Shown here: positions 1-40,205 of the stretch, one piece after another
Layout of the letters: every line of letters begins with the position of its first letter
How positions within the stretch are numbered: position 1 is the stretch's first letter
NCBI GenBank assembly: GCA_002868855.1
Contig: PKUM01000077.1
Span: forward strand, 1 to 40,205
Direction of reading: 5' to 3'
Origin: Chromatiales bacterium
Lineage (GTDB): Bacteria; Pseudomonadota; Gammaproteobacteria; Steroidobacterales; BM003
DNA: 40,205 nucleotides
Notes under the pieces: generated by a model
Seen by the model: the letters and a program-made list of their open reading frames with translations, nothing else
What the model was told of the DNA's origin: nothing
The model's database searches: none
Translations under genes and position numbers: made by a program

Positions 1-543
1 GAACGCGACCAGGCCATGCCCGATTACCATCGCAATGACTGCATAGCCCCCGCGTACGCGCTTATGAACCGCTGTCACAGCTTCGAAGACATGATTCGGC
101 TGCAGATGATCGTCGGCAACCGCTGCCAGTTCGTGGGCAAAAACATTGAGAAGCACTTCCGAATCAGAGGTGGTATTCAGATGCCTGCGGTCTTCCTGCA
201 ACAACAAACGGGTCAATTGGTCGCAGTTAGTCAGATTACCGTTATGCGCCAGGCAGATTCCGTAAGGCGAATTGACATAGAAAGGTTGCGAATCGGCGGA
301 CTTCGCGCAACCGGCGGTGGGATAGCGAACATGCCCGATACCGGCGTTACCTTTCAGCTTCAGCATATGGCGCTGCTGAAAAACATCGCGAACGAGACCG
401 TTCTTCTTACGAAGATTTAACAGGTTGCCGTTCATGGTCGCGATACCGGCGGCATCCTGACCACGATGCTGCAACACCGTCAAAGCATCGTACAGCGCCT
501 GATTAACCGGGTTCTGGCCAACAATTCCGACAATTCCGCACAT
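1..543 (-). CDS. purF: Amidophosphoribosyltransferase, N-terminal part (3' end beyond window)
   Basis: This catalyses the first committed step of purine synthesis, transferring ammonia from glutamine to PRPP to give phosphoribosylamine, in the cytoplasm. Only the first 181 codons are in the window. The translation starts MCGIVGIVG, so after Met removal Cys is the N-terminal nucleophile of the Ntn-type glutaminase domain. [12 protein letters not shown], the HVRYPTAG-type stretch and AHNGNLTN, all standard glutaminase motifs, follow in order. The PRPP-binding half lies left of the window. The ATG at 541-543 fits the family, because nothing may precede the catalytic Cys. It lies 54 bases downstream of cvpA, the same cvpA-purF order as in E. 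coli, and is probably cotranscribed with it. No frameshift is seen in the visible part. Confidence 0.95.
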
Positions 544-597
544 AATGTTTCAGCCCGTCAACGATTGCCGTTACCAGATCCGCGCCACCGGCACGGT

Positions 598-1113
598 CTA
601 GTCTTCCCCCGAGGTTCCGAGTTGGATTTCCTCGCCTATATAGTCGATGCCCTCGCCTACGTAATCGCGAATCTGATCAGCGACCTGTAATCCATAAGGA
701 ACCAGTCTGGATTCGTCCCACCAGGGCTCGCGATCGAGTTCCAGGACCTGCGCGCCGAGCACAACCAGACAGACCAGTAAAACACCACGGACGAATCCGA
801 ATCCCATGCCGAGAACGCGATCGGTGCCCGATAGCCCGGTCTTGCGCACGGCCATGCCAATAAGGCGATTGACCACCGCACCGGCAACCACGACCAGGAC
901 GAAGGTCATCAGTCTTGCCGCCCAGATTTGCAGCGCCGGCGACGGCAATATTTCGGAGAAAACCGGCACGAAAATCTGGCCGAATTCCAGCGCCAGCCAC
1001 AGCGCCAGCACCCAGCTCGCAAGAGACAGGGCCTCGCGGAAAAAGCCGCGCATGAAGCCGAGCAATACCGATAACGCGACGAGACCAAGAAAAATGTAAT
1101 CGATTACTGGCAT
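598..1113 (-). CDS. cvpA: CvpA family inner-membrane protein
   Basis: A 171-residue protein of the CvpA (colicin V production) family. It has four hydrophobic segments, at roughly residues 4-22, 28-50, 62-85 and 100-122, and a short charged, acidic C-terminal tail. The N-terminal stretch of about 30 residues, with a GFMRGFFRE-type motif after the first membrane segment, is typical of the family. The molecular function is not settled; in E. coli the gene is needed for colicin V export and affects envelope integrity. It sits between dedD and purF, the classical order. The ATG at 1111-1113 has no strong Shine-Dalgarno sequence. The 173-base gap upstream carries a candidate promoter and hairpins, listed separately, so cvpA-purF is probably its own transcription unit. 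Confidence 0.92.
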   Translation of the reverse strand: MPVIDYIFLGLVALSVLLGFMRGFFREALSLASWVLALWLALEFGQIFVPVFSEILPSPALQIWAARLMTFVLVVVAGAVVNRLIGMAVRKTGLSGTDRVLGMGFGFVRGVLLVCLVVLGAQVLELDREPWWDESRLVPYGLQVADQIRDYVGEGIDYIGEEIQLGTSGED

Positions 1114-1188
1114 AGAAATAATCGCGCAGCGAAAGGGATGTGGGAAACCATCAACGGACCGTTGGTTGTCACGATGTCAGGCGGTCAC

Positions 1189-1234
1189 AAAAACCGCTGC
1201 CGACCGGCCCGAGCTCGACTCCCCCTGAGTCGGC
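1189..1234 (-). promoter_or_regulatory. Leader of cvpA-purF with two mutually exclusive hairpins
   Basis: Read on the minus strand, CGACTC (1232-1227) and GAGTCG (1221-1216) form a perfect 6-bp stem with a 5-base loop. The alternative is GCCGAC (1234-1229) pairing with GTCGGC (1204-1199), also 6 bp; the two share bases and cannot form together. The second is followed within a few bases by GCGG and then five Ts (1193-1189). This arrangement resembles an attenuator but could also be chance in GC-rich DNA. The rest of the 1114-1286 gap shows nothing else I can support, and no E. coli-type PurR palindrome. Confidence 0.35.
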
Positions 1235-1248
1235 TTCAAGGCGGCGTC

Positions 1249-1257
1249 ATTGTAACA
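1249..1257 (-). promoter_or_regulatory. Candidate extended -10 promoter for cvpA-purF
   Basis: The minus strand reads TGTTACAAT, an extended -10 element (TGn followed by TACAAT, five of six matches to consensus). No good -35 hexamer is found 16-18 bases upstream, as is common for extended -10 promoters. Transcription would start near 1242, just before the paired hairpins, giving a leader of about 130 bases before the cvpA ATG. Confidence 0.45.
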
Positions 1258-1286
1258 GAGCCACGGGACGGTGACTCCCTCCCCGC

Positions 1287-1895
1287 TCACGGATGCGGCA
1301 TGACCTTGGCCGCATGGCCACCGGCGCTGAGCCTGGCAACCAGCGCATCGGCTTCGGCGCGGCTGGCGACCGGTCCCACGCGGACCCGGTAGAGGGTGCG
1401 CCCGCCTTGCCTGATCTCCGAGACATAGGCGTCGAACCCGCCTGCTTTCAGCTCGCGGGTGATACGTGACGCGGAGCTCTCTTTCGCAAAACTGCCGACC
1501 TGTGCGGCCCAGTTGCCCGCCGCTGCCGGTGTCGCCGGGGCGGCCCTATCAACCTCCTTCTCCGGCTTCGGTGGCTCGGGTTCCGGTGTGGCCGCCGTTT
1601 TCGGCGGCGGCGTCTTCGCCACCGCGGTACTGGCCGGCGGTGGTTCCACCGGTTTTTCCTTCCTCGGCGGTTCCTTGACTTGCTGAGCCGATGTTTCCCT
1701 TGCGGCAGGCTTCGGCACCTGACCGTCGAGCGCGAGTTCCACTGTCCGTGAACGCGCGCCGGTATCGAGTTCGAGTTCCTTACGAACCGTCTCCTGCCCC
1801 GGACCGTCGAGCAGCGCCGGTATCAACAGGATCGCAATCGCTACCAGAACAATGGCGCCTATCATGCGTTCTTTCAGACGTTGCTCCATCGCCAT
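1287..1895 (-). CDS. dedD: SPOR-domain cell-division protein DedD
   Basis: A bitopic inner-membrane protein of the DedD type, expected to bind denuded peptidoglycan at the septum through its SPOR domain. From the ATG at 1895 it has 202 residues: a short cytoplasmic start (EQRLKERMIGA), one membrane segment at about 13-30 ending in LLDGPG, a Pro/Glu/Lys-rich periplasmic linker at about 50-120, and a C-terminal SPOR domain at about 128-202 (NWAAQVGSF at its start, YRVRVGP near its end). The reading frame stays open 30 codons further upstream, but those codons lack family similarity and overlap the folC 3' end, so I reject that start. A second ATG six bases downstream (1889) is equally possible. 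It lies 34 bases after folC in the usual folC-dedD order. Confidence 0.9.
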   Translation of the reverse strand: MAMEQRLKERMIGAIVLVAIAILLIPALLDGPGQETVRKELELDTGARSRTVELALDGQVPKPAARETSAQQVKEPPRKEKPVEPPPASTAVAKTPPPKTAATPEPEPPKPEKEVDRAAPATPAAAGNWAAQVGSFAKESSASRITRELKAGGFDAYVSEIRQGGRTLYRVRVGPVASRAEADALVARLSAGGHAAKVMPHP

Positions 1896-1929
1896 ACCAG
1901 TGTGTGTTTGCCGCCACCAGCCAGCGCAG

Positions 1930-3222
1930 TCAACGCTGCGCGGGCGCGGCGCAGTATAGCCCAAGCGCCTCCGCGGCGGGAGCAACTACGTAGAAGGACC
2001 CCAGCACCACAACCCGCTCGTCTATTGCCGCCGCGGCGCGCAGTCGGGCACATGCGGTCTGCGCCGACTCAGCCGTGCGCACATCTCGCGCCCCGCCTTC
2101 GCGCAACCGAGCGGCAAGGGTCTCGGCATCCTGGCCGCGCGGGCGATCAATCGGAATGGCTGTCCAGCAATCCACGCGTTCCGCCAGCGCCCGCGCGACG
2201 CCGACAGAGTCCTTGTCCTCCATCATCCCGATCAGGGCATGAGTGCGCCGGCGCGGCTCGGAAGCGAGCTGACGTGCGAGATTGGCGGCGGCGGCCGGAT
2301 TGTGGGCAACGTCCAGGATCCACTCGACACCGTCGACAAGCAAACGTTGAAATCTCCCGGGGACTTGCAGACCGCCAAGTGCGGCGCTCAGAGCGGACGA
2401 ATCCGGCAACATATCTTCACCCATGCATTCGAGCGCGGCGAGCACGCAAGCCAGATTTCGCCCCTCCACATTGCCGGTAATTGGCGTGTCGGGAAGCGCC
2501 GCTCGGCGCGTCGCCATGCCGAAAAAATCGAGCCCCTCGGCACGGCGTTCGATACGAAAATCCGGCCCGTAGCGGTATAACGTCGCGCCTATCGCCTCGG
2601 CGTGGGCCGCTACCGTGGCGGGCGGATCCGGATCGCCGACGATCGCCGGCTTGCCCGGACGGAATATCCCCGCTTTCTCATAGCCGATCCGGTCGCGAGT
2701 GGCGCCCAGCCAGTTCTGGTGATCGAGATCCACGGACGTGACGATCGCGACATCCGGATCGATCGCGTTGACTGCATCCAGGCGCCCCCCGAGGCCGACC
2801 TCCAACACGCCGACCTCGATATCGCTCCGATGGAAACCGAGCAAAGCGGCAGCCGTCGTAAATTCGAAAAAAGTCAGCGCTTTGCTATCACGAGCCAGCT
2901 CCACCGCTTCGAACCAGGAGATCAGCTCGGCATCGCTGGCCATCCTGCCGTCGATCCGGACGCGTTCGTTGAAACGCCACAGGTGGGGAGAGGTTAGCGC
3001 TGCAACGGATCGCCCTGCACCCCTAAGAACACTCTCGAGCATTGCGACCGTCGAACCCTTGCCGTTGGTTCCCGCCACGGTAATGACTTTGAACCCCGGT
3101 TCGGTGAGACCCAGGCGTTCGAGCACCAGCCCAATTCGCTCCAGCCCGAGATCGACGGCCTTCGGGTGCAGCATCTCGAGCCGCTGCAACCAGCTGTCAA
3201 TATCCGTGTCATCAGTACTCAC
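1930..3222 (-). CDS. folC: Bifunctional dihydrofolate synthase / folylpolyglutamate synthase
   Basis: An ATP-dependent Mur-ligase-family enzyme of 430 residues that adds glutamate to dihydropteroate and then to reduced folates. Visible motifs are the P-loop GTNGKGST near residue 52, TSPHLWRFNERV (folate/omega loop), the VGLGGRLDAVN metal/ATP region, DLDHQNWLG, and DVAHNPAAA in the C-terminal domain. The length is typical of bacterial FolC. The start is a GTG at 3220-3222; no clear Shine-Dalgarno is seen, but no closer start would keep the N-terminal helix. It follows accD by 67 bases and precedes dedD, the conserved accD-folC-dedD order. With folE2 elsewhere in the window it belongs to folate metabolism. 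Confidence 0.95.
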   Translation of the reverse strand: MSTDDTDIDSWLQRLEMLHPKAVDLGLERIGLVLERLGLTEPGFKVITVAGTNGKGSTVAMLESVLRGAGRSVAALTSPHLWRFNERVRIDGRMASDAELISWFEAVELARDSKALTFFEFTTAAALLGFHRSDIEVGVLEVGLGGRLDAVNAIDPDVAIVTSVDLDHQNWLGATRDRIGYEKAGIFRPGKPAIVGDPDPPATVAAHAEAIGATLYRYGPDFRIERRAEGLDFFGMATRRAALPDTPITGNVEGRNLACVLAALECMGEDMLPDSSALSAALGGLQVPGRFQRLLVDGVEWILDVAHNPAAAANLARQLASEPRRRTHALIGMMEDKDSVGVARALAERVDCWTAIPIDRPRGQDAETLAARLREGGARDVRTAESAQTACARLRAAAAIDERVVVLGSFYVVAPAAEALGLYCAAPAQR

Positions 3223-3289
3223 TGACCGACGTTTTCCCTGGATAGTCCAATTGCGCCCGGGGCGTGGCTACCCGAAGTAACAGCTTGCG

Positions 3290-4156
3290 TTATTCCACCT
3301 CGGTCTCGGGCATGCCGGCCAGTTTCGCAACCAACGCTGCGATCTGTTGCCGCATCTCGCGACGATCGACGATCATGTCCAGAGCGCCGTGCTCGAGCAG
3401 AAACTCGCTACGCTGAAATCCCTCGGGCAACGTCTGACGCACGGTCTGTTCGATGACCCGGGGACCGGCAAACCCGATGAGCGCCCTCGGTTCGGCAACG
3501 TTGATGTCGCCAAGCATTGCGAGACTCGCGGACACCCCACCGGTGGTCGGGTCGGTCATCACCGAAATGAACGGAATGCCCTCCCGACCGAGCCGCGCCA
3601 ATGCGGCGCTGGTCTTCGCCATCTGCATCAGCGAAAACAGCGCCTCCTGCATCCTCGCACCGCCGCTTGCCGAAAAACAGATCAGCGGCCGCCGTTCTGC
3701 CAGCGCAAGCTCCGCCGCCCGCACGAATTTCTCGCCGACGACCGATCCCATCGATCCACCCATGAACTTGAATTCGAAGGCGCACACGACGACCGGGACC
3801 TTGCCGACCTCGCCCGTCATCGCAATCAGCGCATCCTTTTCGTCCACCGCCTTCTGACTTTGCAACAAGCGGTCACGATAGCGCTTGGTATCTTTGAACT
3901 TCAAAGGATCAAGCGGTTCGAGATTGGCAAAGACTTCCTCTCCGCTGCCAGCGTCGAGGAATTTATCGAGGCGCACGCGCGCACTGATCCGCATGTGGTG
4001 CTCACACTTCGGGCACACGAATAGATTGCGCTCGAGCTCGGCGCGATACAAAACGGCATCGCATGCCGGGCACTTTGACCACAGCCCTTCCGGGATCGAG
4101 CGCGTGCGGCGTTCGGTCTTGATCCGCGACGGCATCAGTTTTTCGAACCAGCTCAT
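3290..4156 (-). CDS. accD: Acetyl-CoA carboxylase carboxyltransferase subunit beta
   Basis: The beta subunit of the carboxyltransferase that makes malonyl-CoA for fatty acid synthesis, acting with AccA. From the ATG at 4156 it has 288 residues. A zinc ribbon is formed by Cys29, Cys32, Cys48 and Cys51, followed by the crotonase-fold domain with the SGGARMQE motif, [11 protein letters not shown] and the [11 protein letters not shown] oxyanion region. An in-frame extension of 23 codons upstream is not family-like and overlaps the truA 3' end, so the MSWFEKL start is chosen; it matches typical AccD N-termini. The gap to truA is 16 bases. Neither dedA (as in E. coli) nor trpF/trpBA (as in Pseudomonas) lies between truA and accD here. 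Confidence 0.96.
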
Positions 4157-4172
4157 GCTCTTGGTGCCCGCT

Positions 4173-4988
4173 TCAGGTCCAGCCAGGTAAAGGCATGATA
4201 AACGAATCCGGCACCGCGGCGACAACCTCGTTCTCGGGCAATCCGAATTCCGGCGGATAAGCGACTGCCGTGAAGTACAGACCCTCCGGCGGTGCGGTTA
4301 CGCCCGCGCGCTTGCGATCGCGCTGTCGCAGAACTTCTGCCACCCAGTCGGGATCGCGCTCCGCCAGACCTACCTTGATCAGGGCCCCGGCGATGTTTCG
4401 CACCATATGCTGCAAAAACGCGTTGGCACAAATCGTCAGCCAGATGAAATCGTGTTGGCGTACGACATCGAGCTGGTGGATCGTCCTGGTCGCGGTATTC
4501 GCCTGACAATTGGCCGCGCGAAACGAACTGAAATCGTGTTCGCCGAGCAAATACGTGGCAGCCCGCTGCATCAGGTCCGCGTCGAGCGGGCGGTGGATCC
4601 AGCAGGCACGATCGCGCAACAGGCTGGATCGGACCCGGCGATTGACAATCAGGTATCTGTAGGTGCGGCGACGCGCACTGAAACGGGCGTGAAAATCCGG
4701 CGCCACGACCCTGGCCCAGGTCGCATTCACATCGTCCGGCAAATTGCTATTTACACCCAGAACCCACGAGCGCTCGCCGCGCCGGGCGGATGTGTCAAAG
4801 TGGATCACCTGGCCGATGGCATGCACGCCGGAGTCGGTGCGGCCAGCGCAAACCGCCTTGACCGGCTCGTTGGCTACAACGCTCAGTGCGCGCTCCACGC
4901 AGGACTGAACGTCGCGGCCGTCCTTCTGAATCTGCCAGCCGTAGAACGCGGTGCCGTCATACTCGACGGCCATGGCTATTCTGGACAT
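4173..4988 (-). CDS. truA: tRNA pseudouridine(38-40) synthase TruA
   Basis: This converts uridines 38-40 of the tRNA anticodon stem to pseudouridine. It has 271 residues, the normal length. The catalytic aspartate is Asp52 in GRTDSGVHA. Other family blocks are [12 protein letters not shown] at the start, [14 protein letters not shown], and [12 protein letters not shown], followed by [11 protein letters not shown]. The ATG at 4986-4988 gives a family-typical N-terminus ([12 protein letters not shown]); a GGAGG lies rather far upstream (about 17 bases). It follows fimV by 52 bases, the fimV-truA order seen in pseudomonads, and probably shares its transcript with accD. Confidence 0.96.
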
Positions 4989-5040
4989 GGCACCGGCGGA
5001 GACGCTCCTCCGATCTGGGCGCCGTAACCGGCGCTCGCCA

Positions 5041-8000
5041 TCAGGACAGGCTTTTTATCAAACGTTCGGCGTCAGCTCTCTGGCCCTCGTCGCCTTCGTC
5101 CAGCACTTCTTCGAGTATGCTGCGTGCGCCGTCCGGATCGCCCATGTCCATGTAAGCGCGGGCAAGATCGAGCTTGGTACCAATCTCGCTCATCGTGACC
5201 GCATCGCCCGCGGGCTGCAAGAATTCGTCAGACGGCAGCACCTCGGTTGCCGTGGGGTCATCGTCCACCCCGCGCAGCTCTTCGCCGATATCGAGGTCCA
5301 GCACGGCCGTATCGTCGGGCCGCTCCAGCACGCCGGTCGACTCCGGGCTCTCGAAAATACCCGTTGCACCGGGGCTGTCGAAAATCCCAGTTGCCTCGAC
5401 GTTCTCCAGCAGATCGCCATCCGCGGAAGCGGTAGCCTCTGCGTCCGCGACACCGGGCTGTTCGACCGTATCGCCAAACTCTGCACTCTCGGCGGCATCG
5501 ATCATGTCGCCGAGGTCGAGATCGATACCGGTCGGATCATCGATCGCCCTGACAGACTCCGGCTCATTGGCGAAAATCTCGGCGGCATCCGGCAAGGCGC
5601 TGGCAAGTATCGTCGCGTCTTCGTCCCCGATCACCTCTTCCGGCCCGGCAAGATCTGTCGCGGCCAGGGTCTCGGTTTCGGCGTGCCCGGCATCCTCGTC
5701 TGCGGTCTCTTCGGAAAAGTCGAAGTCGACCTTGCGAATGCCGGTTGACTCGGCGCCCTCCGCCGCGGTCAGGTCTTCGTCTTCTTCTGCCGCGAGGGCC
5801 TCGGCCTGACCGGTACGATCCAGCGGTCCGAGGAAACTGTCGTCGAGATTGACATCGAGCCCGAGATCGTCGAGATCGATTTCTGCGGTTTCGGACGTCC
5901 TGTCGCCGTCAAACTCCGAACCAGCGTCGAGATCGAATTTCTGCTCGATGGTGTCGGCCAGTTCCTCAGCGTTATCGAATCCCGGCGTCTCCAGCGTCGG
6001 CGTCTCCATCGTCGGCATGTCAGCGGCCGGAGTCTCCAGCGTCGTCGTCTCCATCGTCGGTGTATCCAGCGACACGCTTTCGATCGTGGGCGTTTCTAAA
6101 GTGGCATTCTCGGCTGCCACGGTCTCGAGCGTCGGGCTCTCCTGGGTATCGCCGCTGAAATCGAAATCGAGTTCTTCGTCGTCTTCACCGGCGTCGGCCC
6201 AGATCTTTTCCTCGGCCACAGCGCCGGTGTCCGTCAATACCGGCGTTTCGCGGGTATCTCCGCCCGTCTCCAACGCATCACCGAAATCGAGATCGACACT
6301 GCCTTGATCCTCCTCCGCCAGCGACAGGTCAACGGGCGGAGCAACCGCCGTCGCCTCCAGCGCGAGATCGACCGGCTCTTCGCCCGAGGACCGCAGCTCG
6401 CCCGAGAAAATCGGCTCCTCCGGGGCGATTTGCTTGCCCATGATCAGGATCTTGTCCCAATCCGAATCGGCCCCCTCGTCACGGGTGTCGAACAACTTCT
6501 GGGCACTTTGGAGGAATTGGTCCTTATTGCCCCAGACAAAGTAAATTTCCGCCAGCTTTGCCCTGAGGTCATGCCGTTCCGGCGCCTTGTTCAGCGCGGA
6601 TCTGACGACATCGGCCGCCTGGTCGTAGAGACCGTAGGCCATGTGGAAATCGGCTTCGCCGATCGGGTCGCCCTGATCCTGGCCAAGGCGCTCCATGATG
6701 GTATTGGACAACTCGTCGATGGCCGAAATTTCCGCTTTCCCGGGCTTCACTTCCGGGAGCGGCTCGGCCGGAGTCTCGGCTGCACCCAAATCGTCGAAGG
6801 TCGGTAGTTCGAGACTGCCGGTCGTCTCCGCAGTCGTTTCGAAATCAGGGAGTTCGAAGCTGCCGGTCGCATCTGTCCGAGGCTCGAAAACCGGGATTTC
6901 CATGCTGCCGGTATCCTCGGCGGAAACCCCTTCTTCGACCACGATCGACTCTTCGCCGCGAGCACGAACCGGAAGCTCCGTCAGCGTCTGCGTCTGACCC
7001 GTGAGTGACGAATCGTCGGCGGCCTGACCGGCACTGTCCCAGGGTTCGACGAATTCTTCGGTCGCCGCGCGGCGGCGGCGGAGCACCGCCAGCAGGGCTG
7101 CAACAATGACGCCAAGACCAAGCAGAATCAGGAACAATGGTGCAGTGACAAAACTGATCACCTTGCCGAACAACGACTCATCCGCAGCGGGTTGCGCGAG
7201 CCGTGCAGCGGGTTGGACCGGTGCCGGCGGCGTTTCCGTTTCCGCGGCCGGTTCCGGCTGCGGCGCCAGTTCCTCAGGCTGAGCCGGCGAAACCGGTGCC
7301 ACTACCTCCGATTCGGCCTCCTCGATTGCCTGCAGGCGCTGCTGCAACTGCGCCATCTCTTCGTCGCGTAACTGCAGCAGCCTTTGCGTTTCCTCGAGCT
7401 CATCGCGAACGCCAGCGAGTTCGTCGCGAAGCTCGACGTTCTCTTTTGTCAGCTCGGCATCGCCGGTAACCGGCTGGCCACCTACACCGGGCGAGCTCTC
7501 CTCGCTCGGCGGGCGCAGTTCGAGCCGGGCGACCGGCTCCGACGGCGCGGAATAGGCACTGCCGCTGCGCCACTCGTCATACTGGCGTGCGACTTCGGCA
7601 TTGGCCTGGGAAGCGGAAATTGCAGTCACCGCGGAACGGTCGGGTATTCGGAGGATCGAACCCGCCCGCACAAGATTGATGTTCTGCCCCATGAACGCGT
7701 TGGGATTGGCTTCGTAAATCGCCATCATCATCTGGTTGACGGAAACGCTAGTGTCGGGCCGGTAGCGATCTGCAATCTTCCACAACGTGTCGTTTCGCTG
7801 CACCCGGTAACTGTCGCCCGGCGCATCGAAAGGCTGACCGGCAGGCTGATCTGCCGGCGCGGCACGCGGTGCAGGTGGTGGCGGTTGCCGTACCACCGTG
7901 CCCGTTGTCCGGCTTTCCGTTGCGGTACTCGGCGCCTGAACCGGGGCCGGAGCAGGTGCCGGAGCGACAAATGTCGGCGGATCCAGAAACACCGTGTACT

Positions 8001-8367
8001 CGCGCAGCAGGCGGCCGCGGGCCCAGACCGCTTCAACCAGAATCGTGACAAATGGTTCTGTCACGGAAGCCGAGGAAGTCACGATGACGACCGCGTTCCC
8101 GTCCGGGCGCAATTCAGTCCTCAGGTTGAATCCCTGCAAATATTCGGGATAGTCAAGTCCGAGACGATCGAATGCGGCACGCGACGCCAGCTGCACCGTC
8201 AGTCCCGTAACGTCGTCGCGATTTGCCCCGTCGACCGTGATTTCGGCGCGAAATGGCTGGTTGAGGTTCGATTTGAGATCGATGTCACCCAGCGCCAGCC
8301 CCCAGGCAGGCGCCGACATCAGATAAACGCTAAGCAGCAGACTCAAGATGGAAATATGCCGCGCCAT
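5041..8367 (-). CDS. fimV: FimV-family polar / type IV pilus assembly scaffold
   Basis: A large inner-membrane scaffold (1108 residues) of the FimV/HubP type, which in relatives places type IV pilus and polar machinery and controls cAMP signalling. The order is: signal peptide 1-25, periplasmic FimV N-terminal domain 26-130, Pro/Ala linker, LysM peptidoglycan-binding domain about 187-241, coiled coil about 305-352, membrane helix about 406-428 followed by an RRRR stop, then a very acidic cytoplasmic region. This region contains a TPR-like segment starting around DPIGEADFHMAYGLY and the short conserved FimV C-terminal domain (LARAYMDMGD...LEEVLDEG). The acidic part contains three sets of short repeats (listed separately). 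The start at 8367 is preferred over the in-frame ATG at 8388 because AAAGGGAG lies just upstream and the signal peptide then begins correctly. Its neighbours asd and truA match the pseudomonad arrangement. Confidence 0.93.
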   Translation of the reverse strand: MARHISILSLLLSVYLMSAPAWGLALGDIDLKSNLNQPFRAEITVDGANRDDVTGLTVQLASRAAFDRLGLDYPEYLQGFNLRTELRPDGNAVVIVTSSASVTEPFVTILVEAVWARGRLLREYTVFLDPPTFVAPAPAPAPVQAPSTATESRTTGTVVRQPPPPAPRAAPADQPAGQPFDAPGDSYRVQRNDTLWKIADRYRPDTSVSVNQMMMAIYEANPNAFMGQNINLVRAGSILRIPDRSAVTAISASQANAEVARQYDEWRSGSAYSAPSEPVARLELRPPSEESSPGVGGQPVTGDAELTKENVELRDELAGVRDELEETQRLLQLRDEEMAQLQQRLQAIEEAESEVVAPVSPAQPEELAPQPEPAAETETPPAPVQPAARLAQPAADESLFGKVISFVTAPLFLILLGLGVIVAALLAVLRRRRAATEEFVEPWDSAGQAADDSSLTGQTQTLTELPVRARGEESIVVEEGVSAEDTGSMEIPVFEPRTDATGSFELPDFETTAETTGSLELPTFDDLGAAETPAEPLPEVKPGKAEISAIDELSNTIMERLGQDQGDPIGEADFHMAYGLYDQAADVVRSALNKAPERHDLRAKLAEIYFVWGNKDQFLQSAQKLFDTRDEGADSDWDKILIMGKQIAPEEPIFSGELRSSGEEPVDLALEATAVAPPVDLSLAEEDQGSVDLDFGDALETGGDTRETPVLTDTGAVAEEKIWADAGEDDEELDFDFSGDTQESPTLETVAAENATLETPTIESVSLDTPTMETTTLETPAADMPTMETPTLETPGFDNAEELADTIEQKFDLDAGSEFDGDRTSETAEIDLDDLGLDVNLDDSFLGPLDRTGQAEALAAEEDEDLTAAEGAESTGIRKVDFDFSEETADEDAGHAETETLAATDLAGPEEVIGDEDATILASALPDAAEIFANEPESVRAIDDPTGIDLDLGDMIDAAESAEFGDTVEQPGVADAEATASADGDLLENVEATGIFDSPGATGIFESPESTGVLERPDDTAVLDLDIGEELRGVDDDPTATEVLPSDEFLQPAGDAVTMSEIGTKLDLARAYMDMGDPDGARSILEEVLDEGDEGQRADAERLIKSLS
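5280..5410 (-). repeat. TGIF-x-SP repeats in the FimV cytoplasmic region
   Basis: The fimV translation here has three or four copies of a roughly ten-residue unit, ATGIFDSP, ATGIFESP, STGVLERP and a decayed DTAVLDL. The DNA copies are similar to each other, so the array looks like recent tandem duplication within the acidic domain. Confidence 0.7.
5972..6145 (-). repeat. T-x-E-T-P minisatellite in the FimV acidic region
   Basis: About eight units of the form (T/S)(L/M/I)(E/D)(T/S), often followed by P and T, occupy roughly 58 codons of fimV. At the DNA level the unit recurs as variants of a GTCTCCA(G/T)CGTCGG-like word on the plus strand. Copy number of such arrays often varies between strains. 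Confidence 0.7.
6795..6930 (-). repeat. TGS-x-E-x-P-x-F repeats in FimV
   Basis: Three units, TGSMEIPVF, TGSFELPDF and TGSLELPTF, lie just after the membrane helix region of FimV, spaced about 14 residues apart. The repeated threonines and aromatic residues could be modification or docking sites; that is inference. Confidence 0.65.
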
Positions 8368-8406
8368 GAATGCTCCCTTTGGTCCCATACCCCAATTCGG
8401 GCCGAT

Positions 8407-8428
8407 CGAGCCAACGTTTTACGGCTCG
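8407..8428 (-). promoter_or_regulatory. Hairpin in the fimV 5' leader
   Basis: The minus strand contains CGAGCC, a 10-base loop, then GGCTCG: a perfect 6-bp stem about 40 bases before the fimV ATG. It sits in the 106-base asd-fimV gap, just downstream of a much more AT-rich stretch (8429-8475) that includes TTGAAA followed 16 bases later by TATGCG, a weak promoter candidate. There is no T-run after the stem, so it does not look like an intrinsic terminator of asd. Confidence 0.4.
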
Positions 8429-8473
8429 CATAGAAGCTAATAAGCCTCTTTCAAATAATCGGCTAACTATAGC

Positions 8474-9496
8474 TTACAAATAGCTTTTTACCAACAATTC
8501 AGCAATTTGCACGCTATTCAGCGCCGCGCCCTTGCGCACGTTATCAGCGACCACCCACAGGTTCAAACCACACTCATCGGAGAGATCGTCCCGTACGCGT
8601 CCAACATAAACCGGATCATGACCTGCGGCGTCGCTCACTGCTGTGGGGTAAGTCGCATTATCGGGATTGTCCAGAAGACGTACCCCGGGGGCCTTGCGAA
8701 GCAATTTTCGTGCCGCAACCGCCGTCAGAGGCACACGGGTTCGAAGATGCACCGCTTCGGAGTGGCCGAAAAACACCGGGATACGGACCGCGGTTGCGTT
8801 CACCGCAATCGATTCGTCAGCGAAGATCTTGTGAGTCTCCCAGACCATCTTCATCTCCTCCCGGGTATAGCCGTTGTCCTCGAAGACGTCGATATGGGGA
8901 ATGGCATTAAATGCGATCTGGCGCGGGTAAAGCTCACTTTTAACGGGCCTGCCGTTCAGGAGCGTCGCGGTCTGACTCGCCAGCTCCTCCATATGCGTGC
9001 GTCCCGCTCCCGACACCGACTGGTAGGTAGCGATATCGATCCGCTCGATTCCGGCCGCGTTCCGCAACGGATTGAGCGCGACCAGCATCTGGATCGTCGA
9101 GCAGTTGGGGTTGGCAATAATATTGCGGTTGCGAAACTGCTCCAATGCTTCCGGGTTCACCTCAGGCACGACCAGCGGAATATCGTCGTCGTAACGAAAA
9201 CGCGAGGTGTTGTCGATGACCACGCACCCCGCGTCGCCTGCCCGTGGCGCATGTACGTCGGAGATCGACCCGCCCGCTGAGAACATCGCAATATCCGTGC
9301 CGGAAAAATCGAAATCATCAAGCACCCCGACCGTGTGCTCGCGCTTGCCAAAACGAATCTTCGCACCGGCCGAGCGCTCGCTGGCAAGCGGATGGAATTC
9401 GGCAACTGGAAAATTGCGCTCCTCCAGTAACTGGATCATCGTCTCTCCAACCAGTCCGGTTGCGCCGACGACCGCGACGTTGAATTGCTTGCTCAT
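8474..9496 (-). CDS. asd: Aspartate-semialdehyde dehydrogenase
   Basis: This reduces aspartyl phosphate to aspartate semialdehyde with NADPH, feeding lysine/diaminopimelate, threonine and methionine synthesis. It has 340 residues: the NADP-binding start VAVVGATGLVG, the SAGGSIS loop, the catalytic Cys132 in NPNCST, SVSGAGR, and the substrate-binding HKIF/RIPVFFGHSE region. The size and motifs fit the shorter Asd form common in pseudomonads and Gram-positives rather than the E. coli form. The ATG at 9494-9496 has GAGAGAAG just upstream. A 121-base gap separates it from aroC; I see no clear terminator there. Confidence 0.96.
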   Translation of the reverse strand: MSKQFNVAVVGATGLVGETMIQLLEERNFPVAEFHPLASERSAGAKIRFGKREHTVGVLDDFDFSGTDIAMFSAGGSISDVHAPRAGDAGCVVIDNTSRFRYDDDIPLVVPEVNPEALEQFRNRNIIANPNCSTIQMLVALNPLRNAAGIERIDIATYQSVSGAGRTHMEELASQTATLLNGRPVKSELYPRQIAFNAIPHIDVFEDNGYTREEMKMVWETHKIFADESIAVNATAVRIPVFFGHSEAVHLRTRVPLTAVAARKLLRKAPGVRLLDNPDNATYPTAVSDAAGHDPVYVGRVRDDLSDECGLNLWVVADNVRKGAALNSVQIAELLVKSYL

Positions 9497-9617
9497 CTTC
9501 TTCTCTCGAATGCTGGAAGCGCCCCACGGCTGCGCTTTGTGCCGCCTGAAAGCGGGGGATTGTCTGCCTCGCCAGATACAAATACCAGCCCGCCGGCGGC
9601 GACCCGGCGCGGGCCCG

Positions 9618-10709
9618 TCAACCCCTGACCACCGGCGTCACGCTGCGAACGTCGGCATTCTGCCCACGCTGGCGCAAATAATGATCCATGACGACCAGCG
9701 CCAGCTGCGCCTCCGCAATCGGGGTCGCGCGCAGTCCGACGCATGGGTCGTGACGACCCTTGGTCAGAACCTCTACCTCATTACCCTCAACATCCACGGT
9801 TCTGCCTGCAGTAGGAATGCTCGAAGTCGGTTTCAATGCAATACTGACTACCAGGTCCTGGCCGGAAGAGATGCCGCCGAGTACCCCGCCCGCGTGGTTG
9901 GACAGAAACCCGTCGGCAGTGATTTCGTCGCGATGCTCCGTGCCCTTTTGCGCTACGCACGCAAAACCGGCGCCTATTTCGACACCCTTGACCGCGTTGA
10001 TATTCATCATCGCGTGCGCAATATCGGCATCGAGGCGATCAAATACCGGCTCGCCCAGTCCCGGTGGAACGCCTGTCGCTATCGTCACCACCCGGGCCCC
10101 GACTGAATCCCGCGATTTTCGCAATGCATCCATATAGTTCTCGAGTTCTTCGACGCGAGACGGGTCGGGACAGAAAAACGGATTGTCATCGACTGTTTCC
10201 GGCGCAACCGGGTCCAGTACCAGCGGCCCGAGCTGGGCAAGATAACCATAGATCCGAATCCCAAGTCTCTCCCTGAGATATTTGCGCGCGATCGCTCCGG
10301 CGGCAACACGCATTACTGTCTCACGCGCCGAAGAACGCCCTCCGCCGCGATAGTCACGAAAACCGAACTTCTGCTGGTAGGTGTAATCGGCATGACCCGG
10401 ACGGAAACGGTCCATGATTTCGCTGTAATCGCGCGGGCGCTGGTCCTCGTTCTCGACGATCATCCCGATCGGGGTGCCGGTGGTGCGGCCTTCGAAAACG
10501 CCCGACATGATGCGAATCGCATCGGTTTCCTTGCGCTGGCTCGTATGCCGGCTGCGCCCGGTTCGCCTGCGTTCGACATCAGCCTGGATGTCGTCCTCGG
10601 TCAGCGCCAGTCCCGGTGGACAACCGTCGACGATACAACCCAGGCCCGGCCCGTGGCTCTCGCCGAAAGTCGTTACCGTGAAAAGCTTGCCCTGCGTATT
10701 ACCGGCCAT
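9618..10709 (-). CDS. aroC: Chorismate synthase
   Basis: The last shikimate-pathway enzyme, converting EPSP to chorismate with reduced FMN as cofactor. It has 363 residues with the signatures [10 protein letters not shown] at the start, [22 protein letters not shown], and [11 protein letters not shown], followed by KPTSSI. The ATG at 10707-10709 overlaps the last 11 bases of prmB (stop 10699-10701), so translation of the two is probably coupled. This enzyme supplies the aromatic amino acid and folate branches; the p-aminobenzoate it leads to is later used by FolC-type enzymes. Confidence 0.96.
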
Positions 10710-11655
10710 TCTGTTGTTTCTCCTCGGCTACGGCGAATTCGGCGCTGCATGCATCGAGTTCACCGGCACTCATCAAAAACACACCCTCGCCGCCATATTC
10801 GAACTCGACCCAGGTGAACGGCACCCGCGGGTAAGCGGCCTCGAGCGCTGGCTGACTGGCACCGACTTCCACGACCAGCAGACCGTGATCGGTCAGATGT
10901 TCGCGCGCATTGTCGAGAATTCGCCGCGCCAACTGCAAGCCGTCCGTTCCGGCCTCGAGACCGAGACGCGGTTCCCGAGTGTACTCCGCGGGCAACTGTT
11001 CCATTTCCGCCTTGCTGACATACGGCGGGTTGCTGACGATCAGATCGTAGCGGCGACCTTCGAGGTTCTCGAAGAGATCCGAATGCACCAGTCGCACCCT
11101 GTCTTCCAAACCGTGTCGCGCCACGTTCATCGACGCCACTTCCAGCGCATCCGCCGAGACATCGCTCGCGTCCACTGTTGCCTGTGGGAATTCCACAGCG
11201 CAGGCAATTGCGATACACCCGCTACCGGTACATAAATCGAGAATCCGCATTACCGAGCCGGAATCGATCCATGGCTCGAAACGGTCGCCAATCAGTTCAG
11301 CGATGGGCGATCGCGGCACCAGAACCCGATTGTCTACGAAAAATCTGAGGCCCGCGAACCATGCCTCGCCGATCAGGTAGGCTGCCGGATCGCGGCTGCT
11401 GATTCTCGCTTCCACTAATGCCATCAGTTGACGGCGCTGTTTTTCATCGAGCCGTTTGCTGTAATCCCCGGCGTTCGCCGGGTAGGTGACGCCAGCTACG
11501 TGGAAGGCAAGTGCTGCCGCCTCATCGTCGGGATTGTCCGTACCGTGTCCGAAATGGATATTTGCGGCGCGAAACCGAATTGCCGCCCACTCGATGGCGT
11601 CGGCCACCGTGGCGCCGATTGCCGCATCCGCAGGTATTTTTCCGTCTTCCGCCAT
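10699..11655 (-). CDS. prmB: Ribosomal protein L3 N5-glutamine methyltransferase
   Basis: An S-adenosylmethionine-dependent methyltransferase that modifies a glutamine of ribosomal protein L3. It has 318 residues. The SAM-binding motif is [14 protein letters not shown], and the catalytic NPPYV that recognises the glutamine amide is present ([11 protein letters not shown]), with the helical N-terminal domain typical of PrmB/PrmC. The RRQLMAL and PRSPIAELI blocks favour PrmB over PrmC. The ATG at 11655 is chosen over an in-frame extension because AGGAG lies 7-8 bases upstream. Pairing with aroC is the usual prmB-aroC order. It is divergent from the SCO gene, with 77 bases between the starts. 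Confidence 0.94.
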
Positions 11656-11732
11656 TTTCGCTCCTGTGATAAAGCGCACATGATAGCCCGGCGATGTGGA
11701 GCACACCCGCGGTTATGGGATAATGGCGGGCT

Positions 11733-12368
11733 ATGTCTGTGCCACTTCGAATTATTGCCGCCATCCTCGCACTTCTCGCGTTGGGCGCGGGCGCGTACAC
11801 AGCCTACCGGCTGCAGTCAGCGGGCCCTGCAGCGCCAGATGACATCGACGCGACGATTTTCAATGCTCCCCGGCCGATTCCTGGATTTGCGTTGACCGAC
11901 CACAACGGCGAGGCATTTGACCCGCAACGCTTGCAGGACCACTGGACCCTGCTGTTTTTTGGCTTCACACATTGTCCCGACGTCTGCCCCACGACTCTCA
12001 ACACGCTGGCCCGCAGCCGGGCGCTGCTCAGCGATTTGCCGGCCTCGTTGCAACCGGAAGTCGTGCTGATTTCAGTCGATCCGGAGCGGGACACGGTCGA
12101 AAAACTGCGCGACTACGTACCATTTTTCGATCCGACCTTTATCGGTGTAACCGGCACGACCGCGGAAATCGACGCCCTGACCGCAGCACTTGGCGTCGCC
12201 CACATGAAGGTTCCTCGCGAGGACGGCGATTACACGGTGGATCACTCCTCGGCGATTTTCCTGATTGACCCGACGGGGCGCCAGGCCGCGCTTTTCTCCG
12301 CGCCCCACGAGGCCGCATCGCTTGCCGCCAGATACAAGGCGACCATAAGCTACCTGGAGCGCAGATAA
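11733..12368 (+). CDS. SCO1/SenC-family copper chaperone / thiol-disulfide protein
   Basis: A membrane-anchored thioredoxin-fold protein that delivers copper to, or reduces, the CuA site of cytochrome c oxidase. It has 211 residues with an N-terminal membrane anchor (about 5-27). The Cu ligands are visible: Cys81 and Cys85 in CPDVCP and His171 in VDHSSAIFLID. PGFALTDHNGE begins the fold. The ATG at 11733 has only a weak upstream GGCGGG; a GATAAT extended -10 (TGG then GATAAT, 11719-11724) would put the transcript start almost on the ATG, so this could be nearly leaderless. Its stop overlaps the start of the PCuAC gene by one base, implying coupling. Confidence 0.93.
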   Translation: MSVPLRIIAAILALLALGAGAYTAYRLQSAGPAAPDDIDATIFNAPRPIPGFALTDHNGEAFDPQRLQDHWTLLFFGFTHCPDVCPTTLNTLARSRALLSDLPASLQPEVVLISVDPERDTVEKLRDYVPFFDPTFIGVTGTTAEIDALTAALGVAHMKVPREDGDYTVDHSSAIFLIDPTGRQAALFSAPHEAASLAARYKATISYLERR

Positions 12369-12787
12369 TGCGAATACTGGTGTGGGCGGTGCTTCTTTTG
12401 AGCGCCTGTTCCGGCGGCGGTGACGCCGTGATCGCGAACCCCTGGGTTCGCGCCATGCCGCCTGGCAGCGCAATGACAGCCGCCTATTTCGAGTTTTCCA
12501 ACCGGACCGGGTCCGACCAGACGATTGTCGCTGCCTCGAGCGATGCGTTCGAGTTGGTTGAAATACACCGCACGGTCACCGCCGACGGCATCAGCCGCAT
12601 GCAGCAGGAAGACGCCGTTGTCGTAGCACCGGGCGAGACGGTAAGTTTCGCCCCGCAGGGCCGTCATTTGATGTTGATGCGACCGCGCGGCACGATCCAA
12701 CCCGGCCAGGTAATCGGTTTCGATCTGCACCTGGACGACGGCCAAATCGTGACATTTTCCGCAGAGGTCCGGCAGACACCCAAATAA
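12368..12787 (+). CDS. PCu(A)C periplasmic copper chaperone, predicted lipoprotein
   Basis: A 139-residue copper(I) chaperone of the PCu(A)C family, which works with SCO proteins to load CuA of cytochrome oxidase. The family copper motif H(M)x10Mx21HxM is exactly met by His67, Met78, His100 and Met102. The N-terminus has a short hydrophobic stretch ending in LLSAC, so Cys14 should be lipidated and the protein held in the envelope. The ATG at 12368-12370 overlaps the SCO stop (TAATG). The pair sits apart from any oxidase genes in this window. A 20-base gap follows before psd. Confidence 0.94.
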   Translation: MRILVWAVLLLSACSGGGDAVIANPWVRAMPPGSAMTAAYFEFSNRTGSDQTIVAASSDAFELVEIHRTVTADGISRMQQEDAVVVAPGETVSFAPQGRHLMLMRPRGTIQPGQVIGFDLHLDDGQIVTFSAEVRQTPK

Positions 12788-12807
12788 TCCAAAGTGGAGC
12801 CCGGCTC

Positions 12808-13701
12808 TTGAGCGACGAAAACCAGAGCGTCCGTATTTCCGACCGCCTTTTCGCCCTGTTGCAACTGGTATTGCCACAGCATTTGCTGTCGCGCGCAATG
12901 CACTGGCTGACCCGGCTCGAAAGCAATTGGTTTCGCAGACCATTTACGCGCTGGTTCGTAAAACACTTCGCGATCGACCTCGGCGAGGCGGTCGAGGAGA
13001 ATCTCGACAACTACCCAACGTTCAACGCGTTTTTTACCCGCGCCCTGAAGCCGACAGCGCGCGAATTTGCCGCAGGATCCGATGTGCTTGCATGCCCGGT
13101 CGATGGCACCGTCAGCCAGATCGGTGAACTCCGCAACGGCAGTGTGCTGCAGGCCAAGGGGCACGACTATAGCGTGCGGGAGTTGCTTGGCGACCGCGCT
13201 GATCTTGCCGAACTGTTCGACGGTGGCTTGTTCGCAACGATTTATCTTGCCCCGTACAACTATCATCGAATCCACATGCCGACCGATGGAGTACTGACGG
13301 AGACCATTTACGTGCCCGGCCGGCTGTTCAGCGTCAATGCGGCGACCGCCCGGGCGATCCCGCGCCTGTTCGCGCGAAACGAACGCGTCGCCTGCATGTT
13401 CGATACCGCGGCCGGGCCAATGGCAATGGTACTGGTCGGCGCGTTGTTCGTGGGCAGTATCGAGACGGTCTGGGCAGGGGAAGTAACGCCGCCGCATCGT
13501 GGCGCGACAGAGCACAGAACCTACATCGACGATGGACCGGAACTGACCAGGGGCGCCGAGATGGGACGCTTCAACATGGGATCGACGGTAATCCTGTTGT
13601 TGCCGAAAGCCCGCGCCGAATGGGATCCACAACTGCGAAGCGGCGAAACGGTGCGCCTGGGTATGTCCATCGGCCGGGTAACGGAAAGCGGAAAATCGTG
13701 A
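12808..13701 (+). CDS. psd: Phosphatidylserine decarboxylase proenzyme
   Basis: This makes phosphatidylethanolamine from phosphatidylserine at the inner membrane using a self-made pyruvoyl group. It has 297 residues. The catalytic triad is visible: Asp99 in CPVDGT, His156 in YHRIHMP and Ser259 in MGST, where cleavage between Gly258 and Ser259 would give the pyruvoyl-bearing alpha chain. The usual bacterial motif is LGST, so the Met is a mild variant. Start is TTG at 12808 with GTGGAG nine bases upstream; no ATG fits the N-terminus (the next is after the first helix). It abuts the convergent msrC gene with no spacer. Confidence 0.95.
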   Translation: MSDENQSVRISDRLFALLQLVLPQHLLSRAMHWLTRLESNWFRRPFTRWFVKHFAIDLGEAVEENLDNYPTFNAFFTRALKPTAREFAAGSDVLACPVDGTVSQIGELRNGSVLQAKGHDYSVRELLGDRADLAELFDGGLFATIYLAPYNYHRIHMPTDGVLTETIYVPGRLFSVNAATARAIPRLFARNERVACMFDTAAGPMAMVLVGALFVGSIETVWAGEVTPPHRGATEHRTYIDDGPELTRGAEMGRFNMGSTVILLLPKARAEWDPQLRSGETVRLGMSIGRVTESGKS

Positions 13702-14181
13702 TCAGAGCTCGGCGCGGCCGAGTACAGCAACGAAATCGCTCGCAATTTGCTCCAGTCCCGCCTGATCCTCACCATCGAAACGATCGAACGACGGGCTGTC
13801 CACGTCGAGCACTCCCAGCAGCTCGCCGTCACGCACCAGCGGCACGACAATCTCTGAATTGGACGCCGCATCACACGCAATATGACCATCGAAACTGTGC
13901 ACATCCGCAACCCGCTGAGTGGTGCGGGTCGCAGCCGCAGTTCCGCACACTCCGCTACCCACCGCAATCCGCACGCATGCCGGCCGCCCCTGGAAAGGAC
14001 CGACTACCAGCTCGCCGTCACGCAAAAAATAGAATCCGACCCAGTTAACGTCGGCGAGCTCGTGAAATAACAACGCCGCCAGGTTGGCCGCGTTGGCGAT
14101 CGGGTCACATTCTCCGTCCATCAAAGCGCGGGCCGCCGCGCGCAGAGTTTCAAATTCGGCCGTCTTGGTTCCCGTCGTCAA
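13702..14181 (-). CDS. msrC: Free methionine-(R)-sulfoxide reductase (GAF domain)
   Basis: A 159-residue single GAF-domain protein that reduces free L-methionine-R-sulfoxide using thioredoxin. The three redox cysteines are Cys69, Cys79 and Cys103; their spacing (10 and 24) equals that of Cys84/94/118 in the E. coli enzyme (YebR/MsrC). NWVGFYFL and LVVGPFQGRPAC are typical family blocks. Start is a TTG at 14181 with GGAGAA at good spacing; a longer in-frame reading to 14262 would overlap epmA and is not family-like. Its stop codon shares the TGATCA junction with the convergent psd stop, leaving no room for a terminator. It follows epmA by 25 bases and may be its operon partner. Confidence 0.92.
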   Translation of the reverse strand: MTTGTKTAEFETLRAAARALMDGECDPIANAANLAALLFHELADVNWVGFYFLRDGELVVGPFQGRPACVRIAVGSGVCGTAAATRTTQRVADVHSFDGHIACDAASNSEIVVPLVRDGELLGVLDVDSPSFDRFDGEDQAGLEQIASDFVAVLGRAEL

Positions 14182-14206
14182 GGTCGTTCTCCATTCCCGG
14201 TTTTGC

Positions 14207-15190
14207 TCACACCTTCTCCCAGCCGAACGCGAGCACCTCGCCCAGTGTTTTCGCCCCGGCAATAAGCATCAGCAATCGATCGAGGCCCAGCGCCACCCCG
14301 GCGCAGGCCGGCATCCCGGCTTCGAGTGCTGCCAGAAAACGCTCGTCAACCGCTACTTGCGGCAGCCCGAGGCGCCTGCGGCGCTCGAGATCCGCATCGA
14401 ATCGACGCCGTTGCTCGACCGGATCGAGGAGTTCGTGAAAGCCATTAGCCAGTTCCAATCCGTCGATAAAGGCCTCGAATCGCTCGGCCACTGGTGGGTC
14501 TCCTGGCCGCGACCGGGCGAGCGCAGCCTGTTGCAGCGGAAAATCATATACGAAACTGAGCCGCCCCCGGCCCAGCTGCGGGGACACGAGAGTGGCCATT
14601 GCGAGATCTATCAACGCATCCCCGTCCGTTTTAATCGAATCGGGAATATCGACTCCGCGGGCAGCAATTGCCGCGGCTATCGTCGCCGCGTCGTCATGAA
14701 ACGGATCGCAGCCCGCATGATCGGAAAACGCCTCGCCGTAGGGGACGAAATGTGGCTCCCCAAGCCTGAGCCAGCCCGCGGTCGCGGCTGAAATCAGATC
14801 CGCCACATCACGCATCAGGTCATGATGATCCATCCCGACCCGGTAATACTCGAGCATCGAGAATTCCGGGTTGTGAAGCGCTCCGGATTCCTCGCAGCGG
14901 AAGACCGGGCAAACCTGGTATATGTCGCCGACACCGGCCGCGAGAAGACGCTTCATGGCAAGCTCCGGCGAGGTATGTAAAAAGCGCGGCTGCCCGGGGC
15001 CGGCGGCAGTGGCCATGCTGTGGATATGGGGGTCGGTTGTCGCCGCCCGCGATAGCGCCGGCGTCTGCACCTCGAGCACGTCTCGCCGTTCGAAGAAATG
15101 TCTGACCCGGCGCAACAACTCCGCCCGAAGCCGCAATGTCCGGAGGTCGGCGCCGGGCCGCCAGTCAGTTTGCGCGGTCACCGCGGCCAC
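14207..15190 (-). CDS. epmA: EF-P--(R)-beta-lysine ligase EpmA
   Basis: A lysyl-tRNA-synthetase-like enzyme (327 residues) that adenylates (R)-beta-lysine and attaches it to EF-P; it lacks the anticodon-binding domain. Class II motifs are visible: FLHTSPELAMKRLL (motif 2 region), VCPVFRCEESGALHNPEFSMLEYY, ERFEAFIDGLELANGFHEL, and motif 3 CAGVALGLDRL. The Ala of GVALG (Ala300) matches Ala298 of E. coli EpmA, the residue that favours beta-lysine over alpha-lysine, where true LysRS has Gly. The start is GTG at 15188-15190; a second GTG three codons on (15181) is possible. It lies 29 bases downstream of efp and probably shares its mRNA. Confidence 0.95.
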   Translation of the reverse strand: MAAVTAQTDWRPGADLRTLRLRAELLRRVRHFFERRDVLEVQTPALSRAATTDPHIHSMATAAGPGQPRFLHTSPELAMKRLLAAGVGDIYQVCPVFRCEESGALHNPEFSMLEYYRVGMDHHDLMRDVADLISAATAGWLRLGEPHFVPYGEAFSDHAGCDPFHDDAATIAAAIAARGVDIPDSIKTDGDALIDLAMATLVSPQLGRGRLSFVYDFPLQQAALARSRPGDPPVAERFEAFIDGLELANGFHELLDPVEQRRRFDADLERRRRLGLPQVAVDERFLAALEAGMPACAGVALGLDRLLMLIAGAKTLGEVLAFGWEKV

Positions 15191-15219
15191 GCCCGGTCAA
15201 CCCGCGCAGCCCCAGACGC

Positions 15220-15789
15220 CTAGTCCTTGACCCGCGATACATATTCGCCACTGCGGGTATCGACCTTGATCACGTCGCCGATTTCGAGAAACAGCGGTAC
15301 CCGGACTACCGCGCCGGTACTCAGAGTCGCCGGCTTGACGCCACCCTGCGCCGTATCGCCGCGCACGCCCGGGTCAGTTTCCGTCACCTCAAGCACGACG
15401 AAATTTGGCGGTGCGACGAGTATCGGTGCGTTGTTCCACAATGTGACCTGGCACATATCCTGCTCTTTCAGCCATTTCGCGGAATCGCCGATTGCTTTCG
15501 CGTCAGCCGCGTATTGCTCAAACGTGTCGGCCACCATGAAATGCCAGAACTCTCCATCCTCGTAGAGATATTGCATTTCAGTTTCCAGCACGTCCGCAGC
15601 CTCGACCGACTCGCCCGATTTGAACGTCTTGTCGACCACGCGACCGGTCTTGAGGTTGCGAATCTTGACCCGATTGAAAGCCTGCCCCTTGCCCGGTTTG
15701 ACGAACTCGTTCTCGACAATGGTGCAGGGATCGCCGTCCATAAGAATTTTCAAACCGGACCGGAATTCATTAGTACTGTAATTAGCCAT
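15220..15789 (-). CDS. efp: Elongation factor P
   Basis: A three-domain tRNA-mimicking translation factor (189 residues) that rescues ribosomes stalled at proline runs. The modified residue is Lys34, in the loop [10 protein letters not shown], exactly the position beta-lysylated in E. coli. The N-terminal KOW-like domain, central OB domain and C-terminal OB domain ending in [17 protein letters not shown] are complete. The ATG at 15787-15789 is family-typical (MANYSTNEF), with a weak GGAA upstream. It forms a divergent pair with epmB (62 bases between starts) and is followed by epmA, so substrate and two modifying enzymes are together. Confidence 0.97.
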
Positions 15790-15851
15790 TTATACTGTTC
15801 CAATGCTGTAAATAATGCGACCGGCCATCCCGGCGATCGGCACAAACGATC

Positions 15852-16874
15852 ATGATACCGCTTACCCCCTACACCCGTCAGCCCGCGCCGTGGCAATCCG
15901 CGCTGGCGGCGGCGGTCACCGACCCGGCAGAGCTACTCGGGCTGCTGGAGCTCGATGCCGCGCTGCTGCCCGCCGCAAAGCGGGCCAGCGAACTGTTCCC
16001 GCTCCGCGTACCTCGGGCCTACATCGACAAAATGACGAAAGGCGACCCCAACGACCCGTTGTTACGCCAGGTATTGCCGCTGGATGCCGAATTCGAGCGG
16101 CCGCAAGGCTTCGCCGCAGACGCGGTCGGGGACCTGGCCAGTAGCCTGATCCCCGGGGTACTGCACAAATATCGGGGCCGGGTACTGTTAATCACGACGG
16201 CCGCGTGCGCGGTCCACTGCCGCTTCTGTTTCCGCCGTCACTTCCCTTATGCCGACCAGACCGCAGCCCGCGGCCAATGGGACGCGGCACTGCAATGGGT
16301 TGCGACCAACCCGGATATCGGCGAGGTCATCCTGAGCGGAGGCGACCCGCTGTCGCTCAGCGACGCAAAACTGGGCCATCTCGCCGCGGCGATCGATGCT
16401 ATCCCTCATATCGGACGAATCCGAATTCACACCCGCCAGCCGGTGGTGCTGCCGGAACGGGTCGACGATCGTCTGCTCGAGTGGCTGGCAAGGCTGCGAT
16501 CGACCGCGATAATCGTGCTACATGTGAATCACGACAAGGAAATCGACTCTGAATTTCGCCATGCTTGTCAACGTCTGCGCGCTGCGGGGACGGTACTGCT
16601 CAACCAGGCGGTCCTGCTGCGCGCGGTCAACGACACCGGGGATACCCTCGTGAGGCTGTCCGAGAAACTGTTCGACTGCGGCGTGATGCCGTACTACCTG
16701 CACCTGCTCGACCGGGTCCAGGGGACGGCGCATTTCGAGGTCCCGCGAGCCCAGGCCCAGGCCCTGTATGCAGAGTTGCTCGCCCGCCTTCCAGGTTACC
16801 TGGTGCCGAAATTGGTTTGCGAAAGGGCCGGCGCACCGAGCAAAGTGCCTGTACCGCCGCTCGGGTCTTGCTAA
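15852..16874 (+). CDS. epmB: EF-P beta-lysylation protein EpmB (lysine 2,3-aminomutase)
   Basis: A radical SAM, PLP-dependent enzyme (340 residues) that converts L-alpha-lysine to (R)-beta-lysine for EpmA. The radical SAM cysteines Cys119, Cys123 and Cys126 form CAVHCRFC, followed by RRHFPY. SGGDPLSLSD, RIHTRQPVVLP and GVMPYYLHLLD are standard for this group. The likely PLP lysine is Lys331 near the C-terminus (SKVPV). The protein lacks the long C-terminal multimerisation domain of clostridial lysine 2,3-aminomutases, as expected for EpmB. The ATG at 15852 has no strong Shine-Dalgarno. The hydroxylase gene epmC is not in the window. Confidence 0.95.
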   Translation: MIPLTPYTRQPAPWQSALAAAVTDPAELLGLLELDAALLPAAKRASELFPLRVPRAYIDKMTKGDPNDPLLRQVLPLDAEFERPQGFAADAVGDLASSLIPGVLHKYRGRVLLITTAACAVHCRFCFRRHFPYADQTAARGQWDAALQWVATNPDIGEVILSGGDPLSLSDAKLGHLAAAIDAIPHIGRIRIHTRQPVVLPERVDDRLLEWLARLRSTAIIVLHVNHDKEIDSEFRHACQRLRAAGTVLLNQAVLLRAVNDTGDTLVRLSEKLFDCGVMPYYLHLLDRVQGTAHFEVPRAQAQALYAELLARLPGYLVPKLVCERAGAPSKVPVPPLGSC

Positions 16875-16945
16875 TATGGCTCGTTCGACCCACGCGCCGG
16901 CAGGCATAGGCAAAACTGAAGGTAGTTTTCGGGCAGGAGCAGGTT

Positions 16946-19009
16946 TTGAGCGACAAGAGCGCAGTGCCGATTATCGTGATCGCGGAACGGCCCGACAACG
17001 TCGAGGCCATCAACAGCACGCTGCGAAATGCCGGCCATCCGGTTCATTGCACCCATATTCCTGACGTTGGCGACCTCGGCGACGCATTGACCCAGATAAA
17101 CCCGGAACTTCTGCTGGTGTTTAGCGAAGACATCAATACCTCGCTCGAGCAACTCGACGACATTCGTAATGCCTATGCGTCCGGCGTGCCGATTCTCGAC
17201 GTCCGTGACGAGGTCAACGAGGACGCAATCGCGCTGGCGATGCGGCGCGGAGCCCAGGACATCGTGTCGTTGCGCCATCGTGATCGTCTGCAATGGGTTT
17301 GCGGACGCGAACTGCGGGCGTTCCGGCTCGAACGGGCACTGAACCGCACGCTGGCTTCGGCAACCGAGTACAAACGCGCCCTCAATGCTTTCATGGAAGG
17401 CTCCACCGACGCGATAGCACATGTACAGGAAGGCATTGTCGTTGATTCCAACCCGGCATGGCTCGAACTGTTTGGTTATCCGGACGCCGAGGCCATAGAT
17501 GGCATGCCGCTGATGGATTTTTTCGATGCCGACAACCATGCCGCGATGAAGGGCGCACTGGTGGCATGCGGGCAGGGCAAGTGGAGCGACCACGACCTCA
17601 AGATTCAGGGCCTGTGCAGTGACGGCTCGGCGCTATCGCTCAATCTGCAGCTCGACGAGGCGGAGTACGATGGCGAACCGTGTGTCCGCGTCAGCATCAG
17701 AGCCGGCGCCGAGGAGAACCGCGAGCCGGACGAGAGAATCACCGAGGTCGCGACACGCGACCCGCTCACCGGGCTCCTGCACCGGCAACAGTTCCTGACC
17801 GAGCTTGAGACCGCTGTCGCAGAACCGGCCAAGGGAGGTGTTCGCGCACTCGCCTACGTCACCCCGGACAAATTTCGTGCGATAAAAAACAAAGTCGGTC
17901 CGCTCGCCAGCGAGGACGTGATAGTCAAACTTGCGTCGACGCTGCAGGAGCTGGCCGGTCCGGACGACCTGGTCGGGCGTTTTGGCGGCACGATGTTTGC
18001 AATTCTGCTGGCACGCGGAACCGAACGGGATGTGGAGGAATGGGCCGATAGCCTGTGTGCGCGGGTCAGAAAACTGACTTTCGAAGGCGGCGGCAAGTCG
18101 ATATCCGTCTCCTGCACGATCGGCGTGGCGCCAGTCGGATCCGCCGGCAATTCGATCTCAGACCTGGTTGCGCTGGCCGACGCCGCGAATGAAAAGGGCC
18201 GCGAGGAAGGCGGAGACAAGGTCGTCGTCCACAAGGTGGATCTCACCTCCGCGACCAGCACGAAAGCGAAGGATGCGGTCTGGATCAAGTTGATTAAATC
18301 AGCACTGATGGAGAACCGGCTGCACCTGGTGCACCAGCCGATCGCCAGCCTGCAGAGTCAGGAAAAGGACATGTACGATGTCGTCGTGCGGATGAAGGAC
18401 CCGCGCGGCAACGAAATTCTTCCCGGCGATTTTCTCCCCGCGGCGCAGCGCAATGGACTGATGAAAACGCTTGATCGATGGATCATCAATGCCGCCGTGC
18501 AATTCTGTGCATCACGCCGGGCGTCGCGGGTTTTCGTGCGTATATCCAGCGACTCAATCGCCGATAACGGACTCGCGAAGTGGGTCGCGCAACTGGTCAA
18601 AAACGCGAAATTGCCGACCAGCGTCATCTGTTTCCAGGTTCCCGAAGACGTGGCCGCCGAAAACATGCTCCCAACTCAGGAACTGGCGCAGCAACTCGGA
18701 GAATTCGGATTCTCGTTCGCAATCGAACATTTCGGCATGAGCACCAATGCCGGACGCCTGTTGGAGCAGCTGACAATGGACTACATCAAAATCGATGGCT
18801 CGCTTATGCAGGGACTGGCAAGCAACGAATTGAAACAAGCCAAGGTCCGTTCGCTGGTGGAGATGGCGCGTGCGCGCGAGGTTCAGACCATCGCCGAGCG
18901 GGTCGAGGACGCCAATACGATGGCGGTGCTGTGGCAGCTCGGCGTGCAGTGCGTGCAGGGCTATTACGTCCAGGAGCCGGAAGTCGTGCTCGAGGACCTG
19001 GCACTGTAA
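16946..19009 (+). CDS. fimX: FimX-like degenerate GGDEF/EAL c-di-GMP effector
   Basis: A 687-residue cytoplasmic signalling protein with a REC-like domain 1-125, PAS about 142-255, GGDEF about 265-430 and EAL about 440-685, the same plan and length as Pseudomonas FimX. The GGDEF site reads GGTMF (347-351), losing both acidic catalytic residues, and the EAL motif reads DVV (478-480, followed by VRM). The catalytic DDFG block is EHFG (594-597) and the usual NLS-type Asn is lost (VRIS). It is therefore probably a c-di-GMP receptor or scaffold with no cyclase or phosphodiesterase activity. The REC domain also lacks an obvious phospho-acceptor site. Start is TTG at 16946 with AGGAG six bases upstream. 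It sits between psd and parC, as fimX does near these genes in Pseudomonas, and is convergent with parC (13-base gap). Confidence 0.85.
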   Translation: MSDKSAVPIIVIAERPDNVEAINSTLRNAGHPVHCTHIPDVGDLGDALTQINPELLLVFSEDINTSLEQLDDIRNAYASGVPILDVRDEVNEDAIALAMRRGAQDIVSLRHRDRLQWVCGRELRAFRLERALNRTLASATEYKRALNAFMEGSTDAIAHVQEGIVVDSNPAWLELFGYPDAEAIDGMPLMDFFDADNHAAMKGALVACGQGKWSDHDLKIQGLCSDGSALSLNLQLDEAEYDGEPCVRVSIRAGAEENREPDERITEVATRDPLTGLLHRQQFLTELETAVAEPAKGGVRALAYVTPDKFRAIKNKVGPLASEDVIVKLASTLQELAGPDDLVGRFGGTMFAILLARGTERDVEEWADSLCARVRKLTFEGGGKSISVSCTIGVAPVGSAGNSISDLVALADAANEKGREEGGDKVVVHKVDLTSATSTKAKDAVWIKLIKSALMENRLHLVHQPIASLQSQEKDMYDVVVRMKDPRGNEILPGDFLPAAQRNGLMKTLDRWIINAAVQFCASRRASRVFVRISSDSIADNGLAKWVAQLVKNAKLPTSVICFQVPEDVAAENMLPTQELAQQLGEFGFSFAIEHFGMSTNAGRLLEQLTMDYIKIDGSLMQGLASNELKQAKVRSLVEMARAREVQTIAERVEDANTMAVLWQLGVQCVQGYYVQEPEVVLEDLAL

Positions 19010-19022
19010 ACCGGCGCGGGCG

Positions 19023-21269
19023 TCACTCGATATCCAACCGCTCGACCTTGCGAAAACCGCGCGGCAGCAACGCACCGCGTTGGGCGCGCGCTCCCTCATA
19101 ACGCTCGAGCTCATGGTACCGGAAACGTAAATGACGCTGGCCGCTGTGGACCAGCAAATCGTTTTCCGGGCCAATTACGATTACAGCTGCCAGCCTCTCC
19201 TCGCCGGACGCGAGACGCTTTGGCGGTATCTGGATAATCTTGTTGCCTTTCCCGCGCGCAAGCTCGGGTAACTCCCCGACCGGAAAACTGAGCATGTTGC
19301 CGCTGCTCGTTGCAGCAACGACCCACGCATTGTCGCCGCCAACCAGTACCGCAGGCGGCAGCACAGTGGCATTGGCAGGGACCTTTATTGCTGCCTTGCC
19401 GGCGCGGTTACGCGAATGCAGATCGCCGAGACGCGCAACGAATCCGTACCCGGCATCCGTCGCCAGCAGCCAGCGCTCATCGGGATCACCGATCATCAGG
19501 CCGGTAAAAAGCGCGCCGTCCGCCGGATTGAGACGGCCAGAAAGCGGTTCACCCTGACCTCGAGCCGATGGCAGCGTATGCGCAGCCAGGCTGTACGCAC
19601 GCCCGGTACTGTCCAGGAATACGGCCAGCTGGTTGCTACGCCCACGTGCCGCGGCGAGACAGCCGTCCCCCGCCTTGTAAGACAGCGTAGCGGGATCGAC
19701 TTCATGGCCCTTGGCGGCACGTACCCAGCCGCGTTGCGACAACACGACGGTCACCGGGTCGCTCGAGATCAACTGCATTTCGTCCAACGCCTGCGCTGCC
19801 GGCCGCTCCACGAGACGGCTGCGACGGTCGTCGCCATGCTGTTCAGCCGCTGCCATGATCTCCTTGCGCACCAGCGTCTTCAGCCGCGCCTGGCTGCCGA
19901 GAATTTTCTCAATGCGGTCACGTTCCGCGGCCAGTTCTTCCTGCTCGCCACGAATCTTGATCTCCTCGAGACGCGCGAGGTGGCGTAACTTGAGTTCGAG
20001 AATTGCTTCAGCCTGGGCGTCGCTGAGATCGAAGCGCTTCATCAGAACCGGCTTGGGCTCATCCTCGCGGCGAATAATCGCAATGACCTCATCAATATTC
20101 AGAAACGCTATCAGCAAGCCGTCGAGAATATGGAGTCGATCAACAACCTTTTGCAGCCTGAATTCGAGCCTCCGGGTCACGGTCGCGAGACGGAATTTGA
20201 TCCATTCCTTTAGCAACGAAACCAGATCGAAAACCTGTGGCCGCCCATCGAGGCCAATCACGTTGAGATTGACCCGGCAGGTTCGTTCCAGATCCGTCGT
20301 GGCGAACAAATGACTCATCAGTTGTTCGGCGTCGACTCGTGAAGAACGCGGCGTTATTACCAGCCGGGTCGGGTTCTCGTGATCGGATTCGTCACGCAAG
20401 TCCTCAACCAACGGCAGTTTTTTTGCCCGCATCTGTGAGGCGATCTGTTCCAGCACTTTGCTGCCCGACACCTGATGCGGCAACTCGGTGACAACGATAT
20501 CGCTTTTTTCGCGCTGCCAGCCGGCGCGCACACGCAGCGTCCCGTTTCCGGTCTCGTAAACAGTCTGAAGTTCTTCGGCCGGCGTCACGATCTCGCCACC
20601 GGTCGGATAATCCGGACCCTTGATATGCTCCATCAATTCGGCAACGGTAACGCGTGAAGACTCGAGGACACGGATACATGCGGCGGCAACCTCGCGCAGA
20701 TTGTGCGGTGGCACGTCGGTCGACATGCCGACCGCGATACCTGTCGTACCGTTGAGCAACAGGTTGGGCAGGCTCGCCGGAAGGATCGCCGGCTCCTGCA
20801 GCGTGCCATCGAAGTTGGCAATCCAGTCGACCGTCCCCTGGCCGACTTCTTTCAGCAACACCGCGGCGTAAGGCCGCAGCCGCGCCTCGGTATAGCGCAT
20901 CGCCGCAAACGACTTGGGATCGTCCTGTGAACCCCAGTTGCCCTGACCGTCGATGATCGGATAGCGGTAACTGAAATCCTGCGCCATCAACACCATCGCC
21001 TCATAACAGGCGGAGTCGCCATGCGGATGAAATTTGCCGATGACATCACCGACCGTCCGCGCCGACTTTTTCGGCTTTGAAGCGGCCGACAATCCGAGTT
21101 CGCTCATCGAGTAGATAATTCGCCGCTGCACAGGCTTGAGCCCGTCGCCGATATGCGGCAATGCGCGGTCGAGGATGACGTACATCGAGTAATTGAGGTA
21201 GGCCTGCTCGGAGAAGGCCTTTAACGACATTTGTTCGACGCCGTCGAAATTCAGTTCCTGGTTTTCCAT
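19023..21269 (-). CDS. parC: DNA topoisomerase IV subunit A
   Basis: The DNA-cleaving subunit of the enzyme that unlinks daughter chromosomes. It has 748 residues. The catalytic tyrosine is Tyr126 ([10 protein letters not shown]), and the winged-helix region [13 protein letters not shown] carries Ser86 and Glu90, equivalent to E. coli Ser80 and Glu84, i.e. the fluoroquinolone-sensitive residues. The C-terminal beta-pinwheel (about 490-748) is of the ParC type and lacks a GyrA box that I can recognise. The ATG at 21269 is chosen because GGAGG lies five bases upstream; an in-frame ATG at 21284 precedes this Shine-Dalgarno. It lies 20 bases after parE, so parE-parC form an operon. Confidence 0.97.
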
Positions 21270-21289
21270 TACGTCCTCCGCCATCCGAC

Positions 21290-23251
<1,962 letters not shown>

Positions 23252-23355
23252 TCAGCTGCCACGGGCCGCGCCAGAGCAGGCGCGCCAGACCACCCAGCGG
23301 AGTCGTGCGGTGCGGCGCAATGAGCGCGACAGGCGCGGAACCGGGCTTGTGGCGC

Positions 23356-23940
23356 TCAGTCGAGGTCTGCGACCAGCGCCGCTCGAACATCGGCGTCGAG
23401 CGGCTCAACGCTGTAGCGATAGTTGTCGTGATCGATCCCGGCGGACAACGCGGCGCCGCCTTTCAACGCGCCCAGCATTTCGGGGTCAAACTCGAATCGC
23501 AGAAAGTGCACCGATGAGGTCTTCTCTTCGGTTGCCCGTTCGAGGTCCTCATCCGCAATGGCGTAAACCCGGGCGCAGCCGGCAACGGCCATCCACACCT
23601 TTGCCTCGACCCCGATCAGCCGCGCCAGCTCGGTCTTGCGCTCCGCCGCGTCCGGATACTCGAGCATGAAAGTGGCTTTCAGATTCGTGCCGTCCGGGAT
23701 CAGCGGGTTATAGGCATTCAATTCATCGGCAATACCGTCGGCTTCGAAAATCCTTTCGATCCTGAGCATTTCCTGAACCTGGTATTGAATCGTCAGGCGG
23801 TCTTCGAAATACAAAGTTGCGTTCGGTCCGATCGCAACCTGACGAAGCTTCTTGTGCGCCATGATTCGCGACCGGAACTCCGGCCTTTGGCGGTGATACT
23901 CCTCCAGGCTGAGCAGGTCGCTTGCTTGCAAGTGGTGCAT
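23356..23940 (-). CDS. DUF3501 family protein
   Basis: A 194-residue cytoplasmic protein matching the DUF3501 family, whose function is unknown. Visible family features are the N-terminal SLEEYHRQRPEFRSRIMAHKK, a GPNATLYFEDRLTIQYQVQEMLRIE block and the Pro/Asn segment ELNAYNPLIPDGTNLKATFMLEY, followed by an acidic C-terminal half with VHFLRFEFDP. No cysteine motif, signal peptide or membrane segment is seen (a single Cys lies mid-protein). The ATG at 23940 has AAAGGA upstream and replaces a 16-codon longer in-frame reading that overlaps the Fe-S gene's end. It is the last gene of the rubrerythrin / Fe-S protein / DUF3501 operon (31 bases after the Fe-S gene), a set I recall as recurrent in proteobacteria, which suggests a shared redox role. 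Confidence 0.85.
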   Translation of the reverse strand: MHHLQASDLLSLEEYHRQRPEFRSRIMAHKKLRQVAIGPNATLYFEDRLTIQYQVQEMLRIERIFEADGIADELNAYNPLIPDGTNLKATFMLEYPDAAERKTELARLIGVEAKVWMAVAGCARVYAIADEDLERATEEKTSSVHFLRFEFDPEMLGALKGGAALSAGIDHDNYRYSVEPLDADVRAALVADLD

Positions 23941-23971
23941 GGGTCTGATCCTTTGATCGTGATCGCTGCGC

Positions 23972-25318
23972 TCAAATGCCGTAGGCAAGACGCAACAGCT
24001 TCAACGGGTGAGTCGGCGGCAGAGCCTGCTCGGCACCGGCAGCGATCTGGTCTCCCGCCATCGGGCAATCGCTGGCGTAAAAATCCGCCGCGGCATCCTT
24101 GACCTTGCGAAATACCGGCCGACCGATTTTCATCGAAGTCTCATGAAACTCGCGTTTGACCGCGTACGTGCCATTGTGACCGGAGCAGCGCTCGATCGGC
24201 GTCACCTTGGTGTCCGGCACCAGTTGCAGAACGTCGCGGGTTTTCAGACCGATGTTCTGCACCCGCAGATGACAAGCCACGTGGTACGCAACCGACCCCA
24301 GCGAGCGGACAAAATCGGTGCGCAATTTGTCACCGCGATGGCGCAGCATCAGGTACTCGAAGGGATCGAAAATCGCTTTCTGAACCTTCGCAACGGCTTC
24401 GTCGCCGGGGAACATCAACGGCAATTCCTGCTTGAACATCAGCACGCAGGACGGGATTGGCGCGACGATATCCCAACCCTCGTCGACCATCGCCGTCAGC
24501 CGCGGAATATTCTCTTCCTTTAGCTTGGCGACCTGCTCGAGATCGCCGAGCTCGAGCTTCGGCATTCCGCAGCATCGCTCACGCGGCAACAGCGTCACCG
24601 GGATCCCGTTGTGCTCGAACACCGCGACGAGATCCTCGCCGAGATCGGGGTGGATATGACGGCCGTAGCAGGTCCCGAACAACGCGACCTTGCCCTGGGT
24701 CGGGCCGACCGCGACCGGCTCCGACGCCGCCGGACGGTGATGTTTCATCCGCCGCGCCAGCGACCTCGGCTGATAATCCGGCACCGGCGCCTCGGGATGC
24801 ACCCCAAGCGTCGAGTCGAGCATTTTCTTGCCCATCTTGCTGTGATTCACCGCATTGACCGTTTGCGCGACAACCGGAACCCCAGCCAGTTTCCCGACCA
24901 TGTCAGTCGACGTCAGGACCTTGTCGCGAAAACTGGCGCCCTCGTCGCGAAAACGCTTCGCTTTGGCGCGCAACATCAGGTGCGGGAAATCAATATTGAA
25001 TTCGTGTGGCGGGACGTAGGGACACTTCGACATGTAACACATGTCGCACAGGTAGCAGTGGTCAACGACTTCCCAGTAGACCTTGCGAGTGATCCCGTCG
25101 ACCTCCATGGTCTCGGACTCGTCTACCGCATCAAAAAGGGTCGGAAACGAGTTGCACAAACTGAAACAGCGGCGGCAGCCGTGGCAAATGTCGAACACCC
25201 GCTCCAGCTCCTTGAACAACGCGTTTTCGTCGTAAAACTCCGGATCGCGCCAGTTCAGAGGATGCCGGGTCGGTGCCTCCAGACTGCCCTCGCGGGAGCG
25301 CGGCGTCTGTTCACTCAT
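23972..25318 (-). CDS. GlpC/HdrD-like protein: two 4Fe-4S clusters plus CCG domains
   Basis: A 448-residue soluble electron-transfer protein of the heterodisulfide-reductase-related / GlpC type. Two ferredoxin motifs lie near the start: Cys45, 48, 51, 55 and Cys88, 91, 94, 99, the latter followed by Pro. Two CCG-type domains follow: the first has Cys217, Cys249-Cys250-Gly and Cys291; the second has Cys349 and Cys418, but its CCG reads CSG (378-380), so one ligand is lost. No flavin or NAD domain is fused, so it probably passes electrons between a partner and rubrerythrin or a quinone; this is inference. The ATG at 25318 has GGGGAAG upstream. It is the middle gene of the operon, after an 82-base gap with a hairpin. 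Confidence 0.88.
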   Translation of the reverse strand: MSEQTPRSREGSLEAPTRHPLNWRDPEFYDENALFKELERVFDICHGCRRCFSLCNSFPTLFDAVDESETMEVDGITRKVYWEVVDHCYLCDMCYMSKCPYVPPHEFNIDFPHLMLRAKAKRFRDEGASFRDKVLTSTDMVGKLAGVPVVAQTVNAVNHSKMGKKMLDSTLGVHPEAPVPDYQPRSLARRMKHHRPAASEPVAVGPTQGKVALFGTCYGRHIHPDLGEDLVAVFEHNGIPVTLLPRERCCGMPKLELGDLEQVAKLKEENIPRLTAMVDEGWDIVAPIPSCVLMFKQELPLMFPGDEAVAKVQKAIFDPFEYLMLRHRGDKLRTDFVRSLGSVAYHVACHLRVQNIGLKTRDVLQLVPDTKVTPIERCSGHNGTYAVKREFHETSMKIGRPVFRKVKDAAADFYASDCPMAGDQIAAGAEQALPPTHPLKLLRLAYGI

Positions 25319-25347
25319 GAGACTTCCCCCAGGCGGCAACGCAGCAG

Positions 25348-25374
25348 CGACCGGAGCTCAAACGGCTCCGATCG
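25348..25374 (-). promoter_or_regulatory. Intercistronic hairpin between rubrerythrin and Fe-S genes
   Basis: The minus strand reads CGATCGGAGC, a 7-base loop, then GCTCCGGTCG: a 10-bp stem with one G-U pair. It is 27 bases past the rubrerythrin stop and about 30 bases before the next ATG. No T-run follows, so it is more likely an mRNA-processing, stabilising or partial-termination element that lets the first gene be expressed more than the following two. Confidence 0.6.
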
Positions 25375-25400
25375 CGAGCTGCGGCAGTACCAATTTGAAA

Positions 25401-25823
25401 TTAGCCGTCCAGCGTATCCAGAGCTTTCTGGAAACGATTGGCATGCGAACGCTCGGCTTTCGCCAAAGTCTCAAACCAATCGGCAATTTCGTCGAAGCCC
25501 TCGTCGCGGGCAGTCTTGGCCATGCCCGGATACATGTCGGTGTACTCGTGAGTCTCACCGGCGATTGCCGCCGCGAGGTTCGCCGACGTAGCCCCGATCG
25601 GCAGGCCGGTGGCCGGATCGCCAACCGCTTCGAGATATTCGAGATGGCCGTGTGCATGACCAGTCTCGCCCTCGGCAGTCGAACGGAACACAGCCGCGAC
25701 GTCGTTGTAGCCTTCTACATCGGCCTTTGACGCGAAATACAGGTAGCGACGATTGGCCTGTGACTCGCCAGAGAATGCATCCTTGAGGTTCTGCTCGGTC
25801 TTTGATCCCTTGAGATCGGCCAT
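25401..25823 (-). CDS. Rubrerythrin-family di-iron protein without rubredoxin domain
   Basis: A 140-residue four-helix-bundle di-iron protein, expected to reduce hydrogen peroxide. Ligand candidates are Glu20, Glu53 and His56 (ExxH) in the first helix pair and Glu90/Glu93, Glu124 and His127 (ExxH) in the second. Classical rubrerythrin ends in a CxxC...CPxC rubredoxin domain; this one stops after the bundle and contains no cysteine at all, so it needs an external electron donor. The adjacent Fe-S protein is the obvious candidate. The ATG at 25821-25823 has a strong AAGGAG seven bases upstream, suggesting high expression. First gene of its operon. Confidence 0.93.
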
Positions 25824-25879
25824 TTCTGACTCCTTTTGACTTTGTGGTTGGACTCTCGATTTCGTTGATCAGACGAATA

Positions 25880-25917
25880 AATTTACCCGGCTGCCCAGCG
25901 CATTAGAATGGGTCTAA
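25880..25917 (-). promoter_or_regulatory. Candidate rubrerythrin promoter overlapped by an inverted repeat
   Basis: On the minus strand TTCTAA (25908-25903) is followed after 17 bases by TAAATT (25885-25880), a plausible sigma-70 pair 57 bases before the ATG. The -35 lies inside a perfect inverted repeat, TTAGA-5-TCTAA (25903-25917), as a repressor or redox regulator site would. The regulator is unknown; I do not recognise a consensus. The rest of the 272-base gap to xseB (25918-26095) shows nothing I can support. Confidence 0.4.
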
Positions 25918-26095
25918 GCGGACTCACAACTCTAGAAGCCGCGGCCGCGCTTGTCAATTCGTACATGCCTTTACTTCGCCGCAGCGGAGGCCGTGGATTC
26001 GGCTGCCGGGTGGCCGCCGTTTGACCCTGCGTTTCGCGCTCGTGCATCATCGCTCCGGCTGACTCCCGCAAATTGTGAATCGAGGCCTGAAGCGC

Positions 26096-26338
26096 GTGAC
26101 CAAGACCAAAGAATCCCCCGAGTTTCAATTTGAAACAGCGCTCGCCGAGCTGGAATCGCTGGTGGAAACGCTGGAACAGGGTGAACTTTCTCTAGAGCAG
26201 TCGTTGCAACAGTTCGAAAGAGGCGTGAAACTGACCCGCGCCTGCCAGCAGGCTTTGAAGTCCGCGGAGCAGCGCGTGGACATGCTTGTGTCCGGGGCCG
26301 AGGACAGCGAAACCGAGCCCTACTCCGGCCAAGACTGA
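26096..26338 (+). CDS. xseB: Exodeoxyribonuclease VII small subunit
   Basis: The small helical subunit of exonuclease VII, which degrades single-stranded DNA with XseA. It has 80 residues from the GTG at 26096; the family block FETALAELESLVETLEQGELSLEQSLQQFERGVKLTRACQ-type helix pair is complete (residues about 10-50). Another in-frame GTG at 26075 adds seven residues, but GAGG upstream of 26096 and the usual family length favour the shorter form. It starts the xseB-ispA-dxs operon, four bases before ispA, the same order as in E. coli. Confidence 0.93.
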   Translation: MTKTKESPEFQFETALAELESLVETLEQGELSLEQSLQQFERGVKLTRACQQALKSAEQRVDMLVSGAEDSETEPYSGQD

Positions 26339-26342
26339 CGGC

Positions 26343-27233
26343 GTGAACCTGGCAAGCCGCATTGAAGCCTGCAGGGAGCGGGTCGACAGGGCTCTCGCAT
26401 CGTGGCTGCAACCGGAGCCCGGCGAACCCGCGCGACTCAACGAAGCACTGCGCTACAGCGTTCTCGGTGGCGGCAAACGGGTCCGGCCGCTGCTCGTTTA
26501 TACGACGGGCAACGCGCTCGGGGTCGCGGCGGAAGCGCTTGACGGACCCGCCTGCGCGGTCGAACTGATCCACGCCTATTCGCTGGTCCACGATGACCTG
26601 CCGGCCATGGACGACGACGATCTGCGCCGCGGCCGGCCTACATGCCACCGCGCCTTTGACGAAGCGACGGCAATACTGGCCGGTGATGCATTGCAGGTAG
26701 TGGCGTTTCGAATTCTCTCCAGCGACCCGGCGATGACGGCTTCGGCACCGCAGCGCCTGGATATGATCCGGCTGCTGGCCGAAGCCAGCGGTCCGCGCGG
26801 CATGGCAGGCGGCCAGGCAATCGATCTCGAAAGCGCCGGGCGCGCCATCACTATCGACGAGCTCGAAACCATGCATAGCATGAAGACCGGAGCCCTGATT
26901 CGCGCCAGTGTGCTGCTGGGCGCATTGAGCTATCCCCAGCTCACCAGTGCTGAATTCGACGCGCTCGGACGCTATGCCGACTGCGTCGGACTGGCGTTCC
27001 AGATCCAGGACGACATTCTCGATATCGAGGGCGACGAGCAACTGATGGGAAAAAGCACCGGCGCCGACGCCGCCCGGGCAAAACCCACGTACCCGAGCAT
27101 CGCCGGGCTCGCTGCAGCGAAGAAAAAGGCGAGTCTGCTGCACCGCGAAGCGGTATCGGCTCTGGAACCTCTCGGCAACCGCGCGCCCGGGCTCGCGGAA
27201 CTGTCGGAGTTCATCGTCCGGCGCAGCCGTTAG
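26343..27233 (+). CDS. ispA: Farnesyl diphosphate synthase (polyprenyl synthetase)
   Basis: This condenses IPP with DMAPP and GPP to give farnesyl diphosphate, the precursor of undecaprenyl and quinone side chains. It has 296 residues from the GTG at 26343, four bases after xseB. The first Asp-rich motif is [10 protein letters not shown] (84-93), in the long form with two extra residues typical of type II (bacterial) FPP synthases, and the second is DDILD (223-227). [11 protein letters not shown] and GGQAIDL are also present. An upstream in-frame ATG at 26286 would overlap most of the xseB 3' end and is rejected. Probably translationally coupled to xseB. Confidence 0.95.
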
Positions 27234-27248
27234 CCGCAACAGCCGACT

Positions 27249-27277
27249 TTGCCAAGGCGCCACGTCGCTGTGATAAT
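27249..27277 (+). promoter_or_regulatory. Sigma-70 promoter for dxs
   Basis: TTGCCA (27249-27254), a 17-base spacer and GATAAT (27272-27277) each match consensus at five of six positions, and TGT just before the -10 adds an extended -10 element. It lies in the 104-base ispA-dxs gap, so dxs, the flux-controlling gene, can be transcribed independently of xseB-ispA. Confidence 0.65.
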
Positions 27278-27337
27278 AGCGCCAGAGCCCCGACCGGACC
27301 CCCGGGGAACATTCACGCTCGGTCAGTTCAGGACCCA

Positions 27338-29230
27338 ATGATCGACTCCTCCACATACCCGTTGTTATCGACAATCGACTCACCCGAAGATCTGCGCCGG
27401 CTGCCCGCCGACCAGATCGGAGCGGTGGCGGAGGAGTTGCGCCGGTACCTTATCGAAACGGTCAGTACCATGGGCGGGCATTTTGCCGCCGGCCTCGGCA
27501 CTGTCGAACTGACGATCGCGCTGCACTACGTATTCGACACGCCCGACGACCGGTTGATCTGGGATGTCGGTCACCAGGCGTATCCGCACAAGGTCATTAC
27601 CGGGCGCCGCGATCAACTGCACACGATTAAACGGAAAGACGGCCTCGCCCCGTTTCCGAAACGCGGCGAAAGTCCTTTCGATGTGTTTGGCGTCGGCCAT
27701 TCCAGCACTTCGGTATCGGCGGGCCTCGGCATGGCCATTGCGGCTGCACTGCAAAACCAGACCCGCAAGGTAGTCGCGGTCATTGGCGATGGCGCGCTGA
27801 CCGGCGGCATGGCGTTCGAGGCGCTCAACCATGCGGGCAGCCTGAATGTCGACATGCTCGTGGTACTCAATGACAACGACATGTCGATTTCGGAAAACGT
27901 CGGCGCGATGTCCAATTACCTCGCGAAGATGTTGTCCGGCAAGCTGTACTCTCATATTCGCGAGGGCAGCAAGAAGGTCCTGCGGACGATGCCCACGGTG
28001 TGGGAACTGGCACGGCGATCCGAAGAACACGTCAAGGGCATGGTGCTGCCCGGCACGTTGTTCGAAGAAATGGGGCTCAATTACATCGGTCCGATCGACG
28101 GTCATGATCTCGACACGCTGGTCAAAACCCTGGAGAACCTCAAAAATCTCAAGGGCCCGCAGTTCCTGCATGTCGTAACACGCAAAGGCAAGGGCTACGC
28201 CCCGGCGGAACGTGACCCGATCAAATGGCATGGCCCGGGACCGTTCGATCCCGCGACCGGGACATTTCGCGCCAAGGCCGCCGCCGGACTTACGTACTCA
28301 CAGGTGTTCGGTCAGTGGCTGTGCGACATCGCCGCACAGGACGAGCGCGTCGTGGCTATCACGCCGGCAATGCGTGAGGGCTCCGGACTGGTGCAGTACT
28401 CGCGCGATTTTCCCGATCGTTATTTCGATGTCGCTATCGCCGAACAACATGCGGTTACTCTCGGCGCTGGCTTTGCCTGCGAGGGAATGCGTCCGGTCGT
28501 CGCGATTTATTCGACTTTCCTGCAACGCGGATACGATCAGCTGATCCATGATGTCGCGTTACAGAACCTGCCGGTGTTGTTTGCGATCGATCGCGCCGGG
28601 CTGGTGGGTGGTGACGGTGCAACCCACCAGGGCTTGTATGACATTTGTTTCATGCGCTGCCTGCCAAACATGACAATCATGGCGCCCGCCGACGAAGATG
28701 AGTGCAGGCAGATGCTGTTCACCGGGCTGCAGCTCGAAGGGCCGGCGGCAGTGCGCTACCCGCGCGGCAGCGGCCCCGGCGTATTGCCGGAGCAAGAGAT
28801 GCGCGCGCTTCCGGTCGGAAAGGCGCAGCTGCGTCGCAAGGGCAATGGTATTGCCTTGCTTGCATTCGGCGCGATGGTGGGGGCTGCGGAGAGTATCGGT
28901 GCGCGCCTCGACGCCAGCGTGGTAAACATGCGTTTCGTCAAACCGCTGGATGTCGACATGGTGATGCGCATGGCAGAGACCCACGATGCCCTGGTGACCA
29001 TCGAGGACGGCGTCGTAGCGGGAGGCGCCGGTGGCGCGATCATCGAATGCCTTGCGGAACAAGGCAAGCTTATTCCGGTGCTGAACATCGGTATCGGTGA
29101 CCGGATAATCGAGCATGGATCGCGCCGTGACAATCTTGCCGATGCCGGACTTGACGAGGAATCCCTGTACCGCACTATCGATAACTGGCGGCCGAGCGTG
29201 CCCGCGGCCGCGCCCGGGGGAATCGTCTGA
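27338..29230 (+). CDS. dxs: 1-deoxy-D-xylulose-5-phosphate synthase
   Basis: A TPP-dependent enzyme joining pyruvate and glyceraldehyde-3-phosphate, the first step of the MEP isoprenoid pathway; DXP also feeds thiamine and PLP synthesis. It has 630 residues: [11 protein letters not shown] near 75-85, FGVGHSSTS, the TPP/Mg motif GDGALTGG (150-157) to NDND (178-181), [16 protein letters not shown] in the pyrimidine domain, [15 protein letters not shown], and the C-terminal transketolase domain. The ATG at 27338 is preceded by AGGACC. Together with ispA it supplies isoprenoids, and it links to thiL further on since TPP is its cofactor. Confidence 0.97.
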
Positions 29231-29241
29231 CTCCGACTGCG

Positions 29242-29262
29242 CGGAATCCGGACGGGATTCCG
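29242..29262 (+). terminator. Hairpin after dxs, possible terminator
   Basis: CGGAATCC, a 5-base loop, then GGATTCCG form a perfect 8-bp stem starting 11 bases after the dxs stop. There is no T-run after it, so intrinsic termination is doubtful; it may protect the 3' end or assist Rho-dependent termination. Confidence 0.4.
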
Positions 29263-29280
29263 TGGCGAACAACCTGCAAA

Positions 29281-29310
29281 TGACCCTGAGTGCGGCCGCG
29301 TGTTTATAAT
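29281..29310 (+). promoter_or_regulatory. Candidate folE2 promoter
   Basis: A perfect TATAAT (29305-29310) lies 86 bases before the folE2 ATG, with TGACCC 18 bases upstream as a poor -35. I see no Zur-like palindrome in the 166-base gap, although folE2 is often zinc-regulated in other bacteria. Confidence 0.45.
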
Positions 29311-29396
29311 GTTTCCGGTCTCGGGATTTTCCGACGGCATTGACGGCCACCAATGGCCCGCACCATTCGCCACCATCAACCTTTCAGGATTACATC

Positions 29397-30230
29397 ATGA
29401 GCAAAGAGGCCCCCGCGACGGGCGTCGCGATCGCCGAAATTGAAGACGTCCAGGGTCGCGCCGACACCCGTCGAATTCCGATCAACAAGGTCGGAGTGAA
29501 GGACATATTCCATCCGGTGCGGGTCAAGGACCGGTCCGGCGGGGAACAGCATACGATCGCGAATTTCAACATGTACGTGAACCTGCCGCACGATTTCAAG
29601 GGCACGCACATGTCGCGATTCGTCGAAATTCTGCACCGTCATGAACGCGAGATTTCGGTCAGGTCTTTCAAGGAAATGCTGGCGGAAATGACCGACCATC
29701 TCGAGGCCCAATCCGGTCACATCGAAATGTCGTTCCCGTATTTCATCAGCAAGAAAGCGCCGATATCTGGGGTCGAAAGCCTGATGGACTACCAGGCCAG
29801 CCTGATCGGTGCCCGCCGCAGTGGCGAAACCACGACGTACATCAAAGTCGTTGTGCCGGTTACCAGCCTTTGTCCCTGCTCGAAAAAAATCTCGGACTAC
29901 GGAGCGCATAACCAGCGTTCGCACGTCACGATCAAGGCGCGAATTACCGGTTTCGTGTGGATAGAGGAAATAATCGATATCGCCGAATCGGAGGCTTCCT
30001 GCGAGCTCTACGGGATACTGAAGCGACCGGACGAAAAATACGTCACCGAGCGCGCCTACGATAATCCGAAGTTCGTTGAAGACATGGTTCGCGACATCGC
30101 GGTCAGGCTAAATGACGACGAGCGGATTCGAGCCTATGTCGTGGAATCGGAGAACTTCGAGTCGATTCACAACCACTCCGCTTATGCCCTTATCGAATGC
30201 GACAAGGATGCGGATGACGACGACAGCTAG
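29397..30230 (+). CDS. folE2: GTP cyclohydrolase FolE2 (type IB)
   Basis: This opens and rearranges GTP to dihydroneopterin triphosphate, the entry to folate synthesis; it is the metal-promiscuous alternative to FolE. It has 277 residues, with the [11 protein letters not shown] strand, HMSRFVEIL, the active-site SLCPCSK (Cys159, Cys161), AHNQRSHV with His171, and the C-terminal NHSAYA. The ATG at 29397 is chosen over an upstream in-frame reading (29340) because AGGA lies upstream and the family N-terminus begins there. The extreme C-terminus is very acidic (DADDDDS). It is convergent with the kinase gene, 35 bases apart; that gap has only short imperfect inverted repeats. Confidence 0.94.
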
Positions 30231-30265
30231 CCACCGGGCTGTCGATGACCGGTTGGCCGGGGGGT

Positions 30266-31567
30266 TTACTGAACTTCGAAATCGAGGCGTTCAGCGCTTT
30301 GCAGGCGGCGGATCAGGGTACGCAGAAATACCTTGTTGAAACGCAACTGGCAGGCCGATGAGGCCTGCTCGAGAAGACTCGAGCTGACGCAGATCAATGC
30401 AACGGTATCGGCCGCCCGAATGGTAGCGGTGCGGCGCGCGCCAAGCACGTAGCTGGACTCGCCGAAACAGTCTCCCGGACCGAGCTTGCCGACGACCCGA
30501 TCCTGCTGCTCGACGTGGACGCCGCCACGCACGATCACGTAGAAGCGATCGTCGCGCTCGCCCTCGCGAACGATCTCCTCACCATTTTCGTAGTCGTGCC
30601 AGTCGCTGGCACGCAACAACTCCCAGATTTCGGCGTGCGAAAACTCGTGGAAAAAACGCAGCCTGCGCAACGTCTCGTAGCGCTGCTGCTTGTCGACCCG
30701 GTCGTTTTGCTTTTTCAGGCCCTGGAATATCCGGGTCAGGTCGGCGGCGAGATCGACGCCGGTCTTGAACCGTTTCTCCGGCTCTTTCTGCATGCACATC
30801 GCGACAGTTTGTTCGAGTTGCTCCGGAATGTCGGCGCGCAGCGTGTGGATGGGCGGCGGCGTGGCATAGACGATCTGGTGCAGGAGCTTTGAGAGGTTGC
30901 TCGCGCGAAACGGGCGAAACCCGGTGAGCAACTCGTACATGGTTGCTCCAAGAGAAAAGAGATCGGAGCGGCTCGTCAGTTCCTCCGAAGTCACCTGTTC
31001 CGGCGACATGTAACTCGGCGACCCGGCTATGCCGTCGATTCGCGACACGTCGGAATCGCGCACGATCGCGATTCCGAAATCGATAATCCGAACATCGTTG
31101 TCGAGTGTAAGCATTATGTTGCTGGGCTTGATATCGCGATGGATGACGCCCCTGCCATGGGCGTAAGCCAGCGACTTGGCGCATTTGTAAATAATTTCCA
31201 CGACGTCGTCGATGCGCAGCAAATTGTCCGGCTTGGTGTATGCCGCGAGCGTACGCGCGCCGTGGATGTGCTCGGTCACCACGTAATACCGGCCGTCCTC
31301 TTCGCCCGCATCGTAGATCGGGAGAATGTTGGGATGCTGCAGCTTGCCCACCATGTGGGCTTCGTTGAAAAACATCTTGCGGGCAACGCGTGCCTTGTCG
31401 TCGTCGTCGTCCGCCTGATAGTTGTAAACCTTGATGGCGACGTCACGACCGTACTGCGGATCATGGGACAGGTAGACGTTACCGGTGCTGCCGCGCCCGA
31501 CCTCGTTAATGATCGTATATTTGCCGATCCGTGCGGGGATCGGCTGTTCTTGTCGTCGCGCGCTCAA
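30266..31567 (-). CDS. Ser/Thr protein kinase with C-terminal cyclic-nucleotide-binding domain
   Basis: A soluble 433-residue protein. The kinase domain (about 16-285) is complete: glycine loop GRGSTG (24-29), Lys46 in VAIK, Glu69, HRDIKPSN (143-150), DFG (163-165) and SPE (188-190). After a basic linker (about 286-305) comes a cNMP-binding domain (about 312-405) with the phosphate-binding cassette GDCFGESSYVLGARRTATI, keeping FGE and Arg379, so nucleotide binding is likely intact. No membrane segment is seen. Regulation of the kinase by cAMP or c-di-/cyclic GMP-type ligands is inference. Start is TTG at 31567 with AAAAGG upstream. It is the last gene of the glyA-to-kinase run, 26 bases after pgpA. 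Confidence 0.92.
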   Translation of the reverse strand: MSARRQEQPIPARIGKYTIINEVGRGSTGNVYLSHDPQYGRDVAIKVYNYQADDDDDKARVARKMFFNEAHMVGKLQHPNILPIYDAGEEDGRYYVVTEHIHGARTLAAYTKPDNLLRIDDVVEIIYKCAKSLAYAHGRGVIHRDIKPSNIMLTLDNDVRIIDFGIAIVRDSDVSRIDGIAGSPSYMSPEQVTSEELTSRSDLFSLGATMYELLTGFRPFRASNLSKLLHQIVYATPPPIHTLRADIPEQLEQTVAMCMQKEPEKRFKTGVDLAADLTRIFQGLKKQNDRVDKQQRYETLRRLRFFHEFSHAEIWELLRASDWHDYENGEEIVREGERDDRFYVIVRGGVHVEQQDRVVGKLGPGDCFGESSYVLGARRTATIRAADTVALICVSSSLLEQASSACQLRFNKVFLRTLIRRLQSAERLDFEVQ

Positions 31568-31593
31568 GTTGTGACCTTTTCCTCAGCATCCGC

Positions 31594-32124
31594 CTAGGCT
31601 CCCATCACTGGAACCAGACCGGCAAGGAGCAGCAGCCCGATAGCTGCAAAAACCCCTGCCACGATGTCGTCTACCATAATGCCGAGCCCGCCCGGGATAC
31701 TGTGATCCAGATCGCGTATTGGCCATGGCTTGAGGATGTCGAAAACCCGGAACAGAGCGAAACCAGCAACGCTCCAGACAAGGCCCGCCGGCGCCACGAG
31801 CATGGTCAGGAAATAGCCGGCAAATTCGTCCCAGACAATACCGGGGTGATCGTGGGCGCCGAGACGGCGCGCGCTCTCGCCGCACAGCCAGACCCCGGCG
31901 ATACAAACGGCAACCAGAATTCCAATCCTGACCGTCATCGGCAACTGCCGCATCGGCAGCTCGAGAACAACCGCCGCCAGGGTGCCCGCGGTGCCCGGGG
32001 CAAAAGGTGAGAGACCGCTGCCAAACCCGAATGCGAAAAAATGCACCGGATCGGAAAACACCTCCGATGCCGTGACCTTTCGCTTTGCCGACTCAGCGGA
32101 AATGATCGAATCCTCCCTCTTCAA
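31594..32124 (-). CDS. pgpA: Phosphatidylglycerophosphatase A
   Basis: An inner-membrane phosphatase that makes phosphatidylglycerol from its phosphate. It has 176 residues from the TTG at 32124. Family motifs are GFGSGLSPFAPGTAGT, HDHPGIVWDEFAGY, FRVFDILKPWPI and GGLGIMVDDIVAG, with about four hydrophobic segments. The start is uncertain: TTG at 32124 overlaps thiL by 32 bases, while a strong GGGAGG lies inside the frame, just before ATC and ATT codons at about 32106-32101; a later GTG (about residue 20) is also possible. Overlap with thiL implies coupled translation, the usual thiL-pgpA arrangement. Confidence 0.92.
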   Translation of the reverse strand: MKREDSIISAESAKRKVTASEVFSDPVHFFAFGFGSGLSPFAPGTAGTLAAVVLELPMRQLPMTVRIGILVAVCIAGVWLCGESARRLGAHDHPGIVWDEFAGYFLTMLVAPAGLVWSVAGFALFRVFDILKPWPIRDLDHSIPGGLGIMVDDIVAGVFAAIGLLLLAGLVPVMGA

Positions 32125-33058
32125 GTGGCTCGATCTCGCCGCAAACCCTGGCGAACAGCCCCGGGGAATCGCAAATCTCGCCGATCTCCGTCACCGCGCA
32201 GGCCCAGTCGCGAGCACGCCGCTCGAAATCGAGCAAACCACGAACCGGCACGGCAAAGCAAAGTTCATAGTCGTCGCCGCCGCTCAACACATATCTGCGC
32301 GCCTGCATCGGGTCGGCCACTTCCGCCAGCTCGTCCGACACTGGCAGCGACTCCAGCTCGATCACCGCCCCGATACCGCTGGCCTGCACGAGATGTCCAA
32401 GGTCTGCCGCCAGCCCATCGGAAACATCGATACATGCGCTGGCGATCCCCCGGAGATCGATCCCCTGAGCAACCCGAGGTTGAGGACGGTTGAAACGACG
32501 CAGCAGTCTGGCAGCGGGGCCCTGGGGAACGCGCAGACCGCGTTGCCATAATGCCAGTCCGGCGGCGGCTTCGCCGGGCGCCCCGGTGACAAACAGGCGA
32601 TCACCCGGTTGCGCGCCATCGCGGCGCAAGGCGGTGCCGCTGGGCACAAGCCCCGCCATTTGGACGCTTGCCACGAGCGGTCCCTTGACGGTATCGCCGC
32701 CGACCAGCGCAACTCCGTGTTCCCTGGCGAGTCCGATCAGGCCTTCGGCAAATCGGGCCAGCCACGACTCGTCGGGCTCGGGTAACGACAGTGCCAGGGT
32801 CGCCCAGGCCGGTTCCGCACCCATCGCTGCCATGTCGCTCAGATTGACCGCCATGGCACGATAGCCGACATCCTCGGCTACCATGTCCTCGGGAAAATGT
32901 TGCCCCCTGACCAGCATGTCGACGCAACTCACCAGGTCGTGACCAGCGGGGACTTGCATAATTGCGGCGTCGTCGCCAATACCCAGGCACACGTCGCTAC
33001 GTTGCGGGCCTGGCGCCGCAAAGAACCGCTCGATAATCTCGAACTCAGTCAGCGGCAC
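32093..33058 (-). CDS. thiL: Thiamine-monophosphate kinase
   Basis: The last step of thiamine diphosphate synthesis: ATP-dependent phosphorylation of thiamine phosphate. It has 321 residues from the GTG at 33058. Motifs are LTEFEIIERFF at the N-terminus, GIGDDAA, DMLVRGQHFP, the nucleotide-binding VGGDTVKG, GRDG-like RRDGAQPGD, CIDVSDGL and SGGDDYELCF. A longer in-frame reading to 33127 is not family-like and overlaps the DUF2889 gene by 83 bases; the GTG start gives an overlap of 14 bases. The nusB-thiL-pgpA order is a standard gammaproteobacterial one, here with DUF2889 inserted. Confidence 0.95.
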   Translation of the reverse strand: MPLTEFEIIERFFAAPGPQRSDVCLGIGDDAAIMQVPAGHDLVSCVDMLVRGQHFPEDMVAEDVGYRAMAVNLSDMAAMGAEPAWATLALSLPEPDESWLARFAEGLIGLAREHGVALVGGDTVKGPLVASVQMAGLVPSGTALRRDGAQPGDRLFVTGAPGEAAAGLALWQRGLRVPQGPAARLLRRFNRPQPRVAQGIDLRGIASACIDVSDGLAADLGHLVQASGIGAVIELESLPVSDELAEVADPMQARRYVLSGGDDYELCFAVPVRGLLDFERRARDWACAVTEIGEICDSPGLFARVCGEIEPLEEGGFDHFR

Positions 33059-33596
33059 CGTCGCGATACCAGCGCGGATAATATTCCCGAACGACTGCGC
33101 CATCGCTGCGCAAAACATGACAACCATCGAGCTGTGGCGGACGCCGGCCGGCGTCGGCTGGCTCCGTTTTCAGCAGCGGCATTATCGTCTGCAGCGCAGC
33201 CACCGCCATGTTGTCGAGCAACTTCGTGATGTGCGTGCATCCCCGGACTCCGCCGAACGACCGCCTTACCTCGCGACTCCAGCCCGGCCCGATGCGAAGC
33301 CCGATCAGTGCCCGGTAGTCTGGTGTAATGTCGCCGCAACCCGGGTACGGATGTTTGTCGGTGACTGCTTCGGCGGCAACGATCTCGAGCCGGTCGTTAA
33401 GCGTGATCCGCATCCACATATCGTGCACGGGATCCCCGCTTTCAATGGTGCCGCGGAAACGGTTTTCGAATGAATAGGCTTTGCTGTCGACGATTCGTCC
33501 GTCTATGTCGAACAGGCCGTCGTCGCGGCGGAAACCCTCGCAACGAATCTCCCTGGAGTGTATCGGGCTGCGCGCCCCGGGTTCTGTCAATGGCAC
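33045..33596 (-). CDS. DUF2889 family protein
   Basis: A 183-residue soluble protein of the DUF2889 family, function unknown. Family blocks visible are HSREIRCEGFRRDDGLFDIDGRIVD at the start, DPVHDMWMRITL, the Cys-containing YPGCGDITPDYRALIGLRIGPGW and GGVRGCTHITKLLDN, then a variable C-terminus. The invariant-looking Cys-Thr-His (GCTH) and Trp residues suggest an active or ligand site, but no fold is assigned from sequence. Start is GTG at 33596 with AGGGAAG upstream. It is 11 bases after nusB and overlaps thiL by 14 bases, so it is cotranscribed and probably translationally coupled to thiL. Confidence 0.85.
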   Translation of the reverse strand: MPLTEPGARSPIHSREIRCEGFRRDDGLFDIDGRIVDSKAYSFENRFRGTIESGDPVHDMWMRITLNDRLEIVAAEAVTDKHPYPGCGDITPDYRALIGLRIGPGWSREVRRSFGGVRGCTHITKLLDNMAVAALQTIMPLLKTEPADAGRRPPQLDGCHVLRSDGAVVREYYPRWYRDGAAD

Positions 33597-33607
33597 GATC
33601 CGCTTCC

Positions 33608-34057
33608 CTACCCCTGGTGCTCGATCGCGCGCAACTCAGTCGCGGCGCGGTCCATGACCGCATTCACATACTTGTGCCCGTCTTCGGCACCGAACGATCG
33701 CGCAAGCTCTACTGCCTCGTTCAGGACCACCCGGAAAGGCACATCGATCTTGTTCACCAGTTCGTAAAATCCGATCCACAGCACGGCATGTTCGACCGGA
33801 TCGAGAAGACTCGGGTGGCGATCGGCGAATTCAGCGATTCGCAAATCGAGATCAGCGCGTTGTTCGGCGGCGCCGAGCACGAGCTCCTTGAAGTACTCGG
33901 TATCGAGGCCTTCTACCTGCTCCCCGCTAAGAAACTGGTTGCAAACGTCCTTTATCGGCTGGTCCTGTATCTGCCATTGATACAGGGCCTGCATAGCGCA
34001 TTTGCGCGCCTTCTGGCGGCCGCGAACCATTTTGCCGCGAGCGGCGCGTGCACCCAT
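33608..34057 (-). CDS. nusB: Transcription antitermination factor NusB
   Basis: An RNA-binding factor that with NusE (S10) recognises boxA and prevents early termination in rRNA operons. It has 149 residues: a basic N-terminus (RGRQKARKCAMQALYQWQ), the NusE-binding helices, and the C-terminal DVPFRVVLNEAVELARSFGAEDGHKYVNAVMDRAA block shared with E. coli NusB. The ATG at 34057 is one base after the ribH stop; an in-frame reading further upstream is only the ribH gene in another frame. The ribH-nusB junction is the classical one. Confidence 0.95.
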   Translation of the reverse strand: MGARAARGKMVRGRQKARKCAMQALYQWQIQDQPIKDVCNQFLSGEQVEGLDTEYFKELVLGAAEQRADLDLRIAEFADRHPSLLDPVEHAVLWIGFYELVNKIDVPFRVVLNEAVELARSFGAEDGHKYVNAVMDRAATELRAIEHQG

Positions 34058-34058
34058 G

Positions 34059-34547
34059 TCAGTTGCCAAGCTCGCGCAGCAGGTTCGCCATTTCGACGAC
34101 GGACAATGCTGCTTCGGCACCCTTGTTGCCGGCCTTCGTCCCGGCACGCTCGATCGCCTGTTCGATGGTATCTACCGTCAGCACGCCAAACCCGACCGGC
34201 ACACCGGTTTCACGAGCGACAGCGGACAAACCCTTGGCACACTCTCCGGCGACATATTCGAAATGCGGCGTCCCGCCACGGATGACCGCGCCGAGCGCGA
34301 CGACACCATCGTAACGCCGCGAGGCCGCGACACGCGAAACCGCCAGCGGCAGCTCGAAAGCACCGGGCACGTGGATGATCGTCAGATTCGATGGGTCCGC
34401 GCCGTGCCGGCACAACGTCGCCACGGCCGACTTGACGAGACTATCGACGATGAACTCGTTGAACCTGGTCGCGACAATCGCCAGCCTCAGATCACGCGCA
34501 GCGAGATCGCCTTGAACGGTCCGGGTCTTGTTCATATTCCATACCAT
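34059..34547 (-). CDS. ribH: 6,7-dimethyl-8-ribityllumazine synthase
   Basis: The penultimate riboflavin enzyme, joining the ribityl pyrimidinedione to dihydroxybutanone phosphate; it forms icosahedral or pentameric shells. It has 162 residues with [11 protein letters not shown], the phosphate/substrate loop [30 protein letters not shown] and [24 protein letters not shown]. The ATG at 34547 is annotated; a second ATG at 34535 (MNKTRT) is equally likely, neither having a clear Shine-Dalgarno. It follows ribBA by 19 bases. Confidence 0.95.
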
Positions 34548-34566
34548 GAATGTGTTGGTTCCGAAG

Positions 34567-35712
34567 TCAGTCCGACGCCGCAGCCGTTTTCGCCGCTCGC
34601 GGCCGCTCGTCGACGTAGCCCACGACTTCGAGATCGAATCCCGAGATGCCTTGCATTTGTTTCGGCGAACTCAGCACCCGCATGCGATGCACACCGAGGT
34701 CACGCAAAATCTGCGCGCCGATTCCATAGGTGCGAAGCAGTGGCGCTCCACCCTCGCCGGCATTTTTTAATTGGGCCCCGGCACGAAGCGAAGTCGCGGC
34801 CTCGATAAGCTCCCGCGGCCCCTCCTGCTGACGCAGAACTATCACGACACCCACGCCTTCGTCATCGATCCACTGCATTGCATCGCCTAGCGGCCACCCA
34901 AGCGCCGGGCTGCGAACCCCAACTACATCCCTCAGTGTGTCCGGCAAATGCACTCGTACCAGCGGCGCATCTTGCTGCGAAAGGTCACCCTTAACAAGGG
35001 CCAGGTGAACATTGCGATGTACGTAGTCGTCATAGCAATAGAGGCGCCACTGGCCGAAGGCGGTATTGACGTCCTGCTGCATAATCCTCTCGACGCTTGG
35101 CTCCTTGTCGAGTCGATAACGAATCAGGTCTGCAATCGTGCCAATCTTCAATCCATGATGGACCGCGAATTCTTCGAGATCGGGCCGCCGAGCCATAGTG
35201 CCATCTTCGTTCATGATTTCGACGATAACGGCCGACGCCTCGCTTGCGCCCGAGAGTCGGGCGAGGTCGCAGCCCGCCTCCGTATGCCCGGCCCGGCTCA
35301 ACACGCCTCCGGCCTGGGCCATCAACGGAAAAATATGCCCCGGCTGGCGCAGATCCTCCGGCCTTGCGTCGGGCTTGACCGCCGCCGCCACAGTGACTGC
35401 CCGATCGTGCGCCGAGATACCGGTGGTAATTCCCTCCGCGGCTTCGATCGATAGCGTGAAATTGGTGCTGTGCTGATCGTCGGTATCGGACACCATCAGC
35501 GGCAGCCGCAATTGGCGGCAACGGTCGCGGGTCAATGTCAGGCAAATCAGGCCACGCCCGAAGCGAGCCATAAAGTTGATCGCGTCCGGGGTTACCCGGT
35601 CGGCTGCCATCACCAGGTCACCCTCATTTTCCCGATCTTCGTCATCCATGATGATGACCATCCGGCCGAGCCGCAGATCCTCGAGAACCTCCTCGATCGT
35701 ATTCAGCTTCAT
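34567..35712 (-). CDS. ribBA: DHBP synthase fused to a degenerate GTP cyclohydrolase II domain
   Basis: The N-terminal half (1-205) is a complete 3,4-dihydroxy-2-butanone-4-phosphate synthase: [12 protein letters not shown] (23-34) with its acidic metal ligands, STNFT, and [13 protein letters not shown] (141-152). The C-terminal half (about 206-370) has a GTP cyclohydrolase II fold remnant ([28 protein letters not shown]-like DLEVVGY), but the zinc and catalytic segment, normally a CxTGD...RCDCG pattern, has no cysteine (256-285), and the GRGIG segment is lost ([11 protein letters not shown]). GTP cyclohydrolase II activity is therefore unlikely, and a separate ribA is expected elsewhere. This matches the RibBX-type proteins described in some gammaproteobacteria. 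Start ATG with GGAGAG upstream. Confidence 0.9.
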
Positions 35713-35724
35713 ATTTCTCTCCGA

Positions 35725-36372
35725 CTACTCCGCAGCGAAGCCGTGCAGTTTAAGCTTGCCGAGATCGAGACCCTCATCGCTTCGATCCCGCAGCAGTTGT
35801 TCGAGGTAACGCGCAATGACATCCACCTCGATATTGACGGCAGTGCCGGGCGCGAAATCGCCGATGTTAGTCTCGGCGAGTGTATGCGGCACGATGTTCA
35901 CATCGAAGCGGTGGCCTTTCACGTCATTGACCGTCAGGCTGATCCCGTCGATACAGATCGAGCCCTTGCGCGCGACATAGCGCACCAGTTCGCGCGGCAA
36001 TTCGAACTCGAAGCGTACCGACCGGGCGTCCGGTCGCCGCGCAACGCAGCGCCCGATGCCATCGACGTGCCCGGAGACGAGATGACCGCCGAGGGGTTGT
36101 CCGGCTACCAGCGCCTTCTCCAGATTTAGCGTCGCGTGCCCGTCAAGCCCACCCAGGCTGGTCAGATTCAGCGTCTCGACGGAACAATCGGCGGCGAACC
36201 AGTTCGGGCCCAGTTCGACCACGGTAAGACAGACGCCGTTCACCGCAATGCTGTCGCCCGGCCGAACCCCGGCCATGTCCAGCCCGCCCGACTCGATTTC
36301 GAGACGGACATCGCCGCCGATACTGTGGCGCGCCCTGATCCTGCCAGTGGCCTGAATGATGCCGGTGAACAT
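35725..36372 (-). CDS. ribE: Riboflavin synthase alpha subunit
   Basis: This dismutates two lumazine molecules to riboflavin. It has 215 residues made of two similar lumazine-binding barrels: the first opens with [12 protein letters not shown] and contains [13 protein letters not shown]; the second opens with [10 protein letters not shown] and contains [15 protein letters not shown]. The length fits RibE (RibC in E. coli naming). The ATG at 36372 has AGGA seven bases upstream and is eight bases after ribD; ribBA follows 12 bases later. The whole riboflavin set (D, E, BA, H) is thus together. Confidence 0.95.
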
Positions 36373-36379
36373 TGAAATC

Positions 36380-37477
36380 CTAGGTGTCAGCGAGGAGTAA
36401 CCGGACTTTGAGGTCCGGTCCTACTCTGGTGCATTCCGAAAAACTGCATTCTACCTTGTCGGCCATGGTTACGACCTGCGGCAGTTGAAACATGGCGCGA
36501 CCGTCACCGCCCAGCAGGCTCGGCGCGTAGTAGATCACCAGTTCGTCTGTCAGCCCCGCCGCGACCAGCGCGCCGTTGAGAATCGGCCCGGCCTCGACCA
36601 GGACTTCGTTGACTTCGCGCTGCGCCAGCAGCTCAAGCAACTGCCGTAAATCCAGATGCCCGCCTTGTTCCGCCACGTCCATAAACCCGGCTCCCGCTGC
36701 CGCAAGCGCAGCGCGACGAGCCCCGTCATTGCTGGCCGTGGCGATGACTACGTCACCGTCGAGACCCAGTGTTTGCGCGCCCGGCGCAGTGCGCAGACGG
36801 GTATCGCAAATGACTCGCAGCGGTTGCCGTTCGCAATTCTCGCGGCGGACATTCAGCGACGGGTCGTCGGCGAGAACGGTGCCGATCCCGGTGACAATGG
36901 CAGAGCAACCTGCCCGCAGCTGTTGCACATCGGCGCGTGATTCAGCACTGCTAATCCACTTGCTTTCGCCGCTCGCGACGGCGGTACGCCCGTCGACACT
37001 TGCCGCAATCTTGCTGATTACCCATGGTCTGCCACGCCGCATTCGCGATACAAAGCCGCGGTTTAGCGCCTCGGCACGGTCGCCATACAGGCCGACCGCC
37101 ACTTCGATTCCGGCTTTCCGCAGCGTGCCTGCGGCATTGCCGTCGACAACAGGATTGGGGTCCAGCATCGCCACGACCACGCGCGCCGGAGCCGCCGCGA
37201 CAACCGCATCGACGCAAGGTGGCGTTCTGCCGCTATGACTGCAGGGTTCGAGCGTCAGGTAGATGGTCGCACCGCGCGCGGCCTCGCCCGCCTCGGCCAG
37301 CGCCAGCACCTCGGCATGCGGCTCACCGGCACGCCGGTGCCAGCCCTCACCCACTACCTGGTCGCCTCTGACGATGACGCATCCGACGCGCGGATTCGGA
37401 TGGGTTGTGTTTTGGCCACGCGCAGCGAGCGCGAGCGCGCGCGCCATGAAACGCTGGTCCGCCGGGGTGAAACTCAC
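36380..37477 (-). CDS. ribD: Bifunctional pyrimidine deaminase / reductase RibD
   Basis: The second and third steps of riboflavin synthesis. It has 365 residues: an N-terminal cytidine-deaminase-like domain with zinc ligands His54 (PHAEV, with Glu56 as proton shuttle), Cys79 and Cys88 ([12 protein letters not shown]), and a C-terminal NADPH reductase domain from about 150 ([41 protein letters not shown]). The start is GTG at 37477, overlapping the nrdR stop by four bases (GTGA), so the two are coupled; nrdR-ribD is a common order in gammaproteobacteria. Confidence 0.95.
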
Positions 37478-37998
37478 CGCCGCCGGCGACGCCGCTGTCG
37501 CGCTTCCGGTAGCAGCGACATCTGCTCGCGATCGACGAGATGTTTCGAAACCTGTTGCAATCGCTCGATCTCCTCGCGAAATTCCTCGACATCCTGGAAG
37601 CTGCGATAAACGGATGCAAACCGGACGAAAGCGACTTCGTCGAGTTGCCGCAGTTCCTCCATCACCAGCTCGCCGATCATGACCGAGCGCACTTCGCGCT
37701 CACCGGCCACCTGGAGCTTGTGCACGATCCGCGACAAAGCCTCTTCCACCGCTTCGCTGCTGACCGGGCGCTTCTCCAGCGCCCGCTCGATCCCGGCGCG
37801 CAGTTTGGCCTGGTCGAAGGGCTGACGGCTGGCATCGCTTTTAACGACGTGTGGCAACACCAGTTCCGCGGTTTCGAAAGTGGTGAATCGCTCCGCGCAA
37901 CTCAGGCATTCGCGACGCCGCCGCACCTGGCGCCCCTCACCCGCGAGCCGGGAGTCGGCTACCTTGGTTTCAGAGTGACCGCAAAAAGGACAGTGCAT
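37474..37998 (-). CDS. nrdR: Ribonucleotide reductase transcriptional repressor NrdR
   Basis: A nucleotide-sensing repressor of ribonucleotide reductase operons. It has 174 residues: a zinc ribbon with Cys3, Cys6, Cys31 and Cys34, with RVRRRRE-like basic residues just before the second pair, then an ATP-cone domain (about 49-139; [17 protein letters not shown] and [16 protein letters not shown]). The C-terminus ends in an arginine-rich tail (QRRRRRR), longer and more basic than usual. The ATG at 37998 is 10 bases after glyA. I see no NrdR box within the window. Confidence 0.95.
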
Positions 37999-38008
37999 CG
38001 CTCACGAA

Positions 38009-39298
38009 TCACGCGCCGGCGGCGGCCCTGGCCGCGGCCGGCGCCGCACGGTAGACGGGAAACCGTCCGCAGAGTTCCAGCACCTGTCCGCGCACCCGGT
38101 CGATCATTTCCTCGCTCGAGATGTCTTCGAGAATATCGGCAATCCAGTGAGTCATCGTCGTAACTTCGTCGGGGCCGAATCCGCGCGTGGTGATAGCCGG
38201 CGTACCCAGCCGCAAACCGCTCGTTACAAAAGGCGAACGTGGATCGTTGGGCACGGCGTTCTTGTTGACCGTGATATTCGCGCGCCCCAGCGCTGCGTCG
38301 GCGTCTTTGCCAGTGATGTCCTTGTCGATAAGGTCGAGCAGGAACAGATGATTGTCGGTGCCGCCGGAAACGATCCTGAATCCGCGCTCCGTCAGGACCT
38401 CGGTCATCAGTCGCGCATTGGCGACCACTTGCTGCTGGTACTCGACAAACCCCGGCTGCATCGCCTCGAGGAATGCCACGGCCTTGGCCGCGATCACATG
38501 CATCAACGGTCCGCCCTGAGTACCCGGAAAAACCAGTGAATTCAGCTTCTTCGTCAGCTCGGCGTTTTCGCGCGCCAGGATTATGCCGCCGCGCGGGCCG
38601 CGCAGCGTCTTATGGGTCGTGCTGGTGACCACATCGGCGATCGAGACCGGGCTCGGATAAACGCCGGCTGCAACGAGACCGGCGACATGCGCCATGTCGA
38701 CGACGAGGTAAGCACCTACTTCGTCAGCAATGTCACGAAACTTCTGCCAGTCGATGATCCGGGAGTAGGCCGAAAAACCCGCGACGATCATGCGCGGGCG
38801 ATGCTCGCGAGCGAGCGCCGCCACCTGTTCGTAATCAACCTCGCCACTGCCCTCGTCGATCCCGTACTGGAACGCATTAAAGAGCTTGCCGGAGAAATTG
38901 ACTTTGGCGCCATGGGTAAGGTGACCGCCATGCGCCAGACTCATGCCGAGAATCGTGTCGCCTGGCTGCAACAGTGCCAGGAACACGGCGACGTTGGCCT
39001 GCGAACCCGAATGCGGCTGCACGTTGACATAGTCCGCGCCAAACAGCTCGCGCGCGCGCTCGATAGCGAGGCGCTCGGCGATATCGACAAACTCGCAACC
39101 GCCGTAGTAGCGTTTGCCGGGATAGCCTTCCGCGTACTTGTTCGTCAGCACCGACCCCTGGGCTTCCAGAACGCACGGGCTGGCATAGTTCTCAGAGGCA
39201 ATCAGTTCGATGTGATCTTCCTGACGCTGGCGCTCATGCTCCATGGCCGATGCCAATTCCGGGTCAAATGCGGCGATGGTCAGATCGGGCGTAAACAT
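38009..39298 (-). CDS. glyA: Serine hydroxymethyltransferase
   Basis: A PLP enzyme interconverting serine and glycine and charging tetrahydrofolate with one-carbon units. It has 429 residues from the ATG at 39298. The PLP lysine is Lys230 in [13 protein letters not shown] (E. coli Lys229). [24 protein letters not shown] and [12 protein letters not shown] are invariant blocks. The extreme C-terminus is Ala-rich. The start is chosen because GGAGACG precedes the ATG; the 24-codon upstream extension is not family-like. It is the first gene of the long minus-strand run. The folate link to folE2/folC is metabolic. Confidence 0.97.
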
Positions 39299-39461
39299 TC
39301 TGGCGTCTCCGTGAGCAAAAAAGGCGGGCCCGGGAGATTGTACCCGAGGGCGCGCTGCAACGGGGCGCATGGGCCGGCCCGCGGTCGCGTTGGCATATTA
39401 CTGGATTGGCGCGCCGCGATTGCCGATAATCGCGCGCCTTGCCGGAAAAATGCGAGCCCCC
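39299..39461. promoter_or_regulatory. Divergent glyA / ettA intergenic region
   Basis: This 163-base gap separates the divergent glyA and ettA starts. For glyA the minus strand has TACAAT (39342-39337), giving a leader of about 32 bases, but no good -35. That leader contains a GC-rich palindromic patch (CGGGCCCG) followed by six Ts, which looks terminator-like but is too short to be convincing. For ettA the plus strand has GATAAT (39425-39430) without a good -35; TTGGCA (39390-39395) is not at the right distance. No riboswitch is recognised. Confidence 0.4.
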
Positions 39462-40205
39462 ATGGCCCAATACGTTTACACAATGAGCCGTGTCGCCAGA
39501 ATCGTACCTCCAAAGAAGTACATTCTGCGTGACATTTCCCTGAGTTTTTTCCCCGGAGCGAAAATTGGCGTGCTGGGACTCAACGGCTCGGGCAAATCGA
39601 CACTACTGCGAATTATGGCCGGCGTAGACACCGAATTCGAAGGTGAGGCGCGGCCCCAGCCCGACATCAGGATCGGCTACCTGCCGCAGGAGCCGCAACT
39701 TGACGAGAAGCTGGACGTGCGCGGCAACGTCGAACTCGCGCTGGGCGAGATCACCGAGGCGCTGCAGCGGCTGGAGGAGGTCTATGCCGCCTACGCCGAG
39801 GCTGACGCCGACTTTGACGCCCTGGCGAAGGAACAGGCACGGCTCGAGAACATTGTTGAGGCCGGCGACGGTCACAATCTCGAGCGCTCGCTGGAAATCG
39901 CGGCGGACGCATTGCGCCTGCCGCCATGGGAAGCCGATGTGACCCGCTTGTCGGGCGGCGAGCGGCGGCGGGTCGCATTATGCCGGTTATTGCTGGAAAA
40001 ACCCGACATGCTGCTGCTCGATGAGCCGACCAACCATCTCGATGCGGAGTCGGTAGCCTGGCTCGAGCGCTTTCTCGAATCCTATCCGGGCACCGTCATC
40101 GCGGTGACTCATGACCGCTACTTTCTGGACAACGTCGCCGGCTGGATTCTGGAACTTGATCGTGGCCATGGCATTCCCTGGCAGGGTAACTACACTTCCT
40201 GGCTC
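39462..40205 (+). CDS. ettA: Energy-dependent translational throttle protein EttA, N-terminal part
   Basis: An ABC-F ATPase that binds the ribosomal E site and regulates entry into elongation with the ADP/ATP ratio. The window holds the first 248 codons; the 3' part lies to the right. The first ATPase domain has Walker A GLNGSGKST (39-47), the EttA arm region (about 95-139), signature LSGGERRR (163-170) and Walker B LLLDEPTNHLD (184-194). It is closely similar to E. coli EttA through IPWQGNYTSWL. The ATG at 39462 gives MAQYVYTMSR, typical of the family; an in-frame ATG at 39450 is possible but lacks family support. Confidence 0.95.
   Translation, partial: MAQYVYTMSRVARIVPPKKYILRDISLSFFPGAKIGVLGLNGSGKSTLLRIMAGVDTEFEGEARPQPDIRIGYLPQEPQLDEKLDVRGNVELALGEITEALQRLEEVYAAYAEADADFDALAKEQARLENIVEAGDGHNLERSLEIAADALRLPPWEADVTRLSGGERRRVALCRLLLEKPDMLLLDEPTNHLDAESVAWLERFLESYPGTVIAVTHDRYFLDNVAGWILELDRGHGIPWQGNYTSWL

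Follow-up and report, generated by a model that had tools for sequence, protein, structure and literature searches.

A Chromatiales bacterium of the order Steroidobacterales encodes a 433-residue protein, P0001, in which a PknB-type Ser/Thr kinase domain is followed by one cyclic nucleotide-binding (CNB) domain. The gene lies on the reverse strand (30266..31567) of a 40,205-nucleotide stretch of DNA, hereafter the window. Judging from sequence comparisons, we consider it probable (about 0.6) that P0001 is a soluble, competent kinase whose activity would be under the control of a cyclic nucleotide (most probably cAMP) at its own C-terminal CNB domain, and that it would form a conserved second branch of the order's cAMP network. 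We favor this reading because the phosphate-binding cassette of the CNB domain is conserved order-wide and because the kinase is co-inherited with a predicted adenylate cyclase and with CRP.

In the proposed mechanism, class III cyclases would make cAMP, which would act on transcription through CRP and would also bind the CNB domain of the kinase, changing kinase activity and hence protein phosphorylation. As a guess, cAMP binding might relieve autoinhibition of the kinase. Ligand binding, its effect on kinase activity, the direction of control and all substrates are what we infer here. What is known of cAMP in bacteria comes largely from CRP-type transcription factors. If the proposal is correct, bacteria would gain, via an independent fusion, the route from cAMP to phosphorylation that is the hallmark of eukaryotic PKA and PKG.

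Domain architecture of P0001

The kinase-CNB gene is supported by its ORF, by domain searches and by orthologues. By eye, we read TTG as its start codon, with a ribosome-site-like GAGGAAAAGG 7 nt ahead of it and 26 nt between the start and the stop of the upstream pgpA gene. Pfam assigns residues 17–268 to Pkinase (PF00069, E 1.8e-50; 30764..31519, −) and residues 325–401 to cNMP_binding (PF00027, E 3.6e-15; 30365..30595, −), both above cut-off. The architecture, i.e., a kinase plus one CNB domain, is hence confirmed as real, far beyond chance. In the AlphaFold2 model (mean pLDDT 87.4, pTM 0.66), which also shows the CNB domain, a helix at residues 270–301 joins the two domains. P0001 is predicted to be soluble, with no membrane segment noticed by eye in its sequence.

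For the analysis of conserved residues we used 79 distinct, nearly full-length sequences (loci L007–L092), i.e., 62 close ones at ≥60% identity, P0001 included, and 17 more distant ones. The initial annotation had described the catalytic motifs of the kinase as intact; accordingly, the catalytic Lys (K46), Glu (E69), HRD Asp (D145), Asn (N150) and DFG Asp (D163) are invariant in all 79. By sequence, the kinase domain is closest to StkP (151 bits) and PknB (148 bits). A structure search gave PknB and PknA as top matches, and the closest fold was that of PknB (5u94; Z 34.0, rmsd 1.7, 257 residues aligned). With its catalytic residues and fold, P0001 is a Hanks-type, PknB-like Ser/Thr kinase. The profile of the PASTA kinases (NF033483) scored 257.5 bits, below its cut-off of 450, and the match covers only positions 7–284 of the 563 in the profile. 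With the full model as query, all matches listed by the structure search were kinases, so that the CNB part was hardly probed by fold.

The phosphate-binding cassette was located by alignment at residues 368–383 (30419..30466, −) and reads F368-G369-E370-S-S-Y-V-L-G-A-R-R379-T. It thus retains the FGE motif and the conserved Arg to which the initial annotation had pointed. All 62 close sequences have G369, E370 and R379; of the distant ones, 16/17 keep E370 and 14/17 keep R379. The model has a short helix at residues 370–373. E370 we take to correspond to E200 of PKA, and R379 was aligned by eye with R209 of PKA. R209 coordinates the cAMP phosphate, according to a passage in PMC2246266. In trypanosome PKA, a nucleoside-binding signature is described in which R209 is lost and A202 is changed to Glu (passage in PMC6440977); this signature is absent from P0001, where R379 is retained and S372 is small. 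The residue that follows R379 varies among the 62 close sequences (T 35, Q 17, N 5, S 3, A 1 and one other), so cAMP and cGMP cannot be told apart from the sequence.

When we compared the isolated CNB region with the PDB, the best entry by summed score was a PKG, whose four domains together give 106.8 bits and singly at most 36 bits. Among matches over a single stretch, the best include MloK1, a bacterial channel, with 48.4 bits.

The details of the domain bear on two other readings. The CNB domain might sense another ligand, e.g., c-di-GMP or another nucleotide or metabolite, which would then control the kinase. In the close sequences the cassette core is FGE[TAS]SY (S in 59/62), not the canonical FGE[LIV]AL, and in the distant homologues it is mostly FGE[MI][GA]. 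Moreover, an Asp339 that is invariant in 62/62 close sequences occupies, as placed by eye, the position of Gly169 of PKA, a residue that marks canonical CNB families; CNB folds do bind other ligands (both points from passages in PMC2246266). The variable residue 380 and an EAL-GGDEF protein encoded in the window also agree with a different ligand. Against this stand the invariance of E370 and R379 in the close set and the fact that the gene tracks CRP and an FHA-cyclase in the order (see below), and we regard another ligand as unlikely.

Alternatively, the CNB domain could be ligand-free and serve dimerization or docking, the kinase being regulated otherwise. An EQxSxxCQLRF motif and the C-terminal helix stand out by their strong conservation in the close set, with a mean column identity to P0001 of 0.78 at residues 404–425 compared with 0.67 at residues 303–410, which suggests a conserved contact. 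A domain without ligand would, however, not be expected to retain both E370 and R379 in 62/62 sequences, and we consider this reading quite improbable. The remaining column identities of the close set are 0.78 for the kinase part (residues 15–280), 0.37 for the joining segment (281–302) and 0.07 for the last eight residues.

Conservation and genomic place of the fusion gene

Orthologues of the kinase-CNB protein occur across the order with 60–79% identity. At E ≤1e-40, 110 of 147 order genomes match P0001, and in 106 of these 110 the best match covers at least residues 12–397, with 60–78% identity apart from the protein's own copy. Three genomes (G096, G111, G135) were counted as kinase-positive on partial or split matches; G122 was counted as kinase-negative because its best match is weak (E 3.3e-57). 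In pairwise comparisons of the loci of relatives, the identities of the kinase usually exceed those of ThiL, PgpA and NusB. The kinase-CNB fusion is hence no one-off and has been kept over most of the order.

In a draw of 398 genomes from the phylum, six matched at E ≤1e-70, the genome under study included. Four of the other five matches are full length and within the class; the fifth (G613) is from outside the class and covers the kinase part only. Distant full-length matches with 31–42% identity were found in beta- and deltaproteobacterial and in Nitrospinota MAGs.

In one genome of the order, G100, two TAG stops in frame interrupt the kinase orthologue (L029:1465-2790); close relatives have Gln at the position of the first. 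Recoding of TAG was rejected as an explanation, since TAG terminates other genes of G100. The thiL and pgpA matches of this genome are unbroken and CRP is retained. In seven other kinase matches with reported stops, the stops are at the ends.

In the window, the kinase gene closes the run glyA-nrdR-ribD-ribE-ribBA-ribH-nusB-DUF2889-thiL-pgpA-kinase, and its description as the end of a cofactor and lipid gene run is confirmed. All genes of the run are on the reverse strand. The seven from glyA to nusB (33608..39370) were assigned by domain searches and synteny, the DUF2889 gene (33045..33596) by domain search, thiL (32093..33127) by TIGR01379 above cut-off, and pgpA (31594..32124), directly upstream of the kinase-CNB gene with a 26-nt gap, by Pfam PF04608. 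On the other side, folE2 (29340..30230, +; domain searches) is the convergent neighbor. The DUF2889 gene, between nusB and thiL, is an extra member here; at E ≤1e-6 it was matched by L068 alone among the compared loci, many of which are short. Otherwise the run, with or without pgpA, was found whole or partial in the loci of relatives.

The initial annotation had called the position after thiL and pgpA odd for a signaling gene and had proposed a neighborhood search for kinase-CNB fusions beside pgpA. We started from 109 loci (L008–L116; some genomes possibly being represented twice), of which 39 were dropped for identity below 60% or a missing start and four more for less than 700 bp upstream, leaving 66 testable loci. 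In 65 of these the kinase-CNB orthologue is downstream of thiL/pgpA. The nearest same-strand upstream match was PgpA in 44, ThiL in 21 and neither in one. The supposedly odd position is therefore a stable one. It recurs elsewhere in the class, where four or more loci from other families (L231, L235, L242, L250) have kinase homologues near rib, thiL, pgpA or folE2; in L235 the kinase rests on a sequence-search match, since ORF calling masked it there.

The same constancy, in 65/66 loci and in these loci of other families, might suggest a kinase dedicated to regulating its riboflavin, thiamine and phosphatidylglycerol run. But conserved gene order may reflect co-expression only, the closest upstream match is ThiL instead of PgpA in 21/66 loci, and homologues in other families adjoin unrelated genes, in clusters that look by eye like pgi and mpl. 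We therefore hold such a dedicated role to be very unlikely and retain the reading of a cAMP-responsive kinase. A promoter scan of 30150–33700 found no sigma-70-type site (mean in shuffles 1.0). The terminator scan of the same interval gave five hits compared with 3.0 in shuffles, a count on which no inference rests.

Elsewhere in the class, kinase homologues, some of them paired, adjoin other genes. Close pairs of kinase-CNB homologues were seen in L231, L232, L233, L236, L238 and L239, all from other families; in L233, L236, L238 and L239 the pair surrounds a gene read by eye as glucose-6-phosphate isomerase.

cAMP machinery and co-inheritance with an FHA-cyclase

No class I adenylate cyclase was found as cAMP source in the 147 order genomes. 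In the genome under study, class III cyclases are represented by two matches and CNB domains by seven, the latter spread over six ORFs, and its CRP (P0003) scores 322.8 bits against an NCBIfam equivalog cut-off of 266. P0002, encoded on another contig (C147, L132:3879-4784), is a 301-residue class III cyclase with an FHA domain (Pfam 51.2 bits, cut-off 20.7). We compared 59 such FHA-cyclases, i.e., P0002, 29 further best-scoring loci of the order and 29 loci of a class draw, two of which are also of the order. The metal residues Asp13 and Asp57 are present in 59/59, as are the FHA residues G218, R219, S233, R234, H236, N254 and G255. Lys and Asp form the adenylate-selecting pair of class III cyclases (passage in PMC1262709); by our own placing of the positions, these are Lys53 (58/59) and Asp111 (59/59). 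Together, the residues predict an adenylate cyclase. Class III cyclases usually also hold a catalytic Asn. At this position P0002 has His118, and His is found in 29/33 sequences at ≥50% identity compared with Asn in all 26 others, so that the activity of the order's FHA-cyclase is not certain.

The FHA-cyclase was detected in 106 of the 147 order genomes (E ≤1e-20). Kinase and FHA-cyclase occur together in 105 genomes, the kinase alone in four (G040, G048, G070, G100), the cyclase alone in one (G122) and neither in 37 (Fisher p 4.7e-29, ignoring ancestry). The corresponding numbers for kinase and CRP are 106 with both, 35 with neither, and three genomes in each discordant class. These counts are of genomes and not of independent events: absences cluster by clade (f12, f13), and not all assemblies are complete. 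Among the kinase-only genomes, the assembly of G040 is 73% complete, and in G048 and G070 the kinase is unbroken and no FHA-cyclase was matched. G100, with its broken kinase, likewise has no FHA-cyclase match and is in effect a case of joint loss; moved to the class with neither gene, it changes the counts to 105 with both, 38 with neither and four discordant. In genus g33 (G072, G137), neither kinase nor FHA-cyclase was found at the thresholds used, and CRP-like matches (57 and 65% identity) and other cyclases are present. The patterns of G100 and g33 speak for a link between kinase and FHA-cyclase, those of G048 and G070 against one; the low identity of the CRP-like matches in g33 limits its weight.

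In a class draw of 271 genomes, from which three own-order matches had been removed, the association was weaker than in the order: 29 genomes have both genes, 21 the kinase alone, 30 the cyclase alone and 191 neither, the two genes having been scored at different thresholds. As control gene we took the CHASE2 part of another kinase, which is present in 26/147 genomes, i.e., in 25 of the kinase-positive (84 without) and in one of the kinase-negative ones (37 without); this gene is a poor null. The FHA-cyclase gene was not found beside the kinase in the kinase loci examined (flanks of 1.5 to about 10 kb). The P0002 gene instead adjoins a PEP carboxykinase-like gene, as read by eye, with similar neighbors in L141.

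In the regulators GarA and OdhI, an ETTS site is phosphorylated by PknB or PknG and bound by the protein's own FHA domain. The FHA-cyclase resembles this phospho-switch in having a conserved Thr in a disordered linker beside the FHA domain, but differs in its output domain, a class III cyclase. Thr178 lies between cyclase and FHA domain, where a disordered linker begins (pLDDT <50 at 178–190 in the P0002 model), is mostly preceded by acidic residues and is present in 58/59 FHA-cyclases.

The proposed control of the kinase by cAMP may extend to a closed loop, in which the cAMP-controlled kinase would phosphorylate Thr178 and the cyclase's own FHA domain would capture it, switching cAMP synthesis. 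The resemblance of Thr178 to the ETTS site, the invariant FHA residues (59/59) and the close co-inheritance in the order are consistent with such a loop. Thr178 is, however, not specific to this kinase: among the class FHA-cyclases it is kept in 17/17 with and in 9/10 without a kinase match, for which reason we rejected it as a marker of kinase presence, and we treat the FHA-cyclase as a conceivable rather than a supported target of the kinase. The genome under study also has four other Pkinase matches above cut-off and three other FHA matches. We regard the loop as tentative and, on balance, somewhat unlikely. Slightly more doubtful is the complete two-way circuit, in which cAMP would switch the kinase, the FHA domain of the cyclase would read phosphothreonine via Thr178, CRP would be a parallel output, and the whole would be a core system of most of the order. 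Such a pairing with the FHA-cyclase, if real, would bring together two signaling currencies commonly viewed as separate, and two small proteins would suffice to examine each step of the circuit.

Related systems and further signaling genes

The initial annotation had proposed a kinase directly controlled by cAMP or cGMP with the logic of eukaryotic PKG. This interpretation is partly supported: the cassette is conserved across the order and the gene is co-inherited with cyclase and CRP, two points that favor control by a cyclic nucleotide. The comparison with PKG holds as an analogy. PKG, including the Plasmodium type, likewise has kinase and cNMP-binding domains in one polypeptide. It belongs to the AGC kinase group; PKG and PKA have tandem CNB domains, which in PKG are N-terminal to the kinase, an order that was also seen in our sequence search. 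P0001, in contrast, has a single CNB domain that follows the kinase, and its fold is closest to PknB. It is thus analogous to PKG but not a member of this family; in our best reading, P0001 is wired like PKG and was built independently. Compared with PknB/StkP-type Hanks kinases, P0001 shares the kinase domain by sequence and fold, yet falls under the PASTA-kinase cut-off and carries a CNB domain.

Related architectures have been touched upon before. Kannan 2007 gives "kinases" among the partners of the "Other_bacterial" CNB family (PMC2246266), and a 2024 paper (PMC11032199) implies that STKs of Planctomycetota carry cyclic nucleotide-binding domains; the passages concerned do not describe the present kinase-CNB family, its synteny, a test with cAMP or an FHA-cyclase partner. 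The main text of a 2005 survey of prokaryotic kinase architectures (PMC1262709) contains, by term search, neither "cNMP" nor "cyclic nucleotide". In searches of the open-access PMC literature we found no description of the kinase-CNB family, its synteny or its FHA-cyclase pairing; this absence is weak, since only this literature was searched.

Further signaling genes were noticed in the window. A FimV-type protein (5041-8388, −; FimV_N E 1.1e-33), 22 kb from the kinase, is probably the one meant where the initial annotation referred to an influence of such proteins on cAMP signaling; none of our results connects it with the kinase. The GGDEF-EAL protein is encoded at 16946-19009 (+). Elsewhere in the genome, a 354-residue frame (L118, contig C129) matches PF00027 twice, for two CNB domains, and its C-terminus resembles a rhodanese by eye. 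In a 411-residue frame (L122, contig C28), a CNB domain precedes a GGDEF-like domain recognized by eye, and this protein may link cyclic nucleotide and c-di-GMP signaling.
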